Shown in pieces: positions 1 through 64,000 of a stretch of 64,000 bases of DNA; position 1 is the first letter of the stretch, and each line of letters opens with the position of its first letter. The stretch lies in contig PIUA01000019.1 of assembly GCA_017577405.1 (NCBI GenBank), positions 62,001-126,000 of the forward strand. The letters are read 5' to 3'. The position numbers and the translations under genes were made by a program. This DNA comes from Bacillota bacterium. GTDB lineage: Bacteria > Bacillota > Limnochordia > Limnochordales > Limnochordaceae. The notes beneath the pieces are model-generated. The model searched no databases. It saw only the letters and a program-made list of their open reading frames with translations, and was not told the origin of the DNA.

Positions 1-95
1 TCCCAGGGGTGCTGGCCCAGGGCGGGCACCTTACCGCAGGAAAATTCCCACTTTCCTCGAAAGGTCCGGGGGAGGGGAAGCGTGTGGCAGCGCGG

Positions 96-1130
96 ATGAT
101 GGCTCTGGCGAAAGTGGCCCCCGCCCCCGGTGCCCAGCTGGTGGAGCGGCCCGTGCCCCATCCCGGTCCGGGGGAGGTCCTCATCCAGGTGACCACCGCC
201 GCCATCTGCGGCACCGACGTCCACATCTACCAGTGGAACCCCTGGGCCCAAGCCCGCCTCAAGCTCCCCCTCATCTTCGGCCACGAGTTCTGCGGGCGCC
301 TGGCCGCCCTGGGCCCCGGGGTCGACCCCGAGCGCTTCCCCGTGGGCGCCCCCGTCACCGCCGAGATGCACTTCGCCTGCGGCTGGTGCGCCTACTGCCG
401 GACCGGCCAGGCCCACATTTGCCAGAACATCCAGATTGGTGGCGTCGACCGGGACGGGTGCTTCGCCTCCTATGTGGTGGTGCCCGCGGCCAACGTCTGG
501 AAGCTCGATGGGACCATCCCCCACGAGGTGGCCGCCATCATGGACCCCCTGGGCAACGCGGTCCACGCGGCCCTGGCCACGCCCTTGACGGGGCGCCACG
601 TCCTCATCACCGGCGCCGGGCCCATCGGGTTGGCCAGCATCGGGATCGCCCGCCTGGCGGGCGCGGCCGGGGTGACCGCCAGCGACCCCAGTCCCTACCG
701 GCGGACGCTCGCGGAGAGGATGGGCGCCCAGGCCCTGGACCCCCAGGACCGCCTGATCCCCCGGCTCCTCGAAGCGACGGGCGGTCTGGGGGTCGATGTG
801 GTCCTGGAGATGTCGGGCCACCCCGAGGCCATCCGCCAGGGCTTGGCCGCCCTCCGCAAGGGCGGGGAGATGATCCTGCTGGGCCTGCCCCATCAGCCTG
901 TCACCTTGGACCTGGGTGAGGGGGTGATTTTCAAGGAGATCACCCTGCGGGGCCTCAACGGCCGGCGCATGTTCCAAACCTGGTACCAGACCGCGGCCCT
1001 CCTCCGAGCCGGTCTGGACGTCCGCCCGCTCATCACCCACCGCTTCCCCCTGGAGCGGTACCAAGAGGCCTTCGAGCTGATCGCGTCCGGCCAGTGTGGC
1101 AAGGTGCTCTTGATCCCCCCGCAGCCCTGA
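96..1130 (+). CDS. tdh: L-threonine 3-dehydrogenase (zinc alcohol dehydrogenase family)
   Basis: MDR zinc motifs [12 protein letters not shown] and [17 protein letters not shown], Rossmann GAGPIGL; directly followed by kbl. Start taken at internal ATG. Confidence 0.9.
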
Positions 1131-1170
1131 GGCCGGGGCTGGGGGCCGCGCAAGGGAAGGAGGGCGCGCC

Positions 1171-2356
<1,186 letters not shown>

Positions 2357-2367
<11 letters not shown>

Positions 2368-2635
2368 CCGGTCCCGGTCCCCCCTGCTCCCTTGGCCCAC
2401 CCCCCGTCCCGGCGGGGGGCTCCTCCTCTCCGGGGGTGGGAAGGTGGCGGGCGAGGCGGACGAAGATCCAACCGGCCCCCATACTGATCAAGACCAGCAC
2501 CGCGACCAGCACCATCAGGGGCCAGCTCTCGCCCAAGAGCCGGCCGGGCCCCCAGCCCCGCCGCGCGCTCAGGACGAAGGCGAGGCCGGCTGCCAAGAAG
2601 GTGAGGAAGAACGCCGCCTGGCCCAAGTAGCGCAT
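2357..2635 (-). CDS. Small two-TM membrane protein, unknown function
   Basis: [23 protein letters not shown]...[26 protein letters not shown]; two hydrophobic helices. Confidence 0.6.
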
Positions 2636-2855
2636 GGTGTCGCCCCCTTGCCAAAAAGTGCAAGTTTTGGACGCGCCTTGGGAGGAATCCGCGCGTTGCA
2701 AGCGAATATTATTAGCCGAGACGAGTTTCCCCCAACCCCTCACGGGACCCGAGGAGGTACTTCGTGCCCCCCTCGGGTTCCTCCCTTTTTCTCCCGACAT
2801 TCCTCGACAGAATCCCGCCCCGAGGCCGACGCTGTCATGATCTTGTGACAGCTTC

Positions 2856-2884
2856 TTGCAGAGAATGAAAGCATCTGGTAGACT
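2856..2884 (+). promoter_or_regulatory. Candidate sigma-A-type promoter (TTGCAG-N17-TAGACT)
   Basis: -35-like and -10-like hexamers with 17 nt spacing, 26 nt before the 2911 CDS. Confidence 0.45.
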
Positions 2885-2910
2885 AGGGGTCAATTGGAAG
2901 GAGGCCTTCG

Positions 2911-3189
2911 GTGAGCCGTCTTCACGACCTGTACCTCGATCGGGCGCTGGAAGGACCTCTGGCGCTCGAAACGTTTATCGACCAGATCCTCCAAGGATCG
3001 TTCGGTCCTGTCAGTGCCGACGAGGTGTACAGCTTCCTCGACCAGGTCGAGCAGGACATGCTCCAGAACATCCAGATCAAGGCCCAGGAACTTCCTCTGT
3101 ATGCTGCCAGCCTCGGCGACGCGGAGGCCCGGGTCCGCGAACAGGTGGAAGCGCTCCGGAATCGGGTGCGCCGCAGGCTGGAAGGGTAG
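2911..3189 (+). CDS. Hypothetical protein (92 aa, helical)
   Basis: GTG start after ggaaggagg RBS; promoter-like sequence upstream. Confidence 0.65.
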   Translation: MSRLHDLYLDRALEGPLALETFIDQILQGSFGPVSADEVYSFLDQVEQDMLQNIQIKAQELPLYAASLGDAEARVREQVEALRNRVRRRLEG

Positions 3190-3262
3190 CAACCGCTTGC
3201 ACAAGCCGACCAGTGGGGCCAGGCTGGCCGCGCGGAACCGGAGGGTGAGCACGAGCCAAGCG

Positions 3263-3475
3263 ATGCTCGAACGAGCTCCAATGATGCTTAGCGAAGCGGA
3301 GCGTGAGGCCCAGCGCCTCCAACTCGAAATGGCAGAACTGCGCAAACGCCTGGAAGAGTGCGAGCGGTTGCCTACCTACGAAGAGGCTCCCGAAGTCTAC
3401 CAGAGGCTGGATGAACTGGTGGTGGCCTACCTCCGGCTCCAGATGGAGTCGGGGGAGATCTGCCCCACCCCATGA
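3263..3475 (+). CDS. Spo0E-like aspartyl-phosphate phosphatase family small protein (tentative)
   Basis: 70 aa; YQRLDELVVAYLRLQ resembles the Spo0E SxxLDxLIxxY motif in a helical hairpin. Confidence 0.45.
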   Translation: MLERAPMMLSEAEREAQRLQLEMAELRKRLEECERLPTYEEAPEVYQRLDELVVAYLRLQMESGEICPTP

Positions 3476-3495
3476 CCCCGGCAGCCTGACCCCGC

Positions 3496-3531
3496 AAGCC
3501 ACCTCCCCGCCCCTGGCGGGAGGTGGCTTTT
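3496..3531 (+). terminator. Rho-independent terminator
   Basis: AAGCCACCTCCCCGCC-CCT-GGCGGGAGGTGGCTTTT hairpin plus T run between convergent genes. Confidence 0.8.
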
Positions 3532-3541
3532 CGCCTCTGGT

Positions 3542-4327
3542 TCACGCCCGGGGGCGTTCCCGCGTCAGAACCTCCACCCGCTCGGTCCTCCCGTCCTCGT
3601 AGGTGAGCACCGCCTCGGCCACCCGGAAGTCCTGGTAGATGGCGGGCGCCATGGGCTGGGCCACCTCCCGGAAGAGGCGGACGGCCACCTCCCGCATCTC
3701 CGCGTCGGCGTGGAGGCTCCCCCGCTTCTCGAAGAACTCCCGCCAGGACCGGTGGTTGCCCGACATAACGATGTGGGTCTCGGTCATGTTGGGCAAGACG
3801 GCCCGGGCCGCCTCCCGGGCTCGCTTGCGGCGCAAGGTGCGGTCGGTGAGGCCCTCGAGGCGCCGGTTGCCCAGGGCGACCAGCCGGCGGTAGGCGTCCA
3901 GAGTCACCTGGTAGACCTCGTCCAGGATGGCCCGGGCCTCGGGATCGTCCCGGAAGAGGGGAGGCACCACCACCCGGGCCGCCCCCTCGTCGAAGAAGCG
4001 TTGGGAGAGCTGGGAGGGCGACAGGTGCCGGTGCCGGACGAACTCGTGGGTGAAGGAGCGGGAGACGCCGGTGAGGATAACGGTGAAGCCGGCGTGCTCC
4101 AGCACCGAGAAGTGCTCGTGGGCCAGGATGTTGGCCAGGTAGGCCCGGTTGGTCCGGCCCGAGGGGTTCTCCCAGCTCTGGTAGCAGGCCCGCCCAGCGA
4201 ACTCCGCCAGCCGCTCCGCGTCCGCCTGGGCGTCGGTTACCCAGACCTGCCAGGGGGTCCCCTCAAACTGGTCGAGCACAAAACGGGTCTCGGCCACCTT
4301 CACAATCTGTAACCGCGCCTCCCGCAC
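3542..4327 (-). CDS. thyX: FAD-dependent thymidylate synthase ThyX
   Basis: ThyX motif RHRHLSPSQLSQR; SVLEHAGFTVILTGVSRSFTHEFVRHR. Confidence 0.93.
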   Translation of the reverse strand: MREARLQIVKVAETRFVLDQFEGTPWQVWVTDAQADAERLAEFAGRACYQSWENPSGRTNRAYLANILAHEHFSVLEHAGFTVILTGVSRSFTHEFVRHRHLSPSQLSQRFFDEGAARVVVPPLFRDDPEARAILDEVYQVTLDAYRRLVALGNRRLEGLTDRTLRRKRAREAARAVLPNMTETHIVMSGNHRSWREFFEKRGSLHADAEMREVAVRLFREVAQPMAPAIYQDFRVAEAVLTYEDGRTERVEVLTRERPRA

Positions 4328-4340
4328 ATCCCTCGCCTCC

Positions 4341-5108
4341 TCAGGTCACAGGGTCCAAGCGCAGACGGCACCCCAGAGGGATGGGCAGCCGCTCCGCCGC
4401 GCTGCCGCCCACCACCGCCAGTTCCAGGGTTCCCGCCGAACCGGTGACGGCCACCAGCTCCTCCGGCCGCCCAGCGCCGTAGGTCGTCACATACCGGACC
4501 TCTTCGGGTTGGAGCCCCTCGGCCCCTCCTGCCGCGTGGAACCGGTACGCCCGGGCCCCGGGGACCGGTGGCAGGTTGGTCACCAGGTTTCCGAAGCGGT
4601 CGATCTGGACCACCTCGCCCTCCCGCCCCTGGAGGTGGAAGGTGAGCCGCTCCCACACGGTGGTGCGCGGGCCCAGAAGGGCCAGGGGCTCGCCGCCGGC
4701 CAGCCGGGCGGCGGCCGGCGCGAAGAGGTCCCGGCCGTGGAACGTCTGGGAGGCGCCGGGAGGGATGGGCAAGGCGACCACCTCCAGAGGGCCGCCGTCG
4801 TCGGCTATGGCCGGCCAGAGCAAGCCATTGTCCGGACCGACGAAGAAGTACCGCCGGGTCCGGACGGCCACCGCCTGGCGTTCGGTCCCCACCCCGGGGT
4901 CGACCACCGCGAGGAAGACGCTCCCTTCTGGGAAGAAGCGATAGGATGTGAGCAGGATCCACGCGCCGGTCCGTACGGCCTGGGGCGGCACCTCATGGGT
5001 CAGATCGCACCAGCGCAGAGGCTGGGGGTACCGGGCCAGAACCCCCCGCATCACCCCGGCGTACTCACTCTGGCCAAAGTCGGAAAGGAGGACCACCAGG
5101 CCTGGCAT
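4341..5108 (-). CDS. SAM hydroxide adenosyltransferase (DUF62 / SAM hydrolase family)
   Basis: LLSDFGQSEYAGVMRGVL, VVDPGVGTERQAVAVRT, VGPDNGLL, DRFGNLVTNLP. Confidence 0.88.
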   Translation of the reverse strand: MPGLVVLLSDFGQSEYAGVMRGVLARYPQPLRWCDLTHEVPPQAVRTGAWILLTSYRFFPEGSVFLAVVDPGVGTERQAVAVRTRRYFFVGPDNGLLWPAIADDGGPLEVVALPIPPGASQTFHGRDLFAPAAARLAGGEPLALLGPRTTVWERLTFHLQGREGEVVQIDRFGNLVTNLPPVPGARAYRFHAAGGAEGLQPEEVRYVTTYGAGRPEELVAVTGSAGTLELAVVGGSAAERLPIPLGCRLRLDPVT

Positions 5109-5160
5109 ATCCGACCTCCTTCATGCTGGGCCCCATGGGAAGCCCCTGGGCGGACTCGCG

Positions 5161-5189
5161 TTGACAGCCCTACGGAGCCCTGGTATAAT
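5161..5189 (+). promoter_or_regulatory. Consensus sigma-A promoter TTGACA-N17-TATAAT
   Basis: Exact consensus -35 and -10 hexamers, 17 nt spacing, immediately upstream of a small ORF. Confidence 0.85.
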
Positions 5190-5200
5190 TCGTTTGTTGC

Positions 5201-5485
5201 ATGCACGAGACGGGGGTGGGAGCGGTGGCTTCGTTCCATCGGCGCGGGGACTGGTTTCGGTACTTCAACAACCCCTCCGACTGGACTCGCCCCGACATGG
5301 AGGCCGATGAGACCCTGGACGGTGACGTGGAAAACTTCGAGCTCCGGATCGCCTTCCCCGAACCACCCACCCGTTTCTTCCAGTCGGTGAAGACGTCCGA
5401 GCGAGGCATTGTCCTGACCCTGCAACTCCACTTCGACGACCCCGACCTCTTCGACGATCTGGTGGACGACGAGGACCCCGAGTAG
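5201..5485 (+). CDS. Hypothetical acidic small protein (up to 94 aa)
   Basis: ORF just downstream of the consensus promoter; true start may be GTG at 5225, preceded by gggtggga. Confidence 0.6.
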   Translation: MHETGVGAVASFHRRGDWFRYFNNPSDWTRPDMEADETLDGDVENFELRIAFPEPPTRFFQSVKTSERGIVLTLQLHFDDPDLFDDLVDDEDPE

Positions 5486-5598
5486 CATCCAGAACCCTTC
5501 CAGCCTTTGCGGTCGAACGTCCTGAGACGCCCCGGGTGAGCCTTGGGCACCAGGCCTGTCGCTGATGAAGCTCGCCCGGCGGCCGGTTGCACCGCGTC

Positions 5599-6288
5599 CT
5601 ACAGGCCCCCGAAGAGGCGGCTCAGGAGGACGACCACCACCAAGGCGGGGACCAGGTTCCCCACCCGCAGTTTGGCCACGCCCAGCAGGTTGAGCCCAAT
5701 GGCCAGCACCAAGAGCCCGCCCGTGGCCGTCATCTCTTGGATCACCGTTTCGGTGAAGAGGCTCCGGGCCGCCCCCGCGGCCAGGCTGATGCTGCCCTGG
5801 TAGAGGAGGAGGGGCCCGGCGCTCAAGGGGACGCCCACCCCCAAGGTGGAGGCCAGGGCCATGGCGCTCACCCCGTCGAGGACCGCCTTGGTGATGAGCA
5901 AGGCCGGATCCCCCAAGAGCCCGTCGTTGATCGCGCCGACGATAGCCATGGGGCCCACCAGAAAGAGCAGGGTGGCGGTGACGAAGCCTTCGTTCACCCG
6001 CCGTCCCGGATCGAGGTGGGCCGTGCGGGCCTCAAGCCAGCGGCCGGCCCGTTCCAACCGCGCCTCCAGGCCGAGGGCCTCCCCAATGACGGCCCCCACC
6101 GCCAAGCTGAAAAGGGGCAGGAGCACCTTCTCGGTCTCCAGGCTCATTTGGAGGCCGACGAGGAGGACGGCCAACCCCACCCCTTGAAGGACGGTCTCCG
6201 CCATGCGCACCGGCAGAGCCCGCCGGAGGGCCAGACCCACCAGGCTTCCCAAGAGCACGGCGGCCGCGTTGATCCACGTCCCGGTCAA
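5599..6288 (-). CDS. DUF554 family membrane protein
   Basis: TWINAAAVLLGSLVGLALRRALP...AVGAVIGEALGLEARLERAGRWLE; DUF554/YdfK-like. Confidence 0.85.
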   Translation of the reverse strand: MTGTWINAAAVLLGSLVGLALRRALPVRMAETVLQGVGLAVLLVGLQMSLETEKVLLPLFSLAVGAVIGEALGLEARLERAGRWLEARTAHLDPGRRVNEGFVTATLLFLVGPMAIVGAINDGLLGDPALLITKAVLDGVSAMALASTLGVGVPLSAGPLLLYQGSISLAAGAARSLFTETVIQEMTATGGLLVLAIGLNLLGVAKLRVGNLVPALVVVVLLSRLFGGL

Positions 6289-6476
6289 GAACCTTCCCGG
6301 ACCTTGTTGGTAGAGTGAGGGGACGACGGGTCTGACGATGCAGGGAGAGGCCGCCCGGGCTGGTCAGCGGCACCGGTCAGGAAGCGGGATCCGCAGTAAG
6401 GGCAAAGGGTGACCCGATCCTCGCCTTCGGACGTGTAGCTGGCTCGCTGGCAGTAGGGGCAGATGTTCCGCTGCAC
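6285..6476 (-). CDS. Small zinc-ribbon protein (63 aa)
   Basis: GTG start after aaggaggt; CPYC...CPYC pair. Confidence 0.65.
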   Translation of the reverse strand: MQRNICPYCQRASYTSEGEDRVTLCPYCGSRFLTGAADQPGRPLPASSDPSSPHSTNKVREGS

Positions 6477-6637
6477 CGCGAGACCTCCTTGCCAAGTTAG
6501 GCACCCATTCGACACCCTCCCTGGAAGTCCTTTCCTAAAGAAGGAGATCTTCGGTCTCGTACCGAACAACGGGCCAGCCCGGCACACGAGACAGCGGCCC
6601 GCTGCGGCGGTCCGCCTGCCGGGCGGGAGGCGACACC

Positions 6638-7753
6638 ATGGGCCGGCGGAGGCAGACGGGTGGGAGGTCCTCAGGGGAGCGACCACCCAGGGACGGGCTC
6701 GGCGGGCACCGGCCCCGTCTCCGGGCGGCGGCCAAACCGCCGGCGGTCTGGGCTGGGGTGGACAGGCCCCAGCCGGCTCCCTACTTGGCTCCCACGTTGG
6801 AACAGGAGATGCTCACCCTAGCCGAGGCCCGACGGGGCGATGGGGCCGGGGTGATCTTCGGGTATGCAGGGCGGGATGAGACCGGGCCCTTTGTGGTGGC
6901 GGTCCGAGTCGTGCCCTTCGCCCAGGTGGAACCCTTGGAGGGCGGGGTCCGGGTGCCCCGGCCCAGCTGGTGGGCGCTCCATCAGGCATGGCAGGCCGAG
7001 TTCCCCGACCTGGAGCCCGTCGGCTGGTTCCGCATCCAACCGGGCCGGGGCACCGCGCTGGGCAGCTACGACCGCTTCACCGCCTACCAGCGCTTTGCCG
7101 ACCCCCTCCAGTTCACCTGGGTTCTCGATCCCCAGAGGGGCCGGCAGGCCTTCTACGTCTGGGAGGGGTCGGACCTGGTGCCCCTCCCCGGGTACTGGCG
7201 GTGCACCCAGCCGCCCCAAGTCCCGCCCCGGCCGGTGGCCAGGACCCGCCACCCGACGCCCGTCTTCCGCCGGGCCGGGGTGCTGAGCCGCCTGGGCCGG
7301 CTGAAGCCCTGGGTGCTGGCGGCTGCGGGCGCGGCCGCCCTCTACCTCCTCCTGCCCTCGGTGCCCGCTTTCTTCCCTTCCCGGCCCCACCCGAGCGCCC
7401 CTGAGGCACCGCCTCCGGCTGCCGGCGCGCCGGCCGCGGGCGAAGGAGGAGGGGCCGGGGTGGTGCCCCTCTCGGTGGGCGGTCCCGAGCCGCCGGTCCC
7501 CGCCCCCCCGGGGGAGGCCGTTCCCTGGGGCGAGGCTGGCTCCGGGGCGGATAGGGACGCCGCGGGAGAGGTGTTCTACATCTCCTACCGGGTGGGGCCG
7601 GGCGAGACCCTGTGGAGCATCAGCCTCCGGCTCCTGGGCGACGGCAGCCGCTACCAGGAGCTGGCGGCTCTGAACGGCATCGATGACCCCCACCGGCTCG
7701 AGGTGGGCCAGGTGCTCCGGATCCCCATCGATTTGGGCGGCTCATCCAAGTGA
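6638..7753 (+). CDS. Degenerate JAMM/MPN-like domain, TM helix and C-terminal LysM domain protein
   Basis: C-term YRVGPGETLWSISLRLLGDGSRYQELAALNGIDDPHRLEVGQVLRIP (LysM); TM PWVLAAAGAAALYLLL; N-term PVGWFRIQPGRGTALGSYDRF...WVLDPQRGRQAFYVWEG resembles JAMM GWYHTHPGxGxxxSxxD. Confidence 0.75.
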   Translation: MGRRRQTGGRSSGERPPRDGLGGHRPRLRAAAKPPAVWAGVDRPQPAPYLAPTLEQEMLTLAEARRGDGAGVIFGYAGRDETGPFVVAVRVVPFAQVEPLEGGVRVPRPSWWALHQAWQAEFPDLEPVGWFRIQPGRGTALGSYDRFTAYQRFADPLQFTWVLDPQRGRQAFYVWEGSDLVPLPGYWRCTQPPQVPPRPVARTRHPTPVFRRAGVLSRLGRLKPWVLAAAGAAALYLLLPSVPAFFPSRPHPSAPEAPPPAAGAPAAGEGGGAGVVPLSVGGPEPPVPAPPGEAVPWGEAGSGADRDAAGEVFYISYRVGPGETLWSISLRLLGDGSRYQELAALNGIDDPHRLEVGQVLRIPIDLGGSSK

Positions 7754-7780
7754 ACGGGGGAGGTCCGGCCCCGTGGGCGT

Positions 7781-8416
7781 TCAGGGCAGGCTGCGGAAAC
7801 TCTCGGGCGGGGTGAGCACGGCGATCCGCTCGGCAGGCCAGTACCGCCAAATGGCCCGGCCCACAATCAGCTCCCTGGGAATGAAGCCCACCCTGGGATC
7901 CCGGCTGTCCTCGCTGTTGTTCCGATTGTCCCCCATGACGAAGTAGTGGCCCTCAGGCACCTTCACCTCGGGGAAGGCGTGCACCGCCCGGGTGGTGACG
8001 TACTCCTCGTGGACCGGCTGGCCGTTGATCCAGAGGAGGCCCTCCCGGATGGCCACCCGATCGCCGGGGAGGCCCACCACCCGCTTCACGAAGAAGTCCC
8101 GGGGGTTGAGGGGGTAGCGGAAGACGATCACCTCGCCCCGGCGGGGCGGCCGGAAGAGGTAGGTGACCCGCTCCACCACCAGCCGCTCCCCGCTGTGGAG
8201 GGTGGGCAGCATGGAAGGACCCTCCACGGTGAAGGCCCGTCCGACGAAGGTCATGATGAAGAGGGCCAGGATAAGGGCGCCGACGGCTGCCCGCCCGGCC
8301 TCCGCCAGCCGCGCTGGCCGGCGGTCGGCGGCGGGCAACCGGGACGACGATGGACCTGGGTTCTCAGGGTCGGTCAAGGCGGCAGCAGGCTCCTTTCGGG
8401 CCCTCACAGCTCCCAA
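7781..8416 (-). CDS. lepB: Signal peptidase I
   Basis: EGPSMLPTL (Ser), [12 protein letters not shown] (Lys), [12 protein letters not shown]. Confidence 0.95.
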
Positions 8417-9006
8417 AGCAGGCGCTCCAGCACCTGCCGGTAGACCGGGGCGTACCGGCGGAACCGGGCCTCATCCCGCTGGGCCAGGCTCTCGTCGATC
8501 TTGGCCCGCAGGTCGATGGCCAGCAAGGCCAGATCCACCTGCTCCCGCAGGATCTGCTCCATCAGGTTGGCGATGCTGCGCCGCTGGGCCCGGTGCAGGG
8601 GGAGGGCCGGGTTCGGCTCCACCACCGACTGGTACCAGGACGGGACCGCGCCGGCGAAGGCGAACCGGGCGTAGATCCGCCCCCGGCTCCGCCGCAACAC
8701 TTTCAGCGCATCCATGGGCTCGGTGATGCAAACCGATCGGGACCGGTGCGTCTGGCGGACCAGTTGACCGTTGACGATGGAGACCTCTTCCCGCTCAACC
8801 GCCCCCATCTCCAGGATGAAGGGCGCCGCCTTGGAGCCGACCTCCGCCACTTCCATGGTGTTGGCCAGGAACTCCAGGCGATCGACGAAGCTGACGCGCT
8901 CGAGGAGGTCCGTATCGTGGCTCAGTGCTTGGAGGAGGAACTTGCTCATGGGGTGCTTGAGCGGCATCTGGCTAAACCGGCGGATGGCTTCACGCTTCTT
9001 CTGCAT
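8404..9006 (-). CDS. YpiB/UPF0302 family protein with C-terminal IDEAL domain
   Basis: [69 protein letters not shown] align by eye with B. subtilis YpiB architecture. Confidence 0.7.
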
Positions 9007-9269
9007 CACGCCACTCACCCCGCCTGCCCCGTTCGGGAGGATAAAGGACGCCCTTCCCCTTGCTGAGGGGCGGGCGCCTGGAAACGGCTCTCGGCCCGTT
9101 TCTGGTATGGCTGAAAGGTACCCTATATATTCTACCCGAGGGGAGACCATCCTGCCGTTGCGGCAAATGGAAGCTTCTTGCCGCCGGGAAAGAAGGCTCC
9201 CTTCCCGTTCCCGTCCGGGGCCGCGGGGGCCCCGCACCATCCCCGTCCCTTCCCCCGGGCCAGGCGGGC

Positions 9270-10022
9270 TCACGCCGACGGAAGCCCGTCCACCACCGAC
9301 CGGGCCAGACCCGGCCGGTTGGTGATCAGGCCATCCACACCCATCTTGGCCAGCTCCTCCATCCGGCGGGGCTCATCCACGGTGAAGGGGTAGACCTCCA
9401 GCCCCTGCTGGTGAGCCGCCTCCACCAAGGGCGGCACCAGGGTGGGGTGGTAGGGGTGCAGGCTCCGGGCGCCCACCCGGTGGGCCCCCAGCCACGGCTC
9501 CACCCACGCGGCCATGTAGAGGATCCCGGTGCGCAAGTTCGGGGCGAGCTGGTGGAGCCGCAGCAGGCTGAAGTGGTTGAAGGAGGAGACGACGACCCGC
9601 TCCTCCAGGCCCCGGCTTTCGATCCACTCCACCAGGGCCTCTTCGATGCCTGGGTAGGCCGCAAAGCCCAGCTTCACCTCCACGTTGAGGAGGCGGAGGC
9701 CCCCGGCCTCCTCGGCCAGGGCCCAAACCTCATCCAGGGTGGGGATCCGCTCGCCGGCGAACCGCTCGTCAAACCAGCGGCCCGCGTCGAGCCGTTTCAG
9801 CTCCGCCAAGGTCATGGCTCCGATGGCGCCGGTGCCGTCCGTGGTCCGGTCGACGGTCTCATCGTGGCAGACCACCAGGTGGCCGTCCCGGGTCCGGTGG
9901 ACATCCAGCTCGAAGCCGTCGGCCCCCTGCTCCAGGGCCAGGCGGAAGGCGGCCAAGGTGTTCTCCGGGGCCTCGGCGCTCGCACCCCGGTGGGCCAGGA
10001 TCAGCGGCTTGCTCATCCTCAT
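9270..10022 (-). CDS. Glycerophosphodiester phosphodiesterase
   Basis: [57 protein letters not shown]. Confidence 0.95.
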
Positions 10023-10672
10023 CGCCTCCTCGGCATCCCCTGCCCCCGCGGGGCGGCCGCTAAGGCGCCCGGGAGGGCGTGGTACTCCTCCGGCCGGTTG
10101 ACGTTGGCGAAGAGACGCTCCGGTTGAAAAGGTTCCAGCCAGTCAGGCGCTGCGGGACAGGCGACCAGAGGCGCCGCCGCCCGCACCATCTGCCGTTCAC
10201 CCCGCAGCAACGCGTCCAACAGGACCGGCAACGCCGTCCGGTGGTACGCCCCCGCCAGGGGCTCGGGGCCCCGGGCCCAACGGGGGATGAGGACCTGGCC
10301 GGGGGGATGGAGCTGCCCGGCCAGCACCTGGTAGTACTCGGGGGTCAGCCAGGGCATGTCGCAGGCGGCCAGGGCCACCCAGGGGGTGGGCGCGGCCGCC
10401 AGCCCGGTGATCAACCCGCCCAGGGGCCCGGCCCCGGGGAACCGGTCGTACACCCGGATCCAGTCGGGCAGGAGCTCGCCGCCCCGCAAGGGGTCGGAGC
10501 CGGGCCGGTCCAGGACCAGCAACCGGTGGGGGAAGGGGCTCAGGGCCCGGGCCGCCCGCTGGATCAGAGGTTCCCCCTCCACGGGGAGGAGGGCTTTGGG
10601 CGCCCCCATCCGGCGGCTCTGCCCGCCGGCCAGGAGGACCCCCGTCACCTCCGCGAGGGGCACCCCGCCCAC
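10019..10672 (-). CDS. mobA: Molybdenum cofactor guanylyltransferase
   Basis: GVLLAGGQSRRMGAPKALLPVEGEPLIQR; GPLGGLITGL; ACDMPWL. Confidence 0.88.
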   Translation of the reverse strand: MGGVPLAEVTGVLLAGGQSRRMGAPKALLPVEGEPLIQRAARALSPFPHRLLVLDRPGSDPLRGGELLPDWIRVYDRFPGAGPLGGLITGLAAAPTPWVALAACDMPWLTPEYYQVLAGQLHPPGQVLIPRWARGPEPLAGAYHRTALPVLLDALLRGERQMVRAAAPLVACPAAPDWLEPFQPERLFANVNRPEEYHALPGALAAAPRGQGMPRRR

Positions 10673-10687
10673 GCCCCTTCCCCCGCC

Positions 10688-12697
10688 TCAGGCCCGGCCC
10701 AGGAGCCGGCGGGCCTCCTGGGCCACCCGGGCCGCGGTGAAGCCGAAGTGGGCCGCCACCTGCTCGCCGGGACCGCTCTCGCCAAAGGTCTCCATGGTCA
10801 CCATGCCGTCCTGGGGCCGGACCAAACGCCACCAGCCCCGGCCCACCCCGGCCTCGATGACCAGCCGCGGGGCCTCCTCGGGGAGGACGTGGCGCCGGTA
10901 GCTCTCCGGCTGCTGTTCGAACCGCTCCCGCCAGGGCACGGAGACCACCCGGCAGGGGATGCCCTCCTGCGCCAGGAGGTCGGCCGCTTCCAGGGCCAGG
11001 GCGACCTCCGAACCCGTCGCCACCAAGACCAGCGCCGGCGGCTGCCCTTCGGGTTCGAAGCGGACCACGTAGCCGCCCCGGCCCACCCGGCTCTCGCCCG
11101 GTTCGAGGCCCGGAGGCTCGGGCAGGATGGGCAGGTTCTGCCGGCTCAGGATGAGGGCGGTGGGGCCGTTGGTCCGCCGCAGGGCCTCCAACCAGGCGTC
11201 GGCCGTCTCGTTGGCGTCCGCGGGCCGGATGACGGCCAGGTTGGGGATGAGGCGGAGGGACTCCAGGTGCTCCACCGGCTGGTGGGTGGGCCCGTCCTCC
11301 CCCACCCAGATGGAGTCATGGGTGAATACGTAGACCACCGGCAGGCCCATCAGGGCCGAAAGACGGACCGCGTGGCGCATGTAGTCGGAGAAGACCAGGA
11401 AGGTGGAGCCGAAGACCCGCAGGCCTCCGTGAAGGGCCATGCCGTTCAGGATCGCGCCCATGCCGTGCTCCCGGACCCCGAAATGGAGGTTCCGGCCGCC
11501 GTACTGGCCGCTTTGCACCGGCTCGTACCCGTCGAGGTAGGTCTTGGTGGAGGGGGCCAGGTCGGCGGAGCCACCCACCAGGCAGGGGAGCTCCCGGGCC
11601 AGAGCCTGGAGCACCTGGCCGCCCGCGTTCCGGGTGGCGACCGCCTTGCCCCCCGGCTCGTACCGGGGCAGGCGCGCCGCCAGATCCGGGGGCAGCTCTT
11701 GGCGGAAGGCCTCATCCCACGCCTGGCGCAGGTCGGGGTAGGCCTGGGACCAGCGCTCGAAGAGCTCCTGCCACTCCTGCCGGGCCGCCGCCCACTGGGC
11801 CCGCCGGGCCTCAAAGAATTGGCGGACGGCCTCGGGCACGAAGAAGGGGGTCTCGGGCCAGCCCAGGTCGGCCTTCAGCTTGGCGACGGCCTCCTCGCCC
11901 AGGGGCGCGCCGTGGACCTCCGCGCTCCCCTCCAGGAGGCTGTACCGGCCGATCCGGGTCCGGGCGACGATCAGGCTGGGGGCTGCCTCCTCGGCCCGGG
12001 CGGCCTCCAGGGCCTTCCGCAGGCCGTCCAGATCGTAGCCGTCCACCTCCTGCACGTGCCATCCGTAAGCCAGGAAGCGGGCGGCCACATCCTCGCTGAA
12101 GGCCAGATCGGTGCTTCCCTCAATGGAGATCTGGTTGGCGTCGTAGATGACGATCAGCCGCCCCAACCCCAGGTGCCCCGCCAGGGAGGCCGCTTCTGCC
12201 GCGACGCCCTCCATCATGCAGCCGTCGCCGGCCAGGCAGTAGGTGAAGTGATCCACCACCGGGAAGCCCGGGCGGTTGAACCGGGCGGCCAGCATCCGCT
12301 CGGCCAGGGCCATCCCCACCGCGTTGCCCAGGCCTTGCCCCAAAGGTCCGGTGGTCGTCTCGACCCCCGGGGTGCGGCCGTACTCGGGGTGGCCCGGGGT
12401 GGCCGACCCTAGCTGCCGGAAGCGTTCGATCTCCTCCATAGGCAGATCGTACCCGGTCAAGTGGAGCAGGGCATAGAGGAGCATCGACCCATGCCCCGCG
12501 GAGAGGACGAACCGGTCCCGGTTGGGCCAGGCTGGATCTGCCGGATCGTGGCGCATGGTCTCGGCAAAGAGCAGGCTGCCGATCTCCGCCGCGCCGAGAG
12601 GCAGGCCGGGATGCCCCGACTTGGCCTTCTCAATGGCCTCGGCGGCCAGAACCCGCACCGTGTTGGCGACTTGTTCGAGGATCTGGTTCTCCACCAC
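10688..12697 (-). CDS. tkt: Transketolase
   Basis: [66 protein letters not shown]. Confidence 0.97.
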
Positions 12698-12724
12698 TCT
12701 CCCTGCACGCCTCCTCCAACGCCC

Positions 12725-13246
12725 TCACCATCGCCGCAAGGCCTTCTGGATCTTCCGGGCACAGGCCTGAGGATGGGCCCGCACCTCCCGGTTCTGAAAG
12801 CGGAGCAGCCGGTACCCGCGGGCCCTCAGGCTCTCCTCCTTGCGCCGGTCCAACTCCCGGCGCTCCCGGGAGAGGTGGGTGAAGCCGTCCACCTCCACCA
12901 CCAGCTTCTCCCGGGGCCAGAGGAAGTCCACCTCCCAGGGCCCCAGCCGAGCGTTCCGCTCAAAGCCGGTCACCCTGGCCCGGATCAACGCTCGGGCAAG
13001 TTCGTCTTCATAGGGGGAACGGGCTTGGTGGTCCCAGATGCCGGAGCCGCGAGCACGCCGAGGACGCTGGACCGGGCGGTCGCCGGCCAGGTATTCCAGG
13101 CCGTCGGGTTCCCAGTCTCCGTGGGTTCCTCCCCGATCACGCCACCCCTCGTGCTGCCGGGCCCACTGGCGGAAGCGAGCCCGATCCCGCTTCGCCCTTC
13201 TGGACACGATCCACCCTCCGCCCCGACCTACCTCCCGCTTCACCAC
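12725..13246 (-). CDS. DUF559 (endonuclease-like, very-short-patch-repair-related) protein
   Basis: LGPWEVDFLWPREKLVVEVDGFTHLSRERRELDRRKEESLRARGYRLLRFQNREV. Confidence 0.82.
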   Translation of the reverse strand: MVKREVGRGGGWIVSRRAKRDRARFRQWARQHEGWRDRGGTHGDWEPDGLEYLAGDRPVQRPRRARGSGIWDHQARSPYEDELARALIRARVTGFERNARLGPWEVDFLWPREKLVVEVDGFTHLSRERRELDRRKEESLRARGYRLLRFQNREVRAHPQACARKIQKALRRW

Positions 13247-13388
13247 CTAGGCTGGCCATTCCTCCCAGGCCCGTCGCGCCCACGAACCGTTGGCTGGTGA
13301 ACCGCCCACCGCCCCTTCCCACCCAATCCGAACCTCCTTTGGATGGACCCTTCCCCGCCGGGGTGTCACCATGGTGGGGTGATGGCCG

Positions 13389-14396
13389 GTGCGATCTCCA
13401 CGGAGCGAGCGCCTCATCCTGCTGGCCGCCGGGCTCCTGGCGATCCTGGGCCTGGCCGGCGCCCTGCTCACCCAGGACCTGGGGCTCCGGGCCGTCTGGC
13501 TGCTGGCCGCCTCGGCCGGCGGCGGGCTGGCCTGGGCAGGGGAGCGGCGCGCCCGGCGCCGGCAGCAGGCAGCCCTGGAGGAGGCCGACCGGCGGCTCCA
13601 CCAGGTCAGCCGGCAGCTGGACGAGGCTCACCGGGCCACCGCCCGCTTCCTCTCCACCATGGGCCACGAGCTGAAGACCCCCCTGCACGCCATCCGCGGG
13701 TACGCCCAGCTCCTCCTGGGGGAGGCGGGCGGTCCCCTGACCCGGAGCCAGCGGGAGGACGTGGAGGCCATCCTCCAGGCGGGGGATCACCTCTTGGAGC
13801 TGATCGACACCATCCTCTCCTTCACCCGGACCGGTGAGGAGCGGGAGCCCCTCCACCTGGAGCCGCTGGACCTGGTGGAGGTGGTGGGCCGGGCCTGGGA
13901 TCACGTGAGCTTCCTGGCCGAGCAGCGCCGGGTCCGGCTGCGGCTCCTCGCCCCCCGGCAGGTGCGGGTGGTGGCCGATCGGACCAAACTGCGCCAGATC
14001 TTCATCAATCTCTTTCACAACGCGGTCAAGTTCACCCAGGACGGCGTGGTGCAGGTCCGGCTGGTCCCGGGCGATGCCCTCACCCTCATCGAGGTGAGCG
14101 ACACGGGCCAGGGGGTGGAGCCAGACCTCCTGGAGCGGATCTTCCAACCCTTCGTCCAGGGGACCGGTAGACGGGAAGCCAGTTCCCAGGGGCTGGGCTT
14201 GGGGTTGGCTGTGGTCCGCCGGTTCGTCCACCTCCACGGTGGCCGGGTCTGGGCCGAGGCGGGCCACCGGGTGGAGGGGGAGGCCCGCCCAGGAGGAACC
14301 ACCTTCGTGGTCCAGCTCCCCACCTGGGGACCGCCGGCCGGGGACGCTTCAACGGAGGAGGCGGGCCTTGGTGCGGATTCTGGTCGTGGACGATGA
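13389..14396 (+). CDS. Sensor histidine kinase
   Basis: H-box STMGHELKTPLHAIRGYAQ; N-box NLFHNAVKFT; DTGQGV; GLGLGLAVV. Confidence 0.93.
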   Translation: MRSPRSERLILLAAGLLAILGLAGALLTQDLGLRAVWLLAASAGGGLAWAGERRARRRQQAALEEADRRLHQVSRQLDEAHRATARFLSTMGHELKTPLHAIRGYAQLLLGEAGGPLTRSQREDVEAILQAGDHLLELIDTILSFTRTGEEREPLHLEPLDLVEVVGRAWDHVSFLAEQRRVRLRLLAPRQVRVVADRTKLRQIFINLFHNAVKFTQDGVVQVRLVPGDALTLIEVSDTGQGVEPDLLERIFQPFVQGTGRREASSQGLGLGLAVVRRFVHLHGGRVWAEAGHRVEGEARPGGTTFVVQLPTWGPPAGDASTEEAGLGADSGRGR

Positions 14397-15090
14397 CCCC
14401 CGCGCCCTTGCTTTGTTGGAGAAGTTCTTGCGGAGCCGGGGCCACCAGGTGATCGCGGCCCGCGACGGCTCCCAGGCCATCACCCAGTTCGTCGCCCACG
14501 ATCCCCAGCTGGTCCTCTTGGACGTGAACATGCCCGAGCGGTCGGGCTTCGACGTGCTGGCCGAAATCCGGGCCACCTCCCAGGTGCCGGTGATCATGGT
14601 GACCGTCCGGAACACGACGGAGGACAAGGTCCGGGGCTTGCGGGCCGGTGCGGACGACTACGTCACCAAGCCCTTCGACCTGGACGAGATCGAGGCCCGG
14701 ATCGAAGCGGTCCAGCGCCGCTACCTGGCCGACGCTCCCGAAGGCCAGGTGGAGGTGGGCCCCTTGCTCATCGACCACGATGCCAAGCGGGTCCTGGTGG
14801 AAGGCCGGGAGCTCCGCCTCTCCCCCAGGGAGTACCAGGTGCTGGCCGTCTTGGCCTCCCAGCCCGGGCGGGTCCTGGCCCCGCCGGAGATCGCCCGCCG
14901 GGCCTGGCCTCGGGACGAAGGGACGTCCGACGATGTGGCCAAGTACGTCTACCTCCTGCGCCAGAAACTCCAGGCCGCCTGCCCCGGCCTGGAGCTGATC
15001 CACACCGTACGGGGCTTCGGCTACCGGCTCGAACCTCCGGGAGACGGGGACGAAGGAACTGGCACCCAACTTGGACCCGGCCCCCGGTGA
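14371..15090 (+). CDS. OmpR-family response regulator
   Basis: VRILVVDDDPRA..., VLLDVNMPERSGFDVL, GADDYVTKPFD, winged-helix C-term; overlaps kinase gene by 26 nt. Confidence 0.93.
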   Translation: MRILVVDDDPRALALLEKFLRSRGHQVIAARDGSQAITQFVAHDPQLVLLDVNMPERSGFDVLAEIRATSQVPVIMVTVRNTTEDKVRGLRAGADDYVTKPFDLDEIEARIEAVQRRYLADAPEGQVEVGPLLIDHDAKRVLVEGRELRLSPREYQVLAVLASQPGRVLAPPEIARRAWPRDEGTSDDVAKYVYLLRQKLQAACPGLELIHTVRGFGYRLEPPGDGDEGTGTQLGPGPR

Positions 15091-15128
15091 GCTTCCATGG
15101 TCTGGATGGCCACTCCGTGCCAAACTCA

Positions 15129-15205
15129 CGGTGCGACGTCCTGCTCGACGGCACCGTCGCACCGCCTCAGAGGCGGCATCCCGCGGGTACGGACCCGCGC
15201 CTTTC
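15129..15205 (+). other. Structured 5' leader with three hairpins
   Basis: CGGTGCGACG/CGTCGCACCG (15129-15138 / 15155-15164), CCGCCTC-A-GAGGCGG (15162-15176), CGCGGGT-ACGG-ACCCGCG (15182-15198-99). Confidence 0.5.
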
Positions 15206-15218
15206 GGAGGGTGAAGCA

Positions 15219-15677
15219 ATGGAGAAGGTGCGCAAGTGGCTCACGTTCCGGATGTGGGCGTCCGGTGTGGCGCTGACGCTCCTCAGCCTCCTCCTCGCGT
15301 CCGCGGCCTCGGCCCAGGTTGAGGAGGCTCGGGCCTTGGTGGAGGCGGCCCTGGCCGCCCCCGACGCGCAGGCGGTGGTCAACCTCCTGGAGGGACCGGG
15401 CGGCGCGTTCTATGACAGCACGCTCCTCACGGAGGGCGACGACGGGGTCGGCCTCATTCCCCACCTGGAGGCGGCCACGGGCCTGAACGCTGCCGACTTC
15501 GCCGGCGGGGCCTCGGTGGAGAGCGACGACCCCCTGGTGCAGGCCCTCGCGCTCGCGGTCGCCGTCGATGAGGCCCTGACGGCAGCCCTGGCCGGGGGTG
15601 ACGGGGACCCCGCCGCCGTCCTGGCCGAGCAGGTGGCGGCCTTGGAGACCATCCGGGCCCTGCTGGCCGACGTTTGA
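15219..15677 (+). CDS. Secreted protein of unknown function (152 aa)
   Basis: Signal peptide MEKVRKWLTFRMWASGVALTLLSLLLASAASAQ; cggagg RBS upstream. Confidence 0.7.
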   Translation: MEKVRKWLTFRMWASGVALTLLSLLLASAASAQVEEARALVEAALAAPDAQAVVNLLEGPGGAFYDSTLLTEGDDGVGLIPHLEAATGLNAADFAGGASVESDDPLVQALALAVAVDEALTAALAGGDGDPAAVLAEQVAALETIRALLADV

Positions 15678-15702
15678 GCCCATCATCCGTCCCGCAGGCC
15701 AT

Positions 15703-15740
15703 CGGGGCAGCCTTCCGGGCGCGAAGGCTGCCCCGTTCTT
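15703..15740 (+). terminator. Rho-independent terminator
   Basis: CGGGGCAGCCTTC-cgggcgc-GAAGGCTGCCCCG then TTCTTG. Confidence 0.75.
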
Positions 15741-15778
15741 GCCTAGCCAAGTCCCCGTGGGGGCTGTCCGGTCCTCGC

Positions 15779-17074
15779 TCAATCGGGGTTCTGGCGCCTC
15801 CCGGGCTCCCGCCCGGTGAAGAGCTCCCGCAGAGAAACGCGGCGGTCCCGTAGGACGTTCCGCCGGTAGGCGTGGCCCGCGAAACGGGCGGCCAGGATGA
15901 TGGCCACCAGGGTGAGCCCCACCCCCGCCGCGAGCTGGCCCAGGGGCACGGAACCGGTCACCAGCCGGGCAAAGAGGACGAAGGGGGTGAAGCAGGGGAT
16001 CAAGGAGCCCGCCACCGCCAGGGAGCTTGCCGGGGCCACCCACGCCCCGAGGGCGATGGCGAAGCCCAGGAGGATCAAGAAGAAGGGGAGGGTCAGGGCC
16101 TGGTTGACCTCCTCCGCCCGGGCGACGGTGCTGGCGAAGGCCGCGTAGACCAGAGCGTAGAGGGTGTACCCCAGGAGGAAGAAGAGGGTGAAGGCGGCCA
16201 AGATGGGCGCCGGCAGGATCCCCGGGGAGAAGGCCAGCTCCTCCAAGCCGAGCCAGCGGCCGATGGCGGCCACCAGCCGGGGGCCCGAGACGAGGAAGCC
16301 CACCAGCATCCAGACGAGGACCTGGAGGAGCCCCGCCCCGCCGATCCCCACCACTTTGCCCACCAGGATCTGGGTGGGCGGCACCGCGCCCACCAAGAGC
16401 TCGGCCACCCGGCTCTCCTTCTCCTGGATGATGCCCATGCTGATGGCATTCCCGTACAGGGTGATGGCCATGACAAGGCCCACGAGGAGCAGGGTGCTCA
16501 CCGCCTCCCGCACCGCCCGCGGGACGGGGTCGGCCCCAACCCGCGGGAGGAGGCGGACCTCCAGGGGGACCGGCTGCTGGAGGGCGGCCACCACCTCCGG
16601 CGCCACCCCCAGGGCGCGGGCCCGGCCGGTCCAGACCACGGGCGCCACCAGCTGGCGGAGGAGAGGCTCCAGGGCCCGCTGGGTCGTGGCCAGGGTGAGG
16701 CTGGCCTGGAGGCCTTCCGGTCCCGGGACCAGCTCCAACCAGCCGTCGATCTCCGCGTCTTGGACCCGGGCGTCGGCCGTGGTTTGGCCGGCCCGATCCA
16801 GCTCCGCGCCGATCCACTCCAGCTGGAGCGCCGCGCCCGAGGCCCGCGGGGCCGCCTGCCCTTCCAGGGCCTGGAAGAGCTCCCACGGTGCGGCCACGAG
16901 GATCCGGGCGGGCGACCCGTCCCCCACGGAAGGGCCGGTAAGAGGGGCGATAAGCACAGGGGTCCAGGCGAGAGCCGCGAGGAGCAGGGCCCCCACCACG
17001 GTGACCACCCGGTAGGGCCACCCGCCGGTGACGGCCCGGAACTCCCGCCGGGCGATGACCTGCCACGGGCTCAT
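15779..17074 (-). CDS. ABC-2 type transporter permease (NatB-like)
   Basis: IARREFRA..., NAISMGIIQEKESRVAELLVGAVPPTQILVGKVVGIGGAGLLQ; paired with ATPase. Confidence 0.85.
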   Translation of the reverse strand: MSPWQVIARREFRAVTGGWPYRVVTVVGALLLAALAWTPVLIAPLTGPSVGDGSPARILVAAPWELFQALEGQAAPRASGAALQLEWIGAELDRAGQTTADARVQDAEIDGWLELVPGPEGLQASLTLATTQRALEPLLRQLVAPVVWTGRARALGVAPEVVAALQQPVPLEVRLLPRVGADPVPRAVREAVSTLLLVGLVMAITLYGNAISMGIIQEKESRVAELLVGAVPPTQILVGKVVGIGGAGLLQVLVWMLVGFLVSGPRLVAAIGRWLGLEELAFSPGILPAPILAAFTLFFLLGYTLYALVYAAFASTVARAEEVNQALTLPFFLILLGFAIALGAWVAPASSLAVAGSLIPCFTPFVLFARLVTGSVPLGQLAAGVGLTLVAIILAARFAGHAYRRNVLRDRRVSLRELFTGREPGRRQNPD

Positions 17075-17979
17075 GGGGCGGGAACCCCCTCGCCCACCAG
17101 CTCCAGGTAGAGCTCCTCCAAGCTGGGCGGGCCCACCTCAAAACGCTCCACCTGGCCCACCTCCAGGGCCTGGCGGAGGATGGCCTGAGGATCGATCCCG
17201 CCCGTCACCGCCACCTCCAGGGACCGGCCGGCCCGCTTCCCGGCCCCCAGGGCCGGCACCCGCTGGATAAGGGCCTCCATCTCCTGGGGGCCGGCCAGGG
17301 TCAGGCGCAGGACCCGGCGCCCTGAAGCGGCCAGCACCTGGTCCCGGGAACCAGCCAGCACGAGCCGCCCCTCCTTGATGAGGCCCAGGTGGGTGCAGAG
17401 TTCCTCCACGTGGTCCATCCGATGACTGGAGAAGAGGATGGTGGTCCCCCGGGCCCAGAGGTCCAGGACCGCCTCCTTGAAGCGCTGGACGTTGACGGGA
17501 TCCAGGCCGCTGAAAGGCTCATCGAGCACCAAGAGCCGGGGCCGGTGGAGGACCGCCGCCAGAAACTGGACTTTGACCCGGTTCCCCTTGGAGAGCGCCT
17601 CCACCATCTTCTCCGCTTCGGCCCCCATGAGCCGTTGGAGCCAGAGCTCCATCTCGTGCTCCAACTGGGGGCCCGTCACCCCGCGCAAGGCAGCAAAGAA
17701 GCGGAGCTCCTCCCGGACCGTCATCCGGGGGTAGAGCCCCCGCTCCTCGGGCAGGTAGCCGAACTCCCGGGTGGCCACCTCCCGGACGGGGCGGCCCTGC
17801 CAGGTGATGGCCCCTTCGTCCGGCTCCAGGATGTGGAGGATCATCCGCATGGTGGTCGTCTTGCCCGAGCCGTTGGGGCCGATCAGGCCGAAGATGGCCC
17901 CCTCCTCCACGGTGAGGTCCAACCCGTTCACAGCCTGGACCCGCCCAAACCCTTTCCGCACTCCTCGGATCTCCAGCAC
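17071..17979 (-). CDS. ABC transporter ATP-binding protein (NatA-like)
   Basis: Walker A GPNGSGKTTT, LSKGNRVKVQFLAAVLHRPRLLVLDEPFSGLDPVN. Confidence 0.92.
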   Translation of the reverse strand: MLEIRGVRKGFGRVQAVNGLDLTVEEGAIFGLIGPNGSGKTTTMRMILHILEPDEGAITWQGRPVREVATREFGYLPEERGLYPRMTVREELRFFAALRGVTGPQLEHEMELWLQRLMGAEAEKMVEALSKGNRVKVQFLAAVLHRPRLLVLDEPFSGLDPVNVQRFKEAVLDLWARGTTILFSSHRMDHVEELCTHLGLIKEGRLVLAGSRDQVLAASGRRVLRLTLAGPQEMEALIQRVPALGAGKRAGRSLEVAVTGGIDPQAILRQALEVGQVERFEVGPPSLEELYLELVGEGVPAP

Positions 17980-18033
17980 CGCCGCTCCCCTCGCCTCCTC
18001 ACCCCGCCCCCGTCGCCCAGGGCCGCCCAGCCC

Positions 18034-19542
18034 TCAGTCATGGGCCACCTGGACCAGGGCGGCCCAACCTGGGCCCGCGGGCAGCTCCCCCAGCCTCGCG
18101 GCGAAGCGGTAGAGCCTCCCGGCCCCGTCGGCCACCTGGACCCGCACCCCCTGGGCCTGAACGGGGAGGGGGACCACCGCCTCCCGGGCCAGGGGCGGGT
18201 CCTGGACCCGGACGGGGCCGAAGGTGTGCCAGAGCGGCCGGAAGACGCCGGCCATCTCGCCGTCCACCGCCCAGCCCTCCACCAGAGGCGGCCCGTCGCC
18301 GGGCCCGCCGGCCGGTGCCCCAGGCCCCTGGGGCAGGCCCACCAGCCGCAGCCGGACCGCCCGCCCTTCCCGCCGCGCTTCGACCCCCACCGGGGCCCTC
18401 TCCCCTTCGACCCCACAGGGGGCGGGTGCCTCCTCCCACCAGATCTCAAGGGCCGCCCCGTCCAGGGCGCTCAGGCGCCGCCGGCAGGCCTGGAGGGCCA
18501 GGGGCGAGAGGTCACAGCCCAACCACCGCCGGCCCAGACGCTGGGCGACCACCAGGGTCGTCCCCGTTCCGGCGAAGAGGTCCGCCACCACGTCGCCCGG
18601 CCGGGAGGAGGCAAGGAGGATCCGCTCCAGGAGGGCTTCGGGTTTCTGGCCCGGATAGCCCAGGTGCTCCTTGGCCGCGCTCCGGGTGCCAAAACCGGGC
18701 AGGTCGGTCCAGAGGCCGTCGATGGTCGCCCGGGCCTCATCCAGGTAGTACTTCTTGTACCGCTTCCCGGTGGGCGAGACGTAGATCCGGCCCTGAGCCT
18801 CCAGACGGCGGATGGAGGCCTCGGTGTAGTTCCCCAGCTGGACCGCCCGGAACCGTCGGCCATCGGGCTCCTTTAGCCGGTAGGCGGCCGCCTGCTCCGG
18901 CGAGAGGGGCCGGGTCAGCTGGGTGAAGTGGTACCCTTTGGGCCTCTTGGTGTAGAAAAGGATGGACTCGGTGTTCCGGGGCCACTGGGGCGAGGCGCGC
19001 TTGCCCCCCTTGCCCGCCGCATCCCGCCGCCAGATGATCTCGTTCCGGAAGGTGCCCGGCCCGAAGAGCTCATCCAGGAGAACCCGGACATACGGGGCCA
19101 CCTGAGGCCCCAGGTGGACGTAGAGGCTGCCCGAGTCGCTGAGGAGCTCCCGGATCAGGACGAGGCGGGGGTAGAGCATCTGGAGGTAGCCGGCGAGGCC
19201 CTCGGGCCAGCGATCCTGGTAGGCCACGGGGTCGGCCGGGTGGGCGCCCCACCGGCGCCGGAGGGCCCGCTGCAGGCCAAAGGGTGGGTCGATGTAGACC
19301 AGATCGACCCGCCCCCGCCAGGCCTGGAGAAGGTGGGCGGCCACATGGAGGTTCTCCCCCCAGTAGAGCTGGCCCGCCTCAACCTCTGGGGCGCCCCACC
19401 GCTCGGCCAGCCGGAAACGGGGCTGGATCTGGCGGGCCTCGGCCAGAACCTGCTCAGGCGTGGGCTTGCCCGGCCAGTGGAGGGTGGGGCTGGCGGGCCC
19501 TCGGCGGAGGGGGGGCCCGTCAGGGCCGGCCAAAGGCTCCAT
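18034..19542 (-). CDS. Site-specific DNA methyltransferase (N4-cytosine/N6-adenine, beta-class order)
   Basis: Motif IV YIDPPFG precedes motif I VVADLFAGTGTTLVVAQRLGRRWLGCDLSP; target-recognition-like central region. Confidence 0.88.
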   Translation of the reverse strand: MEPLAGPDGPPLRRGPASPTLHWPGKPTPEQVLAEARQIQPRFRLAERWGAPEVEAGQLYWGENLHVAAHLLQAWRGRVDLVYIDPPFGLQRALRRRWGAHPADPVAYQDRWPEGLAGYLQMLYPRLVLIRELLSDSGSLYVHLGPQVAPYVRVLLDELFGPGTFRNEIIWRRDAAGKGGKRASPQWPRNTESILFYTKRPKGYHFTQLTRPLSPEQAAAYRLKEPDGRRFRAVQLGNYTEASIRRLEAQGRIYVSPTGKRYKKYYLDEARATIDGLWTDLPGFGTRSAAKEHLGYPGQKPEALLERILLASSRPGDVVADLFAGTGTTLVVAQRLGRRWLGCDLSPLALQACRRRLSALDGAALEIWWEEAPAPCGVEGERAPVGVEARREGRAVRLRLVGLPQGPGAPAGGPGDGPPLVEGWAVDGEMAGVFRPLWHTFGPVRVQDPPLAREAVVPLPVQAQGVRVQVADGAGRLYRFAARLGELPAGPGWAALVQVAHD

Positions 19543-20788
19543 CCTCCCTGGCAGGGCCGGTGAAGACCACCTTCACCGCCTCCCGGCGCTGGGGTCCCAG
19601 GCTCAGGGCCAGCGCCTCCCGGTACCGCTCCAGCGGGAACCGGTGGGTGATCATCGCTTCCAGGGGCAGATCGGGGCGGCCTTCGAGCAGTTCCATGGCC
19701 AGCTGGATGGTGTGGACCTGGCGGCCGCCCACCTGCTCCAGCTCGTACCCCACGCTCCCCACCACCCGGAGCCCCTTGGACCAGACGAAGGTCCAGTCCA
19801 GCTGGGGGATCTGGCCCGCCGCCCCGGCCACCACCACCCGCCCTCCGGGCCGGGTGACCCGCAGGGCATCGTCCAGGCTCGCCCGGGAACCCACGCAGTC
19901 GTAGGTGACGTCGAAGCCGCCGCTCACCACCGCCCGGCCCAGGACGGGCTTGAGGATGCGGGCCCCTGTCACCTCCCGGGCCGCTCGGAAGGCGGGCGCC
20001 TCCCCCCGGCGCCACCGGTAGACCCGGTCGGCCCCGAACCGCCGGGCCAGCTCCTCCTGGAGGGGGTACTTGGCCACCACCGTCACGTGGACGGGAAGCT
20101 CCAGGAGGCGCAAAGCGGCGATGGTGGCCAGGCCGATGGGCCCCGCACCCACCACGAGCACCCGCGCCCCTTCCCCGGGCGGCTCCCGGAGGACGGCATG
20201 GAGGGCGATGGCCAGGGGCTCCACCAAGACCAGCCGGTCGTCGCTCAGCCCGGCCGGCGCGGGAAAGAGCTGGCTCCGGTGGGCCAAGAACTCCTCGGAC
20301 CACGCGCCGGGCAGATCCCGGCAGAAGCCCAGGAGCATGCCCGGGGCGAAGGCCCCCTGGTCGAAGTTCTCACACATGCAGGTCTCGCCCCGCTGGCAGG
20401 TGGGGCACGGCTCCAGCCCCCGCACCTGGCACGGCAAGAAGGGGTTGACCACCACCCGCTGCCCCGCCGCCACCCCCGCCTGGGGCCCCGCCTCCACCAC
20501 CCGGGCGACCACCTCGTGGCCCAGGACCGCCGGGAAGGAGACCAGAGGCGAGAGGGCCGGGCTGTTTCGGCCTGTAATCGTCCCCAGATCGCTCCCGCAG
20601 ATCCCGGCCAGGATGGGGACCAAGCGGACCCAGTCGGGCCCCGGCAGGGGCCGCCGGGGGAGGGTGATCACCCCGACGTTGGAGAGACGGCCGTAGTACA
20701 AGGTGGGCAGGCGGCGGCCCAAGGCCTTCGCCGCCAAATACCGGGGGATGGAGAGGCGGTACCCCACCCCCCGGACCACCGCGGCCAC
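19520..20788 (-). CDS. Zinc-binding alcohol dehydrogenase (MDR family)
   Basis: [52 protein letters not shown]. Confidence 0.88.
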   Translation of the reverse strand: MAAVVRGVGYRLSIPRYLAAKALGRRLPTLYYGRLSNVGVITLPRRPLPGPDWVRLVPILAGICGSDLGTITGRNSPALSPLVSFPAVLGHEVVARVVEAGPQAGVAAGQRVVVNPFLPCQVRGLEPCPTCQRGETCMCENFDQGAFAPGMLLGFCRDLPGAWSEEFLAHRSQLFPAPAGLSDDRLVLVEPLAIALHAVLREPPGEGARVLVVGAGPIGLATIAALRLLELPVHVTVVAKYPLQEELARRFGADRVYRWRRGEAPAFRAAREVTGARILKPVLGRAVVSGGFDVTYDCVGSRASLDDALRVTRPGGRVVVAGAAGQIPQLDWTFVWSKGLRVVGSVGYELEQVGGRQVHTIQLAMELLEGRPDLPLEAMITHRFPLERYREALALSLGPQRREAVKVVFTGPAREDGAFGRP

Positions 20789-20789
20789 G

Positions 20790-21923
20790 TCAGCTCATGG
20801 GGACCTGGCTCACCAACCGGTCCCCCACCCGAGCAAAGATCTCGTCCAGGCTCTCGCCGGTGATGGTCAGCCCGTGGTTCTTCAAGCCCACCACCGCGTG
20901 GGCGGGATCGGGCGCCTGGCGGAGCTTCTCCACCACCGCTTGGGCCATCTCCAGGGTCCCGCAGGGGTAGTTGAAGGGCGTGGCCTCCACGCCGTCGATC
21001 CAGGCGTGGGCGTGGAGGATGGCCCCGACCCCGGGAAACTCCTGATAGATCATCCAGTGCTCGATGGCGTCCACCGAGACCCGCCGGGGCGTGACGTGGG
21101 GCGGCACGCTGAGGAGGATGACATTGCGCGCCCCGTCGTACCCCTTCACCATGAGGATGTCCCGCCCGATCTCCCGCATGTTGGACTTGTCCACGCCGCT
21201 TGCGCTCATCCAGAAACGGGTGCTGTCTTTCCTGGCGCTGAAGTTGCAGTAGCTCAGGCCGCCCACGCCGAAGAGCTTCATCAGGTGCCGCCGGTCCCGC
21301 TCGGTGAGGACCTCATCCAGCGGGAAGGGCGCGGGCAGGAGGCCCATCTCGTCCAGCCGCTTGCCCGCCCGGCTGATCTGCTCCGTCAGCTCATCCCCTT
21401 CCCACAGCTCCTCCTCCAAATCGGGGATGAACTCGTTGTTGATGACCAGCGTGGACGTGGCCAAGGGCTTGAGGCGCGCGTAGACCCGGTCGAAAAAAGA
21501 CGCCTCCTGGCCTGGACCATACGGCTCGACGTAGTGGCCCTGCTCCAAGGTGACGAAGTGGACCTCCAGCGGCTGGCCTGGCGCCAGCGCCTGGCCGTCC
21601 TGGGCGGGGCCGATGTACATGAGGAGGTTCCCCAGGTTGCCGATCAGAACCCGGTACGCCTCCCGCACCGCGTCGCGGATGGGTTCGGAGCTTTCGGCGA
21701 TGACGGCCACAAAGGTGCCCTGGGCCTGACGGCGGAAGGGACGGAAGCGGTCCCGCTCCACGAAGTGGAGGACCAGTTGGAGCTCCTCCGCGCCCTCAGC
21801 CGCCACCTGCTCGTACCCGTCCTGGGCAAGCCGTTGGGCCAAGCCTTCTGCAAACCAGGTCCGGAAGGGGCTGGCCGCCCCCTGGTCACCAGCCATGGAG
21901 ATGGCAAAACGCTGCGAGGCCAA
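20790..21923 (-). CDS. Class II aldolase/adducin family protein with N-terminal extension
   Basis: C-terminal half LSYCNFSARKDSTRFWMSASGVDK...GVGAILHAHAW...VGLKNHGLTITGESLDEIFARV; TTG start after GGGAGG (ATG at 21896 is the alternative). Confidence 0.75.
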   Translation of the reverse strand: MASQRFAISMAGDQGAASPFRTWFAEGLAQRLAQDGYEQVAAEGAEELQLVLHFVERDRFRPFRRQAQGTFVAVIAESSEPIRDAVREAYRVLIGNLGNLLMYIGPAQDGQALAPGQPLEVHFVTLEQGHYVEPYGPGQEASFFDRVYARLKPLATSTLVINNEFIPDLEEELWEGDELTEQISRAGKRLDEMGLLPAPFPLDEVLTERDRRHLMKLFGVGGLSYCNFSARKDSTRFWMSASGVDKSNMREIGRDILMVKGYDGARNVILLSVPPHVTPRRVSVDAIEHWMIYQEFPGVGAILHAHAWIDGVEATPFNYPCGTLEMAQAVVEKLRQAPDPAHAVVGLKNHGLTITGESLDEIFARVGDRLVSQVPMS

Positions 21924-22061
21924 TGAGGGTCTCCCTCCCGAAGTCGTGACCCTGGACGTGCCGCGCCAGGGTTCAGACACGTCCCATTCTTTCACTCCTG
22001 AGATTCCATATCCTTCTGCGGGCCGCCGGGGGGGGAGCCGACGGAAGGCGGGAGAGCGCGT

Positions 22062-22586
22062 CTAGAAGGCGTTTGGGTCGAGCCTGGGCAGAAGGGCCTC
22101 CATCTGGGCGCGGGTCATGGGACCGGTCACCACCTCGCGGATGACGCCCCGGGCGTCGATCCAGAAGGTGGCGGGCAGGCCCCGTACCCTGAACTGGGAG
22201 GCGAGGGCTTGGTCCGGATCCACCCCCACCAGGCCCCGCAGGGGGGTCCCGTCCAGGGAGCGGCGGACGGTCTGGGGCTGCTCGCCCACCGAGACCCAGA
22301 GGATCGTCACTTCCGGGTGGGCCTGGGCGAAGGCAACCAACTCCGGCAGCTCCGCGAGACACGACGAGCACCAGCTGGCCCAGAAGTGGAGGAGCCAGGG
22401 CCGGCCGGCCAGGAGGCTGGGCGTCACCGTCCGCCCGTTCAGATCGGTGAGGGCGAAGTCAGGCACCCGGAAGCCCCGCTCGGGAAGGCGGTGGTGGACG
22501 CCGACACCCGTCGCGACGGTGAGCCCGATCCAGACCAGGACGCCCAGGAAGACGACCGCCACCATCATCCGTTGGGCCCGAGGCAT
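22062..22586 (-). CDS. TlpA/ResA-like thiol-disulfide oxidoreductase
   Basis: N-terminal anchor, HFWASWCSSCLAELPELVAFA (CSSC active site), LPATFWIDARG. Confidence 0.85.
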   Translation of the reverse strand: MPRAQRMMVAVVFLGVLVWIGLTVATGVGVHHRLPERGFRVPDFALTDLNGRTVTPSLLAGRPWLLHFWASWCSSCLAELPELVAFAQAHPEVTILWVSVGEQPQTVRRSLDGTPLRGLVGVDPDQALASQFRVRGLPATFWIDARGVIREVVTGPMTRAQMEALLPRLDPNAF

Positions 22587-22849
22587 GGCCACCCCTCCCC
22601 TTGTGATCCTACCGGCTGGCCGGCGAATGGGGCAGGGTCGGCCGTCCCAGGATGGATGGCCCCTTCCTCCCCCCGCGGGGCCGAATTGGACCAGGCCAGG
22701 CGGCCTTCCGCCGCCAGGAACCGGGCGGCGTCAACGGCCCGGGAGGAGGAAGATGGGATCCTGTTCCGAACCCCAGGGCGGGAAGCCTCGCGGCGCGTGC
22801 GCGTGTTTGGGGCACCCTGTGGAGGGTAAAGGGAAGGAGGTCGCCAGAC

Positions 22850-23818
22850 GTGCTTGCGGAGTGGGAAGGCCCCAAGATCGGTGTGGTGGGCTCGGGCTTG
22901 GTGGGATCCACCTTCGCCTACACGGTGATCATCCAACGCCTGGCCCGGGAAGTGGTCCTGGTGGACATCAACCGCGACAAGGCGGAAGGGGATGCCATGG
23001 ACATCCGGCACGCGCTGGCCTTCGCCCGCCCAGCGCTGGTCCATGCCGGCACCTACGACGACCTGGAGGGGGCCGATCTGGTGGTGCTGGCCGCGGGCGC
23101 CTCCCAGCGGCCGGGGGAGACCAGGCTCGACCTCCTGAAGCGGAATGTGGAGATCTTCCACCAGATCGTCCCCGAGGTGGCCCGGGTGGCGCCTCGGGCG
23201 ATCCTGCTGGTGGCGACCAACCCCGTGGACATCCTCACCCTGGCCACCCAGCGGTTCTCCCAGTTTCCCAGCCAGCGGGTCCTCGGCTCGGGCACCGTTC
23301 TGGACACCGCCCGCCTGCGGGTCCGGTTGGGGCAGATCCTCCATGTGGACCCCCGGAGCATTCATGCCTCCATCATCGGCGAGCATGGGGACTCGGAGCT
23401 GGCCGTCTGGAGCCGGGCGACCGTGGGCGGGATCCCCTTGGACCAGCTGGCGGAGGCGGGCATCCCCGAGGCCAGGCAGCTTGCTGACGCCGCCTTCCGG
23501 GAGGCGCTGGTCAACGACGTCCGCCGGGCGGCCTACGAGATCATCCAGCGGAAGGGCGCGACCTATTACGCCATTGCCGCCGCCCTGGCCCGGATCGTGG
23601 AGGCAGTGGTTCACGACGAAGGATCGGTCCACACCATCTCCACCCTGGCCACGGGCTATCCGGACGCGGAGGACCTCTGCATCGGCGTGCCCGCCATCCT
23701 GGACCGGGGGGGTGTCCGCCGGGTGGTGGTCTTGCCCCTGGCGCCCGATGAGGAGAGGGCTTTCCGCCGCTCGGCCCAGATTCTCCGGGAGGCGGCCGCG
23801 GAGGTGGGCCTCCTTTAG
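22850..23818 (+). CDS. ldh: L-lactate dehydrogenase
   Basis: IGVVGSGLVGSTFAY, VATNPVDILTL, GSGTVLDTARLR, IIGEHGDSELAVWS; GTG start after aaggagg. Confidence 0.92.
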   Translation: MLAEWEGPKIGVVGSGLVGSTFAYTVIIQRLAREVVLVDINRDKAEGDAMDIRHALAFARPALVHAGTYDDLEGADLVVLAAGASQRPGETRLDLLKRNVEIFHQIVPEVARVAPRAILLVATNPVDILTLATQRFSQFPSQRVLGSGTVLDTARLRVRLGQILHVDPRSIHASIIGEHGDSELAVWSRATVGGIPLDQLAEAGIPEARQLADAAFREALVNDVRRAAYEIIQRKGATYYAIAAALARIVEAVVHDEGSVHTISTLATGYPDAEDLCIGVPAILDRGGVRRVVVLPLAPDEERAFRRSAQILREAAAEVGLL

Positions 23819-24183
23819 ACCCGGGCCGACTCGCCCCGCTCGTGGGCTCGCTGGCGGCGCCCAGGCGAGGGGATGATGGAGAGGATGTACCCACCCTGAA
23901 CCAGGTCCACCCGCCCGTCCGTGTCGGTCCACTGGCCGCTCATCTCGGGTCCCAGGGGGATGGCCACCGCGCCGTGGTCGGGACCGTCGGGGATCCGGCC
24001 CAGCACTCGGAGGGTCCGGGTGGTGGGGACCCGGTCGTCCACGTAGATCTGCTCCACCTCCAGGCGGACCTGGGCCAGCTCGTCCTGCCCATGGCGCAGG
24101 TTGACCACACAGAGGGTCCCCTTCAACCGCCGGTCCAGCTCCTCGGCCAACATGTCCAGATCCTTCACCGGCTGCACGCGCAC
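23815..24183 (-). CDS. Hypothetical protein (122 aa)
   Basis: Coherent ORF in the gap between two plus-strand genes; no family recognised. Confidence 0.5.
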   Translation of the reverse strand: MRVQPVKDLDMLAEELDRRLKGTLCVVNLRHGQDELAQVRLEVEQIYVDDRVPTTRTLRVLGRIPDGPDHGAVAIPLGPEMSGQWTDTDGRVDLVQGGYILSIIPSPGRRQRAHERGESARV

Positions 24184-24296
24184 CGTGCTCCCTCCCGCGC
24201 CTTCTGGTCGCGTCTAGGGTGCCTCCGCCCGGGTCCTCCCCTTCGGGAGACGGCCCCCCTCCGGGAGCCAGTATGCGGCAAAGGAGGGAGCCAGCC

Positions 24297-25238
24297 GTGG
24301 ACCTTCAGGTGAAGTCCCTGGCGGAGCCTGCCTCGCCCAGGGACGGCACCCGAGTGCTGGTGGAGCCCCCAGGGGTCCCCGAAGAGGCCCGGCTCGAGGA
24401 GGAGGCTCTTTGGATGCCGGAGCTGGCCCCTTCCGCGGGGCTCCGCCGGTGGTACGAGCAGCATCGCCAGTGGGAGCTCTTCCGGAGCCGGTACCTGGTG
24501 GAGCTCCTGACGGGCCCCGGTACCCCGCTCCTGGAGCTGGCCCGACGGGTTCGGGAGGGGCCCCTCACCCTCCTCTCCGCCACGCCGGGCCCCCACTCCC
24601 CCGCCCAGGTGGTGGCGGAGGTGGTGGCTCACCTGGTGGAGCCGCCGCCCAAGAGCCTTCTCCGGCGGCGCCTCCGCGCGTGGCGGGCCACCCTGCCCGC
24701 GGAGACGGCGGCCGCCTGGAGCCGGCAGATCCACAGGATCCTCACGGGTCGGGCCCTCTGGCGGGAGGCCCGGGGGGTCCTCCTCTACCTCTCGGTGGGT
24801 CGGGAGGTGGCCACAGGGCCTCTGGTGGAGGCGGCCCTCCGGGAGGGGAAGACCCTCTTCGCGCCCAAGGTGGACCGGCGCCGGCGCCAGCTCCTGCTGG
24901 GCCGGGTGGCCGACCCCGCCGCCGATCTGGTTCCCGGCCCCTTCCAGGCCATCCCCGAACCTCGCACGGCCCAGCCCCCGGAGGCGGTGGCCCTGGAGAT
25001 CGACCTGGTTCTGGTCCCCGGCCTCGCCTTCGACCCCTTCGGCCACCGGGTGGGCTACGGGGCGGGGTATTACGACCGGCTCCTGGCCCGGCTCCCTGCC
25101 GGCATCCCCCGGGTGGGCCTGCTCTACGCGGGCCAGCTGGTGCCCCGCTGTCCCGCCGGGCCCACAGACCAGCCCCTGGACGGCCTGGTCTGCGAGCACG
25201 GCTGGCTCCACCCCTGGCCCGCCGGGCGGCCAGGATGA
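24297..25238 (+). CDS. DUF488-like domain fused to 5-formyltetrahydrofolate cyclo-ligase
   Basis: N-term SPRDGTRVLVEPPG...LAPSAGLRRWYEQHRQWELFRSRYLVEL (DUF488-like); C-term KSLLRRRLRAWRATLP...VPGLAFDPFGHRVGYGAGYYDRLL (MTHFS); GTG start after aaaggaggg. Confidence 0.8.
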   Translation: MDLQVKSLAEPASPRDGTRVLVEPPGVPEEARLEEEALWMPELAPSAGLRRWYEQHRQWELFRSRYLVELLTGPGTPLLELARRVREGPLTLLSATPGPHSPAQVVAEVVAHLVEPPPKSLLRRRLRAWRATLPAETAAAWSRQIHRILTGRALWREARGVLLYLSVGREVATGPLVEAALREGKTLFAPKVDRRRRQLLLGRVADPAADLVPGPFQAIPEPRTAQPPEAVALEIDLVLVPGLAFDPFGHRVGYGAGYYDRLLARLPAGIPRVGLLYAGQLVPRCPAGPTDQPLDGLVCEHGWLHPWPAGRPG

Positions 25239-25321
25239 ATTTGGTCCCGCTGCGGAGAATGGGGGTGGAGGGGGTACTCAGTACGGGAGTCCGTCACTCC
25301 CTGTGAGGAGGTTTGGGCACC

Positions 25322-26716
<1,395 letters not shown>

Positions 26717-26728
26717 GGGGGATCTGGC

Positions 26729-26753
26729 GGGGGCGGCCGGACCGGCCGCCCCC
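26729..26753. terminator. Strong GC hairpin between convergent genes (likely bidirectional terminator)
   Basis: GGGGGCGGCCGG-A-CCGGCCGCCCCC; no clear T tract. Confidence 0.5.
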
Positions 26754-26775
26754 AGGCCGTCTCGCCCCGTCTTGT

Positions 26776-28572
26776 CTACTCCCGGAGAAGGAGCCGGGTT
26801 TCGGGCCCGTCCAGGGCCACCTCCAACCCGTGCCCGCCCGCCTGGAGCTGGGTCCCCGTGATCAGGTCCCGGTAGCGGCCTGACACGCCGGCCAAGACCG
26901 TCCGGACCGGGCCCGGGGTCCGGGTGGTGACCACCACCAGCTCCTCCCCGCCGCCCGACCGGGTACAGGCGTAAAGCCCCGCCTCGTCGTCCACCGCCAG
27001 CCGGGTGACCACCGGGCTCCAGAGCGCGGGATGCTGGCGCCGGAGGCGGATCAGGGTCTGGAAGTGGGCGAAGAGCTCCCGGCCCGCCTCCCCCCACTCC
27101 TCCCACACCAGGGGAGCCCGCTGGGCGTCCCAGTTCTCCCCCTTCTCGCCCAGCATCCCCCGCTCGTCCCCGTAGTAGATGACGGGCACGCCGGGGAGGG
27201 CGAAGAGGAAGGTGCTCAGGGCCTTCAACCGCCGGACGGCCACGGGGTCGGGCCGATCCCCGAGGTTCCCCCCGCCTAAGGCGGTCAGCACCCGGGAGGT
27301 GTCGTGGGAGCCCATGACGTTGAAGTTCATCAGCACCGCCTGCTCGGGGTAGACGAGGAGAGCCCGCCGGAGGGCCCGGTCCAGCTCCGTCGCCCCCAGC
27401 CCACCCTGGCCCCGGTAGAAGCCCACCAGGGCGTCCCGGGCGAGGGGATAGTTCATCACCGCATCGAAGCGGTCCCCTTCCAGCCACTCGGGCTCCACGT
27501 GCCAGATCTCCCCCACCACGTACGCCTGGGGATTGATCCCCTTCACCGTCAGGCGGAACTCCTCCCAGAAGCCCGGCTCCCGGATCTCGTTGGGCACGTC
27601 CAGCCGCCAGCCGTCGATGCCGAAGCGGGTCCAGTAGCGGGCGACCCCCATCAGGTACGCCCGGACCTCGGGGTTGGCCACCCGGAGCTTGGGCAGGGAG
27701 GCCACGTTCCACCAGGCCTCGTAGTTGGGGCCCTCCACATCCACGGGGAAACCGTGGAAGAAGTACCAGTCTTTGTAGCGGGAGGCGGCCCCCCGCTCCA
27801 TCACATCCTGGAAGGCCCAGAAGCCTGTCCCCGTGTGGTTGAAGACGGCATCCAGGATCACCCGGATCTCCCGCCGGTGGGCCTCGTCCAAGAGCGCCCG
27901 GAAGGTGTCCAGATCCCCCAGGCGGGGGTCGATGCGGAAGTAGTCGACCGTGTCGTAGCCGTGGGAGCTGCCCGAGGCAAAGATGGGGTTCAAGTAGATG
28001 CCGCCCACGCCCAGCTCCGCCAGGTAGTCGAGGCGGTCGATGAGCCCGGCCAGATCCCCCCCGTAGTACTGCTCGCCCGTCCCGTGGGTGATGGGCCCGC
28101 CCCAGGGGGTGGTCCCGGGGGGGTCGTTCGACGGATCGCCGTTGGCGAACCGGTCGGGGAAGACCTGGTAGAAGACCCGGCCTTGGGTCCACGGGAGGAC
28201 GGGGAAGGGGGCGAGGGCCCCCGGGCACAGCCGGAAGGTGCCCGCCTCTTGGGGATCGGGGGCAAGCCCCCGGGCCCCAAGGAACCGCTCTCCGTCGGGT
28301 CCTGCGAGGGCGAAGCGGTAGGCGATGGGCTCAGCCAGGTCCGCCCCGTGAATGACTGCTTGGAAGACCATCCAGTCCCCCAGGAGACCGGCGGGGGTCA
28401 TGGGCAGGGTGGTCCAGCCAGCTTGGCGCCACTCCAGCCGGGGGACCACCTCCGGCTGGCGGAGGCGGAGGCGCAGGATCACCCGGGTCGTCTCCGGTCC
28501 TTCCACCACGTTGACGTCCGCTCGGCGGGAGGGGTCGAAGAGCACCCCCTCGGCAGCCGGGTCGGTTGCCAT
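26776..28572 (-). CDS. GH13 alpha-amylase family / cyclomaltodextrinase-neopullulanase-like
   Basis: DAVFNHTG, DGWRLDVPNEI, VGEIWH, NVMGSHDT; N-terminal beta domain; no signal peptide. Confidence 0.9.
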   Translation of the reverse strand: MATDPAAEGVLFDPSRRADVNVVEGPETTRVILRLRLRQPEVVPRLEWRQAGWTTLPMTPAGLLGDWMVFQAVIHGADLAEPIAYRFALAGPDGERFLGARGLAPDPQEAGTFRLCPGALAPFPVLPWTQGRVFYQVFPDRFANGDPSNDPPGTTPWGGPITHGTGEQYYGGDLAGLIDRLDYLAELGVGGIYLNPIFASGSSHGYDTVDYFRIDPRLGDLDTFRALLDEAHRREIRVILDAVFNHTGTGFWAFQDVMERGAASRYKDWYFFHGFPVDVEGPNYEAWWNVASLPKLRVANPEVRAYLMGVARYWTRFGIDGWRLDVPNEIREPGFWEEFRLTVKGINPQAYVVGEIWHVEPEWLEGDRFDAVMNYPLARDALVGFYRGQGGLGATELDRALRRALLVYPEQAVLMNFNVMGSHDTSRVLTALGGGNLGDRPDPVAVRRLKALSTFLFALPGVPVIYYGDERGMLGEKGENWDAQRAPLVWEEWGEAGRELFAHFQTLIRLRRQHPALWSPVVTRLAVDDEAGLYACTRSGGGEELVVVTTRTPGPVRTVLAGVSGRYRDLITGTQLQAGGHGLEVALDGPETRLLLRE

Positions 28573-28713
28573 CAGCTCACCTCCGAAGGGTGGCGGGGAG
28601 CCCGCGGAAATCTTCCAGGGCCCGCGGTGTATCCCACCGCGAACAGCCCTTCAAGCTAAGGATGCACGCAGTGGCTCAGCGAGGTGGAAGGGGGGAAGGG
28701 CTTGGATTTGAAC

Positions 28714-28947
28714 ATGGGCTGGGACCAGTGGAAGGAGACGCTGGCCAAAGCGGTGCGCGCCGGGGAGCGGGCCGGCCTGGGACACGACAGCCTGGTCAAT
28801 CAGGCGGAGCAGATCGGGGACTTCCTGGAGAACAAGGTGGATCCGGCCACCCCCGAACAGGCCGTCCTGCGGGACCTCTGGCGGGCCGCCGACGAGTCGG
28901 AGCAGAAAGCCATCGCCAGCGCCCTGATCAAGCTGGTTCAGCGGTAG
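28714..28947 (+). CDS. DUF3243 domain-containing protein
   Basis: MGWDQWKETLAKAVRAGERAGL...IGDFLENKVDPATPEQAVLRDLWRAADESEQKAIASALIKLVQR; TTG at 28702 is a possible alternative start. Confidence 0.85.
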   Translation: MGWDQWKETLAKAVRAGERAGLGHDSLVNQAEQIGDFLENKVDPATPEQAVLRDLWRAADESEQKAIASALIKLVQR

Positions 28948-28978
28948 ACCCGTCACCACGGGGCACCCCGGGGCGGCC

Positions 28979-29758
28979 TCACTGGCCGCCCCGGCCAGAC
29001 CCATCGATCCGCCGGTACCGGAGAAAGAGTTCCCGCTCGTGCAGGTAGAGGCTGACCGGCTCCAACTCCGGCAGGGGCTCGAGCACCGCCGGCCCGTCCA
29101 CCGCGGTGAGGTCGGCCCGGTAGCCGCCGATCCGGGGGGCCACCGTCAAGAAGAGCTCATCCGCCAAGCCTTGGGCGAAGAAGCTGTGGTTGAGGCTGGG
29201 CCCGCCTTCCGAAAGCAGGTACGCCACCCCCCGCTCCCGTCGGAGATAGGCCATGGCCCCGGCCAGGTCCACCTGGTCCTCCCCCAGGACGACCACCTCA
29301 GCCACGGCCCGGGCTGCCTCCACCCGCTCCGGCATGGCCCGGCCGGTGGTGAGGATCAGGGTCCGGCCCGGCACCTGGCGGAAGAAGGGCGCGTCGAAGG
29401 GCAGGTCGCAGGTCCGGGTGACCACCACCGCCAGGGGGTGCTCCTCCCGGCCGGCCGCCCGGCGCTGGGCCCGGAGGTCGTCGGGAACCCGGGGGAAGTA
29501 CCCCGCGTCCCGGACCGTCCCCGCGCCCTGCAGGACCGCATCCGCGTGGACCCGGAGCCGGCTCATGAGGATCCGGTCCAGTTTGGAGCCCAAAGGCGTC
29601 CGGATCCGGCCCCGCCCCAGGGTGACCCGCCCATCCAGGGTGGCGACCATGTTGATCCAGGTGTAGGGCCGCTCGGGCGGCGGCGGGGGGAAGGTGATGG
29701 CATCGTAGATGGTGTGGGGCGCCTCCACCTCGGCAGGCGACGGGTAGAGACGGAACAT
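28979..29758 (-). CDS. RibD C-terminal (pyrimidine reductase/DHFR-like) domain protein
   Basis: YTWINMVATLDGRVTLGRG, DAVLQGAGTVRDAGY, LLSEGGPSLNHSFFAQGLADELFLTVAP. Confidence 0.85.
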   Translation of the reverse strand: MFRLYPSPAEVEAPHTIYDAITFPPPPPERPYTWINMVATLDGRVTLGRGRIRTPLGSKLDRILMSRLRVHADAVLQGAGTVRDAGYFPRVPDDLRAQRRAAGREEHPLAVVVTRTCDLPFDAPFFRQVPGRTLILTTGRAMPERVEAARAVAEVVVLGEDQVDLAGAMAYLRRERGVAYLLSEGGPSLNHSFFAQGLADELFLTVAPRIGGYRADLTAVDGPAVLEPLPELEPVSLYLHERELFLRYRRIDGSGRGGQ

Positions 29759-29948
29759 AGGAACCCTCCCTTCCGCCGGCGGGCGGGATCCTCCGCCCGT
29801 CCTAGCTTGCGGCGGAACGGCGGCCGCCATCCCCGAGGGCGAGGGAGGAGTCCCCGATCCTCCGGCGAACGGGGGAGTGGCTTCGCTCCGGGACAGGCCC
29901 TTTCCTGCGTCGGGCGGCCTGCCTGGGCAGGTGGGAGGTGCTGCGGCC

Positions 29949-32045
29949 GTGGACGGCTTCGTGGTGAAGACCGGGGACCTTTTCCTGTTCACCGGTCCCA
30001 GCGATGAGCTGGCCCGGGGGGAGACGGGCCTCTACCACCGGGACACCCGGTACCTCTCGACCCTCCAGTGGACCATCAACGGGGAGGTCCCGCGGGCGCT
30101 CCACACCTGGGTGGAGGGGGCGGAGAGCCGGACGGTCCTCGGCTTCCCCCTCAGCCGGGAAGGGGAGGTCTCGCCCTACGCGGTGGAGGTGGACCGGCGC
30201 CGTTTGGTGGGGGACGCCCTCTACGAGGAGCTCACCCTGACCAACCACCACCGGGAACCCCTCCCGATCAAGCTGGTCCTCACGGCGAACGCCGACTTCG
30301 CCGACATGTTTCTGGTCCGGGGGTACCCCCTGCAGGGGGAGCGGCCGCCGGTGGAGCGGGCCTTCACGCCCGAGGGGTTCCGCTTCCGCTACCGGGGCCG
30401 GGACGGGGTGGAGCGGGCCACGGTGGGGCAGGTCGAGCCCTTGGCCCAGGTGGAGGGTGAGCAGCTGGTTTGGGAGCTGGAGCTGGCACCCCAAGTCCCC
30501 TTCACCGTCCGGCTCCGGGTGGCCGTGGGGGAAGGAGAGGCACGCCCCCTTGACCCAGGCCAGCCCGTGGCCGACCGCCTTCGGGAGGAGCGCCGGCGGC
30601 GGCAGGAGGGGGCGGAAGGCTGGCGGGCCGCCACCACCACCCTGGAGGCGCCCGACCCTGACCTGGTCCTCCTCTGGGAGCGGGGCCGGGAAGACCTCTA
30701 CCACCTGGCCACGGAGATGGGCGACGGCCTGGTGCCCACCGCGGGGATCCCTTGGTTTGCCGTCCTCTTTGGCCGGGACAGCTTGATCGCCTCCCGGGAG
30801 GCCCTCCTCCTCACCCCGGCCCTGGCCCGGGCCACCCTCCTCACCCTGGCCCGCTACCAGGGGAAGGCCCGCGACCCCTTCCGGGAAGAGGCCCCGGGCA
30901 AGATCCTCCATGAGCTCCGGCAAGGGGAGCTGGCCCGGATGGGGCTCTTGCCCCACACCCCCTACTACGGGAGCGTGGATGCCACCCCCCTCTTCCTCAT
31001 GCTGGCGGGGAAGGTGGTCCGCTGGACCGGGGACCGGGACCTGGCCGAGCGCCTCCGGCCCCACGTGGAGGCGGCCCTGGCCTGGGTCACGGGCGAGGGG
31101 GACCTGGACGGCGACGGCTTCCTGGAGTACGACGGCCGGGGCCTCCTCACCAACCAGGGCTGGAAAGACTCCTTCGACTCCACGGTGGACCCCGACGGTC
31201 GCCTGGCCCAGCCCCCCATCGCGCTGGTGGAGGTCCAAGGGTACCTGGTGGCCGCCCTCCGGAGCGCCGCCTTCTTGGCCCGCCTGTGGGGCGAGGCGGA
31301 TCGGGCCCACCAGCTGGAGGCGCTGGCCGCCCGCCGCCAGCAGGCCCTGCTGGAACAGTACCGGATCGGGGAGGGGCTCTACGCGCTGGCCCTGGACGGG
31401 CAGAAGCGCCCCGTCGCCTCGCCCACCTCCAACCCAGGCCACCTCCTCTGGGCGGGGGCCGTCCCCAACGAGGAAGGGGCGGCCATCACCCGGCGGCTGA
31501 TGGCGCCCGACCTCTTTTCCGGGTACGGCCTGCGCACCCTGGCGGAGGGGCACCGGGCCTACGACCCCTTGAGCTACCACAACGGGTCCGTCTGGCCCCA
31601 TGATACGGCCCTGGCCTTGCGGGGCATGGCCCGCTACGGTCAAGGCGAGGCGGCCGCCCGGCTGGCCCGGGGGCTGGTGGAGGCCTCCCGCTTCATACCC
31701 CTCCGCCGCCTGCCCGAGCTCTTCGCAGGCCATCCCGCCCGTCCTGGAGGGCCGGTGCCCTATCCCGTCGCCTGCTCTCCCCAGGCCTGGGCCGCGGCCG
31801 TTCCCTTCCTCCTGGTGGAGGGCCTTCTCAACCTGGAGGTGGACGGCATCGCCCGGGAGCTCCGGGTCCGGCCCTACTTGCCTCCTTGGCTCCCCTGGCT
31901 CTCCTTGCGGGGGCTCCCCGTGGGCGACCATCGGGTCGATCTCAAGGCGGAGGGCCAGGGCTGGCAGGTGCAGGTGGAGGCCAGGGGCCTGCCCCCAGGC
32001 TGGCGGGTGGTGGCACCCGATCCCGGGTCCAAGGCTGACGGGTAG
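29949..32045 (+). CDS. Amylo-alpha-1,6-glucosidase / glycogen debranching enzyme family
   Basis: GDLFLFTGPSDELARGETGLYHRDTRYLSTLQ (GDE N-term), PWFAVLFGRDSLIASREALLLTP, SVWPHDTALALRGMARYG. Confidence 0.88.
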   Translation: MDGFVVKTGDLFLFTGPSDELARGETGLYHRDTRYLSTLQWTINGEVPRALHTWVEGAESRTVLGFPLSREGEVSPYAVEVDRRRLVGDALYEELTLTNHHREPLPIKLVLTANADFADMFLVRGYPLQGERPPVERAFTPEGFRFRYRGRDGVERATVGQVEPLAQVEGEQLVWELELAPQVPFTVRLRVAVGEGEARPLDPGQPVADRLREERRRRQEGAEGWRAATTTLEAPDPDLVLLWERGREDLYHLATEMGDGLVPTAGIPWFAVLFGRDSLIASREALLLTPALARATLLTLARYQGKARDPFREEAPGKILHELRQGELARMGLLPHTPYYGSVDATPLFLMLAGKVVRWTGDRDLAERLRPHVEAALAWVTGEGDLDGDGFLEYDGRGLLTNQGWKDSFDSTVDPDGRLAQPPIALVEVQGYLVAALRSAAFLARLWGEADRAHQLEALAARRQQALLEQYRIGEGLYALALDGQKRPVASPTSNPGHLLWAGAVPNEEGAAITRRLMAPDLFSGYGLRTLAEGHRAYDPLSYHNGSVWPHDTALALRGMARYGQGEAAARLARGLVEASRFIPLRRLPELFAGHPARPGGPVPYPVACSPQAWAAAVPFLLVEGLLNLEVDGIARELRVRPYLPPWLPWLSLRGLPVGDHRVDLKAEGQGWQVQVEARGLPPGWRVVAPDPGSKADG

Positions 32046-32116
32046 CGGGTGCCCGAGGGAGCCTCCCGACTCCCGGGCGCGGCGACCGGCCGCCGGACTC
32101 GGGGCCGGCCGCGGGG

Positions 32117-32344
32117 CTACCGGCCGCCGTCGGGCCCGGTCGGCCCCGCGCCTTCGGTGGCCCCTTGGAGGGCCTGCAGCTCCGCCTCCACTTGCCGGAT
32201 CAGCTGCAGGAGGCGGGCCTGGGGCCGCACGGCCGACGGTTCCTGTCCCAGCTCCCGGGCCAGCTGGCCGATCTCCATCATGGCGTTCTGCGCCCGCCGG
32301 AGCCGGGCCCGGGCCTCACCGGCTTTTCGGATCCTCTCGGTCAC
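32117..32344 (-). CDS. Hypothetical small coiled-coil protein (75 aa)
   Basis: Helical low-complexity ORF filling a gap between plus-strand genes. Confidence 0.45.
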   Translation of the reverse strand: MTERIRKAGEARARLRRAQNAMMEIGQLARELGQEPSAVRPQARLLQLIRQVEAELQALQGATEGAGPTGPDGGR

Positions 32345-32529
32345 GCTCGCTCCCTCCCCGCTCGCGCGGGGTTAGTCTGCCCAGGGGGACCCACCCCCGG
32401 GCAGGCCAGGGGTGCTGGCCCACCCGACGGCCTGGGGAAGGGGCGCGAAGGAGTCCTGGACCCCGTTCCGAACCTCTTGGTGGAAAGACCTGCCTGGGAA
32501 CCCGGCTGGACCGCGTCGCGAAGGAGGAG

Positions 32530-33177
32530 ATGCCCGTGTCCCGAACCGGCCTCAGACAGCTCGGCTGGCTGGTGGTCCTGGTGGCTTGGGTGCTCGTGGC
32601 CGCACCGGGGAGTGGTGCCCAGACCATCGCCTCCCGCCAGCCCGTCAGCCCCGAGGTGGCGGCTCAGGCCGCGGAAGAGGCGCTGAACTACGCCCGGGTC
32701 CAGTATCCCCTCAACGGGGAGAGCCAGCAGGGGATGCCCTTCCGGCTGGGCGGCCAGACCACCCTGGAGCAGTTTCTGGAGGCGGTCCAAAACGGTGCCG
32801 ATCCCCGCTCCATGGGCGTGGATGCCTCCGGGCTGGTGGTCAACGTCTACCGGTCCGTCATCCCAGGGCTCACCTTCCTGATGCAGGGCGGCCCCGCGGG
32901 GTTGGTGGAGGTGACGGATGCCAACAGCGCGGCCATCTTTTACTGGAACGTGAACGCGGTGGATCTGGAGGAGGCGGTCCCGGGGGATCTGCTCTTCTTC
33001 AAGGGGGCCAGCGGTGATCCGACGGGGGTGGCCATCATCACCCGCATCGGGCCGGACCGGGTGGACTTTGTGGTCGCCTCCGCCCGGCAGGGCCGGGTGG
33101 TGGAGACCTTCGCGCGGCCGGGCAGCGCCTACTGGCAGGGGAACATCCTGGGGTTGGGACGGCTCTTGGTGCCTTGA
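32530..33177 (+). CDS. Secreted NlpC/P60-like protein with substituted catalytic residues
   Basis: Signal peptide LGWLVVLVAWVLVAAPGSGAQ; fold motifs GVDASGLVVNVYR and PGDLLFFKGASGDPTGVAIITRIG; RBS aaggagg. Confidence 0.65.
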   Translation: MPVSRTGLRQLGWLVVLVAWVLVAAPGSGAQTIASRQPVSPEVAAQAAEEALNYARVQYPLNGESQQGMPFRLGGQTTLEQFLEAVQNGADPRSMGVDASGLVVNVYRSVIPGLTFLMQGGPAGLVEVTDANSAAIFYWNVNAVDLEEAVPGDLLFFKGASGDPTGVAIITRIGPDRVDFVVASARQGRVVETFARPGSAYWQGNILGLGRLLVP

Positions 33178-33188
33178 GGGGCCTTCCC

Positions 33189-33213
33189 GACGGCGGCCGG
33201 GCAGGCCGCCGTC
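33189..33213. terminator. GC-rich hairpin between convergent genes
   Basis: GACGGCGGCC-loop-GGCCGCCGTC just after stop codon of the 32530 CDS. Confidence 0.5.
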
Positions 33214-33237
33214 TCCCATGGAGGGCGGGGGCTCCCC

Positions 33238-33951
33238 TCAGCCTTGGCCCGCCGCGGCCTCCCGGGGCGACGGCCCCTGATGGCCGTCGGGCGCCTGGCT
33301 GGGCCCGTCCAGGTGGGCCAGGGCCTCCTCGATGGCTCGGGCCACCTGGTCGATGGGTTGATCCCCGTCGATGGGATGGAGCAAGCCCCGGGCGGCATAG
33401 TAGTCGACCAGAGGGAGGGTCTTCTCCCGGTAGGTGCGGAACCGTTCCCGCACCACCTCTTCCCGGTCGTCATCCCGCTGCTTGAGGGCACCGCCGCACC
33501 GGTCGCACAGGCCCGGCCGCTCGGGGGGGCGAGAGGTCAGGTGGTAGGTGGCGCCGCACCGGGAGCAGACGCGGCGCTCGGCCAGCCGCTTGACCAGCTG
33601 CTCCTCCTCCACCTTGAGCAGGATGACGCCATCGAGCTTCAACCCCATGCGGTCCAGAAGCCTGCCCAGCTCATCGGCCTGGGCCACCGTCCGCGGAAAC
33701 CCGTCGAGGATAAAGCCCCGCCGGCAGTCCGGGCGGCGGAGCCGGTCTTCAACGATGCGGATCATCAGGTTGTCGGGCACCAGGTTCCCCTCGTCGATGG
33801 TCCGCCGGACCACAGGCCCCAGGATCTCGCTCTGAGCCGCCTCGCGCAAGATCTGCCCCGTGGAAATGGCGGGCAGCTGACGTTTTTCGGCCAGGATCTC
33901 TGCTTGCGTGCCTTTACCGCCGCCTGGCGGTCCGAGGAAGACGAGTCGCAT
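33238..33951 (-). CDS. adk: Adenylate kinase (zinc LID type)
   Basis: MRLVFLGPPGGGKGTQAE; LID CSRCGATYHLTSRPPERPGLCDRCG; ILDGFPRTVAQADEL. Confidence 0.95.
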   Translation of the reverse strand: MRLVFLGPPGGGKGTQAEILAEKRQLPAISTGQILREAAQSEILGPVVRRTIDEGNLVPDNLMIRIVEDRLRRPDCRRGFILDGFPRTVAQADELGRLLDRMGLKLDGVILLKVEEEQLVKRLAERRVCSRCGATYHLTSRPPERPGLCDRCGGALKQRDDDREEVVRERFRTYREKTLPLVDYYAARGLLHPIDGDQPIDQVARAIEEALAHLDGPSQAPDGHQGPSPREAAAGQG

Positions 33952-34292
33952 GACGCACCTCACCCCAGGTGATCTTCCCACAGGCCCGTGGCCATCCTTC
34001 CATGCCGCGTGCCTGGACCCGACAGGGCCTCACGGGTTCAGTATGCAAAGAACACGGAAACCATGACTTCACGGACTTGCCCTACTCTTTCGTCTTCTTC
34101 ACCCTTGTCCCTCTGGCCCGTCAAGTTTTCCCTGGGGATACCCCCTGACCAGCCCGATGCCGCCGCCTCACCCTCGGGATGGACCGTCAGGGCGGAACCA
34201 CCTCCCACCATGCGCCACCTCCTCATGGAGGTTCCTCAGCAAGGTCCCGGCCTCCTTCCGCCAGGATCCATGGAAAGTGCTAGGCGTTCCAG

Positions 34293-34330
34293 CAAAAAAG
34301 AATCCCCGGGCCAGCCGGGCCGGCCCGGGG
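34293..34330 (-). terminator. Rho-independent terminator
   Basis: Minus strand CCCCGGGCC-loop-GGCCCGGGG followed by ATTCTTTTTTG, just past the 34359 stop. Confidence 0.85.
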
Positions 34331-34358
34331 CGACGGGAAGGCAGGCGCGGCCTGGGGA

Positions 34359-35054
34359 TCACCCCGGCTGGCCGTTGACCGCCCGGAGGACCGCCTGCAG
34401 CACCTGCTCCTCGGGGACAGCCCCCTCAATCGCCTCGGTCTCGTTGATGACCGTCTTGGGCACCCCGTAGACCCCGTACCGCCGGGCGAGCTCGGGAAAC
34501 TCCGTCGCCTCGACCATATCCGCCCGGACCTGGTCACTCTCCAAAGCGAACTGGTGGGCCAGGCGGACCGCCTGGGGACAGTAGGGACAGGTGGGGGTGA
34601 CGAAGACCTGGATGTGGACCGGTTGGGTCAGCTCCTGAAGGGCTGCCCGGGTCTCGTTGCTCAGGTGGGTCTTCCCCCGGGAGAGGTCGACCACATCCTC
34701 CATGAACGTACGAAACTCGTACCCCAACGGCGCGCCGAAGAACCAGACACCCCGGTCCCGCCCGTCCTCGCCTGTGAGGGCGATGGCCGGAAGCCGATCC
34801 TGGGAGACCTGCCACTGGTCGAAGAGGTGGTCGTCCTCACCCACGTAGGCGATGGTCACCTCGATCAGGTCCGAGAGCTGGCCCACCTCGGCCATCAACT
34901 CCAGGGTTTGCTCGGCCAGAGGATTCCGCCGCACGCCCGGGATCTCCAACCGGGTGGGCTTGCGGCCGAAGGCAAAGATCTTCACCGGCCGCTCCAGCCG
35001 CTCCTTGAAAAAGCTCTCCACGTACCGGCGCTCCCGCTCCTGCAGAATGGCCAC
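34359..35054 (-). CDS. Tandem thioredoxin-fold protein (glutaredoxin-like / protein disulfide oxidoreductase family)
   Basis: C-terminal HIQVFVTPTCPYCPQAVRLAHQFA...YGVYGVPKTVINETEAIEGAVPEEQVLQAVL; N-terminal half Trx-like without CxxC. Confidence 0.82.
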   Translation of the reverse strand: MAILQERERRYVESFFKERLERPVKIFAFGRKPTRLEIPGVRRNPLAEQTLELMAEVGQLSDLIEVTIAYVGEDDHLFDQWQVSQDRLPAIALTGEDGRDRGVWFFGAPLGYEFRTFMEDVVDLSRGKTHLSNETRAALQELTQPVHIQVFVTPTCPYCPQAVRLAHQFALESDQVRADMVEATEFPELARRYGVYGVPKTVINETEAIEGAVPEEQVLQAVLRAVNGQPG

Positions 35055-35068
35055 GCCACGCCCCTCCC

Positions 35069-35380
35069 TCAGCTGAACTTCATCAAGAGGTCCCGGGCCT
35101 GATCCATGGACGTCCGCGGATCCTGCCCCTGTTCCAGGCACTGCTCCAGGTTGTCGGCAATGAGGGCCATGGCCACCTTGGCCAGGGCGGCCCGCATGGC
35201 GGCCAGCTGCATCACCACTTCGTAGCAGGAACGCCCCTCTTGGAGCATCCGCTGGACGCCGCGGGCCTGCCCCTCAATGCGCCGCATGCGGGCGAGCAGC
35301 GGGGCGAGCCGCTCCGGATCGGGCTCGGGCGGCTCCACGTTCACCGCCGGCGGTGCCTTTTGGGAACGGGCCACGTCCAC
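35069..35380 (-). CDS. CsoR/RcnR-family repressor, CstR-like
   Basis: LLARMRRIEGQARGVQRMLQEGRSCYEVVMQLAAMRAALAKVAMALIADNLEQCL. Confidence 0.88.
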   Translation of the reverse strand: MDVARSQKAPPAVNVEPPEPDPERLAPLLARMRRIEGQARGVQRMLQEGRSCYEVVMQLAAMRAALAKVAMALIADNLEQCLEQGQDPRTSMDQARDLLMKFS

Positions 35381-35512
35381 ACCTCCCTGCCCGCCGAGGC
35401 CTGCGGGCCAGCACCAGTCACCTCATACCCCACCCCGTACATCCTTGAGGATAGCCCGCCGCCCAGGTCGCGTCAACCGCCGGGCTCCAGTTTCAGCGTT
35501 CCGGACCAGCCT

Positions 35513-36142
35513 CTACCGTCCGGGCCCGTGGCCAATGAGGGCGAAGAACTCCTCCCGGATGGCCGGATCCTCCCGGAAGAGGCCCCGGGTGACCGAGGTG
35601 ACGATCCGGCTCCCGGGCTTGCGCACCCCCCGGGCGGTCATGCAGGTGTGCTCCGCCTCGATGACCACCCCCACCCCCTGGGGCTCCAGGCCGGTCATCA
35701 AGGTGTCGGCCACCTGGGCGGCCAGCCGCTCCTGCAGCTGGGGGCGCCGGGCCAGCTCCTCCACCACCCGGGCGATCTTGCTGATGCCCACCACCCGGCC
35801 CCGGGGCAGGTAGCCCACGTGGGCCACGCCGAAGAAGGGCATGAAGTGGTGCTCGCACATGGAGTGGAAGGGGATGGCCTTGACGATCACCAGCTCGTCG
35901 TGACCCTCTTCGAAGGTCACCTGGAGGTGGCGGGCCGGGTCTTGCCACAGGCCCGCGAAGAGCTCCTGGTACATTTCGGCGATGCGTCGGGGCGTTTCCC
36001 GCAGGCCCTCCCGATCGGGATCCTCCCCGATGGCCAGCAGCATCTCCCGCACCGCGGCCTGGATCCGGGCCAGGTCGACCCCCGACTGGACCAGACTGTT
36101 CCGTTCCGCGCCCTTCTGCATCGATGAAGCCTCCTTCGTCAT
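35513..36142 (-). CDS. folE: GTP cyclohydrolase I
   Basis: [61 protein letters not shown]. Confidence 0.96.
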
Positions 36143-36152
36143 TCCCAGCCCG

Positions 36153-37412
36153 TCAGGGGGCTCCCGTCCCCACCGCCTCCCGGATGGCCCAGAGGGTGGC
36201 CCGCACCCGGACCATCTGGGCGACGTCGTGGATCCGGAAGAGCTGGATCCCTTGGAGCATGGCGTAGGCCACCGCCGCTTCCGTCGCCTCGAGGAGCGCC
36301 TCGGGAGGCAGGCCCAGGAGATCCCGCAGGTAGTCCTTCCGGGAGGTGGCCAGGTAGACGGGCCGCCCCAGGGCAAGGAAGTCGGGGAGGGCACGCATGA
36401 TGGCCAGGTCCCGGCGCGGGTGCTTGCCAAAGTTGAGGCCCGGATCGATGAGGAGCTGCTCCCGAGGCACGCCGGCCGCCTCCGCCTGTCGCAGCCGCTC
36501 CCCCAGGATCCAGCGGACCGCATCGACGGTGGACGGGTACCCCGGATCGGTGTACTCGCTCTTAGGCCGCTGGGAAAGATGCATGAGGACCAGGGCCGCC
36601 CCCGTCTCCCGGGCGACGGTGAACATCTCCGGATCGGCGCCGCCGGAAATGTCGTTGATCAGAGTGGCCCCGGCTTCCACCGCGGCCCGGGCGACCTGGG
36701 GCTTGTAGGTGTCCACGGCCACGGGCAGCTCCAAGCGCCGCCGGAGGGCCTCCACCACCGGCGCCACCCGCTCTGCCTCAACCTCGGGCGGGAGCGGGAT
36801 GCCGCCCCGGGCCGACTCACCGCCGACCTCGATCCAGTCGCCGCCCTCTCGGGCGATCTCTTCGCCCCGGCGCAGGGCGGCGTCCATGCCGAAGTGGCGA
36901 GCTTTGGCGTAGAAGGAGTCGCGGGTGACGTTGAGGATGCCCAGGAGATACGGCGGGCGGTCTAAAGGGTAGGTCTGCGCTCCCGCCCGGAAGGCCGGGG
37001 GCAGGCCCCGGCCTGCCTCCACGCCCCGCCGGAGCGCGTCCGCCGCGGGCCGATCCTGGGCGGTCCACGCACCGGCCAGCTGGGTCAGCTGGCCCTCCGG
37101 CCCGCCGAGGATCAGCCCTTGGCCCCAGGCGGCATCGGAACTCCAGGCGGCCGGAGGCTCCCGCCGCCAGCGGGCCGGCCCCGGGGGGAGGTGGGCCAGT
37201 TCCGCCCCCCAGTCCCACCAGACCTCCAGACCTGCCTCCCGGGCGGTGCCCGCCAGGGCGGCCAGCCGCTCCCGGGAGGCCGCGGCCACCTTCACCGTCC
37301 ACCCACCGGTCTGGGGACCGAAGGTCCGGGAGCTTTGCCCACCGGGCCCGGTGAGGCGCCACGCCTGAATCCCGTCGCCCATGGGTACCCACACTGCCTG
37401 AGGCGTTGCCAT
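36153..37412 (-). CDS. folP: Dihydropteroate synthase with N-terminal extension
   Basis: [59 protein letters not shown]. Confidence 0.92.
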
Positions 37413-37533
37413 CGGACCGCTCCTCCCGCTTCCGCCCGCGCCACAGCAGCCCGAGCCGCTCTCGCGAATCCGCCTCATTATAACACGGCCCAGGCCGCTG
37501 GTCTGGCAAGCCCCTCGGGGCGGGGGAACGCCT

Positions 37534-38640
37534 TCAGCTGGCGGCGGGGGGCTCCCACCCGCAGAGGGGATCCTCCGCCAGGTAGTCGCCCGTCACCGCA
37601 TAGGCGCGGGAGCGGGAGCCGCCGCAGTGGTCCTTGTAGGGGCAGCGGCCGCAGCGCCCTTTGAGCTGGGCCGGGTCCCGCAGGGCTTGGAGGATGGGGC
37701 TCTCCCAGTAGATCTTCTCGAGGGGGTCCTGCCGCACGTGGCCCACTTCCAGAGGAAGGAAGCCGCTGGGGTAGACCTGCCCCCGGTGGGAGATGAAGAT
37801 GTTCCCCTTGCCCGCATTGACGCCGGGCCGGAGGGTCTCAGGATCCTGGCCCCGGCGCTGGGCCAGGACCCGGCGGAATTGGGGCCCTTCGGTGGTCTTC
37901 ACCCGGAAGGGGGCCTTCTCCGCGAGCTGGGCCAGCCAGTGGAGGAAGGCCTCGTACTCCTGGGGGCCGAGGGGCTCCAGCTCCCGCCCCCGGCCCGTCG
38001 GCACCAGGATGAAAAGATCCCACTGGACCGCGTCCAGGATCTGCACCAGCTCCGCCAACCGGTCCAGGTGGGGCCGCGTGGTGCGGCAGACAGTGGTGTT
38101 GATCTGGAAGGGGACGCCCGCCTCCCGGGCGGCTTCAATGGCCTTCAGGGTCCGGCGGAAGGTGCCCCGGACCCGGCGGAAGCCGTCGTGGATCACCTCG
38201 TCGGGTCCATCGAGGCTGAAGGAGAGGGAGTCCACCCCCGCCTCCCGGAAGCGGCGCATCGCTTCGGGGGTGGCCCGGGCGGTGCCGGCGGGCGCGGCCG
38301 AGACCCGCAAGCCCCGGCTCTTGGCGTAGGCGATCAGGTCGAAGAGGTCGTCCCGCATCAGGGGGTCGCCGCCCGTTAGGATTAAGAGGGCCGGGTTTAG
38401 GCGGGCCACCGAGTCGATGAGGGCGAAGCCCTCCTCGGTGGTCAGCTCTTCCGGGTGACGGAGCGGCTCGGCCGAGGCCCGGCAGTGGACGCAGGCCAGC
38501 GCGCAGGCGTTGGTCACTTCCCAAATAACGATCACCGGCCGGGTGGCCAGATCCCACCCCTGGCCGTGGGGGTGCCGGGCCGGCTGGCCCGCGCCCCCGG
38601 GCGGGATCGAGGGAGCGGATCGCAGCGGATGGGCGGACAT
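37534..38640 (-). CDS. Radical SAM/SPASM domain protein
   Basis: EVTNACALACVHCRASAEP (CxxxCxxC), LTGGDPLMRDDLF, SPASM-like GRCGRCPYKDHCGG. Confidence 0.9.
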   Translation of the reverse strand: MSAHPLRSAPSIPPGGAGQPARHPHGQGWDLATRPVIVIWEVTNACALACVHCRASAEPLRHPEELTTEEGFALIDSVARLNPALLILTGGDPLMRDDLFDLIAYAKSRGLRVSAAPAGTARATPEAMRRFREAGVDSLSFSLDGPDEVIHDGFRRVRGTFRRTLKAIEAAREAGVPFQINTTVCRTTRPHLDRLAELVQILDAVQWDLFILVPTGRGRELEPLGPQEYEAFLHWLAQLAEKAPFRVKTTEGPQFRRVLAQRRGQDPETLRPGVNAGKGNIFISHRGQVYPSGFLPLEVGHVRQDPLEKIYWESPILQALRDPAQLKGRCGRCPYKDHCGGSRSRAYAVTGDYLAEDPLCGWEPPAAS

Positions 38641-38724
38641 GAGACGGTTCCCCCCTTACTCCCGAGTCTAGCCTTCGGGGGCCCACCTCACAAGGTGCCT
38701 CTCCCCCGGGACGGATGTCCCGGA

Positions 38725-39441
38725 TCAGGACCCGGCGTCAGACGGCTCGTCCCGAGGGTCCTCCTCCACCTGGAAGAGAAGCTCCGCGGGGCCGAAGAGG
38801 GTGATCTCCCCCGTCTCCAGCACAACGGTCACCCGCTCGGCCGACTCCACGGCCCCGGTGCTCCACTCGCCCGACACCCGGCCCGCAAGTTCCGCCTGGC
38901 CCAGGCGGTCCCAGAACCGGGCCTGATCGGCGGCGAACCACCGGTCCTCCTCCTCCAGCCGGACGGCCCCTTCGGCCCAGGCCTCGCCCTGGAGGGCCTG
39001 GTAGGTGAGCCGGGCGGCGGTCAGGCGGCTGACCCGTCCATCCTCCCCGGCCCGCTCCAGGCGGACGCGACCCTCGAGATGGTACCGCTCCGGGCCCAGA
39101 TCGGCCTCGAGCCGGTCGGCCTCGACGGTGAGGCCCGGCTCCTCCAGGCGGACCTGGCCGGCCAGGATCAGGCGGTTCGCCTCGGGATCGTACTCGGCCC
39201 GCCGGGCCTGCAAGGTCCGCTGGCCGTACTCAGCCACCACCTGCCCTGTGGGGGGGGCCAGCACGTACCGGCCCGTCCCCGCCTCCACATAGCCGGTGGT
39301 CGCCTGCCGGTCGGCCTCCACCACCCGAAGGCGGAGCGCCTCCGCGTGCCCCGCGGGCGCCAGGACCCCGGCCGCGAGGACCGCCACCAGCAGCCATCCC
39401 GTCATCCGCACCCCGCGGGCGGTCATGACCCGTCCGTCCAT
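38725..39441 (-). CDS. LptA/OstA-like periplasmic protein
   Basis: Signal peptide plus repeating OstA beta strands (ARRAEYDPEANRLILAGQVRLEEPGLTVEADRLEADLGPERYHLEGRVRLER). Confidence 0.72.
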   Translation of the reverse strand: MDGRVMTARGVRMTGWLLVAVLAAGVLAPAGHAEALRLRVVEADRQATTGYVEAGTGRYVLAPPTGQVVAEYGQRTLQARRAEYDPEANRLILAGQVRLEEPGLTVEADRLEADLGPERYHLEGRVRLERAGEDGRVSRLTAARLTYQALQGEAWAEGAVRLEEEDRWFAADQARFWDRLGQAELAGRVSGEWSTGAVESAERVTVVLETGEITLFGPAELLFQVEEDPRDEPSDAGS

Positions 39442-39489
39442 GATTCTCCTGCCTCCTTTCGGCCCCCGCCCCACGCGGCTTGGCACCGG

Positions 39490-40149
39490 TCAACGGTCGG
39501 GCAGGGTGGGGAGCACCCAGTCGATGGGGCCCACCAGCTCCAGTCGCTCCTCCCCGTCGAACCAGCGGGCCCCATCGGCCGTCAGACGCTGGCCGTCGGG
39601 CCGCACCACCTCCACCCCCCCTGCCAGGTGGAGGATGCCCGTGGCCGCGTCGGCCGTCAGCCGCCCCGCGGTGAGCCGGTCGCCCGCCAGGGTGGCCCGC
39701 ACTTGGCTGGCCGCCTCCAGCCGGCCCGCCTCCCCGTGCCAGACCACCGCCTCCGTCTCCAGGCGGCCCCCTGATGTCAGCTCCATCTCCACCTGCCCCT
39801 CCAGCTCCAGGCCGTTGGTGGCCGGGATCCACCGGCCCCGGGCCGCCCGCAGGGTGAGCCACGGGTCCTCATCCCGGTAGAAGAGGCCCCGTTCGACCCC
39901 TTCCAGCGCGACGGCCCCCTCCCCCTCGGCCAGGGCGCCCACCTCCAGGGTCCATTGGAGCTCGCCCTCGAGGAAGCCGTCGACGGTCACCCCTTCCAGA
40001 CGGGGCGGGGCGGGCCCTTCGTCGGGCGGCGGCGGTGGCCCGGGCCGGCCCCCGCCGCCCAGCCACGCCGCCAGCGCCACCCCCAGGCCCAAAACCAGCA
40101 GGATGGGGAGCCATGGAAGGGGTCGGCCGCGGGCTGGTCCCAGGGCCAT
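39490..40149 (-). CDS. LptC-like single-TM protein
   Basis: N-terminal TM LPILLVLGLGVALAAWLGG; LptC-like VDGFLEGELQWTLEVGAL...GLFYRDEDPWLTLRAARGRWIPATNGLELEGQVEMELTSGG; ATGA overlap with upstream gene. Confidence 0.68.
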   Translation of the reverse strand: MALGPARGRPLPWLPILLVLGLGVALAAWLGGGGRPGPPPPPDEGPAPPRLEGVTVDGFLEGELQWTLEVGALAEGEGAVALEGVERGLFYRDEDPWLTLRAARGRWIPATNGLELEGQVEMELTSGGRLETEAVVWHGEAGRLEAASQVRATLAGDRLTAGRLTADAATGILHLAGGVEVVRPDGQRLTADGARWFDGEERLELVGPIDWVLPTLPDR

Positions 40150-42401
40150 CAGGAGGTCACCTCCTGGACGACGGCCCGCATGTTTGGAAGTTGGAAGAGG
40201 CTGGACGCCTCCGCCTCCCACCCCAGCTGGAGGGGGGTGGTGGGGAAGGCATTGAGGTGGTACTCGAGCCAGATGGCCTTGTTCACCACATCGAAGCGGA
40301 GGCCCACCGTCCGGCAGTCGGAGGTGTAGGTGAGGCTCAGCTGGCCCAGGAGGGCGCCCAAGGTGGTCTCGTCCTCGTCCAGGGCATAGGCCACCTCGCC
40401 CTGGACCGCCCAGCGCTCCCCCAAGGGGAGCGCGAGGATGGCGTCGTACCGGGTCCAGGTCTGGTCCGGCACGTCGTAATGGCCGGCCGCCCCCACCGTC
40501 ACCTTCTCGCCCAGGCTCACCTGGACCAAGCCGGCCAGATCGGTCAGCTCGTCCTCAAGGAGATCATACCTCGCAAAGGTTCCCGCCCAGAGGGCGCCCC
40601 TTCGGGCCTCCAGCAGAAGTTCCAGCCGCTCCCGCGCCTTCCACGCTTCTGTGTGGGCGTGAAAGGGGGTCTCGCCCCAGGCGTCCTGGATGGTGTAGCG
40701 CAGCTCACCCGTGAAGGCGGCGCTGGGGCGGTACTGGAGGGTCCAGGTGCTGCCCGCGTAGAGGAGTTCCTCCGCCGTCTCGTACCACCACTGGCCCGCC
40801 CAGGTGCTCAGCCCCAGGCTCCAGGGCCCGGCCAGCGGCAAGCGGGTCCCGCTGCTCCGGAACCCCAGGTGGGCCCCTTCCAGCCAGCCCGTGGGGCCGT
40901 CAGCCCGTTCTTCCTGGTAGCGGCCCGCCTGGGTGAAGAGCCGGAGCCGGGTCCCTTGAAGGGGCTGGGGCCAGAGGCGGGCGGGCAGGGTGTACCCCAG
41001 CTCCCCTTCGGGGGCCCGTCCAAAGCGGGTCCAGGCGTTGGTGCCGGGGATCTTGTACTGGAGGATCTGGCTGTGGAGCGTCCACCCGCCCCGGAGTGCA
41101 GCATCCCACGAGCCCCAGCGGCCCTCCACCGCGCCCTGGTAGCCCAGGTACTGGTGGAGGTCGGCGCCCTTCTGCCACCGCCGGCCCTGGGTGCCGGCGC
41201 TCAGCCGCAAGGGGCCCAGCTCCTGCCCCAGGCTCAGGTCGGCCCCTTCCTTGAGAAGGGCCTCTCCTTCCTCCCGCCCCCGCTCCTGGTGACCCCGTAC
41301 GCCCACGGAGGTCCCATCCTGACGGTAGGTGAGGGCCAGGTCGTGCTCCAGGGCCCAGTCGGCCCGCTGGGAGGTGGAGGCGGGTCGCGTCTCCCAGTAG
41401 GTGCCGGCATAGACCGCCTCCACCGGCCAGTTGGCCGCGGCGGGCAAATCGATCCGGGTCCGCAAGCGGTACCGGGGCTCGGCCTCCTCCCGGCCCTTCA
41501 CCTCCGACGGCGGGTTCTGAAGCCAGTCGGCCCCCACCGTCCAGGAGGCGGGGCCCAGGGGGACGCGCTGGGTGACCCCCAAACCCCAGCCGGAGAACTG
41601 GTGGTAGCCCACGTGGAGGAGGCCCAGGCGATCGGCCCGGGTGTCGTAGGCGTAGGCCATCCGGATGTACCAGCCATCCTCCTCGGTCCAACCCACCTCC
41701 GGCGGCTGGAAGGGGGAGGTGCCCATCTCGTCGTCGGGGTCCAGGGAGATCGTCACCCGGGGCCAGTAGAGGAGCGGGATCGCCCCCTCCACGTAGACCA
41801 CGTGCCGGAGGACCATCACCTCGCCCGGCCAAATCTCGATCTCCCGGGCCCGGACGTGGTACTCCGGGTGGTCCAAGCCGCAGGTGGTGAGGGTGGCCCC
41901 ACCGATGTGGATGTGGGCGACGGTCCCCTCCACCCGGGGCGCCTGGAGGCGCAGGCTCCCGGAAGCGCCCGCGGGCTGGAGCTCCGCCTCCCCTTCGCCT
42001 AAGACGAAGGCGCCCGTGGCCAGGTTGTAGGTCAACCACGCCCCCTGCCAGTGCCCCGACTCCGTTTCCAGGCGGACCTGGCCGGTAAAGAGGGCCTCCT
42101 GGCGGGCGAGATCGGCTTCCAGGGCTTGGGCCTCGATGGTGATGGCGCCATGCCCGAAGTGCACGTCGGTGGCCACGAGCCACTGGGTGTGGGGGTCGTA
42201 GCTGGCCTCCCCGTTGACGCGGAGGCGGAGCGGGGTGCTTGCCGCCTCACCCGGCAGAACCAGCCCGGCCAGCAGCCCGAAGAGGAGGGCCAGGGCTGCC
42301 AGCCAGCGGGAGGCCTGAGACGCCCGGCCCCTCCGGCCAGGGGCTGGCGGCGAGGCTCTGGGCCCAACGGTTGCCCCCCCTCGGTGCTCCCCCTGCGCCA
42401 C
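40149..42401 (-). CDS. LptD/OstA-like outer-membrane beta-barrel protein
   Basis: Signal peptide, OstA N-domain (EADLARQEALFTGQVRLETESGHWQGAWLTYNL), long amphipathic beta-strand region, C-term QLSLTYTSDCRTVGLRFDVVNKAIWLEYHLNAF. Exact start uncertain. Confidence 0.75.
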   Translation of the reverse strand: MAQGEHRGGATVGPRASPPAPGRRGRASQASRWLAALALLFGLLAGLVLPGEAASTPLRLRVNGEASYDPHTQWLVATDVHFGHGAITIEAQALEADLARQEALFTGQVRLETESGHWQGAWLTYNLATGAFVLGEGEAELQPAGASGSLRLQAPRVEGTVAHIHIGGATLTTCGLDHPEYHVRAREIEIWPGEVMVLRHVVYVEGAIPLLYWPRVTISLDPDDEMGTSPFQPPEVGWTEEDGWYIRMAYAYDTRADRLGLLHVGYHQFSGWGLGVTQRVPLGPASWTVGADWLQNPPSEVKGREEAEPRYRLRTRIDLPAAANWPVEAVYAGTYWETRPASTSQRADWALEHDLALTYRQDGTSVGVRGHQERGREEGEALLKEGADLSLGQELGPLRLSAGTQGRRWQKGADLHQYLGYQGAVEGRWGSWDAALRGGWTLHSQILQYKIPGTNAWTRFGRAPEGELGYTLPARLWPQPLQGTRLRLFTQAGRYQEERADGPTGWLEGAHLGFRSSGTRLPLAGPWSLGLSTWAGQWWYETAEELLYAGSTWTLQYRPSAAFTGELRYTIQDAWGETPFHAHTEAWKARERLELLLEARRGALWAGTFARYDLLEDELTDLAGLVQVSLGEKVTVGAAGHYDVPDQTWTRYDAILALPLGERWAVQGEVAYALDEDETTLGALLGQLSLTYTSDCRTVGLRFDVVNKAIWLEYHLNAFPTTPLQLGWEAEASSLFQLPNMRAVVQEVTS

Positions 42402-42592
42402 AGCCGTCCCCCCTCGCCTCTCCACCGTGTCCCCCGGCCCCCGGGGCCGTGGTGACAGGCTTCGACGAGGGTGGAGGGGCCACCTCCAGAGAGGAGCGAC
42501 TCGCGAGATGGGAAGGCCTTCCTCTCCAGTTCCCAAGGGTTCAGGCCGAATGCAAATCTTGGGGAAGAGGGTTCAAAGACAGGGTGACGGCC

Positions 42593-43819
42593 ATGGGTGG
42601 TCTCTTCCAGGGAGATGGACTCCCCCGGGCGGGAGGCGCTGGCCGGGCCCGGCGGTGGCGCTCGTTCGCCAGCCGGGTTGCCGTGCTGACCGCCGTCTTG
42701 ATCGCGCTGGTCTTGGTGGTTCCCGCCCGTTCCGACGCCCCAGCGCCTGAACCCACCTCCGCACCGGAGGCGGCCGAGCCCTTCCACATGCCGCCCCCGC
42801 CTGACGGGGTCCGGGGGGTCTACGTCACCGGCGCCCTGGCCGCCAGCCCCCAGATGGACCGTCTCTTGGACCGGCTCGCGGGCACGGAGATCAACACCAT
42901 TGTCCTCGAGTTGAAAGACGAGCTGGGCCGGATCACCTTCCGCTCGTCCAACCCCCTGGCCCAGGCCATGGGCGCGGTGCGGGGCGAGTTGGGCGATCTG
43001 CGGGCGTTGGTGGACCGGCTCCACCGCCGGGGCTTCTACGTGGTGGGGCGGATGGTCGCCTTCCGGGATCACCGGCTGGCCCTCCAGCGGCCCGAGCTGG
43101 CCCTGAAGGATGTGCAGGGGAACATCTGGCGGGACCGCCAGGGGATCGCCTGGATCAATCCCGCCCAGGAAGAAGCGTGGGCCTACCTGATTGACCTGGC
43201 GGTGGAGGCCGCCCTGGCGGGCGTGGATGAGATCCAGTGGGACTACGTCCGCTTCCCCACCGACGGCCCCTTGGACCGGCTGGTCTATCCGGAAGGGATC
43301 CGGCGGGAGGAGACCATCGCCGCCTTCCTGGCCGCCTCCCGGCAAGCCCTGCGCCCTGTCGGGGCCTACACCAGCGCCGACCTCTTCGGCTTCGCCGCCC
43401 TCACCCGAGGCGACATGGGGATCGGCCACCAGCTGGAGGTCCTGGCGGAGCAGGTGGACGTGGTCTCCCTCATGCTCTACCCCTCCCACTTCCCGCCGGG
43501 GGCCCTGGGGCTGGAAGACCCGGACCGGGCCCCCTACGAGACGGTCCTCCGCTCCCTCAAGGCGGCCGCGCAGCGGGTCGATCGGCGGAAGCTGCGGCCC
43601 TGGCTCCAGTCCTTCAGCCTCCGGAACCCCTATGGCCCCCAGGAAGTGTGGGCCCAGATTCTTGCCGCCCAAGAGGTGGAGGTGTCGGGGTGGCTCCTCT
43701 GGAACCCTTCGGGGAGGTACACCACCCCCCGGCAGCTGATGGGGTCCACCGCCCCGGTCCAGGAGGCGGCCCTCCAGCGGCCGGTTGAGAAAGAGGGAGT
43801 CGATGAGCCACGAGGTTAA
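42593..43819 (+). CDS. Putative glycoside hydrolase (DUF4015/GHL family)
   Basis: N-terminal TM; GVRGVYVTGALAASPQMDRLLDRLAGTEINTIVLELKDELG; VDEIQWDYVRFPTDGPLDRLVYP; VDVVSLMLYPSHF. Confidence 0.85.
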   Translation: MGGLFQGDGLPRAGGAGRARRWRSFASRVAVLTAVLIALVLVVPARSDAPAPEPTSAPEAAEPFHMPPPPDGVRGVYVTGALAASPQMDRLLDRLAGTEINTIVLELKDELGRITFRSSNPLAQAMGAVRGELGDLRALVDRLHRRGFYVVGRMVAFRDHRLALQRPELALKDVQGNIWRDRQGIAWINPAQEEAWAYLIDLAVEAALAGVDEIQWDYVRFPTDGPLDRLVYPEGIRREETIAAFLAASRQALRPVGAYTSADLFGFAALTRGDMGIGHQLEVLAEQVDVVSLMLYPSHFPPGALGLEDPDRAPYETVLRSLKAAAQRVDRRKLRPWLQSFSLRNPYGPQEVWAQILAAQEVEVSGWLLWNPSGRYTTPRQLMGSTAPVQEAALQRPVEKEGVDEPRG

Positions 43820-44303
43820 GCCCCCCAAGCCCTCAGCTCCCCCGGGCGAGGCGCCGCCGGCGGACGGTCCCGAGGCGATCCAGCGGGAGCTCCTCCAGCG
43901 CGCCCTGGAGGGCTTGGCCGGTGGCGACATGCTCAGCTTCATGCAGCTCTTGCCCATGGAGCGCTGGCACGATGGGGAGTGGTCCGTCGCCCGGATCCCC
44001 CTTCTGCCCATCTTCCTCAACCCCATGGGGATCCTCCACGGCGGGGTGACGGCCATCTTTCTCGACTCGCTCATGGGCTGGAGTCTGGCCGAGCAGGCCG
44101 GCCGCCCGGTGGTCACCGTCCAGCTGAACGTCAACTACGTCAAACCTGGCCGGGGCCCGTGGGTGGTGGTCCGGGCCCGGCCCACTCATATCGGCCGGTT
44201 TACCGGCGTGGCCGAGGGCCGGGTGGAAGACCACGAGGGCCAGCTGATCAGCCAGGGGACGGGCACCTTCTTCTTTACGGGGGACGGGGACGGGACGGGG
44301 TAA
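43803..44303 (+). CDS. PaaI-like hotdog-fold thioesterase
   Basis: NPMGILHGGVTAIFLDSLMGWSL...VTVQLNVNYVKPGRGPWVVVRARPTHIGRF. Confidence 0.85.
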   Translation: MSHEVKPPKPSAPPGEAPPADGPEAIQRELLQRALEGLAGGDMLSFMQLLPMERWHDGEWSVARIPLLPIFLNPMGILHGGVTAIFLDSLMGWSLAEQAGRPVVTVQLNVNYVKPGRGPWVVVRARPTHIGRFTGVAEGRVEDHEGQLISQGTGTFFFTGDGDGTG

Positions 44304-44374
44304 GCTGGCTGGACACTTGTCCCTGGCAAGTCGGGTCATTTGCCTATGTCGCACGAACTGGTACCCGTGCCAGA

Positions 44375-44410
44375 ATGAGGGTGCAGTCGGGAAGGGGGTT
44401 GCACCCTCAT
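44375..44410 (+). promoter_or_regulatory. RNA hairpin pairing into the start codon of the following ORF
   Basis: Perfect 11-bp arms ATGAGGGTGCA / TGCACCCTCAT, loop contains ggaaggggg RBS-like sequence, 3' arm ends in the ATG at 44409. Confidence 0.55.
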
Positions 44411-44666
44411 GGCTATGGCAAGCCTCTACGGTGGAGCAACCGGCGGCTACCGGGATGCCACGCCTCAGCTGCGGGATGAAGGCTCGCCGGACGAGCCCCA
44501 GTTCCAGCGTCCCTTGGTGCGGGTCAACATTGAGACGGGCGAGGTGCTCATCTCCCTCTGGCCCCAAAAGTTGACGGAGCAGCGCCTCCGGCGGGCGGAG
44601 CCGGCGTCGACCATCTCGGACCAGGAGCTCCAGAAGCTGGTGGAGGAACACCAGGCCCGGGTCTGA
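44409..44666 (+). CDS. Hypothetical protein (85 aa)
   Basis: Coherent ORF downstream of the hairpin; alternative ATG at 44415. Confidence 0.55.
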   Translation: MAMASLYGGATGGYRDATPQLRDEGSPDEPQFQRPLVRVNIETGEVLISLWPQKLTEQRLRRAEPASTISDQELQKLVEEHQARV

Positions 44667-44688
44667 CCGGCACCGGCCGCCAGAGGGT

Positions 44689-45171
44689 TCAGAGCTTGTA
44701 GCCCAGGGTCCGGAGGAGGCCCCGCCGCTTCTCCACGTCCTCAGCCGTCTCCACACCCAGGGGCGGCTGGCCGTCCACCACACCCAGGATCCCCCGACCC
44801 TGGTCAGTGGTGGCCACAATCACCTGGACGGGGTTGGCGGTGGCACAGTAAATCCGGCAGACCTCGGGGACCGCTTTGATGGCGTTCAGCACCTGGATGG
44901 GAAAGCCGTTCCGCATGAAGATGATGAACGCGTGGCCCGCGCCGATGGCCTGGATGTTCTCCCGGGCCAGCTCGATCATCTCCGGATCGTTCCCGCTGGT
45001 CCGCACCAGGCGGGGCCCTGAGGCCTCGTTGAACCCGATGCCGAACCGGATCCCGCCGCCGGCGCCGGCCATGGCCTCGTGCAGGTCCTCCACGGTCTTG
45101 ATGAAGTGGCTCTGACCGAGGATCAGGTTGACATCCTCGGGCTTGCGGATGGAGACCAACTCCGTCTGCAC
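44689..45171 (-). CDS. Adenosine-specific kinase (PF04008-type) family protein
   Basis: NLILGQSHFIKTVEDLHEAMAG...FGIGFNEASGPRLVRTSGND...FIIFMRNGFPIQVLNAIKAVPEVCRIYCATANPVQVIVA. Confidence 0.88.
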   Translation of the reverse strand: MQTELVSIRKPEDVNLILGQSHFIKTVEDLHEAMAGAGGGIRFGIGFNEASGPRLVRTSGNDPEMIELARENIQAIGAGHAFIIFMRNGFPIQVLNAIKAVPEVCRIYCATANPVQVIVATTDQGRGILGVVDGQPPLGVETAEDVEKRRGLLRTLGYKL

Positions 45172-45254
45172 CGTGACGCCTCCTTTGTTCCATCTTCTGC
45201 CTGAAAGGGTCGCACCTGCTAGGTTCCCCAGCCCCGCCGCCCTTCCTCCAGCCC

Positions 45255-45283
45255 TTGCCGCGCCGGGCGCCCCCGGCTAGACT
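45255..45283 (+). promoter_or_regulatory. Candidate promoter TTGCCG-N17-TAGACT for ispH
   Basis: 17 nt spacing, about 25 nt before the ispH start. Confidence 0.5.
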
Positions 45284-45307
45284 GGAGGCGAAAGGAGCGG
45301 AGCTTCG

Positions 45308-46201
45308 GTGGAAGTGATCCGCATCACCCCCCGGGGGTACTGCTACGGGGTGGTGGATGCCCTCCAGCTCGCCAAGCGGGTGGCCTCCATGAAGGATGTG
45401 CCCCGCCCCATCTACATCCTGGGCCAGATCGTCCACAACCGGCACGCGGTGGAAAGCCTGGAGGCCTACGGCATCAAGACCTTGGACGGGGGCAGCCGCC
45501 TGGAGCTTCTGGAGCAGATCGACCACGGCACCGTCATCTTCACGGCCCACGGCGTCTCGCCCCAGGTGAAGGCCCGGGCCCGGGAGAAGGGCCTCCGATA
45601 CTTCGACGCCACCTGCCCCGATGTGACCCGGACCCACGACCTGGTCCGGGAGCTGGTGGCGGACGGGTACGAGATCCTCTACATCGGCAAGAAGGGCCAC
45701 CCCGAGCCGGAAGGGGTGATGGGCGAAGCTCCGGGCCATGTCCACCTCATCGAGGACCGGGCCGACCTGGACGCCCTCCAGCTGCCCCAGACCGAGCGGC
45801 TGGCAGTGGTCACCCAGACCACCCTCAGCCAGTGGGATACGGCCCAGCTCATCGAGGCGATCCGCCAGCGCTTCCCCCAGGTCCGGGTGTACAACGAGAT
45901 CTGCCTGGCCACCCAGCTGCGCCAGGAGGCGGCCGTCGCCCAATCTCGGGAGGCGGACCTGGTCCTGGTGGTGGGCGACCGCCGGAGCAACAACTCCAAC
46001 CGGCTGGTCCAGGTGGTCCGGGAGATTGCGGGCAAGCCCGCCTACCTCATTGACTCCGTGAAGGAGATCGACCCCGCGTGGCTCCGAGGGGTCCGGAAGG
46101 TGGCGGTCACCGCTGGCTCCTCCACCCCCAGCCACCTCACCCGGGAAGTGATCCAGTTCCTGGAGGCCTTGGAACCGGAAGAGGTCCCCGCCAGTTCCTG
46201 A
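45308..46201 (+). CDS. ispH: 4-hydroxy-3-methylbut-2-enyl diphosphate reductase
   Basis: GYCYGVVDALQLA, ILGQIVHNRHAVESL, FTAHGVSPQVKARA, DATCPDVTRTH, VVGDRRSNNSNRL. Confidence 0.95.
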   Translation: MEVIRITPRGYCYGVVDALQLAKRVASMKDVPRPIYILGQIVHNRHAVESLEAYGIKTLDGGSRLELLEQIDHGTVIFTAHGVSPQVKARAREKGLRYFDATCPDVTRTHDLVRELVADGYEILYIGKKGHPEPEGVMGEAPGHVHLIEDRADLDALQLPQTERLAVVTQTTLSQWDTAQLIEAIRQRFPQVRVYNEICLATQLRQEAAVAQSREADLVLVVGDRRSNNSNRLVQVVREIAGKPAYLIDSVKEIDPAWLRGVRKVAVTAGSSTPSHLTREVIQFLEALEPEEVPASS

Positions 46202-46278
46202 GGGGCGTGCCCAGGGCGAGGTCCTGAGGCCAGCCCGTGCCTTTCGCCAGGGCCCGGCTCCAGTCCGGGCCCTTCGGC

Positions 46279-47559
46279 TTACCGGTAGGTGAAGGCCTCC
46301 GCCGCCCGGAAGAAATCGCCCGCGGTCGTCTCGAACCGTTCGGGCGCATCGGCGTACTGGAAGAGGTAGACGGTCGTCTCCTTAAGGGCCAGGAAGCTGC
46401 CTTCCCGCAACCGCCGCCCGTCCTCGTCCACGTAGCGGTACTCGAAGTAGAGGGCCGGCTCATCACCCAACCGGCTGGGGGTCGGCCCCTGGACGAGTTC
46501 GAAGCCGGGGACCACGTCCTGGTAGCTGGCCAAGAGCTCCCCGGCCAGCCCCTCCAGGTCGCGCCCGCCGGCAGGTTGGGGGGTGACATGGATGAAGAAG
46601 ATCCGCCCGTCCCGGGAGCGGAGGACGGTGGTGCTGGCAGAGGTGGTGCTCCGGCCGGCCCGCCAGTCATCGGGCAGGGGGAAGGTGTAGCGGCCCAGGG
46701 GATCGAGATACCGGGCGGCCGCCTCGTCCACCCCGATCCGGGGCGGGGCGGCCACCTGGGCCCGGTTCCGCTGGTAGACAGCCTGGAGTTGGGGGAGCCG
46801 CTCCCGGGTCACCTCAATGCGGCGCTCGGTGAGGGGGTGGGTCCGGAGCACCTCGGCCACCTGGGGCCCCTGGTGGCGCCGCTCTTCCTCGAGGAGCCGT
46901 TCCAGGAAACGAGGCAGGCCCTCGGGGTCGAAGCCAGCCTGGGCGGCGAACTCCTGCCCCACCCGGTCCGCCTCGTACTCGTCGTCCCGAGACCACCCTT
47001 TGTCGATCAGGTCCGCCGCCAGGTTGACCAGCTGCTGGACCACCTGGGTCTCCGTCGCCTCCCGGAAGAAGACCCCGATGAAGACCGCAATCCCCAGCTG
47101 CCGCACAATCCGGTTCCGGTAGTGGTACCGGTCGATGTGGGCCACCTCGTGCCCCAGGACGTTGGCCAGCTGGTCTGGATCCCATCCGGTTAGGTCGAGG
47201 AGGCCCCGGGTGAGAAAGACAAACCCCCCGGGCAGCGCGAAGGCGTTGACCAAGTCGGTGTTCAAGACGGTGAGGGAGTACTCGATGGCCCCGGTCCGGC
47301 TGCTCTGGGCGGCCACCCGCTCAAAGATGGCGTTCAGCCAGGCCTGGTGCTCCTCGGGGAGGGGGGCGACGCCGCCGTACCGGGCAACCATCTCGGGGAA
47401 GGCCGCCTCCCCCGCGCTCCGCTCGATCCGATCCCACAACCCCGCCTGCGCCTGCACCCCGCCGGCCATGGCCAGGAAGAGCAGGAGCACCAGCGCGACC
47501 GCCCGGCCCCAAGGGGGCACCGGCTGGGAGTTGGGACGCCTGGAGCGGTGATGGTCCAT
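46279..47559 (-). CDS. M48-family zinc metalloprotease
   Basis: Signal peptide; [15 protein letters not shown] (HExxH); [23 protein letters not shown]. Confidence 0.92.
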
Positions 47560-47685
47560 GGAGGCTGCCTCCTTTCCCCGGATGACGCGGCCATGGTAGC
47601 ATTCGCTTTCCTCGCTTGGAGGCCTGCTGGGAAGGGTGGCAGCGGCCGGCAACCTTGGGTAAACCCGGCCCCCTCTGGGAATGGT

Positions 47686-47694
47686 TGTTATAAT
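47686..47694 (+). promoter_or_regulatory. Extended -10 promoter element TGTTATAAT upstream of sod
   Basis: TGnTATAAT about 65 nt before the SOD start; no clear -35. Confidence 0.5.
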
Positions 47695-47760
47695 GGGGGC
47701 GGGTCGACGCGACGAGGGGTCTTGGGAAGGCCCGACATCTTTCTACGGAGGGATCGCAGG

Positions 47761-48375
47761 ATGGCCCACGAGCTTCCGCCTCTGCCATACGCGTACGACG
47801 CGTTGGAGCCGTACATCGACGCCCGGACCATGGAGATTCACCACACCAAGCACCACGCCACCTACGTGAACAACCTCAACGCCGCCCTCGAGTCCGCCGA
47901 TGAGCGCCTGCGGAACCTGAGCGTGGAGGAGCTCTTGCGGCGGATCGACGAGGTGCCCGAGTCCATCCGCACGGCGGTGCGGAACAACGGCGGCGGCCAC
48001 GCCAACCACACCCTCTTCTGGAGCGTGATGGGGCCGGGTGGCGGCGGGGAGCCCACCGGCGAGCTGGCCGAGGCCATCAGCAGCACCTTCGGCAGCTTCG
48101 AGAACTTCAAGGAGACCTTCAGCAAGGCGGCGGCCGGCCGCTTCGGCAGCGGGTGGGCCTGGCTGGTGGTGAAGGACGGCAAGCTGGAAGTGACCAGCAC
48201 CCCTAACCAGGACTCGCCCCTGATGGAAGGCCAGGTGCCCATCCTGGGCCTGGACGTCTGGGAGCATGCTTACTACCTGAAGTACCAGAACCGGCGCCCC
48301 GAGTACATCCAGAACTGGTGGAACGTGGTCAACTGGGCGGAGGTCAACCGCCGCTACCTGGAGGCTCGGGGCTGA
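47761..48375 (+). CDS. sodA: Superoxide dismutase (Fe/Mn)
   Basis: [60 protein letters not shown]. Confidence 0.96.
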
Positions 48376-48393
48376 GCCGCAGGGCGGCTTGGT

Positions 48394-48428
48394 CGGGGCC
48401 CGGCGCGTGACGCTGGGCCCCGTTTCTT
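48394..48428 (+). terminator. Rho-independent terminator of sod
   Basis: CGGGGCCC-loop-GGGCCCCG then TTTCTTT. Confidence 0.75.
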
Positions 48429-48599
48429 TCCCGCCAGGGGCGGACCGGGCTCCGCGCAGGCGTGGGCCGGGGTGGGAACCTCACCAGGGGAGGCGGCGCC
48501 TCCCGGGGGCCCTGCGACGGGGTTGGAGGCCGCCGGGGAACCTTTGACGCCTCCCGGCCCCTTTGGTAGAGTGAAGGTGAGGCAATCGATTGGTCTGTC

Positions 48600-48621
48600 G
48601 CTCCTCTGCGGAGCCTTTTTT
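48600..48621 (+). terminator. Short hairpin plus T tract in the leader/upstream region of the FAD oxidase gene
   Basis: GCTCC-tctgc-GGAGC-CTTTTTT. Confidence 0.4.
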
Positions 48622-48631
48622 CGGACCAGAG

Positions 48632-48649
48632 TTGTGAACGTCTTCACAC
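48632..48649 (+). promoter_or_regulatory. Rex-operator-like palindrome (also fits CRP/FNR half-site spacing)
   Basis: TTGTGAA-cgtc-TTCACAC versus Rex consensus TTGTGAAN4TTCACAA. Confidence 0.55.
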
Positions 48650-48699
48650 ACACGAACTCCCAGGAGCGCCATCCGGGGCGACAGAAAGGAGGTCACCAG

Positions 48700-50118
48700 G
48701 TGCACAGCCAGTTGCGGGCCCTCTTTGCCGATCGGGCCCAGTTCCAGCAGGACGAGTTGGTCCGGCATGGGCAGGCCGCCGGCATCCCCAGCGGGTGGGC
48801 GACCCTCCTGCAGACCCGGCCCTCGGCCGTCGTTTGGCCGGAGCGGACCGAAGAGGTTGTGGAGCTGGTCCACCTGGCGGCCCAAGAAGGGTTCTCTCTG
48901 GTGCCCCGGGGTGGCGCCACCAGCCCGTGGGGCGGAGCCCTCCCCGTCCGGGGTGGGGTGGCCGTCAACTTCTCCCGCATGAACCGGGTGCTGGACGTGG
49001 ACCCCATCGGGCAGACGGTGACGGTAGAGCCGGGAGCGGGCTGGGCGCCGGTGGAAGAGGCGCTGGCGCCGGCGGGGCTGGCCTTGCGCCTCCTGCCCAC
49101 CAGCGCGCCCTTGGGCACGGTGGGGGGCTGGGTGGCGGAAGACGGCGCGGGCTTGGGCAGCTACCAGTATGGGTACCTCCACGCCAACGTGGAGGCGGTC
49201 CAGGTGGTGACGGGGACGGGCGAGATCCTTCACCTGGAGGGCGACCAGCTGCGGATGGTCTGCGGCCTGGAGGGCATCACCGGCCTCATCACCCGGGTCA
49301 CCTTGAAGGTTGCCCGGGAGGCGCCTCTCCACGTCTGGGCCCTGGGCTACCTCAACCTGGACGACCTGATCCGGGCCCTCCACAACGTCTTCGATTCGGA
49401 CTGGCCCCTGTGGCACGTCGCCTTCCGGAACGCCACCGCGAGCCGGGAGCTCCCCCTGGGCGCCAACCGGAACGGCGCGGCCGACGATCTCCACCTTCTG
49501 GTTCTGATGAGCCGCCATCCCGAGGGGGATGGGCTCCAGGCGTCCATCGAACAGCTGGCCCGAGCGACCCGAGGCCACCTCTTCGGCCGGGAGCAGGCGT
49601 TCGCCGAGTGGGAGGACCGGTTCGCCGGGCTGGAACCCAGCCTCCCCATCCCCGGCGCTTGGCAGAGCCGGCTGGTCCTCCCCCGGTACGGGCTGGCCCC
49701 CCTCTTCGCGGATCTGGCCGACCTGCCGCACCCCATCGCCCTCCAGGGTTTGGCTGTCCAAGGCGGCGAGGTGGCCCTCCACGCGGTGGCACCCCCCGGG
49801 GTCACCCCCCGCCAGGCCGCGAAGCTTCTGGCCACCCTGGAGGATCGGGTCAGCCGGTACGGAGGCCATCCCTACGCCATCGGGCTGCTCAAGGCCCATG
49901 AAGCCGCCCGCATCCTGGGTCCCGCCCAGATGCGGGAGCTGGTCGCCTGGAAGCGCCGGTACGATCCCCAGCACCTGCTCAACCCGGGCAAGGTCCTCCC
50001 CAGCCCCGGCATCAGCTGGCGGGTCCGGGCCGCGCTGGCCTGGAGCCGGTGGCTGGGCGGCTCGCCGTCGGCGCCCGCAGAGCGGGAGGGTGGTTGCCCG
50101 CCCCGCCGGGCAAGCTAG
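48700..50118 (+). CDS. FAD-linked oxidase / glycolate oxidase GlcD-type
   Basis: PSAVVWPERTEEVVELVHLAAQEGFSLVPRGGATSPWGGA (FAD_binding_4), C-term WKRRYDPQHLLNPGKVLPSP; GTG after aaaggagg. Confidence 0.85.
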   Translation: MHSQLRALFADRAQFQQDELVRHGQAAGIPSGWATLLQTRPSAVVWPERTEEVVELVHLAAQEGFSLVPRGGATSPWGGALPVRGGVAVNFSRMNRVLDVDPIGQTVTVEPGAGWAPVEEALAPAGLALRLLPTSAPLGTVGGWVAEDGAGLGSYQYGYLHANVEAVQVVTGTGEILHLEGDQLRMVCGLEGITGLITRVTLKVAREAPLHVWALGYLNLDDLIRALHNVFDSDWPLWHVAFRNATASRELPLGANRNGAADDLHLLVLMSRHPEGDGLQASIEQLARATRGHLFGREQAFAEWEDRFAGLEPSLPIPGAWQSRLVLPRYGLAPLFADLADLPHPIALQGLAVQGGEVALHAVAPPGVTPRQAAKLLATLEDRVSRYGGHPYAIGLLKAHEAARILGPAQMRELVAWKRRYDPQHLLNPGKVLPSPGISWRVRAALAWSRWLGGSPSAPAEREGGCPPRRAS

Positions 50119-50314
50119 CCAGGGCGCCCTTTTCCTGGGATTGCTCCCACGCCACAGGCGAGGCGGCCTCGCCAACGACCGAGAGACCCCCAGCGTCGGG
50201 CCGGCCGGATGGCCGGCCTGACGCGTCCAAGGGTTTCCTTCGAGACCGCCCGGGGCTGGGGAGGGAATGGCCGGGAGGGTGACGAAGGGCCGGTCGGTAA
50301 TGGGGGTGGCACAG

Positions 50315-51064
50315 ATGACCGCGGCGGCAACGGCTGAGCCCATCATCCAGTTTGAGAATGTCCACAAGTATTACGGCTCCCACCACGTACTGAAAGGGAT
50401 CACCGAGTCGGTGGCCCAGGGGGAGGTGGTGGTGGTCATCGGACCGAGCGGGTCGGGGAAGAGCACCCTGCTCCGCTGCATCAACCGCCTGGAGGAGATC
50501 GACTCGGGCCGCATCCTGGTGGCCGGCCAGGACCTGTACGATCCCAAGGTGGATCTGATCCGGCTCCGGTCCGAGATCGGGATGGTCTTCCAACAGTTCA
50601 ACCTCTACCCCCACATGACCGTCCTGGAGAACATCACCCTGGCGCCCATCAAGGTCCGCCGCCTGTCCAAAGAGGAGGCCGAGGCCATCGCGCTGGATCT
50701 GCTCAAGAAGGTGGGGATCCCCGACAAGGCCCAGGCCTACCCGGGGGAGCTCTCGGGCGGCCAGCAGCAGCGGGTGGCCATCGCCCGGGGGCTGGCCATG
50801 CGGCCCAAGGTGATGCTCTTTGACGAGCCCACCTCCGCCCTGGATCCCGAGATGATCAAGGAGGTCCTCGACGTGATGAAGGCTCTGGCCCGGGAGGGGA
50901 TGACCATGGTGGTGGTCACCCACGAGATGGGCTTTGCCCGGGAAGTGGCCGACCGGGTCATCTTCATGGACGAGGGCCGCATCATCGAGCAGGGGCCCCC
51001 GGAGCACTTCTTCAGCTCGCCCCGGGAGGAGCGGACCCGGGCCTTCCTGGAGAAGATCCTCTAA
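50315..51064 (+). CDS. Polar amino acid ABC transporter ATP-binding protein (GlnQ-like)
   Basis: [71 protein letters not shown]. Confidence 0.92.
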
Positions 51065-51149
51065 GGTTAGGCCCTGGCCACCCTCCCCCCACCCTCGGAT
51101 CAACGCCCTCTTGAAAGCAGGAATTGTTTTTATCTCCGAGAAAGCCTAC

Positions 51150-51165
51150 TGTACCGACCGGTACA
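51150..51165. promoter_or_regulatory. TetR-type operator-like palindrome
   Basis: TGTACCG-AC-CGGTACA inverted repeat upstream of the oxidase operon. Confidence 0.4.
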
Positions 51166-51230
51166 CTGGACCGGTTCGCACCGCGGCCTCCGTGCTCTGG
51201 CCTTCCGGCAGGGCCGGGCACGGCCTTGGG

Positions 51231-52157
51231 ATGGAGACAGAGGAGAGCCGAAACCCTGTGGCAACCACCGCTGTCCGTGCAACCGGCACCACAACCTCCC
51301 TACGGGACTACATCGCCCTGACCAAGCCGCGCCACGTGCTCCCGTCCACCCTGACCACCTGGGTCGGGATGGCGTTGGCCGCGCCGGGCCCCCTGCCAGC
51401 CCGGCTGGTGGCGGCCACCCTGGCCGGCACCGCCCTGGCCATCGCCGGCGCCCACGTGTACAATGCCATCCTCGACCGGGATCTGGACGGGCTGATGGAC
51501 CGGACCCGCCACCGTCCCCTGCCCTCCGGCCGGGTGGCCGTCTGGCAGGCGGCGGTCTGGGGGACGGTCCTTTCGGCCGCGTCGCTGGCGATCATGCTCT
51601 TGCTGGTCAACGGGTTGGCGGCCCTCCTCACCGTCGCCGGCATCTTCCTCTATGTGGTCGTCTATACCTTCTGGCTGAAGCGGCGCTCCCCGTGGAACAC
51701 CTTGGCGGGGGGCTTCTCCGGTGGGGCGCCCCCGCTCATCGGCTGGGCCGCCGCCTCCGGCAGCCTCTCCTGGGCCGCCGGGGTCCTCTTCGGGATCATG
51801 GTGGTCTGGCAGCCCCTGCACTTCTTCGCGCTGAGCCTGAAGGTGGCCGACGACTACCGCCGGGCCGGCTTCCCCATGGTCGTCGTGGTCCACGGGGAGC
51901 AGGCCACCCTGAACCAGATCGTCGTCTACAGCCTCATCCTGGCCATCCTCGCCCCCCTCTTCACCCCTCTGGGGGTGACGGGAACGGCCTACCTGGTCGT
52001 CGCCCTGGCCTTGAGCGGGATCTACGTGGCCGCCGCCGTCCGGGCGGCCCGGGAGGGGCCGGCGCGGGCCAAATTCTGGGGGACCTGGCTCCTCCGCTAC
52101 GCCTTCATCGACTTGACCCTCCTGCTGGTGACCGCGGTGCTGAACCGGACCGTTTAG
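51231..52157 (+). CDS. ctaB: Protoheme IX farnesyltransferase
   Basis: LTKPRHVLPSTLTTWVGM, YNAILDRDLDGLMDRTRHRPLPSGR, WKRRSPWNTLAGGFSGGAPPLIGW-type motifs; next to oxidase genes. GTG at 51258 is a possible start. Confidence 0.92.
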   Translation: METEESRNPVATTAVRATGTTTSLRDYIALTKPRHVLPSTLTTWVGMALAAPGPLPARLVAATLAGTALAIAGAHVYNAILDRDLDGLMDRTRHRPLPSGRVAVWQAAVWGTVLSAASLAIMLLLVNGLAALLTVAGIFLYVVVYTFWLKRRSPWNTLAGGFSGGAPPLIGWAAASGSLSWAAGVLFGIMVVWQPLHFFALSLKVADDYRRAGFPMVVVVHGEQATLNQIVVYSLILAILAPLFTPLGVTGTAYLVVALALSGIYVAAAVRAAREGPARAKFWGTWLLRYAFIDLTLLLVTAVLNRTV

Positions 52158-52200
52158 GTCCCGGCCCGAGGCGGGCCGAGCATCGAGGAGGTGGCGCGGC

Positions 52201-52803
52201 GTGCACCCGGCGCCGGCGCAAGTCAAGTGGGATGCCCCTTCCCCCGCCTTCGAAGCAAGCTGGGGGAAGGTGATGATGTGGCTCTTCCTGCTCTCCGACA
52301 CCCTCACCTTCACGGGGCTCTTGGGCGGGTACGGCTTCCTGCGGGCCTCCAGCCAGGCCTGGCCAACCCCTGAGCAGGTCTTCAACGTGAACCTGGTCGG
52401 CTTCATGACCTTCTTGCTCATCTGCAGCAGCGCCACCATGGCCGCCGCGGTGGGCACGGCCCGCCGGGGGGAGACGGTCAGGACGGGAAGGCTCTTGGGG
52501 CTGACCGTCTTGGGCGGGCTCCTCTTCCTGGCCCTTCAGGCCTACGAGTGGATCCATTTCATCCAGGCGGGTGCCCGGCTGGCCAGCAATCCCTGGGGGG
52601 TGCCCCTCTTCAGCACCACCTTCTTCGTCATCACCGGCTTCCACGGGCTGCACGTGACGGCTGGGGTGATCTACCTGACCACCGTCACCTTCCGGGCCCT
52701 CCAGGGCCGGCTCGATCCGGACGGTGTGGAGACGGCCGGGCTCTACTGGCACTTCGTGGACCTGGTCTGGGTCTTCGTCTTCACCTTCATGTACCTGATC
52801 TGA
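52201..52803 (+). CDS. Heme-copper oxidase subunit III (first copy)
   Basis: WLFLLSDTLTFTGLLGGYGFLRA, FFVITGFHGLHVTAGVIYL, YWHFVDLVWVFVFTFMYLI. Confidence 0.9.
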   Translation: MHPAPAQVKWDAPSPAFEASWGKVMMWLFLLSDTLTFTGLLGGYGFLRASSQAWPTPEQVFNVNLVGFMTFLLICSSATMAAAVGTARRGETVRTGRLLGLTVLGGLLFLALQAYEWIHFIQAGARLASNPWGVPLFSTTFFVITGFHGLHVTAGVIYLTTVTFRALQGRLDPDGVETAGLYWHFVDLVWVFVFTFMYLI

Positions 52804-52818
52804 AAGGAGGAGACACCC

Positions 52819-53154
52819 ATGGCTGAGGCGGGAGCCACCCCGCCCCAGGGGCCGGCGGGCACGGCGCCGCAAGCTCCGGGCCGCCTCGGAGCCAACCCCT
52901 ACGTGCGGACCTGGTTTTGGCTCTTGGTCTTGACCATCCTGGAGCTCTTGGTGGTCTTCTTGCCCATCCCCAGGACCCTCTTGGTGGTCCTGCTGGTGGT
53001 GCTGGCGGTGATGAAGGGCGTCCTCATCATGGCTGAGTTCATGCACCTCCGGTTTGAGAAGCTGAGCTTTGTCTACTCCATGCTCTCACCCTTGCTCTTG
53101 GCCCTCGCCCTTCTGGCCGGCATCTTTCCTGATGCGCTCAACCGACTGCCGTGA
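52819..53154 (+). CDS. Cytochrome c oxidase subunit IV family protein
   Basis: WFWLLVLTILELLVVFLPIPRTLLVVLLVVLAVMKGVLIMAEFMHLRFE. Confidence 0.85.
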   Translation: MAEAGATPPQGPAGTAPQAPGRLGANPYVRTWFWLLVLTILELLVVFLPIPRTLLVVLLVVLAVMKGVLIMAEFMHLRFEKLSFVYSMLSPLLLALALLAGIFPDALNRLP

Positions 53155-53172
53155 CGGAAAGGAGCCTGACCG

Positions 53173-53994
53173 GTGAGCAGCCACCCAACCCAACCCCAGT
53201 CCGAGAAGCGTTTGGGGCGAGCCACGGCATTGCTCATTTGGCTGATCCTCGCCCTGGCGGTGGCCTCCAGCGCCTACGCCCTCCGCCACTGGTGGAGCCC
53301 GCCCCTGATCAACAGCGAGGCGGCGGGCATCGACCGCCTCTTCAGCGTGCTCTGGATCCTCCTCGCCGCGGTCTTCGTCGGCGTCCAGGCCCTCCTCGGC
53401 TACTTCGTCTTCCGCTACGCGGACCGGGGGGAGGGCCGGGCCAGCTACGAGCACGAAAACCTCCGGCTGGAGATCGCCTGGACCGCCCTTCCCGCGGTCC
53501 TCTTGGTGGTCCTCACCGTCCTGGGCGGGGGCCTCTGGCTCCGGGTCCAGGGGGCCGCGCCCCCGGAGGCGGCCACCGTCCAGGTGGTCGCCCAGCAGTT
53601 CGGCTGGACCTTCCACTACCCCGGCCCCGATGACCGGCTCGGCCCCATCCGGCCCATGGATGTGGCCGTGGGCAACCCCATCGGCCTGGATCGGGAGGGG
53701 CCGGGCGCCGACGATGTGGTGGCCGGCGAGCTCCACGTGGTGGTGGGGCAGCCTGTCCGCCTCCTGCTCACCTCCCGGGACGTGATCCACAGCTTCTACG
53801 TGCCCGAGCTCCGGCTGAAGCAGGATGCGGTTCCCGGCCGGGTGACCGAAGTCTGGTTCACCCCCACCCAGCCCGGTGTGTATGAGATCGCCTGCGCCGA
53901 GCTCTGCGGGGCGGGCCACTACCTGATGGCGGCCCGGATGGTGGTGGAGACCGAGGCCGAGTACCAGGCCTGGTTGGCCTCTCAGAACCGGTAG
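53173..53994 (+). CDS. Cytochrome c oxidase subunit II
   Basis: Two TM helices; CuA motif VIHSFYVPELRLKQDAVPGR...YEIACAELCGAGHYLMAARMVV; no C-terminal CxxCH cytochrome c domain. Confidence 0.93.
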   Translation: MSSHPTQPQSEKRLGRATALLIWLILALAVASSAYALRHWWSPPLINSEAAGIDRLFSVLWILLAAVFVGVQALLGYFVFRYADRGEGRASYEHENLRLEIAWTALPAVLLVVLTVLGGGLWLRVQGAAPPEAATVQVVAQQFGWTFHYPGPDDRLGPIRPMDVAVGNPIGLDREGPGADDVVAGELHVVVGQPVRLLLTSRDVIHSFYVPELRLKQDAVPGRVTEVWFTPTQPGVYEIACAELCGAGHYLMAARMVVETEAEYQAWLASQNR

Positions 53995-54044
53995 CGGGCT
54001 CTCTGCGGCTGGCTGGTCAACAGGCGTGAAAGGAGCGGTATGCC

Positions 54045-55757
54045 ATGGCGGTCGTCCAGGCCCAACTTCATGAGGAACGCCCCTTAAGCTTCTGGCGCCG
54101 GTACATTTTCAGCCTCGATCACAAGGTGATCGGCATCCAGTACCTGGTGACCTCGATGGCCATGGCCCTGGTGGGCGGGCTCCTGGCCATGCTCGTCCGC
54201 TTCGCCCTGGGCTGGCCGGAGGCGTCGGGGCTCACCCCCGCCTCCTACATGAGCGCCGTCACCATGCACGGCACCATCATGACCTTCTTCGTCCTCAGCA
54301 CGGCCCTGACGGGCGGCTTCGGTAACTTCCTCATCCCGCTCCAAATCGGAGCTCGGGATATGGCCTACCCCTTCCTGAACATGGTCTCCTACTGGCTCTA
54401 CCCCGTCTCCCTGGTGGTGCTCCTTGCCTCCTACTTCGTGCCCGGCGGGCCCGCCTCGGCCGGCTGGACCGCCTACCCGCCCCTCAGCGTCCAGGGGGGC
54501 ACGGGGCAAGCCCTCTGGCTCATCAGCCTGGCCATTCTGATCATCGCGTTCCTCTTCGGCTCGTTGAACTACATCACCACGGTCCTCCAGCTCCGGACCA
54601 AGGGGATGTCCCTCCTGCGGATGCCCCTGACAGTGTGGGGGCTCTTCATCACCGCCATCCTCTCGCTCCTCTCCTTCCCCATGCTCCTGGCCGCCTCCAT
54701 CATGCTCCTCTTCGACCTCCTGGGCGGGACCAGCTTCTTCCTGCCCTTCAACATCGTGATCGACGGCGGCCAGGTGACGGCGGCGGGGGGCGATCCGCTC
54801 CTCTACCAGCACCTCTTCTGGTTCTTGGGGCATCCTGAGGTGTACATCCTGATCCTGCCCGCCATGGGCATGGTCTCGGACATCATGGCCAACAACGCCC
54901 GCCGGCCCATCTTCGGCTACAAGACCATGGTGCTCAGCATGGCCGCCATCGCCGTCCTCAGCTTCCTGGTCTGGGGGCACCACATGTTCGTCAGCGGCAT
55001 GCACCCCCTCTTGGGGACGGCCTTCATGGCCACCACCCTGGTCATCGCCATCCCTTCGGCCATCAAGACCTTCCACTGGCTGGCCACCCTCTGGCGGGGG
55101 AAGCTCCGCTTCACACCCCAGATGCTCTTCTCCATCGGCTTCGTCTCCGTCTTTGTCACCGGGGGCCTGACCGGCTTGGTGCTGGGCTCCCCCGCGCTGG
55201 ACATGTACGTGCACGACACCTACTTCGTGGTGGCCCACTTCCACTTCGTGATGGCCAGCGCGTCCCTCTTCGGCATCTTCGCCGGCCTCTACCACTGGTT
55301 CCCCAAGATGTTCGGCCGGAAGATGAACGAGCGGTTGGGCCGGATCCACTTCTGGATCGCCCTGCCCGCCACCTACGCCACCTTCTTCCCCATGCACTTC
55401 GCCGGGATCGGTGGCATGATGCGCCGGATCTACTCCATCGAATTCTACGACTACCTGGCCCGCTTCGAGGGGCTCAACCAGTTCATCACCATCGCGGCCT
55501 TCATCATGGGGGCGGCTCACATGCTCTTCCTGGTCAACTTCGTCTGGAGCTTGAAGTACGGCGAGCGGGCTGAGGCCAACCCCTGGCAGGCGACCACCCT
55601 CGAGTGGGAGACGCCGTCGCCCCCGCCCCACGGCAACTTCGGCGAGGAGCTGCCGGAGGTCCACCGCTGGGCGTACGACTACAGCGTCCCCGGCGCCACC
55701 ACCGACTACATCCCCCAGACGGTGAGCCCCCGCCCGGTGGCCGCCCCCGGCCCCTGA
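54045..55757 (+). CDS. ctaD: Cytochrome c oxidase subunit I
   Basis: FWFLGHPEVYILILPAMGMVSDI, WGHHMFVSGM, HDTYFVVAHFHFVM. Confidence 0.97.
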   Translation: MAVVQAQLHEERPLSFWRRYIFSLDHKVIGIQYLVTSMAMALVGGLLAMLVRFALGWPEASGLTPASYMSAVTMHGTIMTFFVLSTALTGGFGNFLIPLQIGARDMAYPFLNMVSYWLYPVSLVVLLASYFVPGGPASAGWTAYPPLSVQGGTGQALWLISLAILIIAFLFGSLNYITTVLQLRTKGMSLLRMPLTVWGLFITAILSLLSFPMLLAASIMLLFDLLGGTSFFLPFNIVIDGGQVTAAGGDPLLYQHLFWFLGHPEVYILILPAMGMVSDIMANNARRPIFGYKTMVLSMAAIAVLSFLVWGHHMFVSGMHPLLGTAFMATTLVIAIPSAIKTFHWLATLWRGKLRFTPQMLFSIGFVSVFVTGGLTGLVLGSPALDMYVHDTYFVVAHFHFVMASASLFGIFAGLYHWFPKMFGRKMNERLGRIHFWIALPATYATFFPMHFAGIGGMMRRIYSIEFYDYLARFEGLNQFITIAAFIMGAAHMLFLVNFVWSLKYGERAEANPWQATTLEWETPSPPPHGNFGEELPEVHRWAYDYSVPGATTDYIPQTVSPRPVAAPGP

Positions 55758-55793
55758 GGTGGCCGATCCTGGGACGGGGAAGGAGGAGGCAGG

Positions 55794-56447
55794 TTGGCCA
55801 TGACCCAACAGCTTCTCCAGCAGGACCGAAGATCGGCGCCGCCCCAGGGCCCAGCCCGACCTGGCTTCGACGGCTCGGGCCCTGGGGGATCAGCCCCTGG
55901 GGGCCGGGTCCCGCGGCCCGGCCCCTCGCCCGCCACCACCGCTACCTGGTGGCTTCTGGCTGCCGTGGCCATGCTCTTCATCGGGTTCACCAGCAGCTAC
56001 CTCTCCCGTCAGGCGGGGGCCGATTGGGCCGCCATCCCTATGCCGCCCATCCTCTGGCTGACCACCAGCCTCGTGGTGGCCAGCAGCGGCCTCCTCGAGT
56101 GGGGCCGGCGGTCCGGCCGCCGGGGCCACCCGGAGCGCCAGGCCGCCGCCGTCTCCGGCGCGGCCTGGCTGGGCCTCCTCTTCCTCGTGGGCCAAGGGGC
56201 GGCCTGGCGGGAGCTGGCCCGGGCCGGCCTCTTCCTCACCTCCAACCCCCATGCCGCCTTCTTCTACGTCCTCACCTTGGTCCACGGGCTCCACATCCTG
56301 GCGGGGCTCATCTGGCTCTTGGTGGCCGCCGCCCGAATCCGGCAGGCCCACCCCCAGGCGGCCCAGGCAGTGGCCTCGGGGGCCATCTTTTGGCACTTCG
56401 TCGGCACCCTCTGGATCTACCTGTGGGTCCTCCTCTTCTGGCTGTGA
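55794..56447 (+). CDS. Heme-copper oxidase subunit III (second copy)
   Basis: MLFIGFTSSYLSRQ, HAAFFYVLTLVHGLHILAGLIWLL, FWHFVGTLWIYLWVLLFWL. Confidence 0.88.
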   Translation: MAMTQQLLQQDRRSAPPQGPARPGFDGSGPGGSAPGGRVPRPGPSPATTATWWLLAAVAMLFIGFTSSYLSRQAGADWAAIPMPPILWLTTSLVVASSGLLEWGRRSGRRGHPERQAAAVSGAAWLGLLFLVGQGAAWRELARAGLFLTSNPHAAFFYVLTLVHGLHILAGLIWLLVAAARIRQAHPQAAQAVASGAIFWHFVGTLWIYLWVLLFWL

Positions 56448-56487
56448 AGGCATATCCCAAGCCCCTCCAGCCGCGCCTCAGGGACAG

Positions 56488-56525
56488 GGAAGGCCCGGGC
56501 TGGCGGGCCAGCCCGGGCCTTCCTT
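56488..56525. terminator. Bidirectional terminator hairpin
   Basis: GGAAGGCCCGGGCTGG-loop-CCAGCCCGGGCCTTCCTT between convergent transcripts. Confidence 0.75.
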
Positions 56526-56612
56526 GATCCACACTTCATCCACCCGCTCCATCCACCCACTGGCACGGCGGCGGGGGGTCTTGGCCGGCGCGCCCTTCCC
56601 CGGCCCAGGTGG

Positions 56613-57527
56613 CTAAACGGCCGCGACCTCCGCTTCCCGGGCGCTGGCGGCTGGCTCCGGGGCCGTCTGCCAGAGGAGGTAGAGGAGCGCCCCCGTGTAA
56701 AGGGTGACGAAGCTGGAGTGGAGGACGTTGGCCGCCACCGATCCCAAAGTGCCCACCACCAGCCAGCCGCTCAGGGCCTGGAGGACCACCAGCACCACGG
56801 CGGCCAAGGAACCCCAGAAGAGGTCAGGCCGCGCCTCCCGGTAGGGCCGGGTCAGGTGGCCCGTGGCCGCGGAGAGGAGGACGAGCCCGCCGGCTAGGGC
56901 CCGGTGGACGAAGTTGGTAAAGGCCGGCGTGCCCCACTCAGGGATGAGCATGTTGTTGCAGAGGGGCCACCCCAGGCAGGCCAGGCCGATTTCCGTGTGG
57001 CGCAGGTACGCCCCCACGTAGACCACCGCCGCCAGGAGCCCCAGGTTGGCCCAAAGGAGCGGGCGGAACCGGGGAGGCACGGGCCCGCCCCGGGGGCTCC
57101 ACCCCCGCTGCAGTTGATGAATCCGCACAGCCAGGAGCAGGACCGAACCGAAAGAAGCCAGGGAGACGCCAAAGTGGGCCGCCATCACCAGCTCGGACGA
57201 ACCCCACATGACCGCCGCCGCCCCCAGCCACGACTGGACGGCCAGCAGGATCAGGGCGGCGACGACCAGCTGCCGGATCTCCCGCCGGTGGCCCAGCTGC
57301 CGCCAGGCGAGGACGGAGACGGCCAGGATGAGCAGGCCCATGATCCCCGTGATCACCCGGTGGTTCACCTCAATCCAGGTGGCCAGGCTGGACCAGTCGC
57401 CGTCGCAGAAGGGCCACGCGCTGCCGCAGCCGTCTTCCGACCCGGTGGTGGTCACCAGCGCGCCCGAGACCAGCAGGAAGAACATGCCCACCGTCGCAAG
57501 GGTGGCCAGGCGTTGGAGCAGGGTCAT
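56613..57527 (-). CDS. ctaA: Heme A synthase (COX15/CtaA family)
   Basis: SGALVTTTGSEDGCGSAWPFCDGDW, EVNHRVITG, CLGWPLCNN, FVHRALAG. Confidence 0.92.
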   Translation of the reverse strand: MTLLQRLATLATVGMFFLLVSGALVTTTGSEDGCGSAWPFCDGDWSSLATWIEVNHRVITGIMGLLILAVSVLAWRQLGHRREIRQLVVAALILLAVQSWLGAAAVMWGSSELVMAAHFGVSLASFGSVLLLAVRIHQLQRGWSPRGGPVPPRFRPLLWANLGLLAAVVYVGAYLRHTEIGLACLGWPLCNNMLIPEWGTPAFTNFVHRALAGGLVLLSAATGHLTRPYREARPDLFWGSLAAVVLVVLQALSGWLVVGTLGSVAANVLHSSFVTLYTGALLYLLWQTAPEPAASAREAEVAAV

Positions 57528-57616
57528 GGGAAACCCCCTCTTCGGTCTCCCCAGGGACGAAGCGCGCCGCACTGGGCAACCTTCGGTCCGGGGCCATGCA
57601 ACTCCTCCCCAGCCCC

Positions 57617-59767
57617 CTAGGAGGCGTCCAGGGAGCGGAGCTCCGCCTCGGCCCGGGCCAGGGCCTGAGCCTCCTCCCCCAGGGCGGCCCGGGCCTGGGC
57701 GACCAGCCGGGCCCGCCAGGCCAGGTACTCCCGCCGGGGCAAGCGGCCCGCCTGGTACTCCCTTTCCACCTCGGCCAGCTCCGCCAGGATCCGGGCCTCT
57801 CGGGCCGCCTCCCGCCGCCGGGGCCAGAGGGCGAAGAGGGTTCCTGCCACCAGCAGCACGCCCCCGGCCCAGATCCAGGAGACGAGGGGGGTGTAGTAGG
57901 CGATGAAGCCCACAGCCGCCCCAAAGTCGTCCCAGCCCGAGAGGACCACGTAGAGATCGCCGCCCGGGCGGCTGTAGATGGCGGTCTCGGTGGTGGGCCC
58001 CTCCCGCTCGGCAAAGCCGGGGAAGTACCGCTTCTCCGGCCGGATCAGGCCCAGGGTCCGGTCCCCTTCCCGCACCAGGAGGTTGGCCGTCACCCGCCGC
58101 ACCGGGCCGTCCCAGTGCTCTTCCAAGCCGCGGAACTGGAGGTGGTAGGGCCCCACCGCTGCCGTCTGGCCCACCTCCAGGGAGAAGATGTGGCGGGTCT
58201 GGTAGGCCTGGGAGGAGACAACCCCCACCGCCATCAGGACCACGGCCAGGTGGACCAGGTATCCCCCGTAGCGCCGGGGATTGGCCCGGAGCACCCGGAG
58301 GAGGGCCCGGCCCATGGGCTCGCCCCGCTCCAGGCGGACCTGCACCCCCCGGACCACCTCCACCACCACCGCGGCGCCCACCAGGAGGGCGAGGGCCCAG
58401 GCGACCACCACCCCCAGCTCCCGGACCCCCAGGACGACCAGAAGGGCCCCCGCGCCCACCCCGACCGCGACGGGGATGGGCAGGTTCCGCCGGACGACGG
58501 TGGTCGTCAGCCGGCCCCAGGACAGGAGCGGGGCCAATCCCATCAAGAGCAGGATGGCGGCGAAGAGCGGCCCCGTCACCCGGTTGAAGTAGGGCGGCCC
58601 CACCGTCACCTGAAGCCCGAAGAGGGAGCTGATCAGGGGAAAGAGGGTGCCCCAGAAGACGGCGAAGGCGGCCGCCAGGAAGACCAGGTTGTTGAAGAGG
58701 AAGCTGGCCTCTTTGGAGGCGTAGGAGAGGATGGCCCGCTCATCCTTCAGCTCCTCCCACCGGAAGAGGAGCAGGCCCAGCCCCAGGGCCACCGTCACGG
58801 CAAGGAAGACCAGGAAGTACGGGCCGATGTCCGACTCAACGAAGGCGTGCACCGAGGTGAGGATGCCGCTCCGGGTGATAAAGGTGCCCAGGATGGTGAG
58901 GGCAAAGGTGGCTTGGATGAGCACCTGGTTCCAGCGCTTCAAGAGGCCCCGCTTCTCCTGCATGATGATGGAGTGGAGGAAGGCGGTGGCCGTCAACCAG
59001 GGCAGGAAGGAGGCATTCTCCACCGGGTCCCAGCCCCAGTAGCCGCCCCAGCCCAGCTCTTCATACGCCCAGCGGGCGCCGAACAGGATGCCCACCGACA
59101 GGAAGAGCCAGCCCAGCAGGCTCCAGCGGCGGACGGTCCGGACCCAGACCTCGCCTCCATCGCCGGTGACCAGGGAGGCGATGCCGAAGGCGAAGGGGAC
59201 CGCCAGCCCCACGTAGCCAAGGTAGAGGAAGACGGGGTGGAGGGCCATCCAGGGGTTCTGGAGGAGGGGGTTGAGCCCCAGGCCATTGGCCGGTGCCGGC
59301 TCCAGCACCACAAAGGGCGGGGCCACCCGGCTTACCAGGAGCGCGAAGAAGCCGGTGATGAAGGTGAGGGTGAAGACGGCGGGGACCAGGAGGTGGCGGG
59401 CCTCCCAGGGGGTCCGCCGGGCGACCAGGGCGGTGTAGCTGGCCAAGATCCAGAGCCAGAAGAGCAGGGAGCCTTCCTGGCCCGACCAGAGCGCGGTCAC
59501 CCGGTAGGAGGGTGAAAGGTCCAGGCTCGTGTGGGCCGCCACGTACCGGAGGGCAAACTGCCCCGAGACCAGCCCCCAAAGGAGAAGGCCCAGAGCCCCG
59601 GTGATCAGCACCCAGAGGAGCCCGCTCCCCTGCCGGGCCACCCGGTGGGTCCAGGCCTTCTGCCGGGCCCAGCCCAAGAGGAGCCCACCGGTGAGCCCCC
59701 AGGCCACCACTAGGCTCCCGTCCAGCAACCGTCCGCCCAAGAGGGCCACAGCTTCCACCGCGCTCAC
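57617..59767 (-). CDS. ccmF: CcmF/NrfE-type heme lyase (cytochrome c maturation)
   Basis: WSGQEGSLLFWLWIL, WGGYWGWDPVENASFLPWLTATAFLHSIIMQEKRG, GTFITRSGILTSVHAF. Confidence 0.93.
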   Translation of the reverse strand: MSAVEAVALLGGRLLDGSLVVAWGLTGGLLLGWARQKAWTHRVARQGSGLLWVLITGALGLLLWGLVSGQFALRYVAAHTSLDLSPSYRVTALWSGQEGSLLFWLWILASYTALVARRTPWEARHLLVPAVFTLTFITGFFALLVSRVAPPFVVLEPAPANGLGLNPLLQNPWMALHPVFLYLGYVGLAVPFAFGIASLVTGDGGEVWVRTVRRWSLLGWLFLSVGILFGARWAYEELGWGGYWGWDPVENASFLPWLTATAFLHSIIMQEKRGLLKRWNQVLIQATFALTILGTFITRSGILTSVHAFVESDIGPYFLVFLAVTVALGLGLLLFRWEELKDERAILSYASKEASFLFNNLVFLAAAFAVFWGTLFPLISSLFGLQVTVGPPYFNRVTGPLFAAILLLMGLAPLLSWGRLTTTVVRRNLPIPVAVGVGAGALLVVLGVRELGVVVAWALALLVGAAVVVEVVRGVQVRLERGEPMGRALLRVLRANPRRYGGYLVHLAVVLMAVGVVSSQAYQTRHIFSLEVGQTAAVGPYHLQFRGLEEHWDGPVRRVTANLLVREGDRTLGLIRPEKRYFPGFAEREGPTTETAIYSRPGGDLYVVLSGWDDFGAAVGFIAYYTPLVSWIWAGGVLLVAGTLFALWPRRREAAREARILAELAEVEREYQAGRLPRREYLAWRARLVAQARAALGEEAQALARAEAELRSLDAS

Positions 59768-59814
59768 TCCACGGCCTCCCCTCGCCCCCGCCCCACGGGG
59801 CCCGCCCGCACGAG

Positions 59815-60726
59815 CTAGAGATACTCCCGCAGCCGGCGCGCCACCTCGTCGGGCAGGGGTTCCGCCGCCTCCGGATCCGGCCCCTGGGGCACCGGCATGG
59901 CCCGCCGGGCGAGGTAACGCCAGGCCAGCCCGCTGCCGGCCAGCAGGACCAGCCACGGGGCGAGCCAGACCCACCGGAGGCCTCCCCGGGCGGGCGGGCT
60001 CATGAGGATCCAGAGCCCGTAGCGATCTTCGAACCAGTGGACGATCTCATCGGGCGTCCACCCGTCCACCAGGCGCGCCTCGATCTCGGCCCGGGCGATC
60101 CAGGCCGACGTCGCATCAGACTCCCAGACCGAGAGGCCCTCGCACTCCTGGCAGCGGATCTGGAGGGCCACCTCCCGGAACTGGTCGTGGAAGCGGGCCG
60201 AGCCCGGCACTGGGGGGGTGGGGAAGAGCGGCCCCACCAGCTTGTCCACGTCCGCGGTCCGCGCCTCGCCCGCGTGGATGGCGTGAAGCCGGCCCGTCCG
60301 GTCCAGGAGGATGAGGCTGGGCAGGCTCTTCACCGGCCACCCTGCCGTCCCCCGGCCGTCTCCGTCAAGGAGGATGGGATAGGAGGGCTGGAAGCCCGCC
60401 AAGGCCTGGTCCAGTTCGGTGGCGCCGCTCTCCACCTCGACGGCCACCACGGCCAGGCGGGTGCCGTACCGGGCTTGGATCGCCTCCAGAACCTGAAAGT
60501 CGTTGGAGCAGAAGGTGCACGCCCGGGAGGAGAGGCGGATCAAGACCGGCCGGCCCCTGAGCGCGGCCGGATCCAGGGTGCCGCCGCCCCAGCGGGGCAG
60601 GGCGGGGAGGGGCAAAGGCTCACCGACCCGCACCCCCTCGCCCAGATGGTTGAAGCTGAGCACCGTCCAGGCGACGGCTCCCGCCAGCAGGGCCAAGACC
60701 AGCCACCGGCCGAGGTTACGGTTCAT
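59815..60726 (-). CDS. Thioredoxin-like domain fused to CcmH/CycL-type domain
   Basis: N-term SSRACTFCSNDFQVLEAI; C-term REVALQIRCQECEGLSVWESDATSAWIARAEIEARLVDGWTPDEIVHWFEDRYGLWILMSPPARGG, TM, CcmH-like. Confidence 0.85.
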   Translation of the reverse strand: MNRNLGRWLVLALLAGAVAWTVLSFNHLGEGVRVGEPLPLPALPRWGGGTLDPAALRGRPVLIRLSSRACTFCSNDFQVLEAIQARYGTRLAVVAVEVESGATELDQALAGFQPSYPILLDGDGRGTAGWPVKSLPSLILLDRTGRLHAIHAGEARTADVDKLVGPLFPTPPVPGSARFHDQFREVALQIRCQECEGLSVWESDATSAWIARAEIEARLVDGWTPDEIVHWFEDRYGLWILMSPPARGGLRWVWLAPWLVLLAGSGLAWRYLARRAMPVPQGPDPEAAEPLPDEVARRLREYL

Positions 60727-61273
60727 GGGAGCCGCCTCCCGCCGCTCGCCAGGCGGCCAAGGTCTCCTGGTAGGCCGCCTCCATCTGCTCGTACCGCATG
60801 GGCCCTGGCCAGTGGACCCGGGCGACGCCGTCGGGATCGATAAACCAGCTCTCGGGGACCCCTCGCAGGCCGTAGGCGCTCGCCACCCGGCCGTCCCAAT
60901 CCCGGGCGATGGGGAAGGTGAGGCCGAAGGCCTCCACGAAGGGCCGGGCGTGGTCCTCCGCCTCCCGGTAATTGATGCCGATCTGCACCACCTGGTCCCC
61001 GTAGGTTTCGTGGAACCGTTGCAAGTCGGGCGCCTCGTCCCGGCACGGCCCGCACCAGCTGGCCCAGAAGTTGAGGAAGACCACCCGGCCCCGGAGCTCG
61101 TCCAGAGTCACCTTCCCGCCGTCCAGGGTCGTCAGCTCAAAGGGAGGCGCGGGGCGGCCCAACGCCGCCCGGCGGTCCAGGCTCGCCTGGTAGGCGAAGC
61201 TGGCGGCCAGACCCGTCAAGACGATCACCAGGGGCACGGCGAGGGCCAGGACGAGGTGGACGCGTGGGCGCAT
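60716..61273 (-). CDS. CcmG/DsbE/ResA-like thiol-disulfide oxidoreductase
   Basis: TM anchor; [39 protein letters not shown]. Confidence 0.9.
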
Positions 61274-61347
61274 GAGCTGGTGAACCTCCGCCCGACCCGG
61301 CATGGGCGGGATCGGGAATGGTGATCAGTCGCATTCATTCGATCTGT

Positions 61348-61356
61348 ATTATACCA
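61348..61356 (-). promoter_or_regulatory. Extended -10 element TGGTATAAT (minus strand) for the ccm-type operon
   Basis: TGnTATAAT about 75 nt upstream of the 61273 start; -35 weak. Confidence 0.4.
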
Positions 61357-61386
61357 GGGGCGGGGGGCCGGGCCCAGGGACCCTTC

Positions 61387-63039
61387 CTACTCGGCCATCT
61401 CCGCACGCTGGAAGAAGGCGGAGGCCAGAGCCATCAGGAGGCCGCCCACCAGCCAGGTGACCAGGCTGCCGGCGGCCAGGCCCACGACCTCGCCTCCACC
61501 CCGGACTTCGACCAGCCACCCGGCCGCCGCCCCAGGGATGAGCCCAGCCAAGGCCACCAGGCTCTGGAGCAGGCTTCGGACCCACCGGCCCACCCACGCG
61601 GGGACCAGAAGGCTGCTGAGGGCCAGGGCTCCCTGGGCCAGCCAGCTCGCCGCCAAGAGCGCCAGCAGGCCCGCCAGGAGCCGGGAGAGGCCGGGCCAGG
61701 CCAGAAGCATGGCCACCACCATCAGGACGGTGTACGACAGAAAGAGATCGGCCGCGGTGACCAGAGAGGCGGCCACCAGGCGCTTCCAGGAAGCATCCGG
61801 GATGAGGTAGATGTAGGGACGCCGGAGCTCTTCCGCCAGGTACCCCCAGGGGGCGCTCAGGACAGCCAGGCCGCAGGGGACCAGCCAGAGGGCGCCGGAC
61901 GGGAGGCCGACCCGGACCAAGAAGCCCAGGAGGCCGCCCACGAGGCCGAAGACCACCAGGCCCCAGCGCCAGGTGCCCAACTCCAGGCGGAGCCAGCGGT
62001 TGGCCTGCTGCCAGAACAACGCCCAGGCTCCGCGGCCTCCCCAAGGCAGGGCCCGGACCCGGGCCACCCGTTCGGTGACGCCCAGGTGGGCCACGGCTAC
62101 CCCCTGCACGTCCACGTTCCCCGAGCTGACCGCCTGGGCCAGCCGGGCATCGGCTTCACCCTGGAGAACCAAGGGCTCATAGTACCCCTCGCCCAGGTGC
62201 CAGGCGGCCAGCCAGAGCCCCCCCACCAGGGCCAGGGCGCCGGCGAGGGCCGCCCCAGGCCACCCGCCCGTTCCCACCGCGGTCTCCATGAGGGCGACGA
62301 CCCAGCCGAGCGGAGGTACCTGGGCCAGAGGCTGGGCCCGGGCCAAGAGGAGCCGGACCGCCTGGCCCCCGTCCAGGCCCGCTCCCCACTGGGCAACGAG
62401 AGGCCAGGCCAGTCCGAGGAGGATGAGAAGGGCCCCGCCGACCAGACCTCGCCGGAGGTACCGGCGGATCCGCTCGCCCTGGGGCGCCCGTTCCAGGGCC
62501 AGCCAGGCGACCGTGTGGAGCCCGTCCCCCCAGAGCCCGACCAAGAGCATGAGAAGGAAGAAGGCGAGGAGCCCCTGCCCGTGCACCGCCACCCCTGCCC
62601 GGCGGAAGAGGAGGAGCCACAGGAGCCAGAAGGGGACCTGGGCGACCAGCCGGTGAAGCCCCGTGCGGGCCACGTGGTAGAGGACCAGGACCCGGCTGGA
62701 GACGGGGCTGGGGAAAAGGAGCACCGCGTCGGCGTTGGTGACGGGAATGGGCGACCGGGTCGTCGCGCCCCAAAGGCGGGTTCCCAGGGAGAGCAGCACC
62801 CAGAGCGCGACCAGCCCCAGCCAAGGGCCCGGGTCGCCGGGACCCGGGGCGCCGGCCGCCCCCTCCATCCCCCAGGCCGCCCCGACCTGCAGGATCAGGA
62901 GGACCAGGCCCACGCCGAACCCAGCGGAGACGAGGAGCCAGAAGGGCCGGTGGAGCAGGCGCCGGAGCCGGTTCCAGCCCCGCCGTCCGTCGAGGAAGAC
63001 CAGGGCGCGCCAGCTCGTCCGAAAGGTCTGGGGCTTCAC
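61387..63039 (-). CDS. ABC exporter-type membrane protein (multi-TM permease)
   Basis: Many TM helices, ADAVLLFPSPVSSRVLVLYHVARTGLHRLVAQVPFWLL (Put_ABC_export-like); GTGA overlap with ATPase gene. Confidence 0.75.
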   Translation of the reverse strand: MKPQTFRTSWRALVFLDGRRGWNRLRRLLHRPFWLLVSAGFGVGLVLLILQVGAAWGMEGAAGAPGPGDPGPWLGLVALWVLLSLGTRLWGATTRSPIPVTNADAVLLFPSPVSSRVLVLYHVARTGLHRLVAQVPFWLLWLLLFRRAGVAVHGQGLLAFFLLMLLVGLWGDGLHTVAWLALERAPQGERIRRYLRRGLVGGALLILLGLAWPLVAQWGAGLDGGQAVRLLLARAQPLAQVPPLGWVVALMETAVGTGGWPGAALAGALALVGGLWLAAWHLGEGYYEPLVLQGEADARLAQAVSSGNVDVQGVAVAHLGVTERVARVRALPWGGRGAWALFWQQANRWLRLELGTWRWGLVVFGLVGGLLGFLVRVGLPSGALWLVPCGLAVLSAPWGYLAEELRRPYIYLIPDASWKRLVAASLVTAADLFLSYTVLMVVAMLLAWPGLSRLLAGLLALLAASWLAQGALALSSLLVPAWVGRWVRSLLQSLVALAGLIPGAAAGWLVEVRGGGEVVGLAAGSLVTWLVGGLLMALASAFFQRAEMAE

Positions 63040-63830
63040 CCGCCTTCCAACCCCTCGCCCGTCGCCTCGAGGAAGATATCCTCCAGGGAGGCGTCGCCCG
63101 CCAGGCGGAACTGGGCCCGCAGAGCGTCGAGCCCCCCCTCGGCGATGACCCGCCCCCGGTGCAGGACCAGGGCCCGGTCGCAGAGCCGTTCGGCCGTCTC
63201 CAGCATGTGGGTGCTCACCAGAATGGCCGCCCCTTGGTCCCGAAGGGCCCGCAGGGCGTCCTTCAGGTCCCGCTGGGCGGCCGGGTCCAGCCCCACCAGG
63301 GGCTCGTCGAAGAGAAAGACTTCCGGCTGGTGGAGGAGCGCGCCGCAGATGAGGAGCTTCTGCCGCTGGCCTTTGGAGAGGGTGGCCGCCAGGGCATCCC
63401 GTTTCTCCCAGAGGTGGTACCGGCGGAGCAGGGCCTCGGCCTCTGGCTGCCAGCCGTCCAGGGCGAAGGCCCGGGCGATGAACTCCAGGTGCTCCCAGGT
63501 GGTCAGGAGCTCGTAGACGGCCGGCACCTCGGGCACCAGGGCCAAGGCCCGCCGGGCCTCGGGATGGGTGTGGGGCCGGCCGGCGACCCAAACCTGGCCG
63601 GCGGTGGGACGCAGGAGCCCGGCGATGGTCTTCAGGGTGGTGGTCTTGCCGGCGCCGTTGGGGCCCAGGATGGCGACGATCTCGCCCCGGGCCACCTGGA
63701 AGGTGACCCCGTGCAACACCTGGGTGGCGCCAAAGGTCTTGACCAACCCGCGCACGGCCAAGTGGCTTTCGGGCCGGCTGGCTGGCTCGCCGGCGGCACC
63801 GGCCCATCCCCCAGCGACGTGCCGCTCCAC
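63036..63830 (-). CDS. ABC transporter ATP-binding protein
   Basis: GPNGAGKTTTLKTIAGLL, LSKGQRQKLLICGALLHQPEVFLFDEPLVGLDP; GTG start after ggaggggcc. Confidence 0.92.
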   Translation of the reverse strand: MERHVAGGWAGAAGEPASRPESHLAVRGLVKTFGATQVLHGVTFQVARGEIVAILGPNGAGKTTTLKTIAGLLRPTAGQVWVAGRPHTHPEARRALALVPEVPAVYELLTTWEHLEFIARAFALDGWQPEAEALLRRYHLWEKRDALAATLSKGQRQKLLICGALLHQPEVFLFDEPLVGLDPAAQRDLKDALRALRDQGAAILVSTHMLETAERLCDRALVLHRGRVIAEGGLDALRAQFRLAGDASLEDIFLEATGEGLEGG

Positions 63831-63922
63831 CGTGGCCCCTCCTTTGGGCCCGCCCTTCGGGTCCCCACGGGCCAACTTCCCTGCCGGGCCGCCGACTCCT
63901 GCTCCCCGGTGGGGCCGGGTGA

Positions 63923-64000
63923 TCAGGCCTTGACCTTGGCCAGCACGTCCTGCCGCTGGAGGATGGTGTAGGTCTCCCCTCCCAGACGGATCTCCGTTCC
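63923..64000 (-). CDS. groES: Co-chaperonin GroES, C-terminal fragment (truncated by window edge)
   Basis: ...GTEIRLGGETYTILQRQDVLAKVKA* resembles the GroES C-terminus AGTEIxxxGExYLILxExDxLAVV. Confidence 0.65.
   Translation of the reverse strand, partial: GTEIRLGGETYTILQRQDVLAKVKA

Follow-up and report, generated by a model that had tools for sequence, protein, structure and literature searches.

The window, a stretch of 64,000 nucleotides from a Limnochordia genome, carries a compact minus-strand unit (38725-42401) of three consecutive genes, lptD, lptC and lptA, which we interpret as encoding those parts of a working Lpt bridge that lie in the periplasm and the outer membrane of a diderm member of the Bacillota. 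The partners of this bridge are encoded on contig C14 of the same genome, and its cargo is likely a Kdo-free lipid A glycolipid. We assign this reading a probability of roughly 0.88. The three genes, which an earlier note on this DNA had described as LptD-, LptC- and LptA-like, are confirmed by their open reading frames and by profile searches, and for LptD and LptA also by predicted folds:

40149..42401, minus strand: lptD, 750 aa, outer-membrane barrel with an N-terminal OstA-type jellyroll
39490..40149, minus strand: lptC, 219 aa, periplasmic jellyroll protein with a single N-terminal hydrophobic (TM) segment
38725..39441, minus strand: lptA, 238 aa, secreted periplasmic bridge protein with a signal-like N-terminus

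All three are real, intact genes under purifying selection, since GC at third codon positions is 0.90-0.91 (0.71/0.52/0.90 by codon position in lptD), since the differences between the window's genome (G000) and a sister genome of the same genus (G001) fall mostly at third positions, with protein identities of 55-61%, and since the gene order around lptDCA, from an M48 protease through a radical SAM gene, is kept in G001. The codon model favours GTG at 42401 as the start of lptD; a longer open reading frame, to 42536, begins at an upstream TTG. The lptD/lptC junction is a 1-base overlap, TGATG (sequence GTGACCTCCTGATGGCC), and not the ATGA overlap that had been claimed, a 4-base overlap being found in G001 but not in the window. 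Regarding the neighbours thought to be of Bacillota type, YpiB/UPF0302 and DUF3243 hold up, whereas the Spo0E-like reading frame has no Pfam match.

A functionless lptDCA, whether a decaying relic or recently acquired from a foreign source, is very unlikely. It is true that the locus is set apart from the outer-membrane cluster and that LptD shares only about 25% identity with its relatives beyond the genus, as such a history might produce. Nevertheless, the frames are intact, third-position substitutions dominate, the order is kept in the sister genome, and the GC content and codon use of lptDCA resemble the remainder of the window. Moreover, the window LptD groups in a tree with LptDs of diderm Bacillota, apart from the proteobacterial ones (SH-aLRT 100), the deep branching within the Bacillota group being without resolution. 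The tree placement and the substitution pattern led us to reject both the relic and the foreign-acquisition readings.

The window LptD taken alone matches no Pfam family and gives only a chance match to PDB sequences, so that an alignment of relatives was needed. A profile of 31 LptD relatives (A1) finds solved LptD in the PDB at E=3.1e-21, with both the N-domain and the C-terminal barrel aligned. PF03968 is matched by 21 of the 31 relatives and PF04453 by seven, the window member matching neither. Every computational test that the earlier note proposed gave a positive result, profile searches identifying all three proteins. The broad alignment A1 contained no stretch conserved enough for a collection scan, and the window LptD by itself recovered no named relative there, whereas a tighter alignment did. 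The AlphaFold (AF2) model of LptD (pLDDT 83) shows an N-terminal jellyroll fused to a barrel of about 26 strands, as had been predicted for 40149-42401 (a jellyroll and 20-26 strands). LptD is present in 60 of the 61 genomes searched, which comprise the window's own genome and relatives of the same class.

Could this reading frame encode another large outer-membrane barrel, for instance a TonB receptor, that carries an OstA-like domain by chance? The missing Pfam match of the single protein and the presence of BtuB among the lower-ranking Foldseek matches would fit, but we consider this extremely improbable, given that the top 36 Foldseek matches are all LptD (best E=5e-24, TM 0.55, to a full-length LptD), that the relatives match PF03968, PF04453 or LptD_2, and that a cysteine pair and a Y-x-P motif are conserved among them. 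The window LptD contains just two cysteines, C174 and C696, both of them invariant in 31/31 relatives:

41880..41882, minus strand: codon of LptD Cys174, in the TTC motif of the N-domain, aligning in solved LptDs with the cysteine of the TxC motif (Cys173 in E. coli)
40314..40316, minus strand: codon of LptD Cys696, in the DCR motif of the C-terminal barrel, aligning with the Cys-Cys (724-725) pair of solved LptDs

In E. coli LptD, a structural disulfide forms between the N-domain TxC cysteine and the positions of the C-terminal CysCys pair; by alignment, the two window cysteines occupy positions able to join N-domain and barrel in the same way. A protein disulfide oxidoreductase (TIGR02187, over cut-off) is encoded at 34359-35054, near the LptD with its predicted disulfide.

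LptC reaches TIGR04409 at E=1.2e-8, with a score of 34.7 just under the cut-off of 38, and PF06835 at E=0.002, and its profile (A3) finds solved LptC in the PDB at 8.5e-7. Sequence profiles and the N-terminal hydrophobic stretch together describe a single TM helix followed by a jellyroll homologous to LptC. LptA, a secreted OstA jellyroll homologous to solved LptA (profile A2, 8e-8), passes the PF03968 cut-off (9.2e-6), and its AF2 model (pLDDT 88) yields LptA, LptC and the LptD N-domain as Foldseek matches. With these tools we observe the identity of the proteins and their fold, the pair of cysteines and the presence of the partner genes.

The partner genes are found on contig C14, which carries BamA, a gene at the OmpH position, LpxD, LpxC, a GalU-like gene, LpxA, LpxI, LpxB, an LpxB-related protein, an MsbA-like ABC transporter (below the TIGR02203 cut-off), a TIGR03492 protein, an epimerase, LptB, one LptF/G and DUF3084, as well as proteins that we read as SLH-domain OmpM-like from position and sequence. 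LptB is identified by TIGR04406 (E=1.2e-105, 352 bits) and the permease by PF03739 (294 bits, just under the NCBIfam equivalog cut-off); separate LptF and LptG genes were not found in this genome. The earlier note was right that LptBFG and BamA lie outside the window, and the genome-wide search that it proposed recovers LptB, one LptF/G, BamA and LpxA/B/C/D/I, which is the opposite of the genome lacking LptBFG, BamA and Lpx genes that it had named as contrary evidence. An LptB ATPase and an LptF/G permease thus occur in the same genome, next to BamA and LpxA/C/D/B, the set of a diderm with an LPS outer membrane. This assembly is 86% complete, and the sister genome, a single contig of 3,817,036 bases that is 99% complete, gives the same picture. 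TamB was found neither in these two genomes nor in 37 further genomes of the 61; BamA is present in every one although TamB often goes undetected, and where TamB is found it usually lies beside BamA.

The class is said to have been described as diderm by Taib et al. in 2020. Limnochordia have indeed already been described as diderm, with an outer membrane seen by electron microscopy in cultivated members (PMC11456536), and this genome belongs to that class, so that its inclusion in the earlier list of diderm Bacillota was correct. The locus is therefore an ordinary, functional-looking Lpt module, expected in a class already known to be diderm. Of the two options previously left open, a diderm or a divergent relic, the first stands: judged from intact genes, purifying selection and membership in a full set, the genome appears to carry a working diderm set and not a relic.

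In our reading, LptB and the single LptF/G permease, encoded beside the lpx genes on C14, would extract the lipid from the inner membrane and hand it to LptC. Oligomers of LptA would form a slide to the LptD jellyroll, and the LptD barrel would open at its side to release the lipid into the outer leaflet, with a Cys174-Cys696 disulfide pinning jellyroll to barrel, as in E. coli. We infer this assembly, the direction of transport, the formation of the disulfide and the cargo from the components identified.

LpxK, WaaA and LpxL, which complete Kdo2-lipid A, were not found in this genome or in G001, and across the class over-cut-off matches are limited to one genome of 61 for WaaA, one for LpxK and two for LpxL. 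Control searches were positive in E. coli, Caulobacter and Bacteroides and negative in Synechococcus, as expected from the four-enzyme cyanobacterial pathway (PMC3087551). Since LpxK, WaaA, LpxL and LptE were not found, the cargo cannot be standard Kdo2-lipid A, and in this genome it is most likely a simplified, Kdo-free lipid A-type glycolipid, the product of LpxA, C, D, I and B. As far as absence from the sequences can indicate, the pathway of Limnochordia resembles the cyanobacterial one; a longer lipid A pathway is reported for Negativicutes and Halanaerobiales (PMC5007114). One relative, G026 (contigs C23 and C62; L076, L158, L159), is alone in having all three of LpxK, LpxL and WaaA, whether by acquisition, by retention from an ancestor or through contamination of the assembly, and G016 has an LpxL-type match.

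A different cargo has some arguments in its favour. LpxC is missing in 30 of the 61 genomes, two of which (G039 and G043) have LpxA over the cut-off, so that we treated their lack of LpxC as an assembly gap. The 28 others, from six families and most of them at least 90% complete, lack both LpxA and LpxC and nevertheless retain BamA (all 28), LptD (27), LptF/G (27) and an LpxB-like protein (27) scoring below true LpxB, one member of which passes the TIGR00215 cut-off. Retention of LptD, LptF/G and the LpxB-like protein under these conditions suggests another cargo, and Borrelia offers a published precedent for an Lpt-like system in the absence of LPS (PMC10353723). For the window's own genome, however, we consider it unlikely that the glycolipid transported is something other than lipid A, with the lpx genes serving another purpose or contributing only part of the cargo, given that LpxA, C, D, I and B lie in a single cluster with LptB and LptF/G both here and in the sister genome. 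The Kdo-free lipid A-type glycolipid thus remains our preferred cargo here.

The absence of Lpx across whole families is hard to explain by incomplete assemblies, and divergent enzymes below detection are possible. The LptDs of the Lpx-less families f8, f13, f14 and f15 are united in a single clade, from which f5 is separate. At L057, L064, L065, L066, L067 and L068, all from Lpx-less relatives, the LpxB-like glycosyltransferase adjoins LptB, often with FabZ, though LpxA, LpxC and LpxD are gone.

The usual gene order in other Limnochordia is BamA-OmpH-(LpxD)-(small gene)-LptFG-LptD-LptC-LptA-large gene of unknown family-ABC-(LpxC), and LptFG precedes LptD in Halanaerobiales records too. In G000 and G001, the small and the large gene are 116-126 bp apart with no gene between them, and lptDCA is elsewhere, so that in both genomes of the genus lptDCA has been relocated away from the outer-membrane cluster, with loss of the permease gene beside lptD. 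The large gene encodes a protein of 560-800 aa without a Pfam match (L050:15188-17212 and homologues), paired with an ABC ATPase and beside LptA in most relatives, which is possibly an unrecognised envelope component.

The LptF/G tree shows two fully supported clades, type 1 adjoining lptD and type 2 adjoining lptB. Compared with NCBIfam LptF and LptG, type 2 leans to LptG and type 1 falls in between, all scores being below the cut-offs. Two LptF/G genes occur in 27 genomes, all with lpx genes. G000 and G001 carry type 2 alone, four genomes of family f3 carry just the lptD- or BamA-linked LptF/G, and the Lpx-less genomes have a single LptF/G, linked to lptD where checked. The loss of type 1 in this genus perhaps coincided with the move of lptDCA, and retention of a single type 2 permease implies that the permease of this genus would act as a homodimer. 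Negativicutes and Halanaerobiales are likewise reported to have a single LptF/G homologue (PMC5007114).

Taken together, these patterns lead us to propose tentatively, at slightly less than even odds, that the Lpt bridge of Limnochordia is separable from lipid A: the 28 genomes without LpxA and LpxC, which nearly all keep LptFG-LptD-LptC-LptA, LptB, BamA and the LpxB-like glycosyltransferase, would export another glycolipid; type 1 would persist in Lpx-less lineages and type 2 only with lpx; and the window's genus would have kept type 2 alone, in a putative homodimer, while moving lptDCA. For the class-level separation of bridge and lipid A itself our confidence is moderate, since it rests on sequence absence. 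Within the class, genomes fall into a natural series, from lpx with two permeases, through lpx with one of either type, to one permease and no lpx, which makes an Lpt cargo without lipid A a directly testable question.

One neighbour of the Lpt unit may be connected with it:

46279..47520, minus strand: secreted, BepA-like M48 metalloprotease (PF01435 3.2e-31; NF052400 BepA 2e-24, far below cut-off)

In E. coli, BepA acts on LptD assembly. The M48 protease lies 4 kb from lptD both here and in G001, where its position is conserved, and it is possibly an LptD/OMP assembly protease. Divergently transcribed from lptD, a putative glycosyl hydrolase of family DUF4015 (42683-43819; PF13200, 3e-96) has its upstream region in common with lptD, again in both genomes of the genus.

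According to a 2022 survey, lptD never occurs in atypical diderms, among which it counted diderm Firmicutes, and the survey raised the question of how LPS reaches their outer membrane (PMC8871954). It had also been overlooked in a study of 2016 (PMC5007114), although proteomics then revealed the V. parvula LptD (PMC5491611). In nearly all Limnochordia genomes tested, we now show a bona fide LptD, encoded beside LptC and LptA. The earlier misses may be due to single sequences scoring below Pfam cut-offs.

The E. coli and Klebsiella systems (LptD-LptE, LptA and LptC; PDB 4q35, 5iv9, 2r1a, 3my2) share with the present one the jellyroll and barrel of about 26 strands, the cysteine pair from N-domain to barrel and the jellyroll proteins LptC and LptA. 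They differ in having two conserved cysteine pairs where we find one, whereas the genus of the window has one LptF/G permease and adjacent lptD-lptC-lptA genes. LptE (PF04390) was detected in the positive controls and in none of the 61 Limnochordia genomes; since it is also reported missing in Veillonella parvula (PMC10665443), we take LptE to mark the proteobacterial form and not the LptD family as a whole. V. parvula, of the Negativicutes, is likewise a diderm member of the Bacillota without LptE and with LptD, found by proteomics, encoded outside the diderm cluster (PMC5491611, PMC10665443). In that organism the lpx genes are still accompanied by LptA, LptC, LptB and one LptF/G (PMC5007114), whereas lptA and lptC moved with lptD here, and Negativicutes have LpxK, WaaA and kds genes (PMC5007114), whereas nearly all Limnochordia searched are without LpxK and WaaA. 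Borrelia burgdorferi, of an unrelated phylum, has an Lpt bridge but no lipid A pathway (PMC10353723), as in the 28 Limnochordia relatives and unlike the window's genome, which has lpx. A further likeness is to the four-enzyme pathway of Cyanobacteria and Dictyoglomi (PMC3087551), which likewise comprises LpxA, LpxC, LpxD and LpxB without LpxK, WaaA and LpxL, and which also shows the lpxD...lpxC-fabZ-lpxA-lpxB order found in several Limnochordia and the TIGR03492 LpxB-related protein in the cluster. To this arrangement, Limnochordia add LpxI and, in many lineages, two LptF/G paralogues.
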